This document shows, piece after piece, positions 1 to 64,000 of a stretch of DNA of 64,000 nucleotides. A program made the translations under genes and the position numbers. Numbering within the stretch: the first letter of the stretch is position 1; the number at the start of each line of letters is the position of its first letter. The notes below the pieces were generated by a model, which searched no databases, was not told the origin of the DNA, and worked only from the letters and a program-made list of their open reading frames with translations. The stretch is from Myxococcales bacterium. Its GTDB lineage: Bacteria > UBA10199 > 2-02-FULL-44-16 > JAAZCA01. The stretch is taken from the NCBI GenBank assembly GCA_012513515.1, contig JAAZCA010000005.1, positions 1 through 64,000 of the forward strand. The letters run 5' to 3'.

Positions 1-181
1 AAACATCAAGAAGCTAGAATCTAGAAGTGAGAAGCAATATTTTTACAGGCGAGATTTTTCTAGCTTCTAGCCTCTCGCTTCTAGCTTCTGTTTTTCCCAG
101 TCACGGTTGTTGCGGGGATGACAAGCGGATAGTTTTTAGAGGCGCCCTGAATTTGCTGATTTTTCAGAGGTTACTTAGTAT
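1..181. repeat. dispersed repeat island 1 (modules A, B, D)
   Basis: Module A (about 1-98) is rich in CTAGAATCTAGAAG/CTTCTAGC words and recurs at 22347-22436 and, inverted, at 17112-17143. It is followed by the start of module B (CAGTCACGGTTGTTGCGGGG) and by module D (about 111-178), which recurs at 51955-52018 and, inverted, at 18352-18417. No gene is seen here; a short open frame across it is only translated repeat. Confidence 0.85.
153..181 (+). promoter_or_regulatory. promoter-like sequence at the end of repeat module D
   Basis: TTGCTG, a 17-nt spacer and TAGTAT, about 37 nt before the ATG of the vWA lipoprotein gene. The same arrangement with TATAAG as the -10 lies in front of the KARI-like gene at 52 kb. 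The hexamers are seen; promoter activity is inferred. Confidence 0.4.
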
Positions 182-217
182 ATTTTCAAACGATTCCGTC
201 TGTGCTAACTATATCCC

Positions 218-2839
218 ATGAGACGAGGACAATCACCTAAACTAATTGTAATTATTGTGTTTTTTTCTTCCCTCCTCCTGCTTTCGGGGTGCAAGGGTAA
301 GATGGAACCGTCGGTCGGCACTTCCCCCCGCAAAGGAGGGGGACCTGCCGCAGAGGCAAAACAGCGCATAGATCCGCCAGTCCTGGAAGGAAGCGCTCGC
401 GTAGCTAGGCTCGCCCGCGAAAAGATGGGCAAGGAATCGACAGTCGCGGAAAAAGCGGAGCAGGCCAAGAAGCAAAAGGAGAGCGTCGAAGAAAAAGAAA
501 GTGCTCCCCTCGGTCCCCGCACCCCGGAGCTCCCCCCCGTCGAGCAAAAGGAAAAGGCGGCTGCGCTTTCCGACACCCCGGCCCTGAGCTCTCTTTCGGC
601 CAGCGGGATAACTCCCCCGACGGATCAACCGCCCGTGGAGCCACATCAGGTTCCCTTTCAGCCCAAGCTCGTCACTGCAAAGACGAACATAGTCCTGATA
701 CTCGACGCATCCGGGAGCATGTCCGCCCCATTCGCTGCAAGCAGCAGCACCAAGTACGAGGTATTGCGCAAGGCGGTGGGCGAAGTGATGTTCGAGTTCA
801 TTCAGCAGCAGAAAGACTTTCCGAGAAATATCGCCATCAGGGTTTTCGGGTCCGAGAGCCCTGCCGACCTTGGGGATTGCAACGACACCAAGCTACTTCT
901 CCCCATGGGTGAGCCTGTCCTTGAGGCCATAGAAAAAACCTTATCAGCGATCGAGCCCAAAGGGATGAGCCCCCTTTCGGTAGCGCTTGAAAAATCCCTT
1001 TCGGATTTCCCTGCCGTGAAGGAGGAGGACCGCGTGATTGTCCTCCTCTCCGACGGCGGCGATAACTGCGGAGCCGATGCCTGCGCGGCCGCCAAAAAGA
1101 TCGACACCTCGGCTCAGGGGTACATCATAAACACGGTGGCATTCGACATAGCCCAGCAGGATCGTGAACAGCTGGAATGCATAGCACAATCCGGCGGCGG
1201 AAAATTCTTTCTCGCAAGAAACGAAAGCGAGCTGCGAAGCGCCCTTTCCGATGCGGTGAACTCCACAGTTCCTTACAACCTGAAACTCTCAGCCAAGGCC
1301 GGTGCCACACCTATTCCATTTCGCCTCAAGGTCTTCCGCGCCGGAACGCAGAGCGTCGTCAAGCAGGACGAGAGCATGGGCACGAAGCTCTTGAACCTCC
1401 CGGCGGGAACCTACGATCTGCTGATCGAATACTACGCCTCACCTGAGATGAGCAAGCCTTCCAAGATGCTCAAGGGGGTAGAAATAATCGAGACCACGAA
1501 GGTTGAACAGACGGTCAACTTCGATCTGGGGCAGGCGAATTTTCTGGCGCTCGATAACGATGGTCGCCCGGTCGCTGCAAAACTCGAAATCATTCCGCTG
1601 GGCCCGGACGGCCCTTCAGGTCCTCCGGCCATACTGGATATCGAGGCGCAGTCCACCCCTGTCTTTTTAACCCCTCAGAGTTACGACATAATGGCGAACC
1701 TCGCTGAAGTCACCCCGGAGGGATTTTCCATAAACGAAAAAAATGTCGCGGTAACTCTCGGTGAATCGAAGGATGTGACATTCCGATTTCAGAAGGGATC
1801 GTTGCTGCTGACAGGAGTCACGACGCAGGAAGAAAAAATTTCATTCGTCTATCAGGTTTATAAAGCCGGTCGCCCGGACCTCCCGATAGCAAACGGCGCG
1901 TTCGACAGCTCAGGCGGCACGGTACTGCTCCCTCCAGGCACTTATGAGATAATCGCGATCGGAACCGACCCTAAGATGGCAGCAAGCCCCAGGACTCGCA
2001 TCAAGGAACTCGAAATAAAATCGGCCGAAGTAAAAGAGCTTCCAATCAGATTCGAAATGGGAACCCTGAAAATTTCGGCCGTGGACGGCAAAGACAACAA
2101 GATCCCCGCCGAGTTCACTATACGCGAAAAGGAAGATTCCACTGCCATTGCAAAGGCCAGGTCCGAATCGGGTGACCCCGTCATGCTCTCGCTTCCTCCC
2201 GGAACTTACGACATAGTAGCGGTGAGCCTGAAATCGGAACTTGAACCGAGGCCATCCGTTCCCGTTCAAAACGTGGAGGTAGCCGCAACGAAGCCTACCG
2301 AACAGGTGATCAAATTCATACTCGGAACGCTCAAGTTGCGGGGGAGAAACGCAAAAGAAATTCCGATCAAAACACAGTTCACGATCTACCGGGCAGCCTC
2401 CGATGAAGTCGTATCGAACGCGCCCCCCACCTCGGACTGGGTCGTCTTTGACCTCGCCCCCGGCGTATATGACGCGCTCGCGATAGACATCGCGTCCGCC
2501 ACCGGAACCAAGCCGATGATCTGGCTCCGCGACCTGAAAGTAGAAGATGGCAAATCCTCCAGCCATGAGGCTATCTACACGACGGGCAAACTGAAGATAA
2601 TAGGACGCGGGCCGAACAACAAGATCATCACCTGCAAGTTCAAAGTTTTCGAATACGGAGCCGACCGCGAAATAATAAGCGGAGTCACAGGCGACGATTG
2701 GGAAATCTTTGAAATCGATCCAGGAAAATACTACCTCGAGGCGAGTTACAAGGACGAAGATCTCTCGGTGGTCCTCAAAAAATGGATCAACATCGATATC
2801 GGCGACAACGAGGTCGTTGAACAGATATTGAGATTCTAA
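218..2839 (+). CDS. von Willebrand factor A domain lipoprotein with C-terminal regulatory-like repeats
   Basis: 873 aa. The N-terminus is a lipoprotein signal with lipobox LLSGC, so the protein is expected to be membrane-anchored and exposed to periplasm or surface. Residues about 30-150 are a charged Lys/Glu/Pro-rich linker. A vWA domain follows, with a MIDAS motif DASGS at D163 and a second acidic SDGGD at about D279, so metal-dependent ligand binding is likely. From about residue 370 to the end there are six tandem beta-sandwich units of roughly 80-95 aa, each with a P(P/A)GTYD-like signature, resembling carboxypeptidase regulatory-like domains. There is no strong ribosome-binding site before the ATG. 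The partner and exact role are unknown; an adhesion or scaffold function is inference. Confidence 0.85.
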   Translation: MRRGQSPKLIVIIVFFSSLLLLSGCKGKMEPSVGTSPRKGGGPAAEAKQRIDPPVLEGSARVARLAREKMGKESTVAEKAEQAKKQKESVEEKESAPLGPRTPELPPVEQKEKAAALSDTPALSSLSASGITPPTDQPPVEPHQVPFQPKLVTAKTNIVLILDASGSMSAPFAASSSTKYEVLRKAVGEVMFEFIQQQKDFPRNIAIRVFGSESPADLGDCNDTKLLLPMGEPVLEAIEKTLSAIEPKGMSPLSVALEKSLSDFPAVKEEDRVIVLLSDGGDNCGADACAAAKKIDTSAQGYIINTVAFDIAQQDREQLECIAQSGGGKFFLARNESELRSALSDAVNSTVPYNLKLSAKAGATPIPFRLKVFRAGTQSVVKQDESMGTKLLNLPAGTYDLLIEYYASPEMSKPSKMLKGVEIIETTKVEQTVNFDLGQANFLALDNDGRPVAAKLEIIPLGPDGPSGPPAILDIEAQSTPVFLTPQSYDIMANLAEVTPEGFSINEKNVAVTLGESKDVTFRFQKGSLLLTGVTTQEEKISFVYQVYKAGRPDLPIANGAFDSSGGTVLLPPGTYEIIAIGTDPKMAASPRTRIKELEIKSAEVKELPIRFEMGTLKISAVDGKDNKIPAEFTIREKEDSTAIAKARSESGDPVMLSLPPGTYDIVAVSLKSELEPRPSVPVQNVEVAATKPTEQVIKFILGTLKLRGRNAKEIPIKTQFTIYRAASDEVVSNAPPTSDWVVFDLAPGVYDALAIDIASATGTKPMIWLRDLKVEDGKSSSHEAIYTTGKLKIIGRGPNNKIITCKFKVFEYGADREIISGVTGDDWEIFEIDPGKYYLEASYKDEDLSVVLKKWINIDIGDNEVVEQILRF

Positions 2840-2861
2840 AGCGCCGCCGACGCCCGCTCAC

Positions 2862-5800
2862 TCAATGCAGGACGAAGCGCTTTTCCTCTCCAGAGTAGTG
2901 AAGCATCTGCTCGAGGATTATGTTGGCGAGAATGTTGATTCTGTTGGAGCCATCGTCCGCCGCCAATTCTATGCCGTCCGGACCGAGCTCTATGGAAGCA
3001 AGCCCCGTCATGCCGAGCACGGTGTCCTCCTGCCCTTCGAAGGAAAAGTTCGAAGGAACGGGGATAGCAATGGCGCTGGCCTTGGGTGAATAGGCCGCAA
3101 GCGCCGTCATCAACTGATCCGCAAGGCTCGATATGAGTCTTCGCGATGGAATGGTGGTCGCGTTGGTCCCCTCGATCGGAGTTATCAGAAGCCTCGACCT
3201 GTCCGAAAGCGTTCTTATTTTTATTGAATACCCGCTTTCGCTCGACTCATCCATTTCAAAATCGCCGACCTCTATCCCTATCAGAGCGCTGACATCGAAA
3301 CTTACGATCTGCCCTTTCCACGGATCCGGATCCTTGGGGCGCATCGATTTTATTATCGGCTTTCCGCTGGAATCCAACTTGATCGGCAGATTTCCATAAC
3401 GGTCGGCTGGCTGGGACTGATCTATTTCAAGGGCATAGAAGGAAAGTTCGACCCCGCCGAGCTGTATTTCGAGGAGGTTTCCCTCTGGGACTTCCGAATC
3501 GCCGGAAAAATTCAGATCACCGCTCCTTGGAACCACCGGCATCTTTTCCACCGAGGAAACTGAGAGCCTCGGAGCCAGCGCCCTGTTGCCTCTTATAGCC
3601 ATGAGCAGCGGCTGCTTGGGCGTAAAATAACCGTATCCGGAAAGCGCAGAACCGAGAAGCTCCATGACCCTCGGCCTCACATAGCAAAGGGTCGGAATAG
3701 AATCCTTCACTCCAGGCACCGGCTCGAAGGCATCGCACTCATTGACGAAATCAAAACCGATCTTTCCAAAAAAAGGCTCATGGATGTCTATGTCGAGAAG
3801 CCCTTTAACCGATTTGCCATCTCCATGCGCAATCCCCGTGTACAGAAGAGCGTTCACGGCATCGAGCAGTAGCGAAACTCCCAGTCCCTTCGAATATCTG
3901 TTGTATGAAGACGAGATATCGCCGGATGTGAGTATGACTCCCGCGCTTTCAACCATGTTACCGGGAGGAATCCCTGCGAAGTGCTTCTTGTTCCCAACTG
4001 CAAGGTCTATCGCTGCAGTAAGCCCCTTCGACGTGATTTCGCTATCCCCCCCAAGCTTGAAGCCAAGTGGAAGTTTAATCGCAGGCAAAATTCCGCCGAA
4101 TATCCCGTCGCCCCCCTCCTCGCCGAGAGGAAGTTCCATAGAGAGATATCCTCGCATCAGGCCCGTCGCATATGAGGACCCCCCACAATAGATCAGCTTG
4201 TTGACGGCATCGAGAATCGCATCATTGACAGCCGCCGTCTGCGCGTGAATCGAGTTGAACGCCTTGCATGTTTCCCTGACGGAGGAGGATGCCCGCTTCA
4301 CGTCGCACCAGATGAAATGCCCGAAGGGAGACGCATCCCCCACTATGTTCTCGAGAACAAGCGGCGAAGGAATATGTTTGCAATATTTCTTCCCCTTGTA
4401 GGAGCAGTCGTCATGGCGGCTGGAAAAAATAAGATAGTCGCCATCTCCCTTCCTTTCCCTCTTCACAAGGAGATCCACAGTCGCCTTCCGGAAGGAAACG
4501 AAAAGGGGGAGAGGATCTTTGTCCGAAAGACCGTCGCCATCTGCGTCCGTTGAAACATTCAAGTCCGCTCTTGTATTTTCAAGTTCCAGAACTATTGAAA
4601 TTTCACCCTCCGCTAGATCGAAGGAGGATATTGCGATCGAACCTATCTGTGGAATTCCAGCAAGCTCAATTTTATATTCCGGACCGGCGCCCTTCTCCTC
4701 GCATCCATCTATCGAAACGGCTTCAGTCGATGTTGTGCTTTTCGCGCCATCGTCGCCTGAAGGATCCGCCTCCGGCTCCCCCATGAAGATCGAGGCTAAA
4801 AGTGTCGTAAACTCATCCGCGCCTAGGATATTATTTATGAACGGAACAAGCGCGTTTCTTAAAAACCCGCTGGACAATGACAGCGCGGCGGCCTTCGACA
4901 CCCTCATCGATCCATTTTCTGAAAAAGGGCTCTCGATGCGCCCCCAGCCGAAGGTCCAGGAAAACTGGTGTCCCTCTTTTGATTCCATGCTGGCTATATT
5001 GATCCCCTCCCGAGGCTCTATCTCCGCCGAAAAAACTCCCGACGGGTCGGCACACAGCTCGCGCGGCTCCTCGCGATTCAACTGCACGTCAACGCATTCG
5101 ATTCCACCGCCAAGGCGGAAATCCCATGATATGGTCGGATACTGATCTGCATCGTAGGATGGATGAGGAGGGGGAGAAATTATTTCCAGCTTCGGCACCT
5201 CCCCGGAAACCTTGAATTCATAAGGCTTTAAAAGCACGCACTGATCGCCGGTGGCGGCATTGCAGACCTTTATCAGAAGCTCATTATCCCCGGGCAAGAC
5301 GGGGACTCCAACGAAAAATTTTCCCTGGCCGCCCTGCTCCACGTTGGTCACGCAAGCTATCTCTCTCTTCTCCCCACCCGCACCGACCGTGGAATTTTTC
5401 ACTGAAACTTCAAGCCCGCCAGTGGAAGCCCCAATAAAATCGCAAAAACTGCAGTCGGGAAGAAGGTCCAGCGTTACCATTACAATGCCGGGATCCAACG
5501 TGCCCGAAGATTTTACGTCGGGCGAAAAAATGACCTGTGCATCCGTAAGCGAGGGCCTGACCACGCGGCTAGTTCGAATTCTTTTTTCGACCGCATCGCC
5601 CGAGAGTCTGCTCGCAGAAATCGATACCGCATGCGGGCCCGGTGAAGACAGAGGAACTCTTACCGAGTATCTTCCTTCCCTGTCTATGCAGAGCCTGTCG
5701 CTGTTTCTGCTTGCATCCCAGCATCCGGATGTATCGTAGGAAGATGTATCGACATAGCTTATCGCCTTGGTATATTCATGCTGAACCGCAATGCGAAGTT

Positions 5801-6194
5801 TTGCGAGGACCGATCCCTGCATATCTATGGTTCCGCGCATGACAAAATATTCCGAGTCCACTCCTCCCGGCGGCGAATCGACGCACAAAAAACCTGAGCC
5901 GATTTCGCAGATCACTATCTCCGGCTGACGCGGTATCTGGCACATGCCGGGGTTTTTCTCGCTGCCGACATTTCTCTCCTTCTCCGGAAGCTTATCCACA
6001 TCCTCGTCGGAAAAGGAGATCGATCGTTGCAAAGAAGAAGAAGAAGAAGAAGATATCGATGAGTCCTGCCACCAGCTTCTTATCTTCGCAATATAATGAT
6101 GCACTCCTGCATCAGAGACGCGCCCAGCGCAGACTATCAACAGGAACAGCAGGAGCTGTGCCGCAGGGAGAGCTATATTTTTAACTCTTCTCAT
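2862..6194 (-). CDS. large secreted protein of unknown function
   Basis: 1110 aa with a clear signal peptide (positively charged start, hydrophobic ALPAAQLLLFLLIVCAG, cleavage near VSDA). A poly-Ser stretch encoded by a GAA/TTC-type microsatellite follows at about residues 47-53. A short Asp-rich DADGDGLSDKDP segment near the middle resembles thrombospondin type 3/EF-like calcium-binding loops. The rest looks beta-rich, with paired cysteines. I do not recognise a family. It is divergent from the 1257-aa lipoprotein gene and convergent (22-bp gap) with the vWA lipoprotein gene; the three plus the 524-aa gene form a surface-protein block. An export or outer-membrane location is inferred from the signal peptide. 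Confidence 0.75.
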   Translation of the reverse strand: MRRVKNIALPAAQLLLFLLIVCAGRVSDAGVHHYIAKIRSWWQDSSISSSSSSSLQRSISFSDEDVDKLPEKERNVGSEKNPGMCQIPRQPEIVICEIGSGFLCVDSPPGGVDSEYFVMRGTIDMQGSVLAKLRIAVQHEYTKAISYVDTSSYDTSGCWDASRNSDRLCIDREGRYSVRVPLSSPGPHAVSISASRLSGDAVEKRIRTSRVVRPSLTDAQVIFSPDVKSSGTLDPGIVMVTLDLLPDCSFCDFIGASTGGLEVSVKNSTVGAGGEKREIACVTNVEQGGQGKFFVGVPVLPGDNELLIKVCNAATGDQCVLLKPYEFKVSGEVPKLEIISPPPHPSYDADQYPTISWDFRLGGGIECVDVQLNREEPRELCADPSGVFSAEIEPREGINIASMESKEGHQFSWTFGWGRIESPFSENGSMRVSKAAALSLSSGFLRNALVPFINNILGADEFTTLLASIFMGEPEADPSGDDGAKSTTSTEAVSIDGCEEKGAGPEYKIELAGIPQIGSIAISSFDLAEGEISIVLELENTRADLNVSTDADGDGLSDKDPLPLFVSFRKATVDLLVKRERKGDGDYLIFSSRHDDCSYKGKKYCKHIPSPLVLENIVGDASPFGHFIWCDVKRASSSVRETCKAFNSIHAQTAAVNDAILDAVNKLIYCGGSSYATGLMRGYLSMELPLGEEGGDGIFGGILPAIKLPLGFKLGGDSEITSKGLTAAIDLAVGNKKHFAGIPPGNMVESAGVILTSGDISSSYNRYSKGLGVSLLLDAVNALLYTGIAHGDGKSVKGLLDIDIHEPFFGKIGFDFVNECDAFEPVPGVKDSIPTLCYVRPRVMELLGSALSGYGYFTPKQPLLMAIRGNRALAPRLSVSSVEKMPVVPRSGDLNFSGDSEVPEGNLLEIQLGGVELSFYALEIDQSQPADRYGNLPIKLDSSGKPIIKSMRPKDPDPWKGQIVSFDVSALIGIEVGDFEMDESSESGYSIKIRTLSDRSRLLITPIEGTNATTIPSRRLISSLADQLMTALAAYSPKASAIAIPVPSNFSFEGQEDTVLGMTGLASIELGPDGIELAADDGSNRINILANIILEQMLHYSGEEKRFVLH

Positions 6195-6221
6195 ACTTGC
6201 CCCCTTTCTCGTCCGTTAAAG

Positions 6222-6358
6222 AAAAAAGTTGCGTTAAAAAAGCCCGCCTGTGTCAATTATATGACGCAGGGGGCCGGAGCGGCGCATATTGCCGATGGAT
6301 CATCCAAGGGGCTAGGGTCCCCCGAGAATCGGAGTTTCGAAAGTCGCGCAACTTTTTT
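6222..6358. promoter_or_regulatory. 12-bp inverted repeat flanking a divergent promoter region
   Basis: AAAAAAGTTGCG at 6222-6233 is exactly mirrored by CGCAACTTTTTT at 6347-6358, one arm near each divergent gene start. The 182-bp gap also contains a TTGACA on the minus strand. The symmetry suggests a shared operator or paired sites for one regulator; this is inference. Confidence 0.35.
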
Positions 6359-6376
6359 TAAGACCGGACGATAAAG

Positions 6377-9300
6377 ATGCCACATATGGCAAACAGAATC
6401 GAAGTAAAAATCCGCGGGGCGGCGGCCTTACTTGCCTGCTGCGCCGTTCTATTTTCATCCTGCGCCGGGGACGATTTCACCCCAGTCTATTTTCCTCCTC
6501 CGGCAGGGGAAACCGATGAAGCAAAGGCGCCGAGTGAAAACGTCACCGGAAGAAAATGCACCATAACATTCACATCGCGCCTCTGCGTCCAGATCAAAGG
6601 GGATAATATAGAGGCTGGCATCGGCGAGGGAGAAGAACTCTGCGGCGAAGTTCCCCCTTTCCCAATTCACATCTCCGGATCATCGGCAAAGCTGATAGGC
6701 TCGGAATTTCCCGATATACAATTCGAGGGGGGCGGTCTGCCTGTCCCCATAACCATCAACGCCAGAGGAAACAGCGATGGCACCTCCAACATTGCGGAGG
6801 GCCCCGTCGATTCATCTGGAAACATAAGCATGAGCGGATTTTCTTTCTTCATATCCGCTCTGGGGATAGTCGGCGAAGTCCCCAATCTGACATTGACCAC
6901 AAAAGCAACCGAGGAGCTGCCGCATCTTCAGCCCGCGAGCGGTTCTCCCCCGGACGCCTCAGGGGCAATGAAGCTTGCGATAGGCACCGTGCTCGGATCG
7001 ATAATCCCGGCAGCCGATACATATCTCAAGGGCGCTTCCATGCAAGCCTTATTCACCGGAGCGATATCCCCCTCCCTCAGCGAATGCGGAGGAGGTGGCG
7101 AGAAGAATATTTCGGTGACAGCGCTTTTTGTCGATCCTGACGGCCGTCAGACTGAGGCCCCCATAGCCGGGGATAAGTATCTGGACATCTCGAACGGAAC
7201 CTATATCGCCGACACGAACCTCGACATCGGGAAGCGCTATGAAAGCAGCAGAAAATTTCGCGCGACCAACATCGGTTCGACCGTACAGCAGATATCGCTC
7301 CCCTCCAAGAAGGGTCCCTTCTACCTGGAATCTGTGCAGTCGCTAAACAGAACCCTCAAGGGTGGAGAGTCCATATCGCTAAATGTCACCTTCCGTCCGT
7401 CCATAGAAAACACGGAACCGGGAGTCATAACTGAATCCATAGCAATAGGCTCGGATCAGTTCATATTGCGCGCGACCGCCCTTTCAAAATCCGGAAAGGG
7501 ATCGATCGACCTGTTGGATGAAAACGGCAACACGAAGGATCCCGGCGTAGAGATGGTAGAGATAGGTGGCTCGGCCCTTCCGGCCAGCACTCAGAGAAAA
7601 TTCTTCCGCTGCAAGGAGCTGGACTGCTCCGGCACCCCTTCCTACACGGAATGCACAGCATGCGGAGATCCCTCATCCGAGCCCTGTTCACTACTTCCCA
7701 TATCTACGGAAGGAAACCCGATGGCCGAAGTTGACTCATCCTGCAGCGCACTATATCCGGATGCGGCTCCGCTACTGACTATAGATCTCAAGGGAAACAC
7801 CGGAATATCGCTGGACGCGAAAAAGCAGGTTCTTGCGATAAAAAATTCCGGCACAAACCCGCTGCAAATAACCTCGATAGCCATAGAGGAGCTTCCCGAT
7901 AGCAAATCGCGCGGACAGTTCGCGATTCCCAAAAATGCCATCTTCGTCGCAAAGAGCATGAAGGAGATAAGCGACAAAATAGCGAAGGCGCTCTCCGGAG
8001 GAGGCGATTTTTCAGGCAGCAAACTCCCGGCCACCCTTCCACCTTTCCAGCCCAGCTATGATGAAACATCGATGTATGTCGTAGTGACCTATCAGCCCGA
8101 TGACCTGCTCGGCGCAGACGGACAGATGGCCGGAATCGGAAGCGAGGTCAAAGACCGCGCCATCCTCAAGATACTCACATCCGACGGGGAGATAAAAACC
8201 GAGGTTTCCGGAACGACCACGATCCAGGAAAGCCCGGCGCTGGAAATATATTTCAAGACCTCCGGCGGATCGAAATACGTGGCGAATAAGAAGGAATTCC
8301 CCTTCAAGGGGGTGACGGCCGAAACCACTGACATATCATTTCCAATGTTCATGCGCACCTCCGACACCTCACAAAGCGCGATGCGCGTCGTATCGATATC
8401 GATAGAGGGCGAAGATAAGGATATGTTCCGCTGGCTCGACAGCAGGGAGAAGATAGACTCCGCCATACCGGAATCAGGCAAGGGTTTCCGTTGTTCCATC
8501 CCGGTGATAGACGAATCCAGCGGAGAGATGGTGGACGAGATCTTCGAGCTTGCCCCGGTATCGCTCTCATCGAAGGGGTTCGATCTCCTCCCCGGGGCGT
8601 TCACTACGGAGAATATGCCCCTCTTCGGATGCATCAATTTTCACCGTCAGGAAGGGACCAGCCTCAAGAAAGGAATATTCAACGCCGATCTGAAGATAGT
8701 GGCACAGGAACTGGACTCAGCAGGCAACCCGGCAAAAAACCCGGACGGATCCTACCGGCAAACTACGATGTCGGCTGTACTCAAAGCGGCCATAAACCCG
8801 AGATCGGGAATGATGGTCCTGAGAGTTACCCAGACGATGTCCGCGATTCTTAATCCAAAATTTCCAGGACTTTCCTCCATTTCATCCAAGCACGATCGAA
8901 GATTTTTACAGGAGGAAGGAAAACTGAAAGATTCCGACTATGAAGTTTTTTTAGGCGCCATAATTCTCGATCCGTTCGACGAGATGCATATCACGTCCAC
9001 CGATGGCCAGGAGATCGTAAGTACTCCAGGTGACGGAGTAACCTCGGTATTCAGGGCGGTGGATACGCACCCCGTCACCACCGACTACCCTGAGGAAAAC
9101 GCCTTCGACTTCGCCAGCCTCCTTCACGATAGTGAACTCGCTTCCGACAAAAAGGGAATTTTTAACGGATACCCTAACGTCCCCGAAGACCTTAAGTCGA
9201 ATGGATGGAGAATATTTACATCGACTCTCTCATATCCGGGCCCCCTTCCACCCCCCGGGGTTCCAAAGCCCGACATGCCGTCGGATTGCGAAGTGGTGAA

Positions 9301-10150
9301 TCCATGCGATCCTGAAGGACTTAAAAAATTCACCAAGTCGGGCGTGAAGTCAGGCGAAAAAGGGGCATGCGCCTTCTTCTACGCCTCGGGTGGAAGATTC
9401 GACAGCCCGGCATTTCACACTTCAGAAGAGATGGACGGCGGGGAATATGAAAATCTCTGCAACCGCGTGAATAAAAAACAGACGCTGAAGGATGTGAACA
9501 CCGGATACTATTCTATCGACGGCGCCATCGTGTTCGAGGAGGTTGGACTTAGATTTTTCGGCCCGACCTTTTTCCACAACCCCGGCGGCCCGCTCGGAAA
9601 CTATCCGCCGATGGACGAAGTATTTCACATGACATTCACCACCGAAATGTTGAAGCCACAAAAAAGCCCGGAAGATTTCAATATGCTTCCCGACGAGAAA
9701 ATCAACATCTCCAAGTCGGAGTTCAAGATTAACCTCGACGATCCCAAGCTGATATCCCCTCCGATATGCAAGACCAACTCTCAGGACGTCCTGATCGGCG
9801 GGAAGATATACGATTCCTGGCGCTACATCGAAGGGCTACTTTTCAAAGACGAAGAGGGAACGATACCCGCTGGATGCCCCGGAGAAGGCTCGTCCTACAC
9901 CGGAGGTTCCGCATATCTGCGCGGAAAGCCAGTTGATCACGAAACCGGCACCCTCACGATAGTGACCGGCGCCAAGTTCGGTTCCAACGAAGAGCTCTCC
10001 TTTGCCTTCAAGGATGTCATGATGTTCGTCGTCATGAAGGGATGGATCTGCGATCCGCTGGGGCGAGAGGAAGAGTTCGAAGGAAGTCGCTGCTATGACA
10101 GGGCGTTCAACGAAAGGGATGCGGAGGGCCAGCAATCTCTGTCGGAATAA
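6377..10150 (+). CDS. large lipoprotein with Ig-like (choice-of-anchor D type) region, unknown function
   Basis: 1257 aa. The start ATG is followed by a basic stretch, a hydrophobic core and lipobox-like LFSSC (Cys about residue 29), so a lipidated envelope protein is expected. Residues about 235-370 contain a segment with LDIGKRYESSRKFRATNIG and later LKGGESISLNVTFRP, typical of HYDIN/ASPM-like Ig-type domains often labelled choice-of-anchor D. A cysteine-rich patch lies at about 415-450, and a second ITSIAIEE... VVTYQP unit follows. The C-terminal 350 aa are not recognised. The 524-aa gene begins 43 nt downstream on the same strand, so the two are probably co-transcribed and may act together at the outer membrane (inference). 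Confidence 0.75.
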   Translation: MPHMANRIEVKIRGAAALLACCAVLFSSCAGDDFTPVYFPPPAGETDEAKAPSENVTGRKCTITFTSRLCVQIKGDNIEAGIGEGEELCGEVPPFPIHISGSSAKLIGSEFPDIQFEGGGLPVPITINARGNSDGTSNIAEGPVDSSGNISMSGFSFFISALGIVGEVPNLTLTTKATEELPHLQPASGSPPDASGAMKLAIGTVLGSIIPAADTYLKGASMQALFTGAISPSLSECGGGGEKNISVTALFVDPDGRQTEAPIAGDKYLDISNGTYIADTNLDIGKRYESSRKFRATNIGSTVQQISLPSKKGPFYLESVQSLNRTLKGGESISLNVTFRPSIENTEPGVITESIAIGSDQFILRATALSKSGKGSIDLLDENGNTKDPGVEMVEIGGSALPASTQRKFFRCKELDCSGTPSYTECTACGDPSSEPCSLLPISTEGNPMAEVDSSCSALYPDAAPLLTIDLKGNTGISLDAKKQVLAIKNSGTNPLQITSIAIEELPDSKSRGQFAIPKNAIFVAKSMKEISDKIAKALSGGGDFSGSKLPATLPPFQPSYDETSMYVVVTYQPDDLLGADGQMAGIGSEVKDRAILKILTSDGEIKTEVSGTTTIQESPALEIYFKTSGGSKYVANKKEFPFKGVTAETTDISFPMFMRTSDTSQSAMRVVSISIEGEDKDMFRWLDSREKIDSAIPESGKGFRCSIPVIDESSGEMVDEIFELAPVSLSSKGFDLLPGAFTTENMPLFGCINFHRQEGTSLKKGIFNADLKIVAQELDSAGNPAKNPDGSYRQTTMSAVLKAAINPRSGMMVLRVTQTMSAILNPKFPGLSSISSKHDRRFLQEEGKLKDSDYEVFLGAIILDPFDEMHITSTDGQEIVSTPGDGVTSVFRAVDTHPVTTDYPEENAFDFASLLHDSELASDKKGIFNGYPNVPEDLKSNGWRIFTSTLSYPGPLPPPGVPKPDMPSDCEVVNPCDPEGLKKFTKSGVKSGEKGACAFFYASGGRFDSPAFHTSEEMDGGEYENLCNRVNKKQTLKDVNTGYYSIDGAIVFEEVGLRFFGPTFFHNPGGPLGNYPPMDEVFHMTFTTEMLKPQKSPEDFNMLPDEKINISKSEFKINLDDPKLISPPICKTNSQDVLIGGKIYDSWRYIEGLLFKDEEGTIPAGCPGEGSSYTGGSAYLRGKPVDHETGTLTIVTGAKFGSNEELSFAFKDVMMFVVMKGWICDPLGREEEFEGSRCYDRAFNERDAEGQQSLSE

Positions 10151-10193
10151 CGATCTTTGCGGAGGCTAAGACCTCCGGCGGAAGGATGCCGTC

Positions 10194-11768
10194 ATGGCTG
10201 AAAGATTTTTCCCCGAAATAAAAATCAAGGATCCAAGGGAAGAGTTATCCCTTTCAGATTCCTTTGGGATAGGGGCCGAACTCAAGGTCGGCTATAATTT
10301 TTCCACTCCGATATCCGAAGGAAGCGGTTTGAGAATAGGTGCGGCGCTCGATTTTGAATTCGCCGACACATTCGACCGTTCAAATCTCATCGAGCTCCAG
10401 TTCATGCAATCATATTCCAAAGGCAACTCCTCAGCCGCGAAGAGTTCACACTGGGGGCTTCAATTCGGCGGCGGTTCCAAAGGAGCGATCGGGCGCATAT
10501 TTGGAGATTCAGGACAACTCGCATTCTCGCTGAAGAATGAGTCGCTCTCGCTCATCGGCCTTGGCCACTCCGACATCAATGCCGCGATGATCGGCGAAGA
10601 AAGCACGAAATACACGATGGACATAGGAACCGAGGTCGGGCTCACATCCGAAATCAACCTCGGCGGAAGATGGCGAATGAACCTAGGACTCAGCGGCTAC
10701 TACGGAATAATCTTCGGGGGCCACACTTCTGAATACAACCGACTTTCGTTGAACACGATGTTCAACATGGGCTTCGACCACGGACCACATTCCCTGAAAA
10801 CGAAGGGAAATTTTGAAACCAATCTCAGCATAGGCGAGGAACTTCTCGGCTTCTATTCACTCGCACAGGGGATGGTCTTCCGCTACGCGATGAACAACAC
10901 CCTTTCCGACGGACAGCAGCGCCTTGCGGAATACGGGCTGATCGGAGAGGAAGGATCGTCTCAAGGCCCCCTTGCCACGGTCCCCTACTTCATGATGGCG
11001 GCATCGCTCCTCGGAGGTTTTTCCGATCCGGTCGCGGATCACCTTCGTTCCAAGGCCTTCTGGGGCTACTTCACGGGATATCTACTCAGAGGAGGAGGAT
11101 CATTATTTCTCTACGGCGACGCCTCTGCCAGCGGCGGAATCGGAGACTTTCTGACCGCGGCAAGGATGGGGGCATATGCGGCGGCGGGGATAAGCAGCGT
11201 CGAGTCGCGACGTTCACTAACGCAGGATCAGATTCTCTTTCGCGAAGAGATAGTCGATCTCGCCGCATTCGGCCTGAATTTTCTTCTGGCCGGAGTCGGA
11301 GAGGGAGTCAGCTATTCACCTTTGACCTCCGCAGGCGCGGGCTCGAACATTTCACTCGTGATATCGCCCGGCAGGGTTTCGAAAGTGGTAAGGAGTCGCA
11401 GCATCTCAGCCGGATATGCGGTCAAAGACAAGAGGGCTGCGCTTGTCCTTCACAACGATTTCAGGTCATTACCCCTCTTCACATCGCTCGCAGTAATGCT
11501 CGGCGGCACGGACAAAAGCCAGGAGATCCACACATCGATGGGTCCGCAGTACAGGCACAAGTACTTCAGGGTTTACGGCGGCCTCGATACGGTGATCCGC
11601 TTCGGCAAAGATGCCGGAGCACGCGTCGGCGTCGCGGGCGGCGGGGACGTGATAATTCCACTCTGGAAAAATAGGGAAGACTCCCCCGGCATCAGCTTCG
11701 GGCCTAAAGCGTTTAGCGACTTCACCGGAAATTGGGATCTGCTGATAACCGGAGGAACGACCTTCTAG
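10194..11768 (+). CDS. beta-rich, outer-membrane-like protein of unknown function
   Basis: 524 aa with long alternating polar/hydrophobic, Gly-rich segments and a C-terminal Phe, features common in outer-membrane beta barrels. No signal peptide is visible from this ATG, and only 43 nt separate it from the preceding lipoprotein gene. Either the protein uses another route, the start is mis-set, or it is not a classical barrel. A GGAAGG ribosome-binding site lies about 6 nt upstream, which supports this start. No family is recognised. Co-transcription with the 1257-aa lipoprotein gene is likely. Confidence 0.65.
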   Translation: MAERFFPEIKIKDPREELSLSDSFGIGAELKVGYNFSTPISEGSGLRIGAALDFEFADTFDRSNLIELQFMQSYSKGNSSAAKSSHWGLQFGGGSKGAIGRIFGDSGQLAFSLKNESLSLIGLGHSDINAAMIGEESTKYTMDIGTEVGLTSEINLGGRWRMNLGLSGYYGIIFGGHTSEYNRLSLNTMFNMGFDHGPHSLKTKGNFETNLSIGEELLGFYSLAQGMVFRYAMNNTLSDGQQRLAEYGLIGEEGSSQGPLATVPYFMMAASLLGGFSDPVADHLRSKAFWGYFTGYLLRGGGSLFLYGDASASGGIGDFLTAARMGAYAAAGISSVESRRSLTQDQILFREEIVDLAAFGLNFLLAGVGEGVSYSPLTSAGAGSNISLVISPGRVSKVVRSRSISAGYAVKDKRAALVLHNDFRSLPLFTSLAVMLGGTDKSQEIHTSMGPQYRHKYFRVYGGLDTVIRFGKDAGARVGVAGGGDVIIPLWKNREDSPGISFGPKAFSDFTGNWDLLITGGTTF

Positions 11769-11803
11769 AAAATTCTCGACAAATCTAAAACTATAAGACG
11801 CGC

Positions 11804-12337
11804 TCACTCCCTATAGAGGCCATGGGTTATTATGTACATCGCCACCGCCTTTTCCAGATCCTCATGAAAGCGCCTGCCGCTGCGGATTTTTTCGCGCACA
11901 TCGGTGGAACTTATATTCGGTATCCTCGATTCGCTGCCGCGCGGAATCTCGATTATTTCAACCTCTCCCCTGATGCGTTCGAACTGATGCCACTTTGAGA
12001 TATCCCCCCTGATATCGCTGCCAGCAACCAGAAGGAATCTGCTGTCGGGATCCCTTTTTTTCAGCCGTTCGATCGTCCGAAGGGTTATGCTGACCCCTCC
12101 CATTTCACGCTCTATGTCGCTGACCCTGATAGGAAAGGGAAGAGGTGAAAGGGCCAGATGGAGCATCGCCAGCCTGTGCTCGAATTTTTCGAGCGATTTG
12201 GAAAAAGGATGGATAAAGCACGGGACGACTATCACCTCGTCAGCCAGCCCCCTGTCAAAAATCCACCTGCATATTTCGGTATGGCCGCGATGAGGCGGAT
12301 TGAACGAACCCCCAAAAATTGCGACTCTGTTCCTCAC
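11804..12337 (-). CDS. nadD: nicotinate-nucleotide adenylyltransferase
   Basis: About 178 aa. It transfers AMP from ATP to nicotinate mononucleotide to give deamido-NAD in the cytoplasm, the adenylylation step of NAD synthesis. The nucleotidyltransferase signature GGSFNPPHRGH lies at the N-terminus and ISSTDVREKIRSG near the C-terminus. The frame stays open upstream to an ATG at 12412 (202 aa). The GTG at 12337 starts 6 residues before the conserved motif as in homologues, with GAAAGG upstream, so I prefer it. The gene is divergent from nadK, so both NAD-metabolism genes share one intergenic region. Confidence 0.9.
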   Translation of the reverse strand: MRNRVAIFGGSFNPPHRGHTEICRWIFDRGLADEVIVVPCFIHPFSKSLEKFEHRLAMLHLALSPLPFPIRVSDIEREMGGVSITLRTIERLKKRDPDSRFLLVAGSDIRGDISKWHQFERIRGEVEIIEIPRGSESRIPNISSTDVREKIRSGRRFHEDLEKAVAMYIITHGLYRE

Positions 12338-12432
12338 TCCTCCCCTTTCTGAAGCCCCACGCCTGTGCAAAGCGTCGGACAAAGAAGAGGGCTTGCTAAG
12401 CGCCCTCCGCACAATTAATATACGCCGCCGAT

Positions 12433-13251
12433 ATGAAACTCAACCGCGTAATTATAGTTTTCAAAAACCCCGGGCGGGTCGAACGTGAGAACACGCGTTT
12501 CGAGGGAAGCCCGGATTTCCCCGTAGAACATAAAAAAACCATCGATGCGGTCCGCAGGGCCGTTGAAGAGATGGGGCTTGCCTGCGATCTGATCGAAAGA
12601 GAGTGCATGCACGCAGGCCTCCCTGCCGACCTCATCGCCACCGTCGGAGGGGACGGGACATTTCTTATAGCATCGCAGTTCGCAGGCGAAATACCCATGC
12701 TCGGCATAAATTCGATGCCCGGATATTCGATAGGTTTTTTCTGCCGCGCCGACATCGACAACGTACATGACGTCCTCAAGGAAATAGCCTCCGGAAAGCT
12801 CGCACCAAAAAAACTGCAGCGGATCGAGGCATCGATAGACGGAGTCCCGGTAAAAAACCTCGCGCTCAACGACATACTCTTCGCGAGAAATTCTCCCGCA
12901 GAGATGTCTCGTTACGTGATAAAAGTCGGTGGAGAATCGGAGCATCAAAGAAGTTCCGGAATCTGGATATCGACGGGGGCTGGATCGAGCGCGGCCATAC
13001 TCGCAGCAGGTGGCGTTCAACTCGATGCAGAATCTCATGAGCTCCAGTACCGCGTGAGAGAGCCGTATGCGGCTCAGATGAAAGATTATAAACTCTTGGG
13101 CGGACTGATAAATCAGGATGAACCTTTTGAAATAACCCCGCTGAGGGATGCCTACATATTCGTCGATGGCTCCTGCATAGTGCATCCCGTAAGGAAGGGG
13201 CAAGTCCTTTCCGCAAGGAGATCCAAATCACCGATAAAAGTATTTTTGTAA
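12433..13251 (+). CDS. nadK: NAD kinase
   Basis: 272 aa, normal for the family. It phosphorylates NAD to NADP in the cytoplasm. The catalytic GGDGT motif is at about residue 72 (in TVGGDGTFLIA), the conserved NDI/LAR region is at about 150, and STGAGSSAAILAAGG near residue 180 is the Gly-rich nucleotide-binding loop. It is divergent from nadD. The stop codon is followed within about 15 nt by a dispersed repeat island. Confidence 0.95.
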   Translation: MKLNRVIIVFKNPGRVERENTRFEGSPDFPVEHKKTIDAVRRAVEEMGLACDLIERECMHAGLPADLIATVGGDGTFLIASQFAGEIPMLGINSMPGYSIGFFCRADIDNVHDVLKEIASGKLAPKKLQRIEASIDGVPVKNLALNDILFARNSPAEMSRYVIKVGGESEHQRSSGIWISTGAGSSAAILAAGGVQLDAESHELQYRVREPYAAQMKDYKLLGGLINQDEPFEITPLRDAYIFVDGSCIVHPVRKGQVLSARRSKSPIKVFL

Positions 13252-13267
13252 TCCAGAGTTCTTCTTC

Positions 13268-13394
13268 TCCAGTCACGAGTCACGGTTGTTGCGGGATCCC
13301 CGATTAAAGCACTCGGGGATGACGATCTTCTCATCATTCGGGGATGACAACCTTCTCGTCACTCGGGGATGACGACCTTTACCAGTTACGGCTT
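13268..13394. repeat. dispersed repeat island 2 (module B, three tandem hairpin units)
   Basis: It begins with CCAGTCACGAGTCACGG just after the nadK stop. ATCCCCGATTAAAGCACTCGGGGAT follows as a hairpin, then two further TTCTCGTCACTCGGGGATGAC-like units at about 27-bp spacing. It ends with CCAGTTACGG directly at the stop of the convergent thiolase gene. Confidence 0.85.
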
Positions 13395-14573
13395 TCAAGG
13401 CATCTCGACAATCATCGCCGTCGCCTCGCCTCCTCCGTTGCAGATGGCAGCAAGCCCGCGTTTTTTACCTGACTTGCGCAGGGCGTGAATCAGCGTAACC
13501 ATTATCCGCGCGCCTGATGCGCCTATCGGGTGACCCAGTGCCACCGCTCCGCCATTCACGTTCACCAGGGCTGGATCGAGCGAAAATTCCTTTATCGCAG
13601 CCATGACAACCGCGGAAAAGGCCTCGTTGATCTCGAAAAGGTCGATATCGGAAATGGAAAGATTTGCCTTTTTCAGCACCGCCTTGATCGCTCCGACCGG
13701 TGCGGTTGTAAACCACTCCGGAGCCTGCGAAAAACTGGCATGAGCGATTATCGAAACCATGGGTTTCAGCCCCAGCTTCTTCGCCCTCTCTTCGCTCATC
13801 ACCAGAACCGATGCGGCACCGTCAGATATCGAACTCGCGTTTGCCGGAGTGATCGTACCGTCTTTCTTAAACGGGGCCTTGAGGGTTGGAAGCTTCTCGA
13901 AGTTGACACGCGAAGGTTCCTCGTCGGTATCGCAGATCACGGGGTTCCCTTTCCGCTGGGGAACTTCCACTGGAGCTATTTCCTCCTTGAATAAGCCATC
14001 CGCAATCGCCCTCTGCGCTCTGTTATAGCTCTCTATCGCATAGGCGTCCTGCATCTCGCGAGTGAATGAATATTTTTCGGCACAAAGTTCCGCGCAGGTT
14101 CCCATGTGCGTATCGCTATAGATATCCCACAGCCCATCGAAGATCATCCCGTCCACGAGTTTGCTGTCGCCCATCCGCAAACCTCCGCGAGCATTCGGCA
14201 GATAGTAGGGAGGATTGCTCATCGATTCCATTCCGCCTGCGACGACTATCTCGGCATCTCCTGCGCGAATGGTCTTATCCGCCAGCATTATGCTGACGAG
14301 TCCGGAGCTGCAGACCTTGTTGACCGTGAGAACCCCGACCGAATCGGGAAGATCGGCGGCAAGCGAGGCCTGCCTCGCTGGCGACTGCCCCAATCCGGCG
14401 GGAAGCACGCAGCCCATTATCACACCATCTATAGATGAAGGATCGACCTTTGACCTGTCGCAAACCGATCTTATGGTGACAGCTCCGATATCAGGAGCGC
14501 GAAGCTGAGAAAGCGCGCCCTGAAAACTTCCGATCGGAGTTCTTGCCGCTGAAACGATAACCGTGCGTGTCAT
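13395..14573 (-). CDS. acetyl-CoA C-acetyltransferase (thiolase)
   Basis: 392 aa, full length. Thiolases condense two acetyl-CoA to acetoacetyl-CoA or cleave 3-ketoacyl-CoA. The acyl-accepting Cys lies in NKVCSSGLVSIMLA at about residue 88. The GHPIGASGARI histidine motif is at about 348 and the second catalytic Cys is in CNGGGEATAM at about 378. No other beta-oxidation or polyhydroxybutyrate gene is adjacent, so the biosynthetic or degradative direction cannot be decided. Its stop codon abuts a repeat island. Confidence 0.93.
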   Translation of the reverse strand: MTRTVIVSAARTPIGSFQGALSQLRAPDIGAVTIRSVCDRSKVDPSSIDGVIMGCVLPAGLGQSPARQASLAADLPDSVGVLTVNKVCSSGLVSIMLADKTIRAGDAEIVVAGGMESMSNPPYYLPNARGGLRMGDSKLVDGMIFDGLWDIYSDTHMGTCAELCAEKYSFTREMQDAYAIESYNRAQRAIADGLFKEEIAPVEVPQRKGNPVICDTDEEPSRVNFEKLPTLKAPFKKDGTITPANASSISDGAASVLVMSEERAKKLGLKPMVSIIAHASFSQAPEWFTTAPVGAIKAVLKKANLSISDIDLFEINEAFSAVVMAAIKEFSLDPALVNVNGGAVALGHPIGASGARIMVTLIHALRKSGKKRGLAAICNGGGEATAMIVEMP

Positions 14574-14607
14574 AATCTCCTCCCATTTGAATTTTTAAAA
14601 ATCCTCC

Positions 14608-15567
14608 TTACTGCGAATCAAACCCTTTTGGATCATACGGGAACTGCTCGGCAATCGATTCGAAGGCCTTCTTCGCCTCGGCGGAGAGCTTCTTCGGAGG
14701 CACTACCTTCACGATCACGTACTGATCTCCGCGCTTGCCTCGCTTTCCCAGAACCGGAGCCCCTTTGCCGGAAAGGCGGAATTTCTGTCCGCCGGCCGTC
14801 CCAACCGGGATCTTCATTTTCGCACTGCCTCCGGTTGTCGGCACCTCGACACTTGCTCCCAGGACCGCATCGTAGATCGTCACGGGAATCTCGGTATAGA
14901 TATCGGCCCCCTCCCGCCAGAAGAGCGGATGCGGCGTCACATGAATCCGTAAATAGAGATCGCCATCCTTCCCACCGCCAAAACCGGGCTGGCCCTTGCC
15001 GCTTATCCTGACCTTCGAGCCGTTGTCCACACCGGCCGGAATTTTTACGGTGAGATTTTCGGTCCTATCCCCTCGCCTGATCGATATTCTGCGCTCGGTT
15101 CCTTCTATGGCATCATCAAATGATACCTCCACATCCGCGAAGGTATCCTGCCCGTTTACCGTGGGCTGATAGGAAGACCTGCGCGCATCGCCGGGGGAGT
15201 ACGTCTTTCTTCTAACCCCTCCCATGTTGAAGAGGTCGCCGAGGATATCTCCGAGGTCTCCAATATCTCCGAAGTTTATCTGGGAAGGATCGAAACCCTG
15301 CCCGCCCCCCGTGCTCTGCCATCTGAATCCGCTGAAATCCTGCCCGGCGCCATCGAATGCACTGCCGAACATATCGTATTTCTTGCGCTGCTCGGGATCG
15401 GAGAGGACGTTGTACGCCTCTGATATCTCTTTGAAACGTTCCTCAGCCCCCTTCTCCCCCTTGTTGACGTCGGGATGATACTGCTTCGCGAGCCTGCGAT
15501 AGGCCTTTTTTATTTCATCGACGCTCGCCCCGCGGGGGACGCCCAGAACCTGATAATAATCTTTCAT
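14608..15567 (-). CDS. cbpA: J-domain co-chaperone, CbpA/DnaJ type without zinc finger
   Basis: 319 aa. The J domain occupies residues 1-70 with HPD at 31-33, the motif that stimulates DnaK ATPase. A Gly/Phe-rich linker (about 75-135) follows, then two C-terminal beta domains for client binding. The Cys-rich zinc finger of classical DnaJ is absent, which places it in the CbpA/type II group. A C-terminal PYDPKGFDS tail replaces the usual dimerisation end. It lies between the thiolase gene and dcd, with no dnaK nearby. Confidence 0.92.
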
Positions 15568-15576
15568 CCAAGCACC

Positions 15577-16134
15577 TCAGCCGTTCCCCTTAGCTAAAGT
15601 TATATTTTTCTGCGCCTGATATTTCCCCTTTTTGTCCGCGTAGGAGAGGGCGCACGCCTGATCGGACTGCAAAAAAAGAATCTGACCCATCCCCTCACCA
15701 GCATAAATTCTGGCGGGAAGAGGAGTCCTGTTAGAAATAGCTATCGTGGCGTGCCCTTCCCATTCCGGCTCGAAGGGTGTCACGTGGATATCGACGCCGC
15801 AGCGGGCATAGGTGGACTTGCCGAAGCAGATGGTGACCACGTCGCGCGGGATTCGGAAATATTCTATCGTCTTGGCGAGAACGTAGCTGCCCGGGGGAAT
15901 GTCGCAAAATTCGCCTTCGTAATCGCGAAAATTCCCCGACGAATCGGCCTTCGGGTCCATAACAGCGTTCTGTCGCGGCTCAAAAATCTTGAATGTTGGG
16001 CCGATCCTGAAGTCGTAGCCGTAGGAAGAAAGCCCGTAGGATATCCCCTCCCTCACCTGTTTTTCCTCGAAGGGCTCTATCATCCCATTTTCCGTCGCCA
16101 TGCGCTTTATCCAGCTGTCGGACTTCACCGCCAT
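15577..16134 (-). CDS. dcd: dCTP deaminase
   Basis: About 185 aa. It deaminates dCTP to dUTP for thymidylate synthesis; some family members also hydrolyse dUTP. The conserved [13 protein letters not shown] block and the [10 protein letters not shown]...[17 protein letters not shown] core are present. The frame is open to 16215, but the ATG at 16134 has an AAGGAG site 6 nt upstream and matches the family N-terminus, so the longer version is rejected. It is divergent from mtgA. Confidence 0.93.
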
Positions 16135-16237
16135 AAAAACTCCTTGTTTGTTTCTAAAATGTGGATATTGAAGCGCCTTATATACGCACCTTATCGGAAT
16201 GACAAGCTTTACCATCCGTTATCACGAGGGGCGGGGA

Positions 16238-16253
16238 TGCCGGATATCCGGCA
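16238..16253. promoter_or_regulatory. 16-bp perfect palindrome between dcd and mtgA
   Basis: TGCCGGATATCCGGCA is an exact palindrome in the 139-bp divergent gap, 21 nt before the mtgA start. It could be an operator or a hairpin; no regulator is assigned. Confidence 0.3.
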
Positions 16254-16273
16254 CGCCGGGGGCGGAATAAGAG

Positions 16274-16948
16274 ATGCAAAACTGTAACCAGTCGCTTTCA
16301 AGGAATCGAATTATACTCCCGACCGCCCTCATCTGCACTTTCATATATATATGTACGATCACCATGGCGATCTCAACCCCCGATGTAACTCCCCTCCTCT
16401 GGCGTATCCCGTGGAGGACCTCCTTCATGTGGAAGAGTGAAAAGAAACCCCTGAGAAATTACGTTCCTATAAGTGAGATATCCCCTCACCTTCGCACCGC
16501 CGTCATCCTGGCCGAGGATGACCGCTTCGAGGAACATGAGGGGGTTGACTGGAAGGCGATAAAAAAAGCAGCGGAGATAAACATGCAGCGCGGGAAGTTC
16601 AGCCGCGGCGGCTCTACGATCACGATGCAGTTGGCAAAAAATCTCTACTTGAGCCCCGACAAGAACCTCTTTCGCAAGCTCAAGGAAATACTGATAACCT
16701 TCAAACTGGAAAACACGCTATCCAAGGAAAGAATTCTCGAGATATATCTCAACGTCGCCGAATGGGGGAACGGAATATTCGGTGCGGAGGCAGCGGCAAA
16801 TCACTATTTTGGAAAGAAAGCCAAACATCTTTCCAGGCATGAAGCGGCATTTCTCGCGGCGATTCTGCCACGTCCAAAATTCTACGACCGAAATCGCGGC
16901 GGCCCCTACCTGCAACGCAGGATCTCATCGATAGAGGGACGGCTGTAA
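16274..16948 (+). CDS. mtgA: monofunctional peptidoglycan glycosyltransferase
   Basis: 224 aa. It polymerises lipid II glycan strands at the outer face of the inner membrane. An N-terminal membrane anchor lies at residues 13-33. The GT51 domain follows with the catalytic Glu of AEDDRFEEHEG at E81, then the RGGSTITMQLAKNL and EIYLNVAEWGNGIFGAEAAA motifs. There is no transpeptidase domain. The stop is followed within 6 nt by a repeat island. Confidence 0.95.
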   Translation: MQNCNQSLSRNRIILPTALICTFIYICTITMAISTPDVTPLLWRIPWRTSFMWKSEKKPLRNYVPISEISPHLRTAVILAEDDRFEEHEGVDWKAIKKAAEINMQRGKFSRGGSTITMQLAKNLYLSPDKNLFRKLKEILITFKLENTLSKERILEIYLNVAEWGNGIFGAEAAANHYFGKKAKHLSRHEAAFLAAILPRPKFYDRNRGGPYLQRRISSIEGRL

Positions 16949-17200
16949 CACCCGTGACTGGTGACTCGCAACTGGTTAACGGTCGGAACCCCGCGTTAGC
17001 GGCGGCTTACAGCATGCGGGAATGACATTCATTGTGTCATCCCCGAGTGACGAAAAGGTTGTCATCCCCGAGTGCTTTAATCGGGGATCCAGCAACGACC
17101 GTGACTGGTAACTCACTTCTAGATTCTAGCTTCTTGATGTTTTGGTCGATGGTCAATCGTCCATGGTCGAAGTTATTGTTACAGCTAACTTCTCAGAGGT
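16949..17200. repeat. dispersed repeat island 3 (inverted C, B, A modules plus module E)
   Basis: This gene-free stretch holds CGTGACTGGTGACTCG right after mtgA, an inverted module C (GCGTTAGCGGCGGCTTACAGCATGCGGGAATGAC in part), inverted module B (TCATCCCCGAGTGCTTTAATCGGGGAT in part), inverted module A at 17112-17143, and module E (GGTCGATGGTCA...TCCATGGTCGAAGTTATT) at about 17140-17190. Module E recurs inverted at about 51670-51730. Confidence 0.85.
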
Positions 17201-17205
17201 TCCTT

Positions 17206-17242
17206 AAAAAAAGCCATTTCAGATTGTCTCCGAAATGGCTTC
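17206..17242 (-). terminator. rho-independent terminator of tRNA-Glu
   Basis: Read on the minus strand: GCCATTTC stem, 11-nt loop, GAAATGGC, then seven T. It lies 11 nt past the CCA end of tRNA-Glu. Confidence 0.8.
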
Positions 17243-17252
17243 TTCTTCTACT

Positions 17253-17328
17253 TGGCGTCCCCACGGGGATTCGAACCCCGGTCGCCGCCGTGAAAGGGCG
17301 GTATCCTAGGCCTCTAGATGATGGGGAC
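17253..17328 (-). tRNA. tRNA-Glu (anticodon TTC)
   Basis: 76 nt including an encoded CCA end. The acceptor stem GTCCCC pairs with GGGGAC, the anticodon arm is CCGCCCTTTCACGGCGG with TTC in the loop, and the T arm contains GGTTCGAATCC. It is followed by a terminator. Confidence 0.96.
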
Positions 17329-17342
17329 GTTTAATACAGCCG

Positions 17343-17369
17343 ATAGTGCTTAGTGAGTAGTGTTTAGTT
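17343..17369. repeat. left inverted repeat of an IVS-like element
   Basis: ATAGTGCTTAGTG, five extra bases, then AGTGTTTAGTT. It matches the complement of the right arm at 17741-17760 apart from the small insertion, so the whole segment could fold into a long stem around the four-helix-bundle pseudogene. Confidence 0.75.
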
Positions 17370-17727
17370 ACCGTTTATTCCCTATTGAATGCTTCAAACC
17401 TTTGAGCATTTTAATTACTCCTAAGTTCGCATATCGTAATTTTTCTAATTTATCAACCGCGGTGCCCAAATTCTGCAATGTAGCGATCCAGTGATCCAAT
17501 TCTATTGCAGATCTTATGGATATATTCCAATATCTGATGAATTCCTTTCCTTCGTAGCTGTCCTAGCCTTACGCAACATTCGCGCCTACGGATGATATCG
17601 CACTAAATAATTGTTTGACGATATGCTGGATTGGATAGCTATTCGGTAATTTTTCAAAGAGCGATAGAGATTCTTTTATGCACTCCTGATTCACCTGCCA
17701 AACCTTCAATTCTTTATACGTACCCAA
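17368..17727 (-). pseudogene. four-helix-bundle protein (23S rRNA intervening-sequence protein family), inactivated
   Basis: One continuous 120-codon frame can be read, from a TTG with GGAGG 7 nt upstream to TAA. It encodes a recognisable four-helix-bundle/IVP-type protein: GTYKELKVWQ start, FEKLPNSYPI, AISSVGANVA, then GKEFIRYWNISIRSAIELDHW. Two in-frame stops interrupt it, TAA directly after GANVA and TAG two codons later, where the family normally has an EG(Y/F)G-like stretch. The frame is intact on both sides, so the gene decayed by point mutation. It lies between two tRNA genes and inside inverted repeats, as in the intervening sequences inserted into 23S rRNA of some bacteria. Confidence 0.8.
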
Positions 17728-17740
17728 TCCGGGTCCTCCC

Positions 17741-17760
17741 AACTAAACACTAAGCACTAT
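17741..17760. repeat. right inverted repeat of an IVS-like element
   Basis: AACTAAACACTAAGCACTAT, the reverse complement of the left arm at 17343-17369 after removal of a 7-nt difference. Together the arms bound a 418-bp element. Confidence 0.75.
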
Positions 17761-17775
17761 CAACTGCCCTTACTG

Positions 17776-17848
17776 TGAGCCGCCCGAGGCTCGAACTCGG
17801 GACCACATCCTTAAAAGGGATGTGCTCTACCAACTGAGCTAGCGGCCC
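17776..17848 (-). tRNA. tRNA-Lys (anticodon TTT)
   Basis: 73 nt with no encoded CCA. The acceptor GGGCCGC pairs with GCGGCTC (one G-T pair), the D arm is CTCAGTTGGTAGAG, the anticodon stem CATCC/GGATG encloses CTTTTAA, and the T arm contains GAGTTCGAGCCTC. The tRNA-Glu next to it does encode CCA. Confidence 0.95.
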
Positions 17849-17905
17849 AAAAACCCTTATCAAATAGCGAGGCTGCAACAAAAAGAGCCTTCAAAAAGTC
17901 GGCGG

Positions 17906-17934
17906 AACCTAGCAGATGACAGTTGTCGTGTCAA
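17906..17934 (-). promoter_or_regulatory. sigma70-type promoter of tRNA-Lys
   Basis: On the minus strand: TTGACA (17929-17934), 17-nt spacer, TAGGTT (17906-17911), about 50 nt before the mature tRNA 5' end. Confidence 0.6.
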
Positions 17935-17998
17935 TTGCCCTAAGCCCCTTTAAACTCATTTTTTGCTCTTAAAGGAGGGCTTTCAACCTCTTTTTGAT

Positions 17999-18026
17999 TT
18001 GACAATCGTCAGCCGATACTTAAAAC
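17999..18026 (+). promoter_or_regulatory. promoter candidate of the histone gene
   Basis: TTGACA at 17999-18004, 16-nt spacer, TAAAAC at 18021-18026. The ATG is 37 nt downstream, with AGGAGG before it. Confidence 0.5.
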
Positions 18027-18062
18027 TTCGCCGAAATTTTTTAAACATAAAAAGGAGGGGGT

Positions 18063-18242
18063 ATGGCGAAGGAAACATTGGTAGTAGTTTCGAAGGTTAA
18101 GGATTTCGTGAAGGAACAGGGTCTGCAGACCTCGGAAACAGCGGTGGACGCTATTTCTGACGCGGTCCGCGAGCTTCTTACGAAGGCCATCGAAAGGGCG
18201 AAGGCCAACGGCCGTCAGACGATAAAGGACCGCGATATCTAG
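18063..18242 (+). CDS. small bacterial histone-fold protein
   Basis: 59 aa, starting MAKETLVVVSKVKDF and ending GRQTIKDRDI. The pattern is helix 1 (about 8-18), loop, a long amphipathic helix 2 (about 24-47, AVDAISDAVRELLTKAIERA), then the loop-2 signature R-x-T-I-x-x-x-D-I that matches the GRKTI(K)xxDI end of archaeal histones. Helix 3 is cut short, as in Bdellovibrio Bd0055-type histones. A strong AGGAGG site lies 5-9 nt upstream, with its own promoter candidate and a strong terminator, so it is a monocistronic and probably highly expressed chromatin protein. Identification is by motif recall; the DNA-coating role is inferred from the family. Confidence 0.85.
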   Translation: MAKETLVVVSKVKDFVKEQGLQTSETAVDAISDAVRELLTKAIERAKANGRQTIKDRDI

Positions 18243-18265
18243 TTTTTGAAATGGCGAACTGCCGG

Positions 18266-18297
18266 AAAGGCCTCGCATCATGCGAGGCCTTTTTTTT
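18266..18297 (+). terminator. rho-independent terminator of the histone gene
   Basis: AAGGCCTCGCA stem, 3-nt loop, TGCGAGGCCTT, then a T run. It lies 24 nt after the stop codon. Confidence 0.9.
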
Positions 18298-18339
18298 AGG
18301 GAGGCCTCCGATATTTGACCAAGGATAAAAATTCGAAAG

Positions 18340-18555
18340 TGAAGGGTATGACTTTAAGTAACCTCCGAAAAATCAGCAAATTCAGGGCGACTCTAAAAGC
18401 TGTGCGCTTGTCATCCCCACAACAACCGTGACTTGTGAGTGGTGAACGCTTGGAACGGGATTCCCGCTTACAGCATGCGGGAATGACGGCGTGATTGTCA
18501 TCCCCGAGTGGTGTAATCGGGGATCCCGTAACAACCGTGAGTGGGAAAAACAGAG
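18340..18555. repeat. dispersed repeat island 4 (inverted D, C and B modules)
   Basis: Inverted module D at 18352-18417 (AAGTAACCTCCGAAAAATCAG start) is followed by CGTGACTTGTGAGTGGTGAACG, inverted module C (GATTCCCGCTTACAGCATGCGGGAATGAC in part) and inverted module B (TCATCCCCGAGTGGTGTAATCGGGGAT in part), ending in GTGGGAAAAACAGAG. It stops exactly where the hidden extension of the 357-aa gene ends. Confidence 0.85.
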
Positions 18556-18785
18556 CTATCGGATGTTAGAGATGATCCGCCTCGCCGTATTCACTAAATC
18601 ATTCCTAGCCTCAGGACTCCAGCTCACTTGGGAACTCCTTCCTTGACGGGAACTGGTGGTTCTGGATCGTGACAATGTTTTATTGGATACTGCCCTTACT
18701 GGTTGTGAATCAGAAGGAACTACGGCAGTGGTTGTGGTGGATTCAGAAGCAGCAGTTTGACCAGTGACGTCGGCGACTTCAACCT
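18556..18785 (-). other. open -1 frame extension of the 357-aa gene beyond a G9 tract
   Basis: Right after the nine-G tract of the upstream gene (18787-18795 on the plus strand as C9), the -1 frame is open for about 75 codons to a TAG at 18556-18558. The translation is Ser/Thr-rich (VEVADVTGQTAASESTTTT...) and ends in an amphipathic ARNDLVNTARRIISNIR. With ten Gs it would be in frame with the gene. It may be the true C-terminus (frameshift or sequencing indel) or a slippage product. Confidence 0.5.
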
Positions 18786-19793
18786 TCCCCCCCCCTCCCC
18801 CGGTTTCAAAAGCCCAATCAACCCGTTCACATCCATCCCCTCAACCCCTTTTCGATATGCAGGTCTTAGCGTAAGTGTAGTTTTAGAATTATCTGAGGAT
18901 AGAATATTCCCCGTCGCCCCTTCGAGGGGAGAATATTGTCCTAGTTTGCCACCATCCTCCACGCACCAAGTCCCATTACTATCATAAAAAACTACATTTA
19001 GATTATTGGCTTCGACACTATCGGGCCATTCACTAACATTAAACGCCTGCGCTGTTACGACCCCTTTTGTTTTTTTATCCCCTTTCGGAATCCTAGTTAG
19101 CTCAACCTCCTCCCCCTTGCCATAGACTCTTTTCTCAACCACTTTCTTCGCCTCCTCCGCACTCTTGCCAAGAATTTTGGTGAGGTACCACTCGGCAAAA
19201 TCCCTGCGCCAGAGCTCCCCTCCAGAGCTCGGGAGGGATCTTAAAAGTTCTTTGGCCTTTTTTACATCGCCATCTGCCTTATTTTGTATGATTGTTAACA
19301 ATTGGCCTGCATTATTCTCACCGTATCCCTTATTATCGGCGATCGTATCCTTAAACTTTGCATCATCGATCGTTTCGGAGGGCTTGGCGCTCGCATCTAT
19401 GTTTAGACTGTTGGAGCCTCCCCTTTGCGCCGGCGGCGGGGGAGCGGAGTGAGCCGGCGCGGCACCGCTAAAGTTCGGCGCCTCAGGCCCCTGCATCTTC
19501 ATGAATTCGGCGACGGGATCATATGAAAGCCCCGGCCCCTGCTGCTGAGCTATCAGGCTACGGGCGTTCTCCGCAAAAAGTTTGGAAAGCTGGCCCGACC
19601 CCGCAGCTATCATGCTGGCCGCGGGAGAGTCGCCTGCGCCGAACATAGCGAAGTTGGATTCTCCAAATGAGCTGCCGATGCGCCCGGTGATAAAATCCTC
19701 CGCGCTTTTCGTTACGTTCGAAAGGGCGCCCAGAAATCCGGCAGGGTTATGAATCATCCCATCTTCAACTCTAAATCCGCCAGATAAAGCCAT
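18720..19793 (-). CDS. orphan low-complexity protein with a homopolymer-controlled C-terminus
   Basis: 357 aa as read. The N-terminal region is Gly/Ala/Ser-rich, then a Pro-rich PPPPAQRGG linker at about 120. Residues about 140-300 look folded: helical KDTIADNKGYGENNAGQLLTIIQNKADGDVKKAKELLRSL, then a beta-rich part ending in LTLRPAYRKG. No signal peptide and no recognised family. The last 13 residues follow a G9 tract and read like an out-of-frame tail; one more G would give a protein of about 420 aa ending at 18556. It is 19 nt downstream of the 410-aa orphan gene, so the two are probably one transcript. Confidence 0.6.
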   Translation of the reverse strand: MALSGGFRVEDGMIHNPAGFLGALSNVTKSAEDFITGRIGSSFGESNFAMFGAGDSPAASMIAAGSGQLSKLFAENARSLIAQQQGPGLSYDPVAEFMKMQGPEAPNFSGAAPAHSAPPPPAQRGGSNSLNIDASAKPSETIDDAKFKDTIADNKGYGENNAGQLLTIIQNKADGDVKKAKELLRSLPSSGGELWRRDFAEWYLTKILGKSAEEAKKVVEKRVYGKGEEVELTRIPKGDKKTKGVVTAQAFNVSEWPDSVEANNLNVVFYDSNGTWCVEDGGKLGQYSPLEGATGNILSSDNSKTTLTLRPAYRKGVEGMDVNGLIGLLKPGEGGGRLKSPTSLVKLLLLNPPQPLP

Positions 19794-19812
19794 AGTCCCC
19801 TCGCTTCCCTAA

Positions 19813-21045
19813 CTAGCCGCGAAGCATGTTGCCGCCATAAGGCGAGCCGAGCATGTCCGCGAGTTTGATTTCATCCTTGAGATCGCCGATCAGGCGATCC
19901 TTAAGCCCCTTCGCCTTGAAGAGGTCGGATATCTTTTCCGTGAGCTCCGAATTGAGCTTGGCTATCTCCGTCAACCGCGTCTTTTTCTCTATCAGCCGCC
20001 CGTAGAGCTGGGCCTTGGATTTCACCATCTCCACGCCGGGGTGGGAGGTGTCGAATTCGCTATAGACCACAAAGCTCGGGTCGCTTTCCGGAATCGCCCC
20101 TGCTTCCACCCCCTCTGCTGATGCCGCTATTCCCGCGGGAGCGGAGACCGCTTCATCCCTATTTTCCCCCTCTTCGCCGGTGCCGGAGCCAAAGCCTCCT
20201 AGCATGGCGTTTAGATCGCGCGCAGCATTCGATCCGCCGGCGTAGGCGATCGATCCACTCCCTTTCGATGATCCAGTTTTTCTTTCGGAGCCCTTTTCCC
20301 CACCCTTGCGGCCGGTTTTTTTGTCGGATTCGCCGGATTTGGAGGGTTTCGCGACATCCTGTGTCACCGAGGCCGCTAGAGCCCCTTCAGCGCGGGCCGG
20401 ATCGGCGCTCTTTGGAATATCCTTCGCATCCACAGCAGAAGTCAGCTTAGCCGCGGATTTATTCCCCTTATCCGATGCCCCTCTTCCCCCCTCCTTTTTT
20501 CTGCCTGTCTGGTGTTCGGGTCCCTTATCACGGATGGATGGGCGCGCCCCCCGATCGGCATTCATCCCCCCCTGATTCGGGGCCTTTTGGGGATCTCCTA
20601 CGAACTCGGTTCTAGCCGATGGCCCCTTGTCGAGAATGGGGTTTCTGGTCGCCGTAGCGGCCGGATCGAGAGCCTTTGCCTGCGCGGCCGGCATCTTTGT
20701 TTCGAGGCTTTTAAGGTTTGCGGCATCGGCCCTGTTTTTCAGGAACTCCTTCGATGCCTGCGAGCTTTCGGCAGCGGCGCGGCCATGGCTTTCCAGAGGA
20801 GCCCTTTCAGCCCTCTGATTATCCCCCCTCCCCACATCTATCTCGGGGCCTTTTAAAGGCGCAGCCGCCCCCTCCCTTCTTCTAGAGGGATCGGGAGGGG
20901 AAGAATTAGCCATATCCATGGCTTTAGAGGCCTGTGAGCCCTCCCTGACGGCGGAGCCTTCGCGCTTTTCAGCCAACTTCTCCGAGGTGCTCTTCTTCGA
21001 TTGCTGCCAGCCATCCCCAAATTTTTTGATTCCAACCTCGCTCAT
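19813..21045 (-). CDS. orphan disordered, Lys/Ser/Gly-rich protein with C-terminal coiled coil
   Basis: 410 aa. Residues 1-300 are low complexity (repeated KSG, KGSG, SQASK words) and probably disordered. Residues about 320-400 form a charged helical segment (KSKAQLYGRLIEKKTRLTEI, then LTEKISDLFKAKGLKDRLIGDLKDEIKLAD) likely to be a coiled coil. There is no signal peptide, membrane segment or recognised family. A GAGGAG site lies 9 nt before the ATG. A secreted substrate or structural role is conceivable but nothing here proves it; no secretion-system gene is adjacent. Confidence 0.65.
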   Translation of the reverse strand: MSEVGIKKFGDGWQQSKKSTSEKLAEKREGSAVREGSQASKAMDMANSSPPDPSRRREGAAAPLKGPEIDVGRGDNQRAERAPLESHGRAAAESSQASKEFLKNRADAANLKSLETKMPAAQAKALDPAATATRNPILDKGPSARTEFVGDPQKAPNQGGMNADRGARPSIRDKGPEHQTGRKKEGGRGASDKGNKSAAKLTSAVDAKDIPKSADPARAEGALAASVTQDVAKPSKSGESDKKTGRKGGEKGSERKTGSSKGSGSIAYAGGSNAARDLNAMLGGFGSGTGEEGENRDEAVSAPAGIAASAEGVEAGAIPESDPSFVVYSEFDTSHPGVEMVKSKAQLYGRLIEKKTRLTEIAKLNSELTEKISDLFKAKGLKDRLIGDLKDEIKLADMLGSPYGGNMLRG

Positions 21046-21291
21046 CTCTTGGGACTCCTCTCACCACCTGCGCCCGGGGTTCAATATATGTAACTAGTTG
21101 TATTTACAGCTTATTACATAATAACTCCCGCCGGGACGGGGTACTTCGCCACTTGACTATGCAATTGACAAGCCAAGCGGAAAAATAATGAAGTCGATTA
21201 TAGATATTCGATTTAATATATTGATTTATATAAACTTTAAAAGAAAACCCCCGGAGGGATGCGAGTTGCTCCGTCTGACGGATGAAGGGGC
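21046..21291. other. gene-free AT-rich spacer
   Basis: Bases 21080-21245 are strikingly AT-rich compared with the flanks (runs such as TATAGATATTCGATTTAATA). It separates the orphan pair from nagZ and probably carries the promoter of the 410-aa gene, but I cannot choose one pair of hexamers. Confidence 0.4.
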
Positions 21292-21300
21292 AGCTGGTGA

Positions 21301-22299
21301 CTACCGTGACTCGTGACTGGAGGAAAATCGGGAGCGAAATTCATCTATGCGTGAGATCGATGACTCGACCTGTTGCCGCATGAGCTCGCCGGATGAAATC
21401 GCGCCCGAAATGGAATCGAAAACACGGTTCTCCAGCACAAGGTCTCCGGAACAGACCAGCACGGCGTCATTTCCGGCCGAAATCGCCATCGAAGCGGACT
21501 TCTCAGGGGGATGGCTGTCCGAAATCCCCTTCATCTCGAGGTCATCGGTGAGGATCAGCCCGCGGTATCCGATCTCGTTTCTAAGGAGGCCGGTTACGAT
21601 CGACTTCGATATCGAAGCGGGAAATTTCGGATCCAGCGCAGGAACGAGGATATGAGCGGTCATGATTGAAGCAACCCCCATCCTTGCGGCAACATGAAAT
21701 GGAATAAGCTCGCATTCATCAAAGCGCGCGCGCGAGTGCCTGAGAACGGGGAGCGCCAAATGGGAGTCGAGGTCGGTATCCCCATGCCCCGGAAAGTGCT
21801 TGCCGCAGGCCCCCACTCCATTTTGCTCGAGGGCGCGAATGAATTCAGCACCGAGATCGGCGACCACGGCGGCACTCGCAGAAAAGGCGCGATCCCCTAT
21901 CGCCGGATTTTTCGGATTTGTCGCCACGTCGAGAACGGGCGCAAAATCGAGATCGATCCCGAGCTTCGCCATTTCACAGGCCGCCTTCGAAACGAGTTGC
22001 TTTACGGAGGCGCGCGGCTCTCTCATATTTTCATATTCGGCGGCAGGGGGAAGCTTAGGAAAGGGGGAGACCAGCCGACGCACCCTTCCCCCCTCCTCAT
22101 CCACTGAGATGATGAGGTCATTTCCCCCCTCACTGCGAAGGTCGGCTATAAAACTGCGCAGCTGTGAAAGGGATTTCACATTCCTTGAAAAGAGGATGAC
22201 TCCCGCAGGACGGACTCGCCGCATAAACTGGGCAAGTTCCACGGTCATCGCGGTGCCAGGTACTCCGACCATCATCAGCTGTCCGGCCTCCTGTCGCAT
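21301..22299 (-). CDS. nagZ: beta-N-acetylhexosaminidase (glycoside hydrolase family 3)
   Basis: 332 aa from the ATG at 22299, which has GGAGG 4 nt upstream; the frame is open 8 codons further. It removes N-acetylglucosamine from muropeptides during cell-wall recycling, usually in the cytoplasm. The signatures are ISVDEEGGRVRRL near residue 80, the catalytic-loop motif GKHFPGHGDTDLDSH at about 160-175 and TDDLEM at about 250 (catalytic Asp). The final residues and stop come from a partial module B repeat (AGTCACGAGTCACGG), so repeat insertion has changed the C-terminus. Confidence 0.93.
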   Translation of the reverse strand: MRQEAGQLMMVGVPGTAMTVELAQFMRRVRPAGVILFSRNVKSLSQLRSFIADLRSEGGNDLIISVDEEGGRVRRLVSPFPKLPPAAEYENMREPRASVKQLVSKAACEMAKLGIDLDFAPVLDVATNPKNPAIGDRAFSASAAVVADLGAEFIRALEQNGVGACGKHFPGHGDTDLDSHLALPVLRHSRARFDECELIPFHVAARMGVASIMTAHILVPALDPKFPASISKSIVTGLLRNEIGYRGLILTDDLEMKGISDSHPPEKSASMAISAGNDAVLVCSGDLVLENRVFDSISGAISSGELMRQQVESSISRIDEFRSRFSSSHESR

Positions 22300-22340
22300 A
22301 TAACCTCCGATAATGCCGAGCATGAATAGCTGTTTTCGAG

Positions 22341-22585
22341 TAAGAGGAAGAAACTAGAATCTAGAAGTGAGAAGCGAGATTTCTAATCTCCGCTTTTTCT
22401 AGCTTCCAGCCTCTCGCTTCTAGCTTCTGTTTTTCCCAGTCACGCTTGTTACGGGATCCTCGATTACACCATTCGGGGATGACACCATGAATGTCATTCC
22501 CGCACGCTGTAAGCCGCCGCTAACGCGGGGCAGGCGGGAATCTCGTTCCAACCGTTCACCGCTCACCAGTCACGAGTCAGGGGTG
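22341..22585. repeat. dispersed repeat island 5 (modules A, B, C)
   Basis: Module A at 22347-22436 is a diverged copy of the one at 1-98. It is followed by module B (ATTACACCATTCGGGGATGAC), module C (GTCATTCCCGCACGCTGTAAG with CCGCTAACGCGGG) and the CAGTCACGAGTCA end that touches the stop of the dppC-like gene. Confidence 0.85.
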
Positions 22586-23389
22586 CTATCTGTTCTTCGG
22601 CGCGAGCGCGTCGCGCAGTCCGTCCCCCAGAAAATTGAAACCGAGCACGACGAGCATTATGGCCACGCCGGGATATATCGAAAGATGCGGGGCTATCAAA
22701 AGATATTTCGTCCCCTGATCGAGCATCACCCCCCAGCTCGCGGCATCGACGGGAACACCGAGTCCAAGAAAGGAGAGCGAAGACTCGACCATTATCACCC
22801 CCGCCATGCCGAAGCTGGCGTTCACGAGAATCGGACCTATCATATTCGGGAAAAGGTGCCTCAGATAGATGCGCCATTTTCCGGCGCCGATCGCCCTCCC
22901 TGCTGCGACGAACTCGCGCTCCCTGAGTGACATCGTCTGGCCGCGCACGAGGCGAGCAAAGGTAACCCATCCCTTCAGGCAGAGGATGAAGATCACATTC
23001 ACGATCGAAGGCTGAAGAAAAGCGGCGATGGCTATCGCGAAGAGAAAGCCGGGGAAGGCCAGAAAAACATCCGAAAAAAATATGAAAATTTTGTCGGGGA
23101 TACCTCCGGCGTATCCAGACCACACCCCTATGAGGCTACCCAGAAGCATGGAAACTGCGGTGACCACAATCCCTATCCCGAGGGATATGCGAGCGCCATA
23201 GATGATGCGCGAAAGTATGTCGCGTCCATCGGCATCGTTGCCGAGCGGATATTCCAGCGACGGGGCTGCAAAGGCCATGTCGAGATTGTATTTGCCCGGA
23301 TCGTGAGGGGCGAGCCACGGGGCGAAGATCGCTGCGACGATCAGGATCGCGACAAGCACCGCACCAATTTTTGAAGTCAGAGTTTTCAT
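22586..23389 (-). CDS. dppC: ABC peptide-type transporter permease, DppC/OppC family
   Basis: 267 aa from the ATG at 23389. It is an inner-membrane subunit of a dipeptide/oligopeptide/nickel-type importer. An N-terminal membrane segment (VLVAILIVAAIFAPWLAPHDP) is followed by the family block YPLGNDADGRDILSRIIYGARISL and by the permease loop FVAAGRAIGAGKWRIYLRHLFPN. It is the third gene of the set (binding protein, DppB, DppC), but each gene pair is separated by a repeat island, and no DppD/DppF ATPase is present in the window. The substrate is unknown. Confidence 0.92.
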   Translation of the reverse strand: MKTLTSKIGAVLVAILIVAAIFAPWLAPHDPGKYNLDMAFAAPSLEYPLGNDADGRDILSRIIYGARISLGIGIVVTAVSMLLGSLIGVWSGYAGGIPDKIFIFFSDVFLAFPGFLFAIAIAAFLQPSIVNVIFILCLKGWVTFARLVRGQTMSLREREFVAAGRAIGAGKWRIYLRHLFPNMIGPILVNASFGMAGVIMVESSLSFLGLGVPVDAASWGVMLDQGTKYLLIAPHLSIYPGVAIMLVVLGFNFLGDGLRDALAPKNR

Positions 23390-23419
23390 CAACCTCAGCC
23401 TTAGCCTGTTTTTTAGGTC

Positions 23420-23585
23420 AATGGTCTATACACCAGCCGCGGTCGTTGCGGGATCACCGATTACACCATTCGGGGATGACAACCTTCTCGTTATTCGGGA
23501 ATGACACCATGAATGTCATTCCCGCACGCTGTAAGCCGCCGCTAACGCGGGGTTCCAACCGTTCACCAGTTACGAGTCACGGCCT
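23420..23585. repeat. dispersed repeat island 6 (modules B and C) inside the ABC operon
   Basis: It contains GGTTGTTGC-like start, ATTACACCATTCGGGGATGAC, a second CGGGAATGAC unit, GTCATTCCCGCACGCTGTAAG with CCGCTAACGCGGGG, and CAGTTACGAGTCACGG touching the dppB stop. It is close in sequence to island 5. Confidence 0.85.
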
Positions 23586-24506
23586 TTATATCCTCACCTT
23601 CGGATCCGCAACCTTGTAAAATACATCCGTCGCCGTATTTATCAAAACGTACGCAAAGGAAATAACTATGATACACCCTTGCACCACCGGATAATCTCGC
23701 CTTGCAATAGAATCCAGCAGAAGCATTCCAAGCCCCGGCCAGTTGAATATCTTCTCCGTGATTATCGTCCCTGCCAGAAGGGCTGCGGTCTGCAATCCGA
23801 TTATTGTGATTATCGGATTCAAGGCATTCCGAAGGGCGTGCTTGAAGATGACCCTGCATTCGGAGAGCCCCTTCGCGCGCGCGGTGGTCACGTATTCGCG
23901 AGAGATCTCCTCTATCATCGAGGAGCGCGTCAGTCTCGAAAGCATGGCAGCTAGCGCAGCGCCAAGCGTTACGGATGGAAGTATCAGGGATGAAAGGCTC
24001 TCGCGCCCGGAGATAGGAAGCCAGCCTAGCTTCACCGAAAAGATAAGTATCAGAACCGGCCCCAACCAGAAGTTCGGAATCGATATTCCGAAGAGAGATA
24101 CGAACATGGCCGACTGGTCCCAGAAGGTCCCCTTCTTCACCGCAGCAAGGATGCCTGCAGGAATCGCTATTGCTACTGCCACGAACATCGCACAGACCGA
24201 AAGGATGAAGGTGGAACCGAAGCGGTCGCGGATATAGGATGTAACAGGACGCTTGTCGTAGATCGAATTGCCGAGGTCGCCAGTAAAAAGCCCTGCCAAA
24301 AATCTTCCGTACTGCTTTGCAACAGGCTCATCGAGATGGAGATTTTTGATGAGCTCCGCACGATCGGCCTGGATCGCGTTATCCCCGAGTATCAGATCGA
24401 CCGGATCTCCGGGGATTGCGTGGATGAGAAAGAAGACGATAGTCGAGACCGCCAGAAGAACAGGCAGCGCGGCGAGCAGTCTTTTTATGATGTACACAAG
24501 GACCAT
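23586..24506 (-). CDS. dppB: ABC peptide-type transporter permease, DppB/OppB family
   Basis: 306 aa. The N-terminus YIIKRLLAALPVLLAVSTIVFFLIHAIPGDPVDLILGD is diagnostic for DppB-type permeases, with the periplasmic GDPV motif. Six membrane segments are expected, and the cytoplasmic loop EYVTTARAKGLSECRVIFKHALRN contacts the ATPase. It works with the adjacent DppC-like permease and the upstream binding protein. Confidence 0.93.
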   Translation of the reverse strand: MVLVYIIKRLLAALPVLLAVSTIVFFLIHAIPGDPVDLILGDNAIQADRAELIKNLHLDEPVAKQYGRFLAGLFTGDLGNSIYDKRPVTSYIRDRFGSTFILSVCAMFVAVAIAIPAGILAAVKKGTFWDQSAMFVSLFGISIPNFWLGPVLILIFSVKLGWLPISGRESLSSLILPSVTLGAALAAMLSRLTRSSMIEEISREYVTTARAKGLSECRVIFKHALRNALNPIITIIGLQTAALLAGTIITEKIFNWPGLGMLLLDSIARRDYPVVQGCIIVISFAYVLINTATDVFYKVADPKVRI

Positions 24507-24524
24507 TTCATACCTTTCAATTTG

Positions 24525-24689
24525 TTCAAGTCACGGCTTTTACTGGATCCCCGATTAAAGCACTCGGGGATGACAACCGTAATGTCATTCCCGCACGCCT
24601 TAGGCGGGAATCCCTTGCCAGCCGATCAACTTAACCTTAGCCTCAACCTGAACCTGTTCTTCCGCCAGTCACCATTCACGAGTCAGCAA
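24525..24689. repeat. dispersed repeat island 7 (modules B and C) inside the ABC operon
   Basis: AAGTCACGG, then GGATCCCCGATTAAAGCACTCGGGGATGAC in part, GTCATTCCCGCACGCCTTAGGCGGGAAT, and CAGTCACCATTCACGAGTCAG running to the stop of the binding-protein gene. Confidence 0.85.
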
Positions 24690-26240
24690 TCACCTTTTTT
24701 TCTTCTCCACCCCTACAAGCGTATGCAGGTCGCCATCGGGACGAAGCGTTACGCCGATGAGATTATCCCTGTAAAGCACCACATTTTTCTCGTACCAGAG
24801 CGGAAGGTATGGAAGATCCTGCAAGAGGATTTGCTGCACCCGCGCATAGATCTCCTTGCGCCTGGCGCGATCCATCGTCACCCTTCCGAGGAGCACCAGA
24901 TCGTCCACCTCAGGATCGCTATACCTGTTCCTGTTGACTCCCTTTGGAGCGAGCTGGGAGGTGTGGCAGATGTCATAGAACATATCGGGCTCGGTGAGCA
25001 GCGACCATGAGAGCGAATACATCTGAAAATTTCCCTTTCTGATATCACCGTAGAATTTTCCCCACTCGTAAGGCTCGACGCGAACTCCGATGCCGACATC
25101 GCCAAGCTGATGCGCTATCATCTGTGCTATGTCGATGCGCTCCTTTACCGTCGAGGTCTTGTACACGATTACAAAGCGCTTCCCGGGGCCATCTCCATCC
25201 GGATCCGGAAAACCGGCCTCGTCCAGCATCCTCTTCGCCTGCGAGGGATCGAAGTCGTACCCCCTAAGCTCGCTGTTATATGCCCAGTTCTCCGGCGCGA
25301 GTATCGAGTTGGCTTTCACCGCGAGCCCCTTGAAACGATGCCCTATTATCGCATCCCTGTCTATGGCATGCGCTATCGCCCCCCGAACGAGCCCGTTTTT
25401 GAGAATGGGATCGGAAAGGTTGAACCCGAGATAGGTAACAACGACGCTCGTATCCGATTTCATCTTTATAGCGGGGTCTTCCAGAATCTTATCGATAAGC
25501 ATCGGCGGAATTCCGTTCTGTACCAGATCTATCTCCCCTTTCATGAGCTTGAGGATTCTGACATTGTCATCCTTGATGACGTCGAAGGTCAGCTTCCTGG
25601 TTTTGGGAATCTCGCCGTAATATTCGGCGTTGGCCTCAAGCTCCACTATGGAATCGGAAACGAATCGAATGAGCTTGTACGGGCCAGTGCCGACGGGGGC
25701 GGTCCCGAAGCCCTCGCCCATCTCAGAAGCGGTCTTTTTCGGGACGATTCCTATTCCCAGAACGGTCAGAAATGGCGCATAGGGCTCCTTGAGTTCTATC
25801 CTGATCGATGTCGGCGACAGCACCTCCATAGCCTTGACCCTGTCGAAGGCCCCTTTGAATGGGGAGTTGAGCTCGCTTCCCAGTATCGACTTGTAAGTAT
25901 ACTCCACATCCTCCGCGGTCAGAGGAAGTCCGTTATGAAACTTCACCCCTTCCCTGATACGAAAGATGTAGATCGTCTCGCTCGGCTGCTCGTAGCTTTC
26001 GACCAGATTGGGGACGACTTCGAAGTTTGGGGTGAGCTTGAAGAGCCCGTCGCCGATGAGACGGGAGATCATTATCCCGTACGAGTCCGTGGCAAGCCTC
26101 GTGTCGAGAGTTACCGGGCCGTTTGGAATACCTACCCTAAGCGTGAAATCCGTTTCGGCGGAGCGCGAGCAGGAGAAGGAGAGGATCATCGAGATCAGGC
26201 AGACCAGAAGTCCAAACCGTAACGAGAGAGGCCTCATCAT
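24690..26240 (-). CDS. extracellular solute-binding protein, family 5 (peptide-type ABC importer)
   Basis: 516 aa from the ATG at 26240 (a second ATG follows at once). It is a lipoprotein: MMRPLSLRFGLLVCL signal and lipobox LSFSC. The mature part has family-5 features: LRVGIPNGPVTLDTRLATDS start, IFRIREGVKFHNGLPLTAEDVEYTY, GFPDPDGDGPGKRF and YEWGKFYGDI. It delivers its ligand to the DppB/DppC permeases downstream. The frame is open another 65 codons upstream, but these are translated repeat sequence. Peptide, opine, nickel or sugar ligands are all known in this family, so the substrate is open. Confidence 0.92.
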   Translation of the reverse strand: MMRPLSLRFGLLVCLISMILSFSCSRSAETDFTLRVGIPNGPVTLDTRLATDSYGIMISRLIGDGLFKLTPNFEVVPNLVESYEQPSETIYIFRIREGVKFHNGLPLTAEDVEYTYKSILGSELNSPFKGAFDRVKAMEVLSPTSIRIELKEPYAPFLTVLGIGIVPKKTASEMGEGFGTAPVGTGPYKLIRFVSDSIVELEANAEYYGEIPKTRKLTFDVIKDDNVRILKLMKGEIDLVQNGIPPMLIDKILEDPAIKMKSDTSVVVTYLGFNLSDPILKNGLVRGAIAHAIDRDAIIGHRFKGLAVKANSILAPENWAYNSELRGYDFDPSQAKRMLDEAGFPDPDGDGPGKRFVIVYKTSTVKERIDIAQMIAHQLGDVGIGVRVEPYEWGKFYGDIRKGNFQMYSLSWSLLTEPDMFYDICHTSQLAPKGVNRNRYSDPEVDDLVLLGRVTMDRARRKEIYARVQQILLQDLPYLPLWYEKNVVLYRDNLIGVTLRPDGDLHTLVGVEKKKR

Positions 26241-26345
26241 TCCCGCATTCTTTAAACCGCCAGCTGCGGCGGTGGTACGATCAGTCAGATCGCGGGATGC
26301 GGTTTTTACGTGATCCCCGATTAAATCATTCGAGGATGAGAAAAA
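26241..26345. repeat. dispersed repeat island 8 (diverged modules C and B)
   Basis: CATTCCCGCATTCTTTAAACCGCC, then GATCCCCGATTAAATCATTCGAGGATGA. It lies directly upstream of the binding-protein start and supplies its leader. It is more diverged than the other islands. Confidence 0.7.
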
Positions 26346-26455
26346 GCCCCCCGGCTTCCGAAAAGGAATTAGCTCCGGATTCGTTTGATATTTACCGCAA
26401 AATATCATAGATACCCCCTGCCTGACTCCTGACAAATTACGTGGAACAATGACCT

Positions 26456-27874
26456 ATGTCAAACAGACTCAAAAGAACATTCGTATCAGGGATAACCTTG
26501 CTATCGATTGCCGCCGCATCCCCACTCTCGGCGGCCAGTTCCTTGAACCTGAACAAGGCCCTCGGCAATCCGGGCTTCAGCAGGGAGGGAACCGCAATAG
26601 CTGTGATAGACGCCGAAAGCGGGCAACCATTGGCGATGCATAATCAGGATATCCCGCTAAACCCCGCCTCCTGTATGAAGATATTGACCGCAGCAGCCGC
26701 CCTATCTTCCCTCGGACCGAATTACAGGATGAAGACATCCTTCTATTCAGACCATGAACCCACAGGCGGGGTTATAAACAACCTCTACGTGCATGGTACG
26801 GGGGATCCGATGCTGGTCTCCGAGGAAGTTTGGAAAGCGGCGCGTGACGTCCGCGGCGTAGGAATCCAAAAGATCACCGGAGCGATCGTAATCGACGATT
26901 CATTCTTCGACTCGCACGAATTTCCCAGAAAGAACGGCAACGACGGCAGGGCCTACGCAGCCAAGACCTCCGCAGCCGCGGTGAACTTCAACGCGATAAC
27001 GATCAAGGTGGCCCCCGGCGATGGCGCAGGCGCCCCTGCTATCGTAAGCGTGGAGCCGCCGGTCGACTACATCTCCATCGTAAACAAGGTGACGACGGGC
27101 GGAAAATACAATGTGGGGATATCCTCATCCCAAAATTCTCATGGAGAAACCTTCCTGCTTACGGGCTCGATTCCAAAAAACGCCGGAGTGCAGGCGATTC
27201 ACAGAAGCATAAGCGACCCAATAAAATTCGCAGCATCAGCGCTGGCCTTTGCGCTTCGCCAAAATGGCGTCGAGGTGGGTTCAACGGTTCGCCACGCGAC
27301 TGTTCCGCAGGGTGCGCATTTGATCGCCAGAAAGAATTCGAAGCCCATGTCGGAACTGATTCGCTCGATGAATAAGTTTTCCAATAATTTCATAGCTGAA
27401 CAGATCGCCAAGCACATGGGAGCCGTGCGCTTCGGAAGCCCGGGCTCGACCTCCAAGGGGATCTCTGTGATATCGGAATACATGCGTTCCATTGGGATCC
27501 CACAGGAATCCTTCTCCATCGAAAACGGCTCCGGCCTCTCCGATCAGACTCGCATCACCGCAAACGCATTGGCACAGGTTCTCGCTTCGGCATATAGCGA
27601 CTTCGCGATAAGGCCGGATCTAATATCCTCATTCGCGATCATGGGGGTCGATGGAACGACTCGCAATTGGAAATTTGCGGACAGGGTGCGAGGAATCGCA
27701 AGGACCAAGACCGGAACCCTCGGCGGAGTAAGCACGCTGGCCGGATACGTTCCCATGAAAAGTGGCAAAATAGCAGCATTTGCAATCCTCGTAAATGGAC
27801 TCCCAAAGGGGGCCGATGCCGCGCACCGTGCGGAGGTTGAAGTGGTGAAGATGATAGCGGAGGCCACGCCGTGA
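26456..27874 (+). CDS. dacB: D-alanyl-D-alanine carboxypeptidase/endopeptidase (PBP4 family)
   Basis: 472 aa. A penicillin-binding protein of the S13 family that trims or cleaves peptidoglycan peptides in the periplasm. A signal peptide (residues 1-26) precedes the domain. The active-site triad is visible: SCMK at about 72-75 (catalytic Ser), SNN at about 308-310 and KTGT at about 418. Its stop overlaps the start of the next gene by 4 nt (GTGA), coupling it to a lytic transglycosylase. Confidence 0.93.
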   Translation: MSNRLKRTFVSGITLLSIAAASPLSAASSLNLNKALGNPGFSREGTAIAVIDAESGQPLAMHNQDIPLNPASCMKILTAAAALSSLGPNYRMKTSFYSDHEPTGGVINNLYVHGTGDPMLVSEEVWKAARDVRGVGIQKITGAIVIDDSFFDSHEFPRKNGNDGRAYAAKTSAAAVNFNAITIKVAPGDGAGAPAIVSVEPPVDYISIVNKVTTGGKYNVGISSSQNSHGETFLLTGSIPKNAGVQAIHRSISDPIKFAASALAFALRQNGVEVGSTVRHATVPQGAHLIARKNSKPMSELIRSMNKFSNNFIAEQIAKHMGAVRFGSPGSTSKGISVISEYMRSIGIPQESFSIENGSGLSDQTRITANALAQVLASAYSDFAIRPDLISSFAIMGVDGTTRNWKFADRVRGIARTKTGTLGGVSTLAGYVPMKSGKIAAFAILVNGLPKGADAAHRAEVEVVKMIAEATP

Positions 27875-29685
27875 GCAAAGAGAGGTCTTCAAGAATACTG
27901 CATGGATTCATCTCCGCATGCCTTGTGGCAGCGGTTGCGGCGTTCATAATCCTGGCGATTCCGGACCACCTTGGACGCGCGGGAATAGGCGCCGGTTCCG
28001 CGACGAAGAAAAATTTTCCCTCGGCGAAAAATCTCTCATCTATCGTCGATCTTGAAAAGGAGAAACAGGCGGCTGAAGTAAAGATTGAAAATCCATCCGG
28101 ACAGCTCGCCTATTTCAAACCTGAGCAGGTCCCGATCCCTCCGGGTCAGGATGCACAGGCGCAGGATTTGACATTGACGGATCCCAATCAGTCTCCAGAC
28201 GTGGCGGGAGGTAGCGGCGCAGCTGTCGATGACAGCAGCTTTGGAAATGCTGTACCGATTGAGCCGGAACCGACCGAAACCTTTCAGGGAGTCCCCGACA
28301 ACTTCGTACCGGTTGCGGAGGATACTCCCAGAGGTTCATCCATAACGCTCGTCACGTACCCAAGATCCAGCCTGGCGATTCACGAGCCGCCCGCGCACGT
28401 TCTCAGAAGATCTAAGAAAGAATATTCCTGGATCTTCACACCGCCTGAGTTGGAAAAGGATGTGGCATTCTGGAAGGCGATCTATTCCCGATACGACAAG
28501 AACCAGGTCGTCCTGCATCATCCCATCTATCTCGATATCATCTATGATGTCGTAGATCTGGGATATATCGAAGGGGACATGCGCCTCTCGGAGCTGGAAA
28601 AACAGCACAAAAAGGAAAAACTCATCGAGGAAAAGCGCGAACGAATAGTTTCCATACTGGAAATGCTGGCTCAAAACCAGCGCCTCTCATCCTCTCTAAA
28701 CGACGAGGAGTGGAGAATCAAAAAGCTCTTTGACAATGTGGGTGATCCGAAAAAATTCCAACGCGCCGCGGAGGAGTTTGGAGTTCGCGCCCAGATTGGA
28801 CAGCGCGACAAATTTATCGCCGGGCTAAAATATTCAGGGCGATACCTCGGAGAGATCGAAAGAATATACGAAGAAAGCGGAATGCCCCGCGAACTGAGCA
28901 GACTCATCTTCGTCGAATCGATGTTCAATCTGAAGGCGAAGAGCTCCGTCGGAGCCAGTGGAATATGGCAGTTCATGCCACAGACCGGAAAATTATATCT
29001 GAGAATGAACAAGATAGTCGATGAGAGAAACGACCCGATCGCGGCGACGCACGCTTCTATCAAGCTGCTCAGGCACAATTACAATGAGCTCGGCACGTGG
29101 CCACTGGCCATAAACGCCTACAACGCGGGCAGAGGGCGCCTCAAACAGGCCGTCCAGACGCTTGGCACCAAAGACATCGCGAAGATCGTAAAAAATTTCA
29201 AACACCGCGCGTACGGCTTCGCATCGAGGAATTTTTTCCCGGAATATCTGGCTGCACTGGAGGTAGCCGAAAACCCGGAAAAGTACTTCGGGCCCATATC
29301 ATATGACGACCCTCTTCGCTTTGAGATGGTGAGAACCGCATATCACATATCGCTTCCCAGCGTGGCCGGCGTCTCCGGCATACCGCTGGAAGAACTTCTG
29401 GAACTGAACCCCGGATTCAGCTCGAAGGTAATATCGGGCGACCAACTCATCCCCATCGCTTATCCGATTAAGGTGCCCGAGGGGAAGGGATCGATATTCA
29501 TTGCAGCGGCGGCGAGGGCCCCAAAGAGTCAGCGGGGATCCATAAGGCACGTAGTGGCCCCCAACGAAACGGTAAATTCGATAGCTTGGATGTACGGCAT
29601 CGACCCTACGAGGATACGGCAGGCCAATGCGAATATACGAAGAAACCCATCCAAGGGAGAGATCATAGTCATCCCTTTCGACTGA
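27871..29685 (+). CDS. mltD: membrane-bound lytic murein transglycosylase, MltD-like, with LysM
   Basis: 604 aa from a GTG overlapping the dacB stop. An N-terminal membrane segment or signal lies at residues 10-32. A Pro/Gln-rich linker (about 60-150) and a helical region follow. The SLT domain starts near 335, with the catalytic Glu of IFVESMFN at about 349, then SSVGASGIWQFMP and INAYNAGRGRL. A degenerate LysM-like unit (LSLPSVAGVSGIPLEELLELNPG region) and a clear LysM (HVVAPNETVNSIAWMYGID) end the protein. It cleaves glycan strands by 1,6-anhydro formation. Coupling to dacB suggests joint wall remodelling. Confidence 0.9.
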   Translation: MSKERSSRILHGFISACLVAAVAAFIILAIPDHLGRAGIGAGSATKKNFPSAKNLSSIVDLEKEKQAAEVKIENPSGQLAYFKPEQVPIPPGQDAQAQDLTLTDPNQSPDVAGGSGAAVDDSSFGNAVPIEPEPTETFQGVPDNFVPVAEDTPRGSSITLVTYPRSSLAIHEPPAHVLRRSKKEYSWIFTPPELEKDVAFWKAIYSRYDKNQVVLHHPIYLDIIYDVVDLGYIEGDMRLSELEKQHKKEKLIEEKRERIVSILEMLAQNQRLSSSLNDEEWRIKKLFDNVGDPKKFQRAAEEFGVRAQIGQRDKFIAGLKYSGRYLGEIERIYEESGMPRELSRLIFVESMFNLKAKSSVGASGIWQFMPQTGKLYLRMNKIVDERNDPIAATHASIKLLRHNYNELGTWPLAINAYNAGRGRLKQAVQTLGTKDIAKIVKNFKHRAYGFASRNFFPEYLAALEVAENPEKYFGPISYDDPLRFEMVRTAYHISLPSVAGVSGIPLEELLELNPGFSSKVISGDQLIPIAYPIKVPEGKGSIFIAAAARAPKSQRGSIRHVVAPNETVNSIAWMYGIDPTRIRQANANIRRNPSKGEIIVIPFD

Positions 29686-29732
29686 ATAATTTCATTGCCT
29701 GCCTTTATCTGGCATGTTAACGAGGCAATCCG

Positions 29733-30065
29733 ATGAAGATCAGAAAAGAGATAGCCGCTATCGTCGTAGCCGCCATGATGTTCCCGGCGATGGGAGCCTC
29801 CTGCGCTCGCCAACCCTCTTCCGCCCGCAGCGAAAAAATAATAAAAAGTCACTTCAAGAAATACGGCAAGAAGTTCAAACAGAGCGACTACAATTCGAAC
29901 CCGGTCGAAAAAGTGGAAGTGATCTCACAGCAGGAGATCCACAAAAAACTCGTGGCGATAGAGGCCTTCATAACCCTTAAGGACGGAACGGTAAAACTCA
30001 TCCACGCGACCGTTGAAAGGGGACCGGTCGGCTGGCGCTTCGTCTCATGGGAAAACGCAGGCTGA
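29733..30065 (+). CDS. small lipoprotein of unknown function
   Basis: 110 aa with a lipoprotein signal (MKIRKEIAAIVVAAMMFPAMG, lipobox MGASC, Cys about 24). The mature 85 aa contain a basic helix (IIKSHFKKYGKKFKQ) and a beta-hairpin-like C-terminus (FITLKDGTVKLIHATVERGPVGWRF). GAGG lies 7 nt before the ATG. It follows the mltD-like gene by 47 nt, and its last 68 nt overlap the end of the convergent comEC. No family is recognised. Confidence 0.75.
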   Translation: MKIRKEIAAIVVAAMMFPAMGASCARQPSSARSEKIIKSHFKKYGKKFKQSDYNSNPVEKVEVISQQEIHKKLVAIEAFITLKDGTVKLIHATVERGPVGWRFVSWENAG

Positions 30066-32490
30066 TGTCGCTGCCGTCGCTCACCGCCTCAACCATTCCA
30101 TCCCTGTCGGTTTTTATAATCCCTTCCGGATAACGCCACGAATCCTTCACGAAGGGCCTTACCCAGCGCGGACGTTCGTCTGAAAGAATAACATAATCAG
30201 GATCGAGCCTCTGAATCGATCTCTCTATTTTTTCCACATCGTATTTCCCCATCGAAGCGGCAAAGAGAAGCGCATTGGAAGGAACCGGGGCCCTGGCGGA
30301 ATCTCCCTGCATCAGAATATTCACCTCATCGTGGATGATGTTGAGGGATATGGAATATTCGCCGCGTCTCGCGCCAAAGTCGCGCATCTGGTTTATGAAT
30401 TCAAACCCCACTCCGGAACGAATTTCGCGCGTCACTTCCGCAGGCAGAACTTTAAGAGCATTGCCCTCCGACTTTATCCACTGCAGGAAGGAGGAAAATT
30501 CCGCACCGTCGGCATCGGGGCCGGAAGCCGAACCGACTATGATTTCCTCCGGCGAAAAATTTTCGATCATATAACGAAGCCCCTTGAAGCGCGTCACCTT
30601 CGGAGCGGTGACAACAATTGCAGAAAGTCGATGAACCCCCATCGACCAGAGAGCCGGGGCAACGATTCGCTCGCCTATGTCGAAATTTTCCCCGGAATTG
30701 CCTCCTCCATCCACTAGGATATCGCTTCCTCCCGGAAGACGAAGCAAGGCCGACTGCCCTTCCCCGACGTCGAAAAAATAAATCCGCAGACGGGTCTCAA
30801 AGAGAGGGAGCACCCTCCAGTATAGAGCATCGCCTAAAAGGAGGAGCGCAAAAAACGCAGGCAGGATGAATCTCATCGATCTTCCTTTTAAAATATCGGA
30901 TGCGCTTATGGATATCAGAAATAGATATAAGAGCGACAACTCCAAAGCGGTGGGAGCGAAATTCAGGATCCCCCACGAACCGTGCTCGGCGGAAAAATTT
31001 GAAATCGAGAGAAGAGCCCCCGCCGGAATCGCGACGAGATGCCAGATCACCGCAGCTAACCATTGCGAAAATAGCGCCACGAGCGATGCGATAAATGCAG
31101 CCGGAACCAGCGCGAAGGCTGCAACAGGAATTGCCACTATATTTGTAAAAAAACCCAAAAGTGTTACGATCTTGAAGTGGTAGGCAACCAGCGGAGAAAC
31201 CGCTATCGTGGCTGCAGCGGTTACCGAAGATGTGGATATCAGGGACGAGGCGATCCTGCGGGCCCATCTTGATTTGAAAAACCCAACGCAGCGCGCCTTC
31301 AAAAAAATCTCAAAGCGGCGGGCAAAGATGGCTATTCCCAACACCGCTGTCACTGAGAGCTGAAAGGAAATGTCGAAGAGAGAAAGCGGCATAATGAGAA
31401 GTATGAGCGCCACCGCAATCGCCAACGTATTGAGGAGATCCTGCCTGCGCCCGACAAGCATTCCAAAGAGATAGACGGTTATCATTATTCCGGCGCGAAT
31501 CGATGAAATCGAATATCCTGTTATCACCACATACGACCATATCGCAGGAAGCGTAGCTAACGCCGCAATTCTCTGAACCGGCATGCACAGCAAAAGAAAA
31601 GAAATCCTACCGATAGAAATTTTTATGAGAAAAAAAATGAATGCCGAGACAAGCCCCACATGAAGACCCGATATTGCGAAGATATGCGATATCCCCGCCG
31701 CCGAAAATTCGCGGCGCAAATCGCCGCTGAAGAGATCCTTCTTGCCAAGCGCTACTGCCTCTATCACGCCCCTGCGCTCCTCTGAAATAGATGTGGGTAT
31801 GGAGGCCGCAATATTGTTCCTGGCCCAGTTAATCGCGCGCTGTAAAATAGAGCTGTCTTCGCCGATGACTTCAAACTGGCCGTAGATCATGCCCGTCGCA
31901 CCTATTCCACGCGAACCGAGAAATCTTCCGTATTCGAATTTGCCGGGGTTATCATTTTCATCCGAATCAAAAAACCTGCACCTGAAGCGCACCCGTTCTC
32001 CCTCTTGGGGAAGAAGCTTCGCCCTCGATGCGAAAAATCTCGCGCGTCCAGAAACAGAGGAAAGCGCCATCTCCGCACATTCACAGTTCTTCAGATCTAT
32101 ATCGGCGCTGCATCCGTTTCGCCTTCGCTGTGGAACTCCGGAAACGACCCCCTCGCAAAGACAAGATACGCTAGAATCCGGCGAAATCCCATCAAGTCCG
32201 ATTGAGTTTTGCGCATGAATCGATGCGGATGCGCCGATGGCGAAGGATGCGATGAGGGCAAAAGACACTGAGGCCAAAAAATTCCAGCGGAACCACGCAC
32301 ACGCGATCAGCGATATAAATGAAGCAACGCCAAGGACCAGCATTGCACCAAAAAATTCAGAGGGTATGAGTCTGGAACTATACGCGCCAGTCGCGAGCGA
32401 CGAGGCGAGGAGGAGCATCGGCCGGTATGTATTCCAGCGCGAAGCAGATATCGCTGTAGAGAGCTGAGACTTCCCTTTCGACTCCATCAT
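29998..32490 (-). CDS. comEC: ComEC/Rec2-type DNA-uptake channel with degenerate metallo-beta-lactamase domain
   Basis: 830 aa. It is the inner-membrane channel for single-stranded DNA in natural competence, consistent with the type IV pilus genes at 55-64 kb. An N-terminal DUF4131-like region comes first, then the Competence domain with FSAAGISHIFAISGLHVGLVSAFIFF and many membrane segments. The C-terminal part starts YFFDVGEGQSALLRLPGG...LVDGGG...FDIGERIVAPALW and is clearly the MBL-like domain. The expected HxHxDH is replaced by TAPKVTRF and the HHGS motif by LLFAASMG, so metal-dependent nuclease activity is probably lost. The first 113 nt overlap the preceding gene; an internal start is possible. 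Confidence 0.9.
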   Translation of the reverse strand: MMESKGKSQLSTAISASRWNTYRPMLLLASSLATGAYSSRLIPSEFFGAMLVLGVASFISLIACAWFRWNFLASVSFALIASFAIGASASIHAQNSIGLDGISPDSSVSCLCEGVVSGVPQRRRNGCSADIDLKNCECAEMALSSVSGRARFFASRAKLLPQEGERVRFRCRFFDSDENDNPGKFEYGRFLGSRGIGATGMIYGQFEVIGEDSSILQRAINWARNNIAASIPTSISEERRGVIEAVALGKKDLFSGDLRREFSAAGISHIFAISGLHVGLVSAFIFFLIKISIGRISFLLLCMPVQRIAALATLPAIWSYVVITGYSISSIRAGIMITVYLFGMLVGRRQDLLNTLAIAVALILLIMPLSLFDISFQLSVTAVLGIAIFARRFEIFLKARCVGFFKSRWARRIASSLISTSSVTAAATIAVSPLVAYHFKIVTLLGFFTNIVAIPVAAFALVPAAFIASLVALFSQWLAAVIWHLVAIPAGALLSISNFSAEHGSWGILNFAPTALELSLLYLFLISISASDILKGRSMRFILPAFFALLLLGDALYWRVLPLFETRLRIYFFDVGEGQSALLRLPGGSDILVDGGGNSGENFDIGERIVAPALWSMGVHRLSAIVVTAPKVTRFKGLRYMIENFSPEEIIVGSASGPDADGAEFSSFLQWIKSEGNALKVLPAEVTREIRSGVGFEFINQMRDFGARRGEYSISLNIIHDEVNILMQGDSARAPVPSNALLFAASMGKYDVEKIERSIQRLDPDYVILSDERPRWVRPFVKDSWRYPEGIIKTDRDGMVEAVSDGSDISLRFPMRRSASRPVPFQRSRG

Positions 32491-33028
32491 ATCTCTTGCT
32501 AGAACGAGAACCGGAGAGAATCAAGGCGAGTTTATCGCGCAACCCCATTAAAAATATTCTCACCTTTTCCGTCGGGCGTTGGTAGAAAAGCTGTATCGCT
32601 TTCCGAACATTTATATTGTTTACCCAGAACTCTCCGCTCTGAAGTTCGAAATTTATTCCGCCTGTAACGCGCTCGTATATATTCATCAACCGGGAATGAA
32701 TCTTCTCCTGAAGGGCTCCCACCTTCGCATTGAACTCCGACATCCCTTTTCCACCTCTCGACCAGATATCGAGCTGGTAAAGCTGCAGACCTCGGGAGAC
32801 GCCGCAGAGAAACTGGATGTCGCTTCTCTCCTTGTCGATCATATCCTCGATATCCACATCGTTTACGTGGATTCTGCCATTCTCCTCGTAGGTCCACTGC
32901 TCGTTGGGTCCGGCCCTGAAGGTCACACGATGATCAAGAGGAAGATCGCTGGCAGAGGTGGTCCTGCCACTTCCGCCTGACCTGCCAACCGCATCGGATT
33001 TCCTGAATCTGTTTATAAGGTCGACCAT
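32378..33028 (-). CDS. hypothetical protein, paralogue-like partner of the gene upstream
   Basis: 216 aa from the ATG at 33028 (the frame is open 12 more codons). It is soluble, with no signal or membrane segment. Two short beta-hairpin-like words occur, NGRIHVNDVDIEDM and SGEFWVNNINVRKA, each followed by a helical stretch; a related word RGEIFFRGHSLKNM is found in the neighbouring 138-aa protein. Function is unknown. The end overlaps the comEC start region by 113 nt, implying translational coupling or a shorter comEC. Confidence 0.6.
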   Translation of the reverse strand: MVDLINRFRKSDAVGRSGGSGRTTSASDLPLDHRVTFRAGPNEQWTYEENGRIHVNDVDIEDMIDKERSDIQFLCGVSRGLQLYQLDIWSRGGKGMSEFNAKVGALQEKIHSRLMNIYERVTGGINFELQSGEFWVNNINVRKAIQLFYQRPTEKVRIFLMGLRDKLALILSGSRSSKRYDGVEREVSALYSDICFALEYIPADAPPRLVARDWRV

Positions 33029-33065
33029 TTTATACCTTGGGGAAAAGAGGGCACAGACCCTCAAA

Positions 33066-33482
33066 TTACTTATCGGCCATGAGGCGACTCAAAGTTGCTT
33101 CGTAGTCGGCATAAAAACTCTTTCCCTCCTCATCCTCCTTTAAAATTTCCACAAGCGAGTGAAGGGCGAGAACCTGGGCCTCGGAAAGCTCCATGTTCTT
33201 TAAGCTGTGACCTCTGAAGAAGATCTCACCCCTGAGGCGATCAAAATGGATAGAGGCTACCTCACCCTCCATTATGAAGGTGTAGGTCATGCGATCCTTA
33301 TAGGCCGCAAGCATGCTATCGACCTGCTTTCCGGAAGGATTTCGGACCGGGCGCGCCCGCCCTCCCATCCTCCTCATGATCTCGAGCGGAGAGGAAAGAT
33401 TCGGATCTGACCTGACTTCCTCAGCTCCAATCTCTTCGTATCCCCTGTTCATTTTAGGATCTCCCTTCTTTCCCGCATTCAT
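33066..33482 (-). CDS. hypothetical small soluble protein
   Basis: 138 aa (or 128 from the ATG at 33452, MNRGYEEIG). The N-terminus is charged and probably disordered. The second half, FIMEGEVASIHFDRLRGEIFFRGHSLKNMELSEAQ in part, then a helix, resembles the C-terminal third of the following 228-codon frame (GINFELQSGEFWVNNINVRKA). It precedes that gene by about 40 nt, so they form one unit reading towards comEC. No family is recognised. Confidence 0.6.
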   Translation of the reverse strand: MNAGKKGDPKMNRGYEEIGAEEVRSDPNLSSPLEIMRRMGGRARPVRNPSGKQVDSMLAAYKDRMTYTFIMEGEVASIHFDRLRGEIFFRGHSLKNMELSEAQVLALHSLVEILKEDEEGKSFYADYEATLSRLMADK

Positions 33483-33734
33483 GCGTTTGCAGAAAGCATG
33501 CCAGAGAGACGTAAAACAAAACCTTCTAACTATATGTTAATTATATCTTTTTCACTTTGAGAGGGCTGCTGGTGCGTCTCAAAGAGGGAAACGTGTGAGA
33601 CGGGATGGAAGTATTTTGACGCTTTAGCAATCCCTTCCAGGGGGATTCCGAAGGAGAGAGAGACTTTGTATCCCCCCAAAAAATCGCTGGATATCGGACA
33701 ATCATGCGTATTAAGGGAGTAAGAGCGGAGAGAT

Positions 33735-34067
33735 TTGGAAATACATAGCCTTTCTCTCCCCCGAGGAGGAAATATCGAAACCAGGGAAGGAACAAAATTT
33801 CAGAGAATGGTATGGCGGGAGATCGCAAAAATTCCGTTCGGAAAGACGATCAGCTACAAAGAGCTCGCAAGGAGAATCGGTCACCCGAAAAGCTGTCGGG
33901 CTGTCGCCAACGCCTGCGGCGCAAATCCGCATCCTGTAAAAATACCCTGCCATCGGGTGATAGCGTCAGACGGATCCATAGGAGGATTTTCGCTCGGCAT
34001 CGAAAAAAAGATCGCCCTTCTGAAAAAGGAAGGGATCACTTTCCCGCAGCGGCGGCGGAGCTCTTAG
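33735..34067 (+). CDS. ogt: methylated-DNA--protein-cysteine S-methyltransferase, single-domain form
   Basis: 110 aa from a TTG with GGAG about 5 nt upstream. It repairs O6-alkylguanine by transferring the alkyl group to its own Cys. The C-terminal MGMT domain is intact: GTKFQRMVWREIAKIPFGKTISY, then the acceptor site PCHRV with Cys72, then GGFSLGIEKKIALLKKEG. Cys, not Trp, at this site separates it from alkyltransferase-like proteins. The usual N-terminal domain (about 60-80 aa) is missing; the same frame upstream is cut by stops at 33597, 33618 and 33720. Its 3' end overlaps the convergent transporter gene by 32 nt. Confidence 0.85.
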   Translation: MEIHSLSLPRGGNIETREGTKFQRMVWREIAKIPFGKTISYKELARRIGHPKSCRAVANACGANPHPVKIPCHRVIASDGSIGGFSLGIEKKIALLKKEGITFPQRRRSS

Positions 34068-35115
34068 CGTTTTTCTTATCCATCCAAGCTCTGTAGGCGA
34101 GAAAGACGATCGCGAACAAAATCATACCGACGCTCAGGAGCTGATAGAAATCCGGATAGCTCTGACCATAGAAGATGGCCAGCGCATAAGTCGCTATCAG
34201 GCCGGCGATGACGCTTGAGGAACGATTGGCCGGAACCGTGAAGGTATTCTCACGCTTGTCGAGATAGATGAGGGTGCCAAAGATGCCCGTCCCCTGTGAA
34301 AAGAGCCCTATCAGCAAAGTATGGATGAAATACGGAGTCTTTGGAAGACCGACGAATCCCCACCACAGCTGACCGGGGACGCTCTCCCTTCCGGAGCCAA
34401 TGCCGAACAGGGCGATGATAAACATCGAGACGAGGAGCAGAGGCATCGCAATGAGTTGTTCTTCGACGTAGTAGCGCATCTTTTCCGCGTAGTCACTGCT
34501 CTTGGCGAAAGTGCTCATCATATATAGCCTGAAGAAATATCCGACCAGATATACGATTATGTCGATGGCACAGACTATGGTCATCGCCGATCCGCCATCA
34601 CCCATAAAAGCTACGAGCAGCGCGCCCATGCTCAAAGCGGAGGCTACCCACGAGGGCCAGTACACATTTCGCCTTCTCTTTTTCACGATCGTATCGACGA
34701 TCGGAGCTATGACCAGAACGCCGCCGCGCATGAGGAGCATGGCAAAAACTATGCTCACTCCGCTGAAGGTGTATGCAAGCGTAGTAGTGATGATCTGAGA
34801 GGAGGTGCAAATGCCTGATATCACGGTGAACCAACGTGGACGCGGAATGGAATAACCGAGAAAATTAAAATGCGTGGCGTATTTCCACCAACCGGCAATC
34901 GTGATTATCACGTATATCGAGATAAAACCAGCAACGATCGCCATCGGCTGGATCTCCACGCCCGTGAAACCGACTCCGTTCATCCCCGCGAAAAATCCGC
35001 GGGTGATCATTTTCGTCATCATGGAGTACGGGACATACGAGGCGAAATATCCAAAACAGAGGGCCGCTATCCCAAAAACCGCCAACTTCTTTTTTATTTC
35101 ACGAAACAGCTGCAT
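34036..35115 (-). CDS. multi-pass membrane transporter, DMT-like, substrate unknown
   Basis: 359 aa with about ten hydrophobic segments and a short Lys/Ala-rich tail. The layout and the segment TTLAYTFSGVSIVFAMLLMRGGVLVIAP resemble drug/metabolite-superfamily carriers, but no specific family is certain. It has a good GGAG site. It starts 49 nt after the nucleoside transporter gene on the same strand, so a role in nucleoside or base transport is suggested by context only. Confidence 0.7.
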   Translation of the reverse strand: MQLFREIKKKLAVFGIAALCFGYFASYVPYSMMTKMITRGFFAGMNGVGFTGVEIQPMAIVAGFISIYVIITIAGWWKYATHFNFLGYSIPRPRWFTVISGICTSSQIITTTLAYTFSGVSIVFAMLLMRGGVLVIAPIVDTIVKKRRRNVYWPSWVASALSMGALLVAFMGDGGSAMTIVCAIDIIVYLVGYFFRLYMMSTFAKSSDYAEKMRYYVEEQLIAMPLLLVSMFIIALFGIGSGRESVPGQLWWGFVGLPKTPYFIHTLLIGLFSQGTGIFGTLIYLDKRENTFTVPANRSSSVIAGLIATYALAIFYGQSYPDFYQLLSVGMILFAIVFLAYRAWMDKKNAKSSAAAAGK

Positions 35116-35163
35116 GTTGATCTCCTTATTATGATGATAAGAGAGGAGCGTTAGCGAAAATTT

Positions 35164-36444
35164 CTACCCTATCAATATACCGGCTATAGTCGCAGTAAGA
35201 CAGGAAACTATCGCGCCTCCGAGCATAGCGCGCATCGCTAGCTTGGAAAGATCGCTGCGGCGCTCGGGGGCCAATGCCGAAAGACCGCCTATCTGAATTC
35301 CTATCGAAGCGAAGTTAGCAAAACCGCAGAGCATATACGTACCCATGATCTGCGCCTTGGGCGTGATGGCGCCACTTTCGATCAACGGGGCGAGCTTGGC
35401 GTAGGCTACGAACTCATTCAGCGCCAGCTTCGTCCCGAGAAGATTCGCAAGCTCGAAGACATCCTGCCTCGGAACACCCATCAAAAAAGTAAGCGGGGAA
35501 AAAATCGTCCCCAGAATAGTCTTCAAACTTCCGGGGAAGTACCCTTCGTACTCCCCGTTGGCCATTAAAGCGCCTCCCAAAAGCGTGCCGTCGATGAGCC
35601 TGTCCAGAACGAGGAGAAGCTTATCGATAAAGGCGATGAGCGTAATGAATGCGATAAGCATCGCCGCCACATTGAGCGCCAGATGCAGCCCGTCGTAAAC
35701 CCCTCTGGAAGCGGCATCAAGGACGTTGCTGCCGACGTCGATCTTCGGCAGGCTGACGCTTCCCGCAGTTTCGGAGACCTGAGTTTCAGGAAAGATTATC
35801 TTCGCAACCATGAGGCTCGCCGGAGCAGCCATCATCGATGCGATTATTATGTGCTGCGCAGGAATTCCCATCGCTATATACCCGGCCATGACGCTTCCGG
35901 CTATCGTTCCGAAACCGCCGACCATTATAGCGCAAAGTTCCGACATCGTGCAGCGATTGAGAAAGGGCCTTATCAGTAGGGGAGCCTCTGTCTGTCCCAG
36001 AAATATATTGGCAGAACAGGAAAGAGACTCAGCGCCGGAGGTCTTCATAAGCCTGGACATCACCCACGCAAAAATTTTGACTATCTTCTGCATGATTCCC
36101 AAGTAGTAGAGAATCCCCATGAAGCACGCAAAAAATATTATTATCGGCAAAACCCTGAAAGCGAACTGAAATCCGAAAATGTCCGCCTTCGAAGGATCCA
36201 CTATGTAACCAAAAAGAAATTTAGTGCCGTGATCGGTGAGCATGAGGAAGGAGGTGACCTTCATGGCAAACCATTGTATCGCATCATTTCCACGTGGCCA
36301 GCTGATCAGCAGAAGTCCCATTCCAAACTGGATGGAAAAACCCACTATGAGGGTTCTGAAATTGATCCGTTTCTTGTTATTGGACATCAAAAATGCCAGG
36401 GCAAACAGCACGATAATTCCCAGCACTCCCATGTAGCGCTCCAT
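35164..36444 (-). CDS. nupC: concentrative nucleoside transporter (CNT family)
   Basis: 426 aa with many membrane segments. It imports nucleosides with H+ or Na+ across the inner membrane. The CNT signature GQTEAPLLIRPF followed by MVGGFGTIAGSVMAGY is present, as is the later LGTKLALNEFVAY and CGFANFASIGIQIGG. The start has GGAGGGG immediately upstream and lies 10 nt after the stop of the nucleoside phosphorylase gene, forming a scavenging operon. Confidence 0.95.
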   Translation of the reverse strand: MERYMGVLGIIVLFALAFLMSNNKKRINFRTLIVGFSIQFGMGLLLISWPRGNDAIQWFAMKVTSFLMLTDHGTKFLFGYIVDPSKADIFGFQFAFRVLPIIIFFACFMGILYYLGIMQKIVKIFAWVMSRLMKTSGAESLSCSANIFLGQTEAPLLIRPFLNRCTMSELCAIMVGGFGTIAGSVMAGYIAMGIPAQHIIIASMMAAPASLMVAKIIFPETQVSETAGSVSLPKIDVGSNVLDAASRGVYDGLHLALNVAAMLIAFITLIAFIDKLLLVLDRLIDGTLLGGALMANGEYEGYFPGSLKTILGTIFSPLTFLMGVPRQDVFELANLLGTKLALNEFVAYAKLAPLIESGAITPKAQIMGTYMLCGFANFASIGIQIGGLSALAPERRSDLSKLAMRAMLGGAIVSCLTATIAGILIG

Positions 36445-36454
36445 CTCCCCTCCG

Positions 36455-37300
36455 TTATAGCCCCATCGACGGGGACCAGAATTTTGCTTTTCCCTTCGCC
36501 CTGTCTATCTCATCGAGAACACCGAAAGCGCCGAGCGCGATTTCGATCACCCTCTTCTCTCCCGCGGCCATGTCGGCCGGATCTATCCAGACATTCTCGC
36601 GCCTGTCCGCAATGACGAGACAGACCATCCCCGCCCTGTGTCCGGCCATATTCGAAAGGGTAAAAAGACATGATGATTCCATCTCAAAGTTGCAGACGTT
36701 CATCCGGGCAAGTTTTTTCGGAATCTCCTCATCGCGAATGGGAAAACCGGGGACCTTGCGCCCCTGCAGACCGTAGAAACCACTGCCTGTTGCAGTCAAG
36801 CCGACATGATATTGCAAGCGCATTCGATTTGCAGACTCTATCAGAGCGAGGACGACCTCATGATGTGCCACCGCAGGATATCCCTCGAAGACAAAAGCCG
36901 TGGATGTATTCTCCAGGCGCACTGAACCGGTGGAGATCACCTGATTGTTAAGCAAAACCCCCTCGCGAAGCCCCCCGCTTGTTCCAACTCTTATGAATGT
37001 CGGATTAGCGACGATCTGCGAAAGTTCTATCACAGCGATCTCGGTGTTGTCGGGTCCCATGCCAGTGGCCATCACGCTTATCGGAAGCCCTTTGTACTTT
37101 CCGGTGATAGTTACATACTCACGATTGCAGACCGGAGGATTCTTTTCGTCGAAGTATTCGGCAACCTTGTAAACGCGCGCCGGATCTCCGCACATCATTA
37201 TATAGGGCGCCACCTCGCCCGGGGCGAGCCCTATGTGATACTGACGCCCTTCCGCCGTAGAGGCCAGCTCGGCCGATTTCATCTTGCTCTTCATCGCCAT
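36455..37300 (-). CDS. udp: nucleoside phosphorylase, uridine phosphorylase-like
   Basis: 281 aa. It cleaves a nucleoside with phosphate to base and (deoxy)ribose-1-phosphate. PNP/UDP family motifs are present: GLAPGEVAPYIMMCGDPARV (phosphate loop), VRVGTSGGL-type block at IRVGTSGGLREGV, and FEMESSCLF near residue 205 (the EMES ribose-binding motif). The distance to nupC (10 nt) supports salvage of imported nucleosides. Uridine versus purine specificity cannot be proved from sequence alone. Confidence 0.88.
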   Translation of the reverse strand: MAMKSKMKSAELASTAEGRQYHIGLAPGEVAPYIMMCGDPARVYKVAEYFDEKNPPVCNREYVTITGKYKGLPISVMATGMGPDNTEIAVIELSQIVANPTFIRVGTSGGLREGVLLNNQVISTGSVRLENTSTAFVFEGYPAVAHHEVVLALIESANRMRLQYHVGLTATGSGFYGLQGRKVPGFPIRDEEIPKKLARMNVCNFEMESSCLFTLSNMAGHRAGMVCLVIADRRENVWIDPADMAAGEKRVIEIALGAFGVLDEIDRAKGKAKFWSPSMGL

Positions 37301-37346
37301 AAATCCTCCAGTCGTTCTGATTGGTTAGATAGCCGGATAGAATCCA

Positions 37347-38009
37347 CTAGTCAACGCGCAGATGGAATTTCTTGAGAAAGCTGTGGCGATGAACCGGCGT
37401 GATGCCGTGTAGTCTGATCTCTTCAAAATGCGCCCGGGTTCCATACCCCTTGTGCAAAGCGAAGGAAAAACAAGGGTACTCTTCGGAAAGCCGCGACATG
37501 ATGCTATCCCTGAAGACCTTCGCCACAACAGAGGCCGCGGCTATCGTGTGAGACTTATCATCCCCTCCGATGATAGGAAACTGTTCGACCGAAATACTGT
37601 CAATTTTATAAGGTCCGTCAACCATGACGGCATCGGGTTTCATCGCAAGGCCATCCAGCGCGCGCGACATAGCGAGCAAAGAGGCCTGATGAATGTTGAC
37701 CCGGTCGATCTCCTCTGGGGAAACAGAGGAGATGGAATAGGCCAGAGATCTATCGACTATCTCAGAATAAAAAAACTCACGCCTTTTGGCTGTGAGCTTT
37801 TTAGAATCCCTCAGTCCTTCCAACCTGAAACCCTCGGGAAGAATGACGGCCGCTGCGACCACAGGACCCGCCAAAGGCCCGCGACCGGCCTCATCGACGC
37901 CTGCTATCGCAAGAAAACCTTTTTTGCGAAGAAGATCTTCGAAATCAAATGGCGAAGTTTTACTCTCCCGCCTTCTCTTCGGACTGCGGGGCTTCGGCTG
38001 CGTCTTCAT
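37347..38009 (-). CDS. rnhB: ribonuclease HII
   Basis: 220 aa. It removes ribonucleotides and RNA from RNA-DNA hybrids. The catalytic [21 protein letters not shown] is at about residues 37-57, and the [15 protein letters not shown] block carries further active-site residues. The N-terminus is a basic extension, and its first 50 nt overlap the 3' end of rplS; no other start codon exists between the rplS stop and the domain. It is the last gene of the long housekeeping run. Confidence 0.94.
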
Positions 38010-38385
38010 CCGTTGCGATTCCCCCGTCTTCCAACAAGTATTCGCGCTGACCCTCTTTGATCCTTGCGGCCTTACCGCTGAGCTCCCTCAGGTAATAAAG
38101 TTTGGAACGACGAACGCTCCCTGAGGTCACCACTTCTATCTTTTCGACCTGCGGCGAGTGAAGGGGAAAAACCCTTTCAACTCCAACACCGAAGGAAATT
38201 TTTCTGACGGTAAAGGAAGAACTGACCCCCGCCCTGCGGCGCTTTATGCAAACACCTTCGAATATCTGGATTCGCTCCTTCTCACCCTCCTTGATACGGC
38301 AGTGAACTTTTAAGGTATCGCCGGGTCTAAAGCTGGGACGATCTCCGCGAAGGCCGCTTTTATCGATTTTTTCCATTATGTTCAT
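37960..38385 (-). CDS. rplS: 50S ribosomal protein L19
   Basis: 141 aa from the ATG at 38385, which has GGAG 6 nt upstream; an ATG 12 nt earlier has poor spacing. The core [29 protein letters not shown]...[29 protein letters not shown] is typical. The protein is about 25 aa longer than usual, with an acidic tail ([16 protein letters not shown]) whose coding sequence doubles as the start of rnhB. It follows trmD, the standard order. Confidence 0.95.
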
Positions 38386-38436
38386 AACCGGCTCCATCCT
38401 CTCTCTCCCCTCCTACGGGGCCTTTAAAGCTCGGGG

Positions 38437-38465
38437 CTTCTACCCACTTAACCCCTATTTGTCAA
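38437..38465 (-). promoter_or_regulatory. possible internal promoter before rplS
   Basis: On the minus strand: TTGACA (38460-38465), 17-nt spacer, TAGAAG (38437-38442), about 50 nt before the rplS start and just after the trmD stop. The -35 is perfect and the -10 is weak. Confidence 0.4.
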
Positions 38466-38469
38466 CTAT

Positions 38470-39192
38470 TTAGCTCGGATGTTTTTTGGATGTACCCGAA
38501 AAAGTCTCCCGGCATTCGAACTTTGCGATGAGGTCGGGCCGCCTCTCCGAGGTCCGGCGAAGACTCTCCTCATGGCGCCATCTCTCTATATCTGCATGAT
38601 TTCCTGAGAGAAGTACTTTGGGAACCGCAATCCCCCTAAAAACCTCGGGACGGGTATAATGCGGATGTTCGAGAAGCCCGGATTCGAACGATTCCAGTTC
38701 CGCGGAGGCCTCATTGCCAAGGGCTCCAGGGAGGAGGCGTATCACCGAGTCGGCGATCACCATCGCCGGTATCTCACCTCCGCTAAGGATGTAATCACCG
38801 ATGGAAATTTCCCTCTCCACCACGAGATCTATCGCCCTCTGGTCTATGCCTTCGTATCTTCCGCAGATCAGGATTATTTGGTCCAGCTGCGAGAGCTCCC
38901 TCGCGAGCTTCTGAGTAAAAGGCTCTCCCTGCGGCGCGAGCAGTATACATTGAGAATTCTTTCCACGAGAGATGCCCTCAACCGCTTCGACGAGAGGCCC
39001 GGCCATCATCACCATTCCGGCGCCCCCTCCGTAAGGTGAATCATCCACGCTTCTGTGTTTGTCTTTCGAGTGCTCCCTTATATCGTGAGTCTCGATCTCG
39101 ACGATCCCCTTTTGCCTGGCGCGTTTGATTATCGAATCGGTGAAGGGGGAATCGAACATCTGCGGAAAAATTGTAAGTATGTCTATTTTCAT
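38470..39192 (-). CDS. trmD: tRNA (guanine-N1-)-methyltransferase
   Basis: 240 aa. It methylates G37 of tRNAs using S-adenosylmethionine through a trefoil knot. The motifs [46 protein letters not shown] and [17 protein letters not shown] (knot) are all present. It starts 6 nt after rimM, with AGGGA upstream. Confidence 0.97.
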
Positions 39193-39197
39193 TTCAT

Positions 39198-39746
39198 CTA
39201 TCCCTGATCCAACATCCCCTCCATCGGGCGGATGGTCATTACTTTTTTCGCAATATCTATATTGCGGATCACTTCGGAGATCGCCGGCACCATGATCTCA
39301 CTTCCGCGCTTCGCGCCATCGGGAAGAATTTCGTATACATCATTTTCGCCCGCTGTAAATATCCGCACTATTTCTCCTACCTCGATTCCTTCTTCGGTTA
39401 CGACTTTCATCCCAAGAATCTGATAGCTGTAGTATTCACCTTTTCCGAGCTGAGGAAGCCTTTCTTCCTCTATGAATATCAGGCTGCCGTTCAGCGTTTT
39501 CGCCGAATTTCTGTCTGAAATCCCGTCGAAGCGCACGATGGAAAAAGAGCCCTGGGTGCGAAGACCCACGACAGCGAACTTTTCAAATTCGGATTTGCCA
39601 TCCCTTGACAACAAAAGATGCTCGCCCTTTGAGACCGGGCAGCTTCCGCTAGCCCAGATGACCTGACACTCGCCCTTAAGAGCGACCGCCCTGCCCACCC
39701 GTCCGCATTCGACGAGGCCGGTTGATTTATTGGATTTGCTGCACAC
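39198..39746 (-). CDS. rimM: 16S rRNA processing protein RimM
   Basis: 182 aa from a GTG. It assists 30S head maturation around S19. The N-terminal barrel is [17 protein letters not shown], and the PRC-barrel C-terminal half has [11 protein letters not shown]...[17 protein letters not shown] and [14 protein letters not shown]. It lies 6 nt after the khpA stop in the usual rpsP-khpA-rimM-trmD order. The ribosome-binding site is weak. Confidence 0.94.
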
Positions 39747-39751
39747 GGAAA

Positions 39752-39997
39752 CTATTCCAGAATCTCTAACACCGAAGGCTTGCGTATCTTGGTAGATGCA
39801 GCGGAAAGGATCGTGCGAAGAGCCCTTGCAGTCCTGCCCTGCTTGCCAATGACTTTCCCAAGATCCTCTTTGGCGACCTTGAGTTCAATTATGTTAGTCT
39901 GCTCCCCATCCACCTCGGTAACCTCGACCGAATCTGGTTTATCGACAAGAGCCTTGGCGATCATCTCAATAAGCTTGCTGATCGATTCCTCGGACAT
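39752..39997 (-). CDS. khpA: KH-domain RNA-binding protein KhpA
   Basis: 81 aa from the ATG at 39997, which has AGGAGG 8 nt upstream; a longer frame to 40090 is rejected. A single KH domain carries the [18 protein letters not shown] loop. It usually acts with KhpB on RNA; the neighbours rpsP and rimM are the standard context. Confidence 0.93.
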
Positions 39998-40029
39998 ACG
40001 ACTTCCTCCTTGAGGGAATCTCAAATATT

Positions 40030-40263
40030 TTAGATGTTCTTGATCAGCTTGGAAACCGTCTCGGTGGGCTTTGCACCCTTGCTCAGCCAATAAGCTATGC
40101 GTTCCTTATCAGCCACGACACGCTTCTCCTTGCTGCTCACATCATAGGTGCCAACAAGTTCGACAAAGGAGCTGTCCCTCGGTTGACGCTCGTCGGAAAC
40201 CACTATGTGGTAAAAAGGAGCATTTTTCTTTCCACGCCTTGCCAGCCTGATCTTCACAGACAT
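40030..40263 (-). CDS. rpsP: 30S ribosomal protein S16
   Basis: 77 aa. Start [20 protein letters not shown] and the later FVELVGTYD are diagnostic. GGAGG lies 5 nt before the ATG. It follows ffh by about 50 nt. Confidence 0.97.
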
Positions 40264-40314
40264 ACTTCCTCCAGAATCTTTTTAATTAACTCGGGTAAAG
40301 GGCGAGAGCTGTTA

Positions 40315-41655
40315 TCAAGAAAAGGCTTGTGTAGTCAAGCCTTTAAAGAGTTTTTTCATACCGCCCTTGGAAAACTTCCTCATCATCTCGGAATATAGCT
40401 CGAACTCCTTTATAAATCGGTTCAGATCAGTGACTGAAACCCCTGATCCTAAAGCGATTCTTTTACGCCTAGAGCCGTTTAAAAGTTTGGGGTTCGAACG
40501 CTCCGACTTCGTCATGGAGGATATCATCGCCTCCTTGCGCCTCAGCTCTTTTTCAAGCGTAACCGGGTCAATTTTATCGGCAATAACCCCAAAACCGGGG
40601 ATCATACCCATAAATTTCTCCAACGGACCCATTTTTTTCATCATTTTCAGCTGTTCTACGAAATCATCGAAGGTAACTCTGCCGCCGGAGAGCTTTTTGG
40701 CTATCTGCTCGGCCTCTCCCTGATCGACGTTCGCCTGCACCTGCTCAACCAGGCTCACGACATCACCCATACCGAGTATGCGCCCCGCCATGCGCTCCGG
40801 ATAAAAGGGTTCCAGGTCCTCAATTCGCTCCCCGGTGCCAACATATAATATCGGCTTACCAGTCACGGCCTTGACCGAAAGCGCCGCCCCTCCCCTTGCA
40901 TCTCCATCGAGTTTGGTGAGGACCACGCCAGTAATCTCGAGAAGCTCGTTGAACGCTTTGGCTGCTTTCACGGCATCCTGCCCGGTCATGGAATCGGCGA
41001 CATAAAGGATCCTCTGAGCCTCGACCTTTTTGGAAATCTCGCTGACCTCATCCATCATCAGCTGATCGATGTGAAGCCTGCCAGCGGTATCTATTATCAA
41101 AGTATCGTACCCGAATCTCTCCGCATGTCTTCTCGCCTCTTTGGCGATCTTTACAGGCTTGGTCTTGGGATCGGCATCGATGAAATCCACACCGCATTTT
41201 TCCGCCATGATCTTAAGCTGTGAGATGGCGGCAGGCCTGTACACATCGACGGAAACAAGCAGAGGTCTTCTCCCGATCTTCTTGCAAAGGAGGGCGAACC
41301 TCGCAGCTGTTGTCGTCTTGCCGCTTCCTTGAAGACCGACCACCATCGTGACGAGAGGAGGAGAAGAGGCAAAATCGAATGGCTGATGCGCTTTCCCGAG
41401 CGCGATTACCAATTCGTCGTGAACAATTTTCGTGAACTGCTGGGCCGGCGTGATAGAGGAAAGGACCTTTTCACCCACGGCCTGCACGGAGACCTTTTCG
41501 ACGAAATCCTTCACAACCGCGAAATGCACATCGGCGGAGAGAAGAGCCAGCTTGATTTCCCGCGCTGCAGCGAGCACGTCGGACTCTTTCAGCTTACCCT
41601 TGCCGGACATCGCATCGAAGGTTTTTGAAAAAGCTGTCTTGAGATTTTGGAACAA
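40315..41655 (-). CDS. ffh: signal recognition particle protein Ffh
   Basis: 446 aa. The GTPase that delivers nascent membrane proteins to FtsY. An N domain is followed by the G domain with GLQGSGKTTTAARFA (P loop), DTAGRLHID and TKLDGDARGGAALS; the Met-rich M domain starts near 300. The start is a TTG whose GGAGG lies inside the last codons of glmM, so the two genes are translationally linked. The gene for SRP RNA is not in the window. Confidence 0.96.
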   Translation of the reverse strand: MFQNLKTAFSKTFDAMSGKGKLKESDVLAAAREIKLALLSADVHFAVVKDFVEKVSVQAVGEKVLSSITPAQQFTKIVHDELVIALGKAHQPFDFASSPPLVTMVVGLQGSGKTTTAARFALLCKKIGRRPLLVSVDVYRPAAISQLKIMAEKCGVDFIDADPKTKPVKIAKEARRHAERFGYDTLIIDTAGRLHIDQLMMDEVSEISKKVEAQRILYVADSMTGQDAVKAAKAFNELLEITGVVLTKLDGDARGGAALSVKAVTGKPILYVGTGERIEDLEPFYPERMAGRILGMGDVVSLVEQVQANVDQGEAEQIAKKLSGGRVTFDDFVEQLKMMKKMGPLEKFMGMIPGFGVIADKIDPVTLEKELRRKEAMISSMTKSERSNPKLLNGSRRKRIALGSGVSVTDLNRFIKEFELYSEMMRKFSKGGMKKLFKGLTTQAFS

Positions 41656-41656
41656 T

Positions 41657-43030
41657 TCAACCCTCCAAACCTATCTCGGCATTGATAGCATCGGCAATTG
41701 CAGCGACCAGATCGCCTATCTGAGATTCGTTTTCACCTTCCACCATCACTCGCGCGATATTCTCAGTACCGGAATATCTGACCAGGAGACGGCCGTGTTT
41801 GCCAAGCGTTTCCTCTGTCTTTTTGATCTCCGCGGCGACGCCCTTCATCCCTTCGAAGGGAACTTTCTCCCTGACAGGAACGTTTATTATCTTTTGGGGA
41901 AAGGGTTTGAAACTTTCAGCGACCAGCTCCGAAAGCCTCTTTCCATTCTGACGCATGATCGAAAGAACGCGAAGCGCTGCCAGAATCCCGTCTCCCGAAG
42001 TAGTATGATGAAGGAATATCACGTGGCCGCTGTTCTCTCCTCCCAGATTGTATCCCCCGCTGCGCATCACCTCCATGATGTATCGGTCTCCGACATCCGT
42101 GCGCAGAAGCTTGATTCCTTTTCGGGCGAGCGATATTTCAAGCCCCATATTGCTCATCGTCGTGCCGACGACGGTATCCTTTGCAAGCGAACCCTTCGAA
42201 TGAAGATGGAAGGCACATATGGCAATAAGAGCGTCTCCATCGACGAGGGCGCCGTTTTCGTCGCACATGATTACCCTGTCGGCATCGCCGTCCAAAGCTA
42301 TCCCAACATCAGCCCCCTGCTCACGCACTATCCTGCACATCTTCGCCGGATGGAGGGCTCCGCAATCCACATTTATATTGAGCCCGTTCGGCTGATTGAA
42401 TATCGCATGGACGCGCGCGCCAAGCTCGGAGAAAATGGTAGGAGCCACCTTGTAACCGGCGCCATTGGCGCAATCCAAAACTATGTTGAAACCATCGAGC
42501 GTCAGCTGCGTAGGAAAGGTACCCTTGATGTACTGTATGTAACGTCCGCCTGCGTCGTCTATCCTGTACGCCTTCCCCATCTCGAGGGGAGGAACTCTCA
42601 ACCTGTCGAGATCTCCGCTAAATATCATGCGCTCCATGTTGAACTCGGTCTCGTCGGGAAGCTTGAAACCCTGGTTGTCAAAAAACTTGATGCCGTTGTA
42701 TTCCACAGGATTGTGCGAGGCGGAAACCATAACCCCGGCTCTCGCGCGCATGCTGTGAGCTATAAATGCTATTCCCGGAGTGGGAAGCGGCCCCACGAGC
42801 ATGGCATCCACTCCCATCGAGCAGATTCCGGCAACCAACGCCGACTCGAAAACGTAACCTGAGAGCCTGGTGTCTTTTCCTATGACTATCCTCTTGAGCC
42901 CTGCGGCATTGCAAAAATGATTCGCTATCGCCTGCCCAAGTTTCACAGCAGTGCAGGAGTCCATGGGATAGCTGTTTGCTATGCCGCGAACCCCGTCGGT
43001 GCCAAAAAGTTTTCTTCCGTTGTGATACAT
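41657..43030 (-). CDS. glmM: phosphoglucosamine mutase
   Basis: 457 aa from the ATG at 43030, beyond which the frame runs into the ispH end. It converts glucosamine-6-P to glucosamine-1-P for UDP-GlcNAc synthesis. The N-terminus KLFGTDGVRGIAN, the phosphoserine loop VMVSASHNPVEYNG, the metal loop ALDGDADRVIM and LVRYSGTENIARVMVEG are present. AGGGG lies about 5 nt upstream. Confidence 0.96.
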   Translation of the reverse strand: MYHNGRKLFGTDGVRGIANSYPMDSCTAVKLGQAIANHFCNAAGLKRIVIGKDTRLSGYVFESALVAGICSMGVDAMLVGPLPTPGIAFIAHSMRARAGVMVSASHNPVEYNGIKFFDNQGFKLPDETEFNMERMIFSGDLDRLRVPPLEMGKAYRIDDAGGRYIQYIKGTFPTQLTLDGFNIVLDCANGAGYKVAPTIFSELGARVHAIFNQPNGLNINVDCGALHPAKMCRIVREQGADVGIALDGDADRVIMCDENGALVDGDALIAICAFHLHSKGSLAKDTVVGTTMSNMGLEISLARKGIKLLRTDVGDRYIMEVMRSGGYNLGGENSGHVIFLHHTTSGDGILAALRVLSIMRQNGKRLSELVAESFKPFPQKIINVPVREKVPFEGMKGVAAEIKKTEETLGKHGRLLVRYSGTENIARVMVEGENESQIGDLVAAIADAINAEIGLEG

Positions 43031-43049
43031 ATCGCCCCTCTGCCAAACG

Positions 43050-43910
43050 CTATTCCGATTCGGTGAGCTTCGCCACGACACGGTCGATCACCCAACTGGG
43101 AGTCGAAGCCCCCGCTGTTATTCCTATCGTCGTGGCATCTTTGAAATCGTCCATTGAAATCTCATCATCGGTTTCGATGAAAAATGTAGCAGCGCCGCAC
43201 TCCCTCGATATTTCCGCAAGCCTGTTTGTGTTGGAGCTGTTTCTCCCCCCAACCACCACCATCGCATCGACGCGCCTCGCCAAATCCCTTACCTCCTCCT
43301 GCCTCATTCCAGTGGAACGGCATATAGTATCGAAGACGAGGCACTCGGGAAATCTCGACTTTATAAGGGCTACAAGCTGCTCGAATTTTTCTCTCTGCTG
43401 CGTGCTCTGCGAGACGACGCAGACCTTCCCAAGGTCGGGAGGAAGGGCCTCCACTTCGGCAGCGGTGTTCACGCAAGCTCCACGGTCCTCCGCAAAACCG
43501 AGCAGTGCCTTTACCTCAGGGTGCTCCTTATGGCCGATGATTATGATAAAATAGCCTTTTCTCAGATGGCCTCGAACCGTCCCTTGGATGCGCCCCACGT
43601 CCGGACATGTCGCATCGCAAATTACAGCTCCGCACTTCTCCAGCCGTTTTCTTTCTTCAGGCGGAACCCCATGGGTTCGTATCACGACAGTACCGGAGAG
43701 CTCGACAGGTATTTCATCTATAACGCAGATCCCCTGTTGCTCCAGCATTTCAACAGCCTGTGGATTGTGTATCAGCGGACCATAGGTATGGACGGGATGA
43801 TTTTCCGGATGATTCTTGGCGACATCGAGGACCTTGTCGAAAGCCCTTCTGACTCCCCAGCAAAACCCGGCTGAAGTAGCGACTATGATGGTCTTTTTAG
43901 TCATTTTCAT
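43050..43910 (-). CDS. ispH: 4-hydroxy-3-methylbut-2-enyl diphosphate reductase
   Basis: 286 aa. The last enzyme of the MEP isoprenoid pathway, an iron-sulfur protein. The three cluster cysteines are in GFCWGVRRAF (about 17), CDATCPDV (about 100) and the FDTICRST region (about 195); YGPLIHNPQ and GGRNSSNTNRLAEI are also typical. It overlaps the nusB end by 14 nt. An ATG two codons in is an alternative start. Confidence 0.96.
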   Translation of the reverse strand: MKMTKKTIIVATSAGFCWGVRRAFDKVLDVAKNHPENHPVHTYGPLIHNPQAVEMLEQQGICVIDEIPVELSGTVVIRTHGVPPEERKRLEKCGAVICDATCPDVGRIQGTVRGHLRKGYFIIIIGHKEHPEVKALLGFAEDRGACVNTAAEVEALPPDLGKVCVVSQSTQQREKFEQLVALIKSRFPECLVFDTICRSTGMRQEEVRDLARRVDAMVVVGGRNSSNTNRLAEISRECGAATFFIETDDEISMDDFKDATTIGITAGASTPSWVIDRVVAKLTESE

Positions 43911-44337
43911 TTTCTCTATCGGCCTTTTTCGGAAGGGAAGAGGTCTTGGCTATATTATCAAGTATGCCGTTGACAAAGGCGCCGCTTTCGGAAGTTCCAA
44001 AACGCTTCGCTATTTCCACGGCCTCGTTGATAGAGACTTTGATCGGGATGTCCACCCTGAACAAAAGTTCATACACTGAAACCCGAAGCACGCTCTTGTC
44101 TACGGCTGCCATCCTCGATATTTTCCAGTTCGTAGAATTGTCCGAAATGGAGGAGTCTATCTTCTCGATATTGGAAACGACTCCGTCAAAAAGAACGTTG
44201 GCAAATTCCACAACCTCGGATGAAAACTCGTTGCCCCTCCAAAAGTTGTTCCTGACCATGCGAGCATCTTCTCCGCCAACGTCGAGTTGGTAGAGCATCT
44301 GAACCACGCATTCCCTGGCTTTTCTTCTAATTCCCAT
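43897..44337 (-). CDS. nusB: transcription antitermination factor NusB
   Basis: 146 aa from the ATG at 44337. The frame is open 80 codons further, but that part is ribH in another frame. NusB acts in rRNA antitermination with NusE. RRKARECVVQMLYQLDVG at the N-terminus and DIPIKVSINEAVEIAKRFGTSESGAFVNGILDNIA at the C-terminus are diagnostic in part. The next gene upstream is ribH, a common pairing. Confidence 0.95.
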   Translation of the reverse strand: MGIRRKARECVVQMLYQLDVGGEDARMVRNNFWRGNEFSSEVVEFANVLFDGVVSNIEKIDSSISDNSTNWKISRMAAVDKSVLRVSVYELLFRVDIPIKVSINEAVEIAKRFGTSESGAFVNGILDNIAKTSSLPKKADRENEND

Positions 44338-44339
44338 CG

Positions 44340-44807
44340 TCAGCCTATATTTCTCAGGACGTTGGCCATCTCTATAGCAGCCAACGCGGCTTCGGAACCC
44401 TTGTTGCCCTGCTTCGTGCCGGCCCTCTCTATCGCCTGTTCGAGGTTGTCGGCCGTGATAACTCCAAAGCTGATAGGAATTCCGCTGGAAAGCATCGTCT
44501 GCGCTAGACCGCGGGCAGACTGATTGGCCACGTGCTCGAAATGAGGAGTCGAACCCCTGATTATCGCACCCAGGCAAATGACGGCGTCGTATTTTCCACT
44601 TTCAGCCAGCTTCTTCGCCGCAAGCGATATCTCCATGGCACCGGGGACTTTGACGAGAACCGCATTCTCCAAATCTCCACCGCTTCTGGATATCACATCC
44701 ATCGCCCCATCGACGAGCCTGGAGGTTATGAAATCGTTAAATCTGCTCACCACGACCGCCATCCTCAAACCCTTCGACGACAGGCCCCCTTCAATTATCT
44801 TCGGCAT
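44340..44807 (-). CDS. ribH: 6,7-dimethyl-8-ribityllumazine synthase
   Basis: 155 aa from the ATG at 44807, with GGGAGG 7 nt upstream. It makes lumazine from the RibA and RibB products. [46 protein letters not shown] and [12 protein letters not shown] are family blocks. It belongs to the ribD-ribE-ribBA-ribH group. Confidence 0.96.
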
Positions 44808-44832
44808 ATCATATCCTCCCAAAGCATCCGCT

Positions 44833-46068
44833 TCAAACCTTCTCCAACAGATGCCCCATTTTTTCACGCTTTGTTTTCAGATAGAACTCGTTGTACTCCC
44901 CTGGTTCAATCTCTATCGAAACCCTTTCGACTATCTCTATGCCATATCCAGAAAGCCCTACCACTTTCTTGGGATTGTTAGTCATCAAACGCAGCTTGCG
45001 GATTCCCAGATCGACCAAAATCTGCGCGCCAATGCCATAATCGCGAAGGTCGGCTTTAAATCCCAATTTTTCGTTAGCCTCGACCGTATCAAAACCCTGG
45101 TCCTGAAGAGCGTATGCGTTGATCTTGTTGTGAATCCCTATTCCACGCCCCTCCTGGCGAATGTAAAGCAGCGCGCCCCGCCCTTCAGCCGAAATCATCT
45201 CCAGGGATTTTTTCAACTGCGCACCGCAGTCGCATCTGCTCGAACCAAAAACATCGCCGGTCAAGCACTCCGAATGAACTCTGACCAAGACTGGCTCACC
45301 GCTGGAAAGATCCCCCTTAACGAGGGCGATGTGCGCATGCGAATCTATGTCGTTGGTATAGGAAAAAATCTTAAAACCCTCATCGCAAAAGATGGGGAGC
45401 TTCGCACCAGAGCTGCGGTGAACCAGGGATTCTTTCCTCATCCTGTATCGAACGATATCCTCTATGCTCACTATGGAAAGGGAGTGCTTCTTCGCAAATT
45501 TTTCAAGATCGGGCATGCGCGCCATCGAACCGTCATCGTTCATGATCTCGCAGATTACTCCCGCGCTCTTCATTCCGGCGAGCCTGGCAAGATCAACGGA
45601 GCCCTCGGTCTGTCCAGTCCTAACCAAAACTCCGCCTTTTTTGGCGCACAGAGGAAAGATGTGACCCGGCCTGACCAGATCCTCAGGCTTCGCACCGTCG
45701 GCGATCGCGGCGAGAATTGTCGTGGCGCGATCGGCGGCTGAGATGCCGGTGGTAGTGCCGTGCTTCGCATCTATCGAAACGGTAAATCCGGTATGAAAGG
45801 CGGAGGTGTTTTTGCCGACCATCATCGGAAGATCGAGTTTTTTCGCGTCTTCATCGGTGATGGTCAGACAGACAAGCCCGCGTCCAAATTTAACCATGAA
45901 GTTGACAGCCTCGGGAGTAATCATCTCCGCAGCCATTGCGAGGTCGCCCTCATTTTCGCGGTCCTCGTCATCGACGAGTATCACCATCCGCCCCGCCCTG
46001 AAATCGGCGAGAGCCCTCTCCACCGCTGCGATGCTGCCAGCGTGCTCTTTGAAATCTATAACGGCCAT
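44833..46068 (-). CDS. ribBA: bifunctional 3,4-dihydroxy-2-butanone-4-P synthase / GTP cyclohydrolase II
   Basis: 411 aa. The N-terminal half makes DHBP ([16 protein letters not shown] near residue 34, [20 protein letters not shown]). The C-terminal half is GTP cyclohydrolase II ([23 protein letters not shown] zinc site, [21 protein letters not shown]). Both catalytic modules look complete. The ribD-ribE-ribBA-ribH order supplies riboflavin. Confidence 0.97.
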
Positions 46069-46070
46069 GA

Positions 46071-46721
46071 TTAGAATCCGTGTTTCTTGAGAAATTCCTC
46101 TGTAATCTTCGACCTCTCCGAATACTGCTCGCTGTCGAGAAAGCCAAGTTTCTCAACATACTTGCCGATTATGTCAACTTCTAAGTTGACCTCATCTCCG
46201 ATGCGCATCGAGTGAAATGTCGAGTTTAGCTTGGTGTGTGATATCACCACCACGCTGAAGGAGTTCCCTCCGCATCTCGATATAGTCAGGCTTACCCCAT
46301 CCACCGCGATCGAACCCTTTTCGACCATGTACCTGGAAAGGTTGTGCGGAATTTCTATGCTGAACTCCTGAAACCCTGTTTTAGTAATAATATCAATAAC
46401 TTTTCCAACACCATCGACGTGTCCCTGCACCAGGTGGCCGCCAAAACGCCCCCCCGCCTGCATCGCCCGCTCGAGGTTTACACGCATCCCAGGCTTTAGC
46501 TTGCCCAGTGTGGACCTCGAAATCGTCTCAGGTGAGACATCTGCCCAAAAACATTTTCCGAGCCGGGAAGTGATCGTCAGACAGCAGCCATTGACTGAAA
46601 TGGAATCGCCGACATTGCATCTTTCGATGTCAAATTCGGATGCTATTTCGAGGAGGAGCACATCATCTCTTTTTCTGGCGGAGCGAACCTCGCCAACTCC
46701 CTCAATTATTCCGGTGAACAC
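46071..46721 (-). CDS. ribE: riboflavin synthase, alpha subunit
   Basis: 216 aa from a GTG that overlaps the ribD end by 20 nt. It dismutates two lumazines to riboflavin. The N-terminal [12 protein letters not shown] and the two internal repeats (around [12 protein letters not shown] and [13 protein letters not shown]) define the family. Confidence 0.96.
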
Positions 46722-47829
46722 CGCCGCCCCCTCTCACGACCGAACCCTCGATGACAAAGTTGTCTCCAAATCGCTGTATCGAAACGCCGGAGAGTTTCAC
46801 AACTTTATCAATGCTCGGTATCGCAATACCGGGGAGAAAATCCTTCCCTCCTCCCCCGATGAAAACAGGAGCCATGCAGACCACCATATGGTCCACCAGC
46901 TTGCGTTTTATGAAATCGGAAAAAAGTTCTCCACCACCCTCGAGAAGTATGGAAGTAATTCCAAGTTCCCCTAGCTTCTGAAGCATGTGGGGCAGAAAAA
47001 CGCGCCCCGAACCTGTGGCACGACACCTCATCACAGTGAAGCCATTTTTCTCTATCCAGCGAACTCTTGATGCAGGGGCCTTCGCAGTTGTGGCGAAGAT
47101 GCAGCTCTGCTTCGGACGGCGAAAAAGCCTCGCGCTGCGAGGTATGTTTAGAGCGCTGTCTACTACTACAGCCACCGGCATGAGGCCGTGCCAATTCTTC
47201 AGCCTGACGTTCAGGCGAGGGTCATCCTTGCGGACGGTCCCTCCCCCTACCATCACCGCATCGACCGTACCGCGAATTCTATGCACATAGTTTCTACATT
47301 CTTTGTTGGTGATCCACTTCGATTCTCCGGTAGCGACGGCAATCTTTCCATCAAGAGAGAGCGCGGTCTTAGCCGTAACGTGGGGAACGCCGCTGATCAT
47401 AAAGCGATTGTAACGATCATTCAATTTAACGCAGCTTTCTTCCAGTATGCCGACCGATACATCGATCCCTTTATCCTGCAGTGCCCTGATCCCCTTGCCA
47501 TTTACGAGAGGATTCACATCCCTGGTTCCGATGAAGACACGCTTGATTCCCGCCGTAGCTATCGCATCGACACAGGGGGGCGTTTCCCCGTGATGGACAC
47601 AGGGCTCCAGAGTGACATACATATCCGCCCCTCTCGCTTTCGACCCCGCATCCTCTAGGGCATTCACCTCCGCATGAGGCGTGCCCGCCTTTTTGTGGTA
47701 TCCCTCCCCGACTATCTTTCCGCCCTTGACTATGACCGCTCCCACCATCGGATTTGGTGAAGTTCTTCCAAGCCCCTCGAGGGCCAGAGCCAGGGCCCAT
47801 CTCATGTAGGATTCCCTTTTGCTCGACAT
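46702..47829 (-). CDS. ribD: riboflavin biosynthesis deaminase/reductase RibD
   Basis: 375 aa. The N-terminal deaminase has the zinc site HAEVNAL and TLEPCVHHGETPPCVDAI; the C-terminal reductase has TAKTALSLDGKIA and ILLEGGGELFSDFI. It begins 2 nt after the nrdR stop, so there is no room for an FMN riboswitch in front of it. Confidence 0.96.
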   Translation of the reverse strand: MSSKRESYMRWALALALEGLGRTSPNPMVGAVIVKGGKIVGEGYHKKAGTPHAEVNALEDAGSKARGADMYVTLEPCVHHGETPPCVDAIATAGIKRVFIGTRDVNPLVNGKGIRALQDKGIDVSVGILEESCVKLNDRYNRFMISGVPHVTAKTALSLDGKIAVATGESKWITNKECRNYVHRIRGTVDAVMVGGGTVRKDDPRLNVRLKNWHGLMPVAVVVDSALNIPRSARLFRRPKQSCIFATTAKAPASRVRWIEKNGFTVMRCRATGSGRVFLPHMLQKLGELGITSILLEGGGELFSDFIKRKLVDHMVVCMAPVFIGGGGKDFLPGIAIPSIDKVVKLSGVSIQRFGDNFVIEGSVVRGGGGVHRNN

Positions 47830-47830
47830 C

Positions 47831-48289
47831 TCATTTCTCCCTATTGAGAAGCTCGTTGAGCTCTGACATGAACTCGTTTATATCCTTGAATGATCTGTAG
47901 ACAGAAGCGAAGCGCACGTAGGCAACTTCATCCAACTTGTGCAGTGCAGCCATAACACGGGCGCCTATGACGGAACTCGGCACCTCTGAATCCCCCTGCT
48001 CCTGAACCCACCGCTCGATATCGTCGGCCACCGAGTTGATAGTCTCCATAGAGATCGGGCGTTTCTCGCAGGCCTTTTTAACTCCACCGACTATCTTCAT
48101 GCGATCGAACGCCTCCCGACGACCGTCTTTTTTAACGACGGCGGGTAAAGGCTCCTCGACCCTTTCATAAGTCGTGAAGCGCTTGCCGCAGACCTCGCAC
48201 TCGCGCCTTCTGCGGATGATGGCTCCATCCTTGGAAACCCTCGAGTCGATGACCTTGCTTTCAACAGTTGGACAAAATGGGCATCTCAT
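47831..48289 (-). CDS. nrdR: transcriptional repressor NrdR
   Basis: 152 aa. It represses ribonucleotide reductase genes in response to ATP/dATP. The N-terminal zinc ribbon (MRCPFC...CEVCGKRF with [10 protein letters not shown]) and the ATP-cone ([27 protein letters not shown]) are complete. It sits between glyA and ribD, a conserved position. Confidence 0.97.
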
Positions 48290-48292
48290 CTT

Positions 48293-49534
48293 TTACCTGT
48301 AGAGCGGAAAAGCGTCACAAAGTTCCCGCACCTGGGATTTTATAGATGTCCGCAAGCTCTCGCTGGAAAGATCGGAAATAACATCCGCGATCCAGTTTCC
48401 GACGATATTCATCTCAGACTCTTTCATGCCGCGCGTTGTCATCGCAGGAGTCCCTATTCTGATGCCGGAAGTAATAAAGGGAGATCGAGTTTCCCTCGGG
48501 ATCGTATTCTTGTTTACGGTTATGCCCGCATCTCCAAGCGCAGCCTCGACCTCTTTGCCGGTTACATCCTGGGCGGTCAAATCCAACAGCAGCAGATGGG
48601 TATCGGTGCCGCCGGAAACTATTCTGATTCCTCTCTTGGAGAGGGCTTCTGCCAGCGCCCTGGCATTCGCCACCACCTGTTTGCAATAGGTCGTGTAGGC
48701 GGGCTGCAGGTCCTCTAGAAATGCCACCGCTTTGGCAGCAATAACGTGCATCAGCGGACCTCCCTGCAGGCCGGGAAAGATCGATTTGTCGACGGCCTTG
48801 GCGAATTCCTCCTTGCACATAACCATTCCACCGCGCGGACCGCGTAGGGTCTTGTGGGTGGTCGTAGTTACAAAGTGACAATGTGGAATCGGACTTGTGT
48901 GAAGGCCCGTTGCAACGAGCCCGGCGGGATGGGCTATGTCGGCCATCAGGTATGCGCCGACCTCGTCAGCTATCTCACGAAATTTCGAAAAATCTATATC
49001 GCGTGAATAAGCCGATGCGCCGCAAACTATCAGCTTGGGCTTGTTCTTGTGTGCAAGTTTTCTGACTTCATCGAAGTCGATCAGTTCTGTTTCAAGATTA
49101 ACGCCGTACGGAATCACCTTAAAATAAGTTCCGGATATGCTGACGGGGGATCCGTGCGTAAGATGCCCTCCGTGTGAAAGATTCATTCCAAGAAGAGTGT
49201 CCCCCGGCTTGAGTATCGAATAATAGACGCAGAGATTTGCCTGGCTGCCTGAGTGGGGTTGAACGTTGACGTGATCGCAGCCAAAAAGTTTTTTCGCGCG
49301 ATCCCTTGCGAGATTTTCTGCTACGTCGACAAACTCGCAACCCCCGTAATACCGCTTCCCCGGATACCCCTCGGCATATTTGTTCGTCATCACTGAACCG
49401 AGCGCGTTCAAGACATTCTTAGAAACGAAATTCTCCGAAGCTATAAGCTCGAGCTTGTGTTCCTGCCTGCCGAGCTCGTCGGATATGGCCCTGGCAATTT
49501 CCGGATCAAAGTTTTTTAGGTTTTCCGAAATCAC
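48293..49534 (-). CDS. glyA: serine hydroxymethyltransferase
   Basis: 413 aa from a GTG at 49534 with GGAGG 6 nt upstream (a frame to 49567 is rejected). A PLP enzyme converting serine and tetrahydrofolate to glycine and methylene-THF. The PLP lysine lies in [25 protein letters not shown] and [18 protein letters not shown] are conserved N-terminal blocks. Confidence 0.97.
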
Positions 49535-49642
49535 GGTTCCCTCCTTTTTGAAATGTGTCAGACGCAAAGCGAATCAGATTGCGCTTGGCTATCATAGGGT
49601 TTCAAAAAGGGCAAGGATAGTAAGGAAGGTAAAAAGCGGTTA

Positions 49643-50077
49643 TTACAGCTCTATTTTGGCTATCCGAGGTTCGTGGCGCCCGCCTTCAAACTGGGTCATC
49701 AGAAAAACGTCAGTCAACAGAACCGCCATATCGAAGGCGGTTATCCTAGCGCCTATGCAGGCCACATTGGCATCGTTGTGACGCCTGGCGAGTTCCGCAT
49801 CGACCTGGTCGCGCAGAACCGCCGCCCTGACTCCGCGATAGCGATTGGCCGCCATGCACATGCCTATGCCGGAGCCGCAGACCAAAAGCCCTCTATCGCA
49901 TTCCCCGCGGGAAACCAGACCTGATACCTCTTTGGCGTAATCAGGATAATCGGATTTTTCGGCGCTGCGCGGGCCACAATCGATGACAGTTTCGCAGCGC
50001 GCCTGCAAATGCTTCTTCAGATGTTCCTTGAGTTCAAAACCTGCGTGGTCTGAGCCTATGGCGATCTTGAATTGCAT
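49643..50077 (-). CDS. rpiB: ribose-5-phosphate isomerase B
   Basis: 144 aa. It interconverts ribose-5-P and ribulose-5-P. IGSDHAGFELKEHLKKHL, DYPDYAKEVS, GLLVCGSGIGMCMAANRYRGVRAA and RRHNDANVACIGAR are all present. Its ATG shares one base with the acpP stop (TGATG). It lies about 100 nt before glyA. Confidence 0.95.
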   Translation of the reverse strand: MQFKIAIGSDHAGFELKEHLKKHLQARCETVIDCGPRSAEKSDYPDYAKEVSGLVSRGECDRGLLVCGSGIGMCMAANRYRGVRAAVLRDQVDAELARRHNDANVACIGARITAFDMAVLLTDVFLMTQFEGGRHEPRIAKIEL

Positions 50078-50325
50078 CAGTTGTTCCTCTTTGAGATCAG
50101 GTCAATGGCATCTTGCACGGAGGAAAGATTCTCGGCGATTTCATCGTCGATATCCAATTCAAACTCCTCCTCGAACGCCATGACTATCTCCATGAAATCG
50201 AGATGGTCGGCGCCAAGGTCATCTATAAAGGATGACTGCAAGGAGATGTCCTCCTCGGAAAGGCCGAGTTGGTCAGCGATGATCTCCCTGACTTTCCCCG
50301 CTACTTGTTCAAGAGGCAGGTTCAT
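50077..50325 (-). CDS. acpP: acyl-carrier-protein-like protein lacking the prosthetic-group serine
   Basis: 82 aa, of ACP length and fold pattern (VREIIADQLGLSEEDIS helix 1, FIDDLGAD loop, LDFMEIVMAFEEEFELDIDDE helix 2, ending in VQDAIDLI). The canonical DSL at the start of helix 2 is D-H-L: residue 41 is His (codon CAT), so 4'-phosphopantetheine cannot be attached in the normal way. The Ser-to-His change needs at least two base changes, so it is unlikely to be a sequencing slip. The genes plsX-fabH-fabD-fabG that often lie between rpmF and acpP are missing. It may be a non-carrier paralogue with a structural or regulatory role; a true acpP should exist elsewhere. Confidence 0.85.
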   Translation of the reverse strand: MNLPLEQVAGKVREIIADQLGLSEEDISLQSSFIDDLGADHLDFMEIVMAFEEEFELDIDDEIAENLSSVQDAIDLISKRNN

Positions 50326-50334
50326 GTTTGTGGA

Positions 50335-50517
50335 CTATATCTCCTGACCGACGATTTCGCGGCCCTTGTAAAAACCGCAATGGATGCACACCCTGTGAGG
50401 AAGCTTGGACTGCCTGCACTGGGGACATATCGAAAGGTTCGTCGGTTTTCTCTTTGAGTTGGCCGCACGGCGCATATTTCTTCTGCTCTTCGATTTTTTT
50501 CTCTCTGGGACTGCCAC
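50335..50517 (-). CDS. rpmF: 50S ribosomal protein L32
   Basis: 60 aa from a GTG with AGGAG 6 nt upstream. An ATG five bases earlier opens a different, meaningless frame. The start VPERKKSKSRRNMRRA and the zinc ribbon CPQC...CIHC are typical (the four-Cys form). It follows yceD, the conserved pair. Confidence 0.95.
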   Translation of the reverse strand: MAVPERKKSKSRRNMRRAANSKRKPTNLSICPQCRQSKLPHRVCIHCGFYKGREIVGQEI

Positions 50518-50600
50518 AGCATTCTCCTTTCAAAAACGTTTCAAAAATAGCGCCCCAATTACATTAATAAAGGGCGCATGTCCAGCATCTAATGAAAATC

Positions 50601-51167
50601 TCAGCGTTTTTGCCCACCTACCAGCTTTAACCCCTTGAGGGGCGCCCAGCGAGGGTCGACCTCCTTCTCCGCACAGGAACACTTCCCGTCGTTCAGATTC
50701 TGACCGCATCGCTGACAGAGCCCGGCGCAATCCTTTTTACACAGGTGCTTCATGGGGATCTGAAGTATCACCTGTTCCCTAATGATATCGGATAGATCGA
50801 TATAGTCTCCCTCGTAGAAGCCGAACTCCAGCTCCTCGCTGGAGAGCTCCACTTCGCCGTTTTCCTCCCTGCCGAATTCGTCGTCATCGGTGGAGGAGGG
50901 AATAAGCAAAACGCTTATCTCCACCCCCTGCCTGCTGTCATACTCGCAGAGGCATCTGTCGCAATCACGGCGGGTGGAATACTCGACATTTCCCTTTATA
51001 TCGACATTGTCGCCGATCCTCTCGAGTAAAATTTCCGCACTGGCGGCTGCGCCACGAAGATGGGCCTCTCCGACTGCATCGGAAAGAAGATCATCAAGCC
51101 AGCGATCCTGCTCTGTAGCGGAGATCTTAAGGCCATCTTGCGGTATGTCGTCTAAAAATATTTCCAT
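50601..51167 (-). CDS. yceD: YceD/DUF177 family protein (23S rRNA/L32-associated)
   Basis: 188 aa. Family hallmarks are RRDCDRCLCEYD near residue 72 and the C-terminal cysteine block CKKDCAGLCQRCGQNLNDGKCSC followed by DPRWAPLKGL. It is the first gene of the 20-gene minus-strand run and pairs with rpmF; the family is linked to 23S rRNA accumulation in E. coli. Confidence 0.93.
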   Translation of the reverse strand: MEIFLDDIPQDGLKISATEQDRWLDDLLSDAVGEAHLRGAAASAEILLERIGDNVDIKGNVEYSTRRDCDRCLCEYDSRQGVEISVLLIPSSTDDDEFGREENGEVELSSEELEFGFYEGDYIDLSDIIREQVILQIPMKHLCKKDCAGLCQRCGQNLNDGKCSCAEKEVDPRWAPLKGLKLVGGQKR

Positions 51168-51254
51168 ATATGAACCTGTATATAGACCTGTTTATTCATC
51201 TGCAATTGCGCTAAAATCAACGCACAGCGCCCAAACAGAGCTTAAAACATTTTT

Positions 51255-51608
51255 CTATTTTTTTATCGGCCGGTTCTTCTCGTCCACGAAGATCTTCCTG
51301 GGCTGAAAATTTCTGACCTCAGACTCATCGTAATCCCCATAGCCGCCGATGATTATCTTATCGCCCCGATTTATCAAAAGCGCGGCAGCCCCGTTTATGG
51401 ATATCGTTCCAGAGGCGGGAGCCCCTTCGATAACATAGGTCACCAAACGTGCGCCGTTTGTCACATCCCATACATGGACCTGCTCATACTCGAACAGATC
51501 CGCGGCATCCATAAGGACCCTGTCTATGGTTATGGAACCTTCATAATCCGCAGAGGCATCGGTAACGGTAGCCCTGTGAATCTTTGATTTCAGCATTCTC
51601 CTGCGCAT
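51255..51608 (-). CDS. panD: aspartate 1-decarboxylase
   Basis: 117 aa. It makes beta-alanine for pantothenate; the pyruvoyl group arises by self-cleavage at Gly24-Ser25, present as YEGSITID. The N-terminus MRRRMLKSKIHRATVT lines up with E. coli PanD, which supports this ATG over an internal one. INGAAALLINRGDKIIIGGY is also typical. It stands alone, with a repeat island upstream. Confidence 0.95.
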   Translation of the reverse strand: MRRRMLKSKIHRATVTDASADYEGSITIDRVLMDAADLFEYEQVHVWDVTNGARLVTYVIEGAPASGTISINGAAALLINRGDKIIIGGYGDYDESEVRNFQPRKIFVDEKNRPIKK

Positions 51609-51814
51609 AGCGCGGGAACCTATACCGAAGGCTTAATACATGTCAACCGATGGATTATCTTATGAAATCTCTGAAAAGCTAGCTGCAACAAATAACTTCG
51701 ACCATGGACAAGTGACCATCGACCAAAACCATCGATCGCAGCTGGTCAATGGTCCATTGTCGCTGATCTTTGATCAGCATTTTGTAAGACTGGATTATAT
51801 TCGAAAATATCGTT

Positions 51815-51865
51815 ATTAAGATTAAAATTACGATGAAGATTAAGATTACGATGAAGATTAAGATT
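51815..51865. repeat. 18-bp tandem repeat
   Basis: ATTAAGATTACGATGAAG is repeated: one copy with a single mismatch at 51821-51838, a perfect copy at 51839-51856, and half units on both sides (51815-51820 and 51857-51865). Confidence 0.85.
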
Positions 51866-51992
51866 CGGGGATGACAATCACGCCGTCATTCTCGCATGAT
51901 TTAAGCGGGAATCCCGTTCCAACCGTTCACCAGTCACAAGTCACGGTCGTTGCGGGGATGACAAGCGCATAGCTTTTAGAGGCGCCCTGAAT

Positions 51993-52021
51993 TTGCTGAT
52001 TTTTCAAAGGTTACTTATAAG
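51993..52021 (+). promoter_or_regulatory. promoter-like end of repeat module D
   Basis: TTGCTG, 17-nt spacer, TATAAG. It lies 55 nt before the likely start of the KARI-like gene. The same layout precedes the gene at 218. Confidence 0.5.
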
Positions 52022-52075
52022 TTAAAGAACTTTATCCGGATGCCAGTTTTATATTGAAAGTTGGGAGAATACCTC

Positions 52076-53062
52076 TTGCAGAAGACCTTTTACAAAGCTA
52101 GATCACTGAGTACTATGAATACCGCTGATGAAAAAATAGTGATCTTCGGCTTCGGTGCACAGGGGCGAGTCCAAGCCCAGAACCTCCAAGAAAGCGGCCT
52201 CGATGTGACAGTCTCCCTCAGGCCCGAAAGCCCCCGTATAGAGGAGGTGCGCAAGCTTAAACTCACCTGTCGCACCGATCTAAAAAAAGCGGCCTCCGAA
52301 GCATCCATATGCGCCATCATGCTTCCGGATAGCCAGCAGGCTGAATTTTATTCCCAAATCCTTCAGGAGAATCTAAGGCCTGGCGCCGCGATCCTTTTCG
52401 CGCACGGTCTAGCGGTACACTACGGCATGATCGCGCCAAGAAATGATATCGACGTTATCCTGGTGGCCCCCCTCGCTCATGGAATCGCTGTGAGAGAGGA
52501 GTTTCTAGCTGGATCCGGAGTCCCCTGCGCGGTAGCGGTGGCACAGGATTTCACTGGAAGGGCCTTCGATCGTGCGCTCTTTTATGGAAAGGGAATAAGC
52601 AAAGATGGGCCCTTCATAAAGTCCACCTTTCGCGAGGAGGTGGAGACCGATCTTTTCGCCGAACAGGTAATACTCTGCGGAGGGCTGCCCGAGCTCATCC
52701 GCGCCTCATTCGAAACCCTCGTCTCAAACGGCTACAATCCAGAAATAGCATACCAAAGCTCCTTACGAGAGCTCCATCCGATACTCTCCCTCATGGAAAA
52801 ACATGGCATAGAGGGGATGAGGAGAAGGATAAGCGACACGGCAAGGTTCGGAGCGGTCACGAGGGGAAAGAGGATCGTCGATTCAAAGACCAGGGTTGAA
52901 ATGAATAATCTGCTATCGGAAATAAAATCTGGAAAATTCATCGAAGAGCTCAAGAAAGAGACGGCCTCGGGATTTTCGCAGACAGAAAGTTTGCTGGCAG
53001 ATGACGCCTCCAGCGAATTCGAAAAGGTGCACCGTAAATTTGTAGAGGGAAAATTGAGATGA
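52076..53062 (+). CDS. ketol-acid reductoisomerase-like protein with altered active site
   Basis: 328 aa from a TTG with GGGAG 8 nt upstream, which gives the family N-terminus; starts at 52061 (TTG) and 52115 (ATG) are alternatives. The whole length follows class I KARI (IlvC): IVIFGFGAQGRVQAQNL Rossmann motif, LFAHGL, FREEVETDLFAEQVILCGGL, PEIAYQSSLREL, RRRISDTARFGA. Metal ligands D192, E196 and E232 and S253 are kept, but the catalytic Lys of the usual APKGPGH is L133 (APLAHGI), and the Glu of FECLHEL is S228 (QSSLREL). Normal KARI activity is therefore doubtful. The stop overlaps a MEMO1-family gene by 4 nt; no other ilv gene is near. Confidence 0.85.
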   Translation: MQKTFYKARSLSTMNTADEKIVIFGFGAQGRVQAQNLQESGLDVTVSLRPESPRIEEVRKLKLTCRTDLKKAASEASICAIMLPDSQQAEFYSQILQENLRPGAAILFAHGLAVHYGMIAPRNDIDVILVAPLAHGIAVREEFLAGSGVPCAVAVAQDFTGRAFDRALFYGKGISKDGPFIKSTFREEVETDLFAEQVILCGGLPELIRASFETLVSNGYNPEIAYQSSLRELHPILSLMEKHGIEGMRRRISDTARFGAVTRGKRIVDSKTRVEMNNLLSEIKSGKFIEELKKETASGFSQTESLLADDASSEFEKVHRKFVEGKLR

Positions 53063-53862
53063 AAAGAGAGCCGGCGGTAGCAGGGTCTTTCTATCCCGGA
53101 ACTTTCAGCGCGCTGACAAAAACCCTGAAGCGACTGATTCACCCGGTTGAAAATCCAAAGAAGGTCATATGTGCAATCGCGCCGCACGCGGGTTACGTCT
53201 ATTCCGGAGAGGTCGCAGGAAGGATCTTTTCAGAGATATCCGTTCCGGAAAAGTGCATAGTACTTTCTCCCAATCACCGCGGCTACGGAGCCCGCGCCGC
53301 GATAATGGCGAAGGGAAGCTGGGCAATTCCTACAGGTGAAATCCCCGTGGATGAGGATATATCTTCCTCGCTTCTGCGAGAATCCACGGGGCTACGCGAT
53401 GACATGAGCGCACATCTGCAGGAACATTCTCTGGAAGTTCAGCTCCCCTTTCTTCTTGCGCGGCAGCCAAAACTCAGAATAGCCCCGATAACGATTTCAC
53501 TGCTTGGGGCGGCGGGGTGCGCCGAGCTTGCATCTGCCATCGCCAGAGTGGTTTCGAAATGCGACGAGGATATATTGATAGTCTGCAGCACAGACATGAA
53601 TCACTTCGATGCTCAAGCGGAAACGATGGAGAAGGACAGGATGGCCATAGAAAAAGTCTTGGATCTTGATGCATCAGGGCTTGTTGAAATCTGCTCCAGC
53701 AGATCCATAACCATGTGCGGCGTTATCCCTACCGCAGTGGCAATCATGGCATCCCTTGAACTCGGGGCAAAAAAAGCGACTCTGGTCGAACACAAGACCT
53801 CCGGCGATGTTACGGGGGATTACACCTCGGTAGTCGGATACGCCGGATTCACAATAGAATAG
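53059..53862 (+). CDS. MEMO1 family protein (AmmeMemoRadiSam system protein B type)
   Basis: 267 aa. It begins with REPAVAGSFYPG, then IAPHAGYVYSGEVAG, VLSPNHRGYG, HLQEHSLEVQLPFL and CSTDMNHFD, all diagnostic of the MEMO family, which shares a fold with class III extradiol dioxygenases. The conserved His residues of that pocket are present. In many prokaryotes it occurs with an AMMECR1 protein and a radical SAM enzyme; here neither is adjacent and the partner is the KARI-like gene (ATGA overlap). The function is not established. Confidence 0.92.
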   Translation: MKREPAVAGSFYPGTFSALTKTLKRLIHPVENPKKVICAIAPHAGYVYSGEVAGRIFSEISVPEKCIVLSPNHRGYGARAAIMAKGSWAIPTGEIPVDEDISSSLLRESTGLRDDMSAHLQEHSLEVQLPFLLARQPKLRIAPITISLLGAAGCAELASAIARVVSKCDEDILIVCSTDMNHFDAQAETMEKDRMAIEKVLDLDASGLVEICSSRSITMCGVIPTAVAIMASLELGAKKATLVEHKTSGDVTGDYTSVVGYAGFTIE

Positions 53863-53914
53863 GATGACCATTTTGCCTTGACGCAGCCCGCTGCTTTCCA
53901 TACTTAATCTCCCC

Positions 53915-55297
53915 ATGAAACCACGCGTACGATTTGCACCGTCACCAACCGGCTCTCTCCATATCGGAGGGGCCAGAACCGCTCTCTTCAACTGGCTCTT
54001 CGCCAGACACCACGGGGGCACATTCATACTCCGTATAGAAGACACGGACCTCGAGCGTTCCACGAAGGAATTCGAGAAATCGATCCTCGATGGAATGAAG
54101 TGGCTCGGGATGGACTGGGATGAAGGCCCGTTCTACCAGACGGAGAGGATGAATCTCTACAAGACGCATGTTCAAAAACTCCTCGATGATGGGAAGGCCT
54201 ACAGATGCACATGCACCCCTGAAGAGCTGGAAGCAAAGCGTCAGCAGGCCCTAGCCGAAGGCCGCAAACCCAAGTATGACGGGAAATGCAGGAACAGCGA
54301 CTCGAATCCGGATCTACCGGCAGCGATAAGGTTCAAGGCCCCTCAGGATGGCGCCACTGAATTTCACGACATCTGCAGAGGAACGATAAGGTTTGAAAAC
54401 ATAGAGCTCGACGATCTCATCATCGCCAGGAGCGACGGCAGTCCGACTTACAACTTCACAGTCGTAGTCGATGATGTGACGATGAAGATAAGTCACGTCA
54501 TACGCGGCGACGACCACATCAACAACACGCCGCGACAGGTTCTGCTGTACAAAGCATTGGGTTTCGAAGTACCGGAATTCGCCCATCTTCCCATGATACA
54601 CGGACCTGATAAAAAGAAACTCTCTAAAAGGCATGGCGCCGCGTCGGTTATCGAATATAAGGAGATGGGCTATCTTCCACACGCGCTGGTCAATTATCTG
54701 GCCAGGCTAGGATGGTCTCACGGAGACCAGGAAATTTTCACCATCGAGGAGCTGATCAGGAACTTCGATCTGGATTCCGTTGGGAATTCGCCCTCGGTAT
54801 TCGATATGGAAAAACTCGGCTGGGTGAACAGAGAGCATATGAACAAGCTCTCCAATAATGAGCTTGCCGACCAAGTCGTTCCATTTTTGGAAGGAATCGG
54901 CTTAAAAATAGACGACCGCTCGTACGCCAGCGCAGCGATTGCGACAGAGAGAGAAAGAGGCAGAACTTTAAAGGAACTCGCGGATATCTCCGCATTCTAT
55001 TTTCGCGATGAAATAGTCATCGATGAAAAAGCCGGCTCGAAGTGGCTTGGAGAGGCGGGCAAGTCGTTGTTAGCTGAAATCCTCATTCAATTGGAAAAGC
55101 TCGATCAATTCACAATCAATTCGATAAAAAATGTCATCGACTCAATCGCTGCTCAAAAAGCTCTCAAGATGCTAGACGTGGCCCAGCCGATAAGGGTCGC
55201 GTTGACCGGCACCACCGTCAGCCCGGGCATATACGAAGTGCTAAGTATTTTAGGAAAAGAGCGAGTCGTGAAGAGGATCAGGGCCGCGATCGGATAG
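53915..55297 (+). CDS. gltX: glutamyl-tRNA synthetase
   Basis: 460 aa. It charges tRNA-Glu (and perhaps tRNA-Gln). The HIGH-type motif is in FAPSPTGSLHIGGARTALFNW, zinc-ligand-like Cys in YRCTCTPEEL and GKC, and the KMSKS-type loop is KKLSKRHGA near residue 235. An anticodon-binding C-terminal domain ends with VSPGIYEVLSILGKERVVKRI. Whether it discriminates Glu from Gln cannot be told from this window. Confidence 0.96.
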   Translation: MKPRVRFAPSPTGSLHIGGARTALFNWLFARHHGGTFILRIEDTDLERSTKEFEKSILDGMKWLGMDWDEGPFYQTERMNLYKTHVQKLLDDGKAYRCTCTPEELEAKRQQALAEGRKPKYDGKCRNSDSNPDLPAAIRFKAPQDGATEFHDICRGTIRFENIELDDLIIARSDGSPTYNFTVVVDDVTMKISHVIRGDDHINNTPRQVLLYKALGFEVPEFAHLPMIHGPDKKKLSKRHGAASVIEYKEMGYLPHALVNYLARLGWSHGDQEIFTIEELIRNFDLDSVGNSPSVFDMEKLGWVNREHMNKLSNNELADQVVPFLEGIGLKIDDRSYASAAIATERERGRTLKELADISAFYFRDEIVIDEKAGSKWLGEAGKSLLAEILIQLEKLDQFTINSIKNVIDSIAAQKALKMLDVAQPIRVALTGTTVSPGIYEVLSILGKERVVKRIRAAIG

Positions 55298-55306
55298 ATC
55301 CACAGT

Positions 55307-55627
55307 TCAGTAGACTTTTATTTTGATTACCCGATCCCCTTCCGAAGTGCGGCTCCTGTCAAAGCCGACGCGTTTCCCCACGACGAGATATTTCTTATCC
55401 CCTTTCGGGCCCACCAGTGCTGCCTCGTCGAGATTGAAATAGAGGTCCACTCCCTTCGCATCCTTTATGACACCGTACCCCTGTCGCGGATAAAAGCTCG
55501 ATACACTACCCTTGGGGAAAAGATCGTTTTCCTCAACAAACTGCAACTCAGTTTCCCTCTCGATAGCGAACGGAACTGGAAGCCAGTTCGGATCCCTCAC
55601 ATCAAATTTCGGGGCGTCATTTTTCAT
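55307..55627 (-). CDS. cold-shock-domain-like small protein at the end of the pilus operon
   Basis: 106 aa. The C-terminal 65 residues (KGSVSSFYPRQGYGVIKDAKGVDLYFNLDEA, ending GDRVIKIKVY, in part) look like a cold-shock/OB-fold RNA-binding domain: GxVxxFxxxxGYGxI matches the first two strands, although the second aromatic RNA-binding motif is changed. The N-terminal 40 aa are not recognised. It starts 3 nt after the pilQ stop, so it is transcribed with the pil genes. Confidence 0.65.
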   Translation of the reverse strand: MKNDAPKFDVRDPNWLPVPFAIERETELQFVEENDLFPKGSVSSFYPRQGYGVIKDAKGVDLYFNLDEAALVGPKGDKKYLVVGKRVGFDRSRTSEGDRVIKIKVY

Positions 55628-55630
55628 ATA

Positions 55631-57124
55631 TCATCTTACAAACTTGTTACCCTTGCGCTTCGTAACGGCTGCTGCCTTCTTCACCCTAGCCTCGTCCTGC
55701 TTTTCAGGATTGATTATGGGTTCCAGGTAGAAATCTTCCCTGAGGCGTTCAACCTCTCTGATCCTCATCTGCGCGGGGTCCGTTCCATGAACTCGTATTA
55801 TCGTCGGTCTTATGAAAACCATGAGTTCTGTGTTCTCGGTCTCCTTATCCTTTGACTTGAAAAGATTGCCCAGCACTGGAATCTTATGCAGATAGGGCAC
55901 CCTCCTCCTAGTCAGCGTATCGTGATATCGCGAAAGCCCACCTATGACCGTGGTCTCTCCGTCCTTAACAAGGACCGTTGTGGTTGCGGTGTTATCGACG
56001 ATTATCGGGACGCCCTGAATCGACCTTCTAAAATCCGGCGTCGATGTGATGGCCTCGATGTTCAACTTCACATAATCATCCACCGTAATCTGTGGCGTAA
56101 CGGTGAGTTCGACGCCGGTTTTGATCTCGTCAAGCCCGCTCGTTCCAGTCGACGTACCCCCGCCTCCGGAAGTGCCTATGTTGACCGTACCGCTCCCCTG
56201 AACTAGCAGAGTTGCACCGCTGCGGATATTGGCGGCCTGACCGTTGGAAGTGACAACCGACGGATCAGAGATAACATAGATGTCGCCCCTTTGCTCGGCG
56301 GCTAGTATCTGAATGTCCAGTTGCGTCTTCTTGAAAAGCGAGCCTATCATGAGCCCGCTCGTAGGATTCGCTACAGGCAGATCGACATTCAGATTTCGCT
56401 GCGAATCAGCCTGACCTACCGATTCCACTCCTCCAAATCGGAATGCCGAGCCATCCCCTCCCCTGGAAGCGCCCCACTGAATGCCCAGCTGTTGGCCGAA
56501 GCTTCTGGTAGCTTCCAAAATCTTCGATTCGATGAGGACTTGGGCATCGCGTATATCGACATCCCCGATGAACCTTCGAATGTTGTCGAAGTTGGAGATC
56601 AGCTCCTTGATAATCAGTGAGTTGGTCCTAGCATCGGCTACCACGGAGCCGCGCGAAGAAAGCAATTTCTGAACCTTTTCCAGCATATCCGGGGCAGGCG
56701 CATAGCGGAGCCTGAAAGTTTCAGTTTTTAGATCCTCGCCGGATTCCTTGAACTGGTCATCTTTGCCGATCCTCACGACCTTGCCCTCGACTGCATATTC
56801 GAGGTTGTTGGCACGGATTACTGCATTTAGCGCGTCTGCTATTCTGATGTTCCTGAAACTGACATTGACAACTCCTTCTATGCCTTCAGGAATGATAATG
56901 TTGATGTCGGCAACCCAGGAGAGAAACTGAATAACCTCACGCAGCGACGCCTGACGAAAAGAGACATCGTATCTCTGATTATTTGTAATTCCGAAAAAGT
57001 TCTCAGTAGAAACCCTGCTTATACTACCCGTGTCAACTTCCGGCATGGCTGCGTGCGCAGGCAAGAGTCCCAAAATCCCCATCAGGGCAACTGAGAGAAC
57101 AACAGTAAAAATGTGTCTTCTCAT
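55631..57124 (-). CDS. pilQ: type IV pilus secretin
   Basis: 497 aa from the ATG at 57124 (the frame extends 5 codons to a GTG). It forms the outer-membrane gate for the pilus. A signal peptide ends near PAHA. An STN domain (SLREVIQFLSWVADINIIIPEGIEG) and one N domain (FRLRYAPAPDMLEKVQKLLS...DARTNSLII) follow, then the secretin core with EAITSTPDFRRSIQGVPIIVDNTATTTVLVKDGETTVIGGL in part. No AMIN repeats are present, so it is shorter than many PilQ. It overlaps the pilP stop region. Confidence 0.95.
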   Translation of the reverse strand: MRRHIFTVVLSVALMGILGLLPAHAAMPEVDTGSISRVSTENFFGITNNQRYDVSFRQASLREVIQFLSWVADINIIIPEGIEGVVNVSFRNIRIADALNAVIRANNLEYAVEGKVVRIGKDDQFKESGEDLKTETFRLRYAPAPDMLEKVQKLLSSRGSVVADARTNSLIIKELISNFDNIRRFIGDVDIRDAQVLIESKILEATRSFGQQLGIQWGASRGGDGSAFRFGGVESVGQADSQRNLNVDLPVANPTSGLMIGSLFKKTQLDIQILAAEQRGDIYVISDPSVVTSNGQAANIRSGATLLVQGSGTVNIGTSGGGGTSTGTSGLDEIKTGVELTVTPQITVDDYVKLNIEAITSTPDFRRSIQGVPIIVDNTATTTVLVKDGETTVIGGLSRYHDTLTRRRVPYLHKIPVLGNLFKSKDKETENTELMVFIRPTIIRVHGTDPAQMRIREVERLREDFYLEPIINPEKQDEARVKKAAAVTKRKGNKFVR

Positions 57125-57125
57125 T

Positions 57126-57503
57126 TTATATCCCCCCACCTATACTCAGGATAAATACATCATCAACCCTTCTCAGCCTCACCTTCTCCCTTTCAATGAG
57201 ATCGACTCTATAACCGGCTATCCTATCGCCAGGTTTCACCAGATATCCGCTTATCAGGGCGTATGCGTCCTCATCATCGCGATAGACTATCCCGCTTAAC
57301 TGAAGTTCCTCGATAGAGAGATCCTCCGCTGAAGATGTTCCGCTTGAGAACGGATCGACATTGGTTTGGGCCGATCCTTCCGATACGCTGCTGCTGAACT
57401 CTTCCCACTGAAAATCGGAAAGCGACTGGGAAAAGGCAACCCCTCCAATTGCCAATACTGCCAAGAAGAGCGCGATGGAAAGATACATTTTATTTATCTT
57501 CAT
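57126..57503 (-). CDS. pilP: type IV pilus assembly lipoprotein-like PilP
   Basis: 125 aa from the ATG at 57503 with GGAG 6 nt upstream. A signal-like segment (MYLSIALFLAVLAIGGVAFS) lacks a lipobox Cys, unusual for PilP. The C-terminal beta domain (LQLSGIVYRDDEDAYALISGYLVKPGDRIAGYRVDLIEREKVRLRRVDDVFIL in part) is the PilP/HR-type module that contacts PilQ. Position between pilO and pilQ supports the call. Confidence 0.85.
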   Translation of the reverse strand: MKINKMYLSIALFLAVLAIGGVAFSQSLSDFQWEEFSSSVSEGSAQTNVDPFSSGTSSAEDLSIEELQLSGIVYRDDEDAYALISGYLVKPGDRIAGYRVDLIEREKVRLRRVDDVFILSIGGGI

Positions 57504-57519
57504 TAAGATCTCCATAAGG

Positions 57520-58107
57520 CTATACTTTCGGAATAAGCAGCACGGTATCCAGAGTGACCTTTAGAACCGTCTCCTTTTCCCCTTCCGAACGCATCGCAAA
57601 AGATTTGACGAGTAGCGGACGCCCGAGGCTTTCTATGGTTCTCAAGTAGTCCCTGATAGCCGTATATTTCCCTTCCATTTCGACAGTGATAGGAACAGAG
57701 CTGAAATTTTTCTCGTCTTTTCTTGCCCCTATTTCAACCTTGATGATCTTGGCTTTGCCGGCAATTTTTCTATTCGCGATCATATCGGCGGTGGAGTTGA
57801 GTTCTTCCGTGAAGTCCACGACCTTTCTCTCGAGGATTTTTTTCACATACGGATCCGTGTTGCTCGGCACCTCGGGTTCGGCAGTTATCGTTTCCAACTG
57901 GCTTCTGGTCGCATCGATCAACTTTCTGGTCGCATCTATCTGCTGCATCTGCCCGGCGAGATCATACTTCATCGCTCTGTTCTTAGCTGAAGTCGGCTGC
58001 CACATGGTTTCCAGAAAGATGACCAAAATCACAACGAGTGCAGCAAGGAATATTATTTTCTCCCTGAGGTTCGGCTCATCGTTCAAATTTATTTTTTTTG
58101 CTAGCAT
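57520..58107 (-). CDS. pilO: type IV pilus inner-membrane protein PilO
   Basis: 195 aa with one membrane segment (IIFLAALVVILVIFLETMW) followed by a coiled coil and a ferredoxin-like periplasmic domain (VPITVEMEGKYTAIRDYLRTIESLGRPLLVKSFAM in part). It aligns the inner-membrane platform with PilN. Recognition rests on layout and position in pilMNOPQ. Confidence 0.9.
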   Translation of the reverse strand: MLAKKINLNDEPNLREKIIFLAALVVILVIFLETMWQPTSAKNRAMKYDLAGQMQQIDATRKLIDATRSQLETITAEPEVPSNTDPYVKKILERKVVDFTEELNSTADMIANRKIAGKAKIIKVEIGARKDEKNFSSVPITVEMEGKYTAIRDYLRTIESLGRPLLVKSFAMRSEGEKETVLKVTLDTVLLIPKV

Positions 58108-58110
58108 GGT

Positions 58111-58680
58111 TCAGTAATCCACCCTGGTTGGATAAGTGTCTATTTCATATCTTATGTTTCCGCTCCCGTCCGGAGAGAGATTCGAACTTATCAGCGATGT
58201 CCCAGTGAACATCTCATGGGACTCCAGCTGAAGTATCATCGATCTGAGGCTGCTCTGCGTCTTGGCATGGCCGTTGATCCTGAGCATATTGTTGCCATCG
58301 GCGTCCTTTACGACGTTTACAGAGTCCAGCCAAACCTTAGGAGGAAGGCTCCTGGTGAGAGCATTTAAAACTGCTGACCATCTCGGTCTATTCTGAACCA
58401 TAGAAGAAAGATCCTCCTTGGCCGAAATTCCTATGTTTCTTCGGCTAACCTTCTGAATCCTGGAGAGGTTCTCTTCCTTTTCGGCCTCTATCAACATCGC
58501 CTTCTCCTTCGCACTGGCGAGGGAGCGGCCCAAGTAGTAGTATCTGGCAAACTGAAGCCCGTGCATCAAAAGCAAAAAAACGCACCATCCTCCCAAAGCG
58601 ATGAGCATCGTCTTGTAGGTAAAACCCTTCCGGCTCTGAGCCAAAAAATTCATCCGGTGCAATGTGTCTATATCAGCCAT
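58111..58680 (-). CDS. pilN: type IV pilus inner-membrane protein PilN
   Basis: 189 aa. A short cytoplasmic N-terminus (IDTLHRMNFLAQSRKG) includes the PilM-binding region, though the usual INLLP motif is altered. One membrane segment (MLIALGGWCVFLLLMHGLQFA), a coiled coil (LASAKEKAMLIEAEKEENLSRI) and a fimbrial-assembly domain (WSAVLNALTRSLPPKVWLDSV) follow. It lies between pilM and pilO. Confidence 0.9.
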   Translation of the reverse strand: MADIDTLHRMNFLAQSRKGFTYKTMLIALGGWCVFLLLMHGLQFARYYYLGRSLASAKEKAMLIEAEKEENLSRIQKVSRRNIGISAKEDLSSMVQNRPRWSAVLNALTRSLPPKVWLDSVNVVKDADGNNMLRINGHAKTQSSLRSMILQLESHEMFTGTSLISSNLSPDGSGNIRYEIDTYPTRVDY

Positions 58681-58686
58681 TTTCCC

Positions 58687-59793
58687 TCACGGCAAAGCCA
58701 AGCCAACAGCAGCTACATAGGATGGGGCCTCATCCAAGATAGAGCCCTGTAGAATATCCGGCGGACAGAGGGCTACAAATGGATTGCAGGCCTTGGCCTT
58801 ATGCCCAAGCGTCCTCTCGATATGCCTTACAAGCCCCGGGTAGCGCACGCCGATGTCGCAAACATGTATAAGATCAACCTGTTCAACATCGTACTGGATA
58901 CAAAATGCATCAATGGATCTCTGAATCTCTATTACGAAGTTGCTGTAGAAATGAGTCATCGATGCCATGAACCTCGAATTGAAATCCCCCTCGGCGACCT
59001 TGGCCCATTCTTCTGAAGAGGAATCGGACGGAGACTGTTTAATCCAAAGCGCCAACATCTCCTCGATCTTAGTCTCCGGAACTCCGACGTCGCGGACGAG
59101 GTTCTTCTTCAAGGTGCCCTGACACATATTTGGAAGCGGGCGCGAAAAAAGAAGCTCGCTCCCCTTCATCACAGTGAAAATTGATATGCTTTCACCATAC
59201 ACGACACAGACATGATATTTGTCGTCATTCAAAACACCGTTGAGGGTGAAGGCTGCAAGGATGGCTGTAGCAGCCGGTTCGAGCGACACGAGCTTCAACC
59301 CGAGCGCTTTTACCCTCTCAGCATAGTTCGCTATGGCTTTTCGGGAAACACCAAATGCCATGACCGCAATCTTCCCCTCTTCAGGAATTTCCTGTAGCGG
59401 GCTGAAGCCGACGACATATTCCTCTATCGGCACCTCTATGTTTTCTCTGAAATTCCATCTGATGGCCTCCCTGACGTCGCCGTCGGGCATCTTCGGGAAT
59501 ACCATCCTCCGGATTTTAAGGCTGGGATCCTCGACGTTGACGGCCACCTTCTGCAAGCCGCCGCCGACCCTCGCCACAGCTCTGACGAAGTCTCTCTGTT
59601 GCTCGATGGTTGGCTGCGCGAGATTGAAGGCCACCCTCTCAAAGGCCTCCAGTTTGAAAACTCCCTGGGGGCTCTTTGCCAGCCGGACGATGCGGGCCTC
59701 GCTCCCCTCGAGGTGAATCCCAAGCCTCTCAGGTTTTTTATGCAAGAGAGCCCGCGCCTTCTTCACAATATCTTTGTAGTTCAATTTTTTCAC
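58687..59793 (-). CDS. pilM: type IV pilus assembly ATPase-like protein PilM
   Basis: 368 aa from a GTG that shares one base with the stop of the TPR gene. It is an actin-like cytoplasmic protein that binds PilN. RLGIHLEGSEARIVRLAK matches the first nucleotide-binding strand, and AIRWNFRENIEVPIEEYVVGFSPL is a typical PilM block; VSLEPAATAILAAF follows near 180. Confidence 0.93.
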   Translation of the reverse strand: MKKLNYKDIVKKARALLHKKPERLGIHLEGSEARIVRLAKSPQGVFKLEAFERVAFNLAQPTIEQQRDFVRAVARVGGGLQKVAVNVEDPSLKIRRMVFPKMPDGDVREAIRWNFRENIEVPIEEYVVGFSPLQEIPEEGKIAVMAFGVSRKAIANYAERVKALGLKLVSLEPAATAILAAFTLNGVLNDDKYHVCVVYGESISIFTVMKGSELLFSRPLPNMCQGTLKKNLVRDVGVPETKIEEMLALWIKQSPSDSSSEEWAKVAEGDFNSRFMASMTHFYSNFVIEIQRSIDAFCIQYDVEQVDLIHVCDIGVRYPGLVRHIERTLGHKAKACNPFVALCPPDILQGSILDEAPSYVAAVGLALP

Positions 59794-60509
59794 TATTCGA
59801 GATCCATCAGCCGACTGCGTACGGAATCAATTACATTTCCTGGGAAATTCCCGCCTACGCTCAAAAACCTTTTGTAGTATTCCGCGGCCTTAGCCTTGTC
59901 GCCACGCACATCGTATAGGAACGCCAAGTTAAAGTTTGCCTCAGGATACGCGGGGGAAACTTTCAAGGCCTTTGTAAAATAATCGATTGCAGAGGTGTTG
60001 TTACCCAACTGCATATCAAGAACTGCAACATTGTTGAGTGCCTCCATGTAGTCGGCTTTGAGTTCTATCGCTTGCATATAATATTCCCTGGCCTTTTCAT
60101 CGTTGCCGCGTTTCTTCTCGACCATGCCCAGGTTATTCCAAATCTCCGGGTCGCCTTTCTGCAGATTCAGCGCAGCTGAAAGATTGCTCCAAGCCGCGTT
60201 GTAGTCACCGTTCCTGTATGATTCGATCGACCTTTTCTTGAGAAGAGCGACATCGGATTCCTGAGGCTGTTGAGCTTCGGTAGTCGGCTGCCTCGGCGCA
60301 ACTGCAGCAACATCGCCGGGTTTCGGTTTAAGGCGCAGATAGGCGAATATCCCAACCGAGATGGCAAGCAGAATGGCTAGAACTACCGTCCTCTTAGAAA
60401 AGCGGTTCTTCGATAATTCGGCGGCCCCCTCGATACTCGAAACGCCGGAACCGATAGAATCCTTCTGGGCTTCCTGCGCCTTCTTCAACGCTTCATGAAT
60501 CAGAGACAT
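59793..60509 (-). CDS. membrane-anchored TPR protein of the pilus operon
   Basis: 238 aa from the ATG at 60509 (the frame is open to 60560). MSLIHEALKKAQEAQK is a short cytoplasmic helix of the type seen at the start of GspB-like proteins that partner ExeA ATPases. One membrane segment (VVLAILLAISVGIFAYLRL) follows, then four TPR units from about residue 105 (NLSAALNLQKGDPEIWNNLGMVEKKRGND...). It probably works with the AAA ATPase encoded just upstream (overlap avoided by 14 nt) in pilus or secretin assembly. Confidence 0.85.
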   Translation of the reverse strand: MSLIHEALKKAQEAQKDSIGSGVSSIEGAAELSKNRFSKRTVVLAILLAISVGIFAYLRLKPKPGDVAAVAPRQPTTEAQQPQESDVALLKKRSIESYRNGDYNAAWSNLSAALNLQKGDPEIWNNLGMVEKKRGNDEKAREYYMQAIELKADYMEALNNVAVLDMQLGNNTSAIDYFTKALKVSPAYPEANFNLAFLYDVRGDKAKAAEYYKRFLSVGGNFPGNVIDSVRSRLMDLE

Positions 60510-60523
60510 CTGCTCCCCCAAAA

Positions 60524-61378
60524 TTAAGCGGACATTACAAGTCTTTTGATCATCGCCCACGGCGAGACGCGCTCCCTGCCCCGCCAGTCGATGAGAGCCG
60601 TCTTCACATCATCCCTTGCAACTATGTACTGTCCCTTCACATATGCCGACATCAGCGCCTTGTCGCAAACTATGTTGATTAGGCGCGGATACCCCTTCGT
60701 CTCTTTGTGGATCAGCTTGTACGACGCCGGCTCAAAGAAGAGCTTTCCTCCTCCGCCGGCGATGGAGATCCTGTGATTTATATAACGCATCATCTCGGTC
60801 TGCGTCAGCGCCGTAAGATGAAACCTCGTTGTGATTCTCTGATCGAGCTGTCTAAGCTCGTGCGTCTTCAGTTTTTTGAGAAGTTCAGGCTGACCGACTA
60901 AAAGTATCTGCAGAAGTTTCGTCGAAGCAGTCTCGAGGTTGGTCAGCATTCTGATCATCTCAAGCGCCTCAATGGAAAGATTTTGCGCTTCGTCGATGAC
61001 GACGAGGGCATTTCTCCCCTCTGCATGCATCTTCAGTAGAAAGTTGTTAAGCCCTTCGATCTGTTTCTGAGGCGAGTTGTAGCGGATATTGAGGCCGAAG
61101 TCCTTCGTGATCGACTTCAAAAGCTCTTCCACAGAAAGAAGCGGATTTATCAAAAGCGCCGTGGCCATGGATGGATCCAGGCGCGCCATCAAAACACGGG
61201 ACATCAAGGTCTTTCCGGTACCGACCTCCCCGGTCAACATGGAAAAACCGTTGCGGTTGTTTATGCCGTAGATGATCGTATCAAGAGCCTGCTCGTACTG
61301 TTTGCCCATGAAAAGATATTGGATATCCGGGGTTATCGAAAAGGGCTTATCGGATAAACCAAAGAAATTCAAATACAT
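60524..61378 (-). CDS. ExeA/GspA-type AAA ATPase
   Basis: 284 aa. MYLNFFGLSDKPFSITPD is diagnostic of the ExeA family. Walker A GEVGTGKT is near residue 51, Walker B ALVVIDEAQNL near 125, and the sensor region RQLDQRITTRFHLTALT follows. No peptidoglycan-binding domain or membrane segment is present. ExeA with ExeB helps insert secretins through the wall; here it heads the TPR-pilM-N-O-P-Q operon. GGGAGG lies 4 nt before the ATG. Confidence 0.92.
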   Translation of the reverse strand: MYLNFFGLSDKPFSITPDIQYLFMGKQYEQALDTIIYGINNRNGFSMLTGEVGTGKTLMSRVLMARLDPSMATALLINPLLSVEELLKSITKDFGLNIRYNSPQKQIEGLNNFLLKMHAEGRNALVVIDEAQNLSIEALEMIRMLTNLETASTKLLQILLVGQPELLKKLKTHELRQLDQRITTRFHLTALTQTEMMRYINHRISIAGGGGKLFFEPASYKLIHKETKGYPRLINIVCDKALMSAYVKGQYIVARDDVKTALIDWRGRERVSPWAMIKRLVMSA

Positions 61379-61402
61379 AGACCCTCCCTTTGACAGCGGC
61401 AG

Positions 61403-61430
61403 TCTATACTTTTTTCATCCTTTTTGCAAA
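61403..61430 (-). promoter_or_regulatory. promoter candidate of the ExeA-TPR-pilMNOPQ operon
   Basis: On the minus strand: TTTGCA (61425-61430), 16-nt A-rich spacer, TATAGA (61403-61408), about 25 nt before the ATPase start. Confidence 0.45.
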
Positions 61431-61477
61431 GAAAATTGTAATGAATTCAGGGGATTACCTACAGATCTGCACAGCTA

Positions 61478-62989
61478 CTACGGGCAATAGGTCGGGGCGG
61501 TCAGGCTGGTTCCGTCGAACATGGTAAATGTATGCGTAAAACAGCCGTTATTTGGGGGATTGTTGAACTGATAGCGGTCCACCGTCGCGGTTGACCCCCC
61601 CCCGATATAGACATCGGTGACATCCGCATCGACGTCATTGTTCGTGGTCTGATTCCAGATAGTAACCCCGTTTACCACTATGCCTGTGAGTCGGCGCTGC
61701 CCCGGAAGACCGGTCCATTTGGTCCTTATTCTGTCGATAACGATTCCGGCCGGACAGGTATTTACCCAGCTCTGCCCTATGAGACCTTTGTCGCTGACCC
61801 TCATTCCAGAGGTATGTACCGAAAGGCAGGATGCCATATCCTGCGCATAGAAATTCACCGGAACGGTGAGTTCGCTGTTGTCCCTCATGATGTAGGTCAC
61901 CGAAAAGTTTCTTCCCACTATGCTGTCATTAAAGGTTATGTAGTTCTGTGGGAAACTCTGACCTGGAGAGAATAGAAGTGGGTTGAAAAAATTTGCCAGA
62001 GTCCCGCTGGGAGCGATTCCGAACCATCTCCAAGCTCCATTTATAAAAATATTGCTCATCGTTATGATAGGTGCCGCCGGAAGCCAGGAAAGGCGCATCG
62101 CCTTTATCCCTATGGAGGTCGGTGGAGAACAGGCGTTAGTGAGCGTTCCTCCTATAATGCGGGTATTATTTGTGAAACCAGGATATGCCGCCGAGAGATC
62201 CGCCTCGAGGCATGCAGCCTCGTTATCGGCGTGAAACTGGTAGAATACATTTTTCGAAGAACCATCGCTCATCGTGTACAGGACGTTGAAATTTTGCGTC
62301 GGCAGCTCGGTGCTGAACCGTATTCTGGTCTGAGGAACAGAGGAACAGGAATTTATCGTGTAATCCGTTATGTCGATTGGCGTGCCGGGGGGTGCGCCAG
62401 GGGAATAATTCTGATAAACACTTGTGCCGCCAAGTGCAATTATAACTGTATTATCTCCGCTGAGCGGAGTCCAGCTCACAGTCATAGAGGCGATCGTTAT
62501 GCTATTGGAGCAGGTGTTTTTGAGAACAGCACCGACTATTTCATAGGGCCACCAAATCGTGTTCATCGCAGCCCCTGAGATATCAACCTGCAGGCAGTCC
62601 GACATATTGCCGCCGGAGATTGGACCCTGAATCGAAAAACTCGGATTGGAACTCCCGAACATAGCGCTGACATCCGCGGTGCTGGTCAGTTTACCCGTGG
62701 CATCGTCGTATGCTACCGTAAAACGACCGGAACCAAGATAACGCACGTCGCCATCCGGATTTATTCCGTCATCGAGCCTCTTTAAGGCGTACTCCATCCC
62801 CGCATGAACAAGATCAAATGACTGTTCGGAGACGAGGTCATTGGTCCTTGCAATGGATCCTGTTGCAACCATGTGGGTGACGACCCCTCCCATCAGAGAC
62901 AGGATGGCTATGATGATAAAGACCGCCACGATAGCGACGCCGGAGTTTGACCCTAATTTCGAAAATTTAATTTTTGGAAAATGAGACAT
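61478..62989 (-). CDS. PilX/PulK-like pilus assembly protein with three tandem extracytoplasmic repeats
   Basis: 503 aa. The N-terminus SNSGVAIVAVFIIIAILSLMGG is the hydrophobic stalk of PilX_N-type proteins. Residues 45-125 are a pilin-like head with helix. From about 130 to the end there are three tandem units with a 128-residue period, each with a pair of cysteines (C132/C160, C260/C287, C388/C412) in a CL...(G/N)..L.N(T/A)C pattern, followed by SW/KW strands and a FNVLYTM/FSVTYIM/HTFTMFDGTS end. The unit is not recognised. It overlaps the PilW-like gene by 23 nt. It could be a pilus-tip adhesin (inference). Confidence 0.8.
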   Translation of the reverse strand: MSHFPKIKFSKLGSNSGVAIVAVFIIIAILSLMGGVVTHMVATGSIARTNDLVSEQSFDLVHAGMEYALKRLDDGINPDGDVRYLGSGRFTVAYDDATGKLTSTADVSAMFGSSNPSFSIQGPISGGNMSDCLQVDISGAAMNTIWWPYEIVGAVLKNTCSNSITIASMTVSWTPLSGDNTVIIALGGTSVYQNYSPGAPPGTPIDITDYTINSCSSVPQTRIRFSTELPTQNFNVLYTMSDGSSKNVFYQFHADNEAACLEADLSAAYPGFTNNTRIIGGTLTNACSPPTSIGIKAMRLSWLPAAPIITMSNIFINGAWRWFGIAPSGTLANFFNPLLFSPGQSFPQNYITFNDSIVGRNFSVTYIMRDNSELTVPVNFYAQDMASCLSVHTSGMRVSDKGLIGQSWVNTCPAGIVIDRIRTKWTGLPGQRRLTGIVVNGVTIWNQTTNNDVDADVTDVYIGGGSTATVDRYQFNNPPNNGCFTHTFTMFDGTSLTAPTYCP

Positions 62990-63476
62990 AATATCTGTTC
63001 CTCAGGTATATGCCGCTGGAAGTCTCAACCACTCCGTGCGCAGATGAACTGACTTTGACAGAAATCCCTATCCTGTAAACCTTAGTAGGATTCGATGTTG
63101 AAACGCCGCCAGAGGTATAGTATGAGAATCCGCTGCCCGGCGCCAAATCCGAGGCAAGCTGTTTTCCATTTCTCAAAAGGTCCACACCTGAAATTTGGTA
63201 AGCGACCTGATTGCCGAGCGCATTTTTAAAAGTGATACTGCTGGATGATATCGAAGAGATATCAGCTGCCGGGTTGGCTATTCCCCTGAGTTCATTGCTC
63301 ATGATATTTACAGCAAGCCTCGCCCCCTGCAGAGCTTCACGCCTCTCCGTAACAAGGCTGAACGAATCCATTCCAGAAATTAAAATTCTCCCCATTACGA
63401 GAGAGATCGCGGCTATGATGATCATAGTCAGCAATATCTCGACCAGCGTAAATCCTTTGCGCGATTTGATTTTCAC
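62967..63476 (-). CDS. minor pilin, PilW/GspJ-like prepilin
   Basis: 169 aa. It has a class III signal KSRKGFTLVEILLTMIIIAAISLVM with the prepilin peptidase site G/FTLVE (Glu5 present). The head domain (SISSSSITFKNALGNQVAYQI...) is typical of PilW-type minor pilins, though short. It lies between the PilV-like and PilX-like genes. Confidence 0.88.
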   Translation of the reverse strand: MKIKSRKGFTLVEILLTMIIIAAISLVMGRILISGMDSFSLVTERREALQGARLAVNIMSNELRGIANPAADISSISSSSITFKNALGNQVAYQISGVDLLRNGKQLASDLAPGSGFSYYTSGGVSTSNPTKVYRIGISVKVSSSAHGVVETSSGIYLRNRYYVSFSKN

Positions 63477-63492
63477 AAAAAGCTCTCCAACT

Positions 63493-63954
63493 TCATGGAC
63501 AAGGGGAAAATCCCCCGCCCCCTGAAACCTCAGATGGAACCATATCTGTCACAAGCGTTGTAAGGGTCACCGCCTCCCCCGCACTTCCTCCCCAGGATGT
63601 AGTGACCTGAACTTTTTTATAACCCGTGTCTATCACAGACTGGGACATATCAGACGGATTCACGTAATTTACATTTACCGAACGTGAAAACTGCCACGAA
63701 CCGGAATTCACCGATGATGCACCCTGCGACACGACTGACGCATATCCAGATGATCCGCCATCGGCCTTGGCCTGCACGATCTCTTCCATTTTCTCCCTGG
63801 AGAGCTTTACCGCAACTACCGTTAGGTCGGCCTTTAAAGCCTCTTGCGTAAGGTTGCCGAATAAATATCCAAATCCGAAAAATGCTATGCCGACCACGAC
63901 CATTATCAATACCGATTCCAGGAGAGAAAAACCTTTTGCGTTCCTAAAATTCAT
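63493..63954 (-). CDS. minor pilin, PilV/GspI-like prepilin
   Basis: 153 aa from the ATG at 63954; ATGs at 63972 and 63996 lengthen it by 6 or 14 residues. NAKGFSLLESVLIMVVVGIAFF is a class III signal with G/FSLLE. The short head has VKLSREKMEEIVQAKA and a beta-rich C-terminus ending in a Gly-rich, Cys-Pro tail. It is the first visible gene of the minor-pilin set; more may lie beyond the window. Confidence 0.85.
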   Translation of the reverse strand: MNFRNAKGFSLLESVLIMVVVGIAFFGFGYLFGNLTQEALKADLTVVAVKLSREKMEEIVQAKADGGSSGYASVVSQGASSVNSGSWQFSRSVNVNYVNPSDMSQSVIDTGYKKVQVTTSWGGSAGEAVTLTTLVTDMVPSEVSGGGGFSPCP

Positions 63955-64000
63955 ACGAGATCCTTTTTTCATTCTTTCATTTTCCCGTACCGGCAAGCGA

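Follow-up and report, generated by a model that had tools for sequence, protein, structure and literature searches.

Among the histones of prokaryotes, the face-to-face (FtF) histones rank second in group size (PMC11390915), and the studied bacterial member, HLp, is a DNA-wrapping tetramer that is made by the residues R49, N53 and R55, in an organism group, Leptospira, that is reported to be without HU (PMC12701072). Schwab et al. assigned the dimer–dimer contact to R48 and N52 of the FtF profile, which correspond to R41 and N45 in D4GZE0, and described bacterial dimers as being without these residues. For the histone Bd0055 (HBb), a straight coating of DNA was originally modeled, and bending has since taken its place (PMC11317129). 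Among the papers searched, none joins UBA10199, the lineage of the DNA analyzed here, and a histone. The analyzed DNA, in the following called the window, is a stretch of 64,000 nucleotides, and an earlier note on it had proposed that positions 18063–18242 encode a small bacterial histone of the Bd0055 type, for which DNA coating and not wrapping was assumed. We agree on the histone, and the sub-type and the DNA-binding mode were most likely misassigned.

A conserved stand-alone histone gene

The open reading frame at 18063..18242 (+ strand) begins with ATG, encodes 59 residues and has exactly the coordinates that had been claimed for it. Relatives were gathered from 38 of the 46 genomes of the phylum, and same-length homologues with 71–83% identity are present in all eight other genomes of the order. 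Because of these homologues in the order and relatives across the phylum, a chance open reading frame could be dismissed, and 18063–18242 is a genuine histone-fold gene. The gene evolves under purifying selection, with pairwise dN values of 0.11–0.23 against its homologues, dS values that are either above 1.2 or saturated, and differences that sum to 256, 163 and 962 at the first, second and third codon positions, respectively.

When the single sequence was searched against the PDB, HBb/Bd0055 (E = 5.7e-11) and HLp (4.5e-9) were matched, and when a family profile built from the window protein together with four relatives was used, HLp came first with 2.9e-21, against 8.6e-15 for HBb. In Pfam, PF09123 reached exactly its cut-off and matched residues 25–59 only, while PF00808 (just under) and PF00125 stayed below their own cut-offs. 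A monomer model, calculated with AlphaFold2 from a five-sequence alignment (mean pLDDT 85), contains helices at residues 2–18 and 25–48 and a three-residue helix 3 at 56–58, and thus has the short helix 3 (three to four residues) and the shortened helix 2 by which α3-truncated histones are defined. The nine best Foldseek matches of this model were all α3-truncated histones, with HLp (9QT0) at the top, and the monomer match barely separates HLp (4.4e-4) from HBb (9.1e-4). The profile searches and the fold model therefore bear out what the earlier note had recognized, which was a bacterial histone with a nearly absent helix 3 and the motif GRQTIKDRDI, the latter being indeed present. Two other histone forms were considered and rejected: the DUF1931 pseudodimeric histones (PF09123) are defined by two folds per chain, and the window protein is a single fold of 59 residues; the ZZ histones have an N-terminal ZZ zinc finger, and the window protein has no N-terminal domain. 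A phage origin was rejected as well, with no match in the phage collection and no convincing PHROG.

A consensus scan for a promoter and a terminator at the histone gene found neither, and a comparison among relatives replaced this uninformative scan. It revealed a −35 box TTGACA (17999..18004, +) that is conserved in the order, being located 59–75 bases upstream of the start in nine of nine genomes, with TTGACT in one of them. The corresponding −10 region TAAAACT (18021..18027, +; spacer 16–17) is weak, has a poor consensus, and is a tentative assignment. The ribosome-binding site AAAGGAGG (18051..18058, +) is positioned 4 nt before the ATG, and sites of the GGAGG type are equally placed in the relatives compared. 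Downstream of the stop codon, a 14-bp stem with a 3-nt loop and a T run is predicted to form a strong intrinsic terminator (18264..18297, +; −23.5 kcal/mol, z = −5.6), and different yet equivalent strong hairpins follow the histone gene in the relatives compared. The earlier proposals of an own promoter, an own terminator and a strong ribosome-binding site are thus upheld.

The gene is surrounded by genes for a thiolase, a DnaJ-family protein, a dCTP deaminase-like protein, a transglycosylase, tRNA-Lys and tRNA-Glu, and the same set is found in two relatives of the same family. In comparison with the same-family loci L064 and L065, the histone–tRNA-Lys–tRNA-Glu block within 17253–18300 is inverted relative to the transglycosylase gene, and repeats at 17005–17111 and 18466–18547 flank the inverted block. 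At 17337–17766, inverted repeats of 19–25 nt flank the stretch between both tRNA genes, and on the − strand, two long open reading frames (357 and 410 aa) without Pfam match occupy 18720–21045.

Probable assignment to the face-to-face class and its alternatives

The sub-type was addressed at the positions of the dimer–dimer contact. R45 (codon 18195..18197, +), N49 (codon 18207..18209, +) and R51 align without gaps with R49, N53 and R55 of HLp, and the former two correspond to R41 and N45 of D4GZE0. R45 occurs in 25 of 25 FtF-class and in 0 of 22 dimer-class sequences, and position 49 is occupied by D, E or A in dimers. The class labels were defined by positions 45 and 49, but three further features track the labels, namely the length of loop 1, K52 and the exact C-terminus. 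Loop 1 has a spacing of 41 residues in every bacterial FtF sequence, of 45 in the archaeal one and of 42–43 in the others, and loop 1 of the window protein is without the extra residue of the dimer class. K52 is present in all 22 dimers and in one of the 25 FtF sequences, and the window protein has Q52. Loop 2 and helix 3 (18213..18242, +) comprise R51-x-T53 and the R51–D58 clamp, of which R51, T53 and D58 are invariant across all classes, and the chain ends with I59, exactly one residue past D58, as it does in 24 of 25 FtF sequences and in none of the 22 dimers (Fisher p = 1.6e-12, uncorrected for relatedness). The FtF motif RxTxxxxD, without a conserved K after the R, is thereby found as R51-Q-T53-IKDR-D58, whereas bacterial dimers are characterized by RKTxxxD and by the absence of the R/N contacts, with which R45, N49 and Q52 disagree. 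Against the FtF class, the window protein keeps R57 and the KDRDI end, as in dimers, and it is without equivalents of S52, T61 and F63 of HLp.

We consider it probable that the gene encodes a minimal, tail-less FtF α3-truncated histone that wraps DNA as a tetramer ring, and the protein most likely adds, as judged from its sequence, one member to the known FtF α3 histones. By analogy with HLp, HTkC and D4GZE0, a tetrameric state and DNA wrapping are probable, and the abundant expression suggested by the earlier note, like the role in the cell, may follow these histones too. Two chains would pair via the histone handshake, and two such dimers would meet at both ends in an interface built from loop 2, helix 3 and the last part of helix 2. 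In this interface, R45 of one dimer would reach the free C-terminal carboxylate (residue 59) of the other, N49 would likewise form a bond with R51 across the interface, and a closed ring would result. Such a contact with the C-terminus would account for the fixed chain end. The DNA would run around the outside of this ring, gripped by S10, K11, K13, K17, T23, S24 and T53, with about 60 bp being wrapped per homotetramer, and the role would be a non-specific packaging of the chromosome beside HU/IHF.

The Bd0055/HBb-type assignment of the earlier note would imply separate dimers that bend or sheath DNA. HBb is indeed the best single-sequence PDB match, with about 48–50% identity in the structural alignment, and R57 and the RDI end are common to both proteins, but S45, D49 and K52 of HBb, its extra loop-1 residue and its chain beyond position 59 have no counterpart in the window protein. 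Phylogeny also disagrees, as the FtF sequences together with HLp are split from the dimer, ZZ and HBb sequences by a branch with 90/99 support and 100% of bootstraps, and the dimer-type homologues of the phylum form a clade apart from the window protein. When columns 45 and 49 were masked, 24 FtF rows including the window protein and HLp still grouped together (95/97); a single dimer row changed place, as did some of the rows with long branches. The alignment, with its 59 residues, resolves few branches. HMMs without these contact columns, of which the FtF model was also built without the order of the window, score the window protein with 91.0 bits as FtF versus 77.6 bits as dimer. The Bd0055-type assignment was rejected on these residues, the loop length, the C-terminus, the tree and the profiles, and we regard such a dimer histone as unlikely. 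Coating instead of wrapping is most likely wrong for the same protein because the studied bacterial FtF member HLp is a wrapping tetramer (PMC12701072), and even for Bd0055/HBb the coating model has given way to bending (PMC11317129).

The other alternative is that the histone fold mainly serves a local regulator or a binder of a protein partner, and not a general chromatin protein. It is in line with the low net charge of about +0.4, where the fragments of HBb and HLp carry +2.7, with the genome encoding four members of the HU/IHF family as well, and with the caution of Schwab et al. that prokaryotic histone folds need not all organize genomes. The low charge suggests a weak or regulated DNA binding, and together with Q52 and E25, which stand in place of DNA-contacting residues, it argues for a DNA binding that may be weaker than that of HLp. 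However, the positions that contact the DNA backbone are strongly conserved, with S10, K11, K13, K17, T23, S24 and T53 being invariant or nearly so, the gene is a stand-alone unit that has a promoter and a terminator of its own and has been retained in nine of nine genomes of the order, and in other organisms, FtF histones often show high expression. We therefore hold a mainly local function to be quite improbable, and the wrapping FtF tetramer is retained as the preferred reading.

Histone kinds and HU across the phylum

The relatives within the phylum are of three kinds. One kind has R45 and N49. Another resembles Bd0055, having different residues at these two positions and one additional residue in loop 1, and in the last kind, the histone is fused to an N-terminal cysteine-rich (ZZ-like) domain. 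In the nine genomes of the order, only the FtF kind is found, and in 11 other genomes it occurs alongside dimer and/or ZZ histones. One genome (G038) has all three kinds (L027, L042, L046), and ten more have two. Three genomes of the same class that are at least 92% complete (G009, G025, G031) gave no detected histone with the window query; their histone may have been lost or may be too diverged. The genome of the window (1.79 Mb, 99.3% complete) has a single detectable histone, and a search for a second one, including a Bd0055-type dimer, found none. As every one of the 46 genomes of the phylum has HU/IHF-family genes, it is improbable that the window histone packages the chromosome alone.

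It is conceivable, and we stop just short of calling it probable, that this uncultured, little-studied phylum combines HU with wrapping FtF histones, to which many of its genomes add bending dimers and ZZ histones, and that one bacterium would thus use several histone types with divided roles. In the FtF line, selection would then act on the position of the stop codon itself, as the tetramer would be locked by the free C-terminus. The chain end at D58+1 together with R45 would offer a simple sequence test to distinguish tetramer from dimer histones. Moreover, the single-histone order and its neighboring families with two or three kinds could allow wrapping and bending to be compared in related bacteria. 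The bacterial FtF members studied so far are from Leptospira, which is reported without HU (PMC12701072), whereas FtF histones and HU coexist across the lineage analyzed here.

Comparison with described histones

Among the described systems, HLp of Leptospira perolatii (PDB 9QT0-9QT2; PMC12701072) shares with the window protein the length class, the one-turn helix 3, the equivalents of R49, N53 and R55, the RD clamp, the loop-1 length, the helix-1 lysines, and the end one residue past the clamp aspartate. It differs by its N-terminal tail, by S52, T61 and F63, and by its higher charge, and its host is reported to lack HU, whereas the genome of the window has four HU/IHF-family genes. HBb/Bd0055 of Bdellovibrio bacteriovorus (PDB 8CMP, 8FVX, 9EZZ; PMC10627809, PMC11317129) has in common the α3-truncated fold, the RD clamp, the S-K-x-K start of helix 1, T23/S24 and R57, but it differs by S45, D49 and K52, by a loop 1 that is longer by one residue and by a chain continuing past position 59, and it is a dimer in solution. 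The archaeal FtF histone HTkC of Thermococcus kodakarensis (PDB 9F2C; PMC11390915) is, like the window protein, a minimal histone of 59 residues with the equivalent of R45 and with R51-x-T53, and it belongs to the tetramer class to which we assign the window protein with the probability expressed above; it differs by a glutamate instead of asparagine at position 49 and by a distant sequence.
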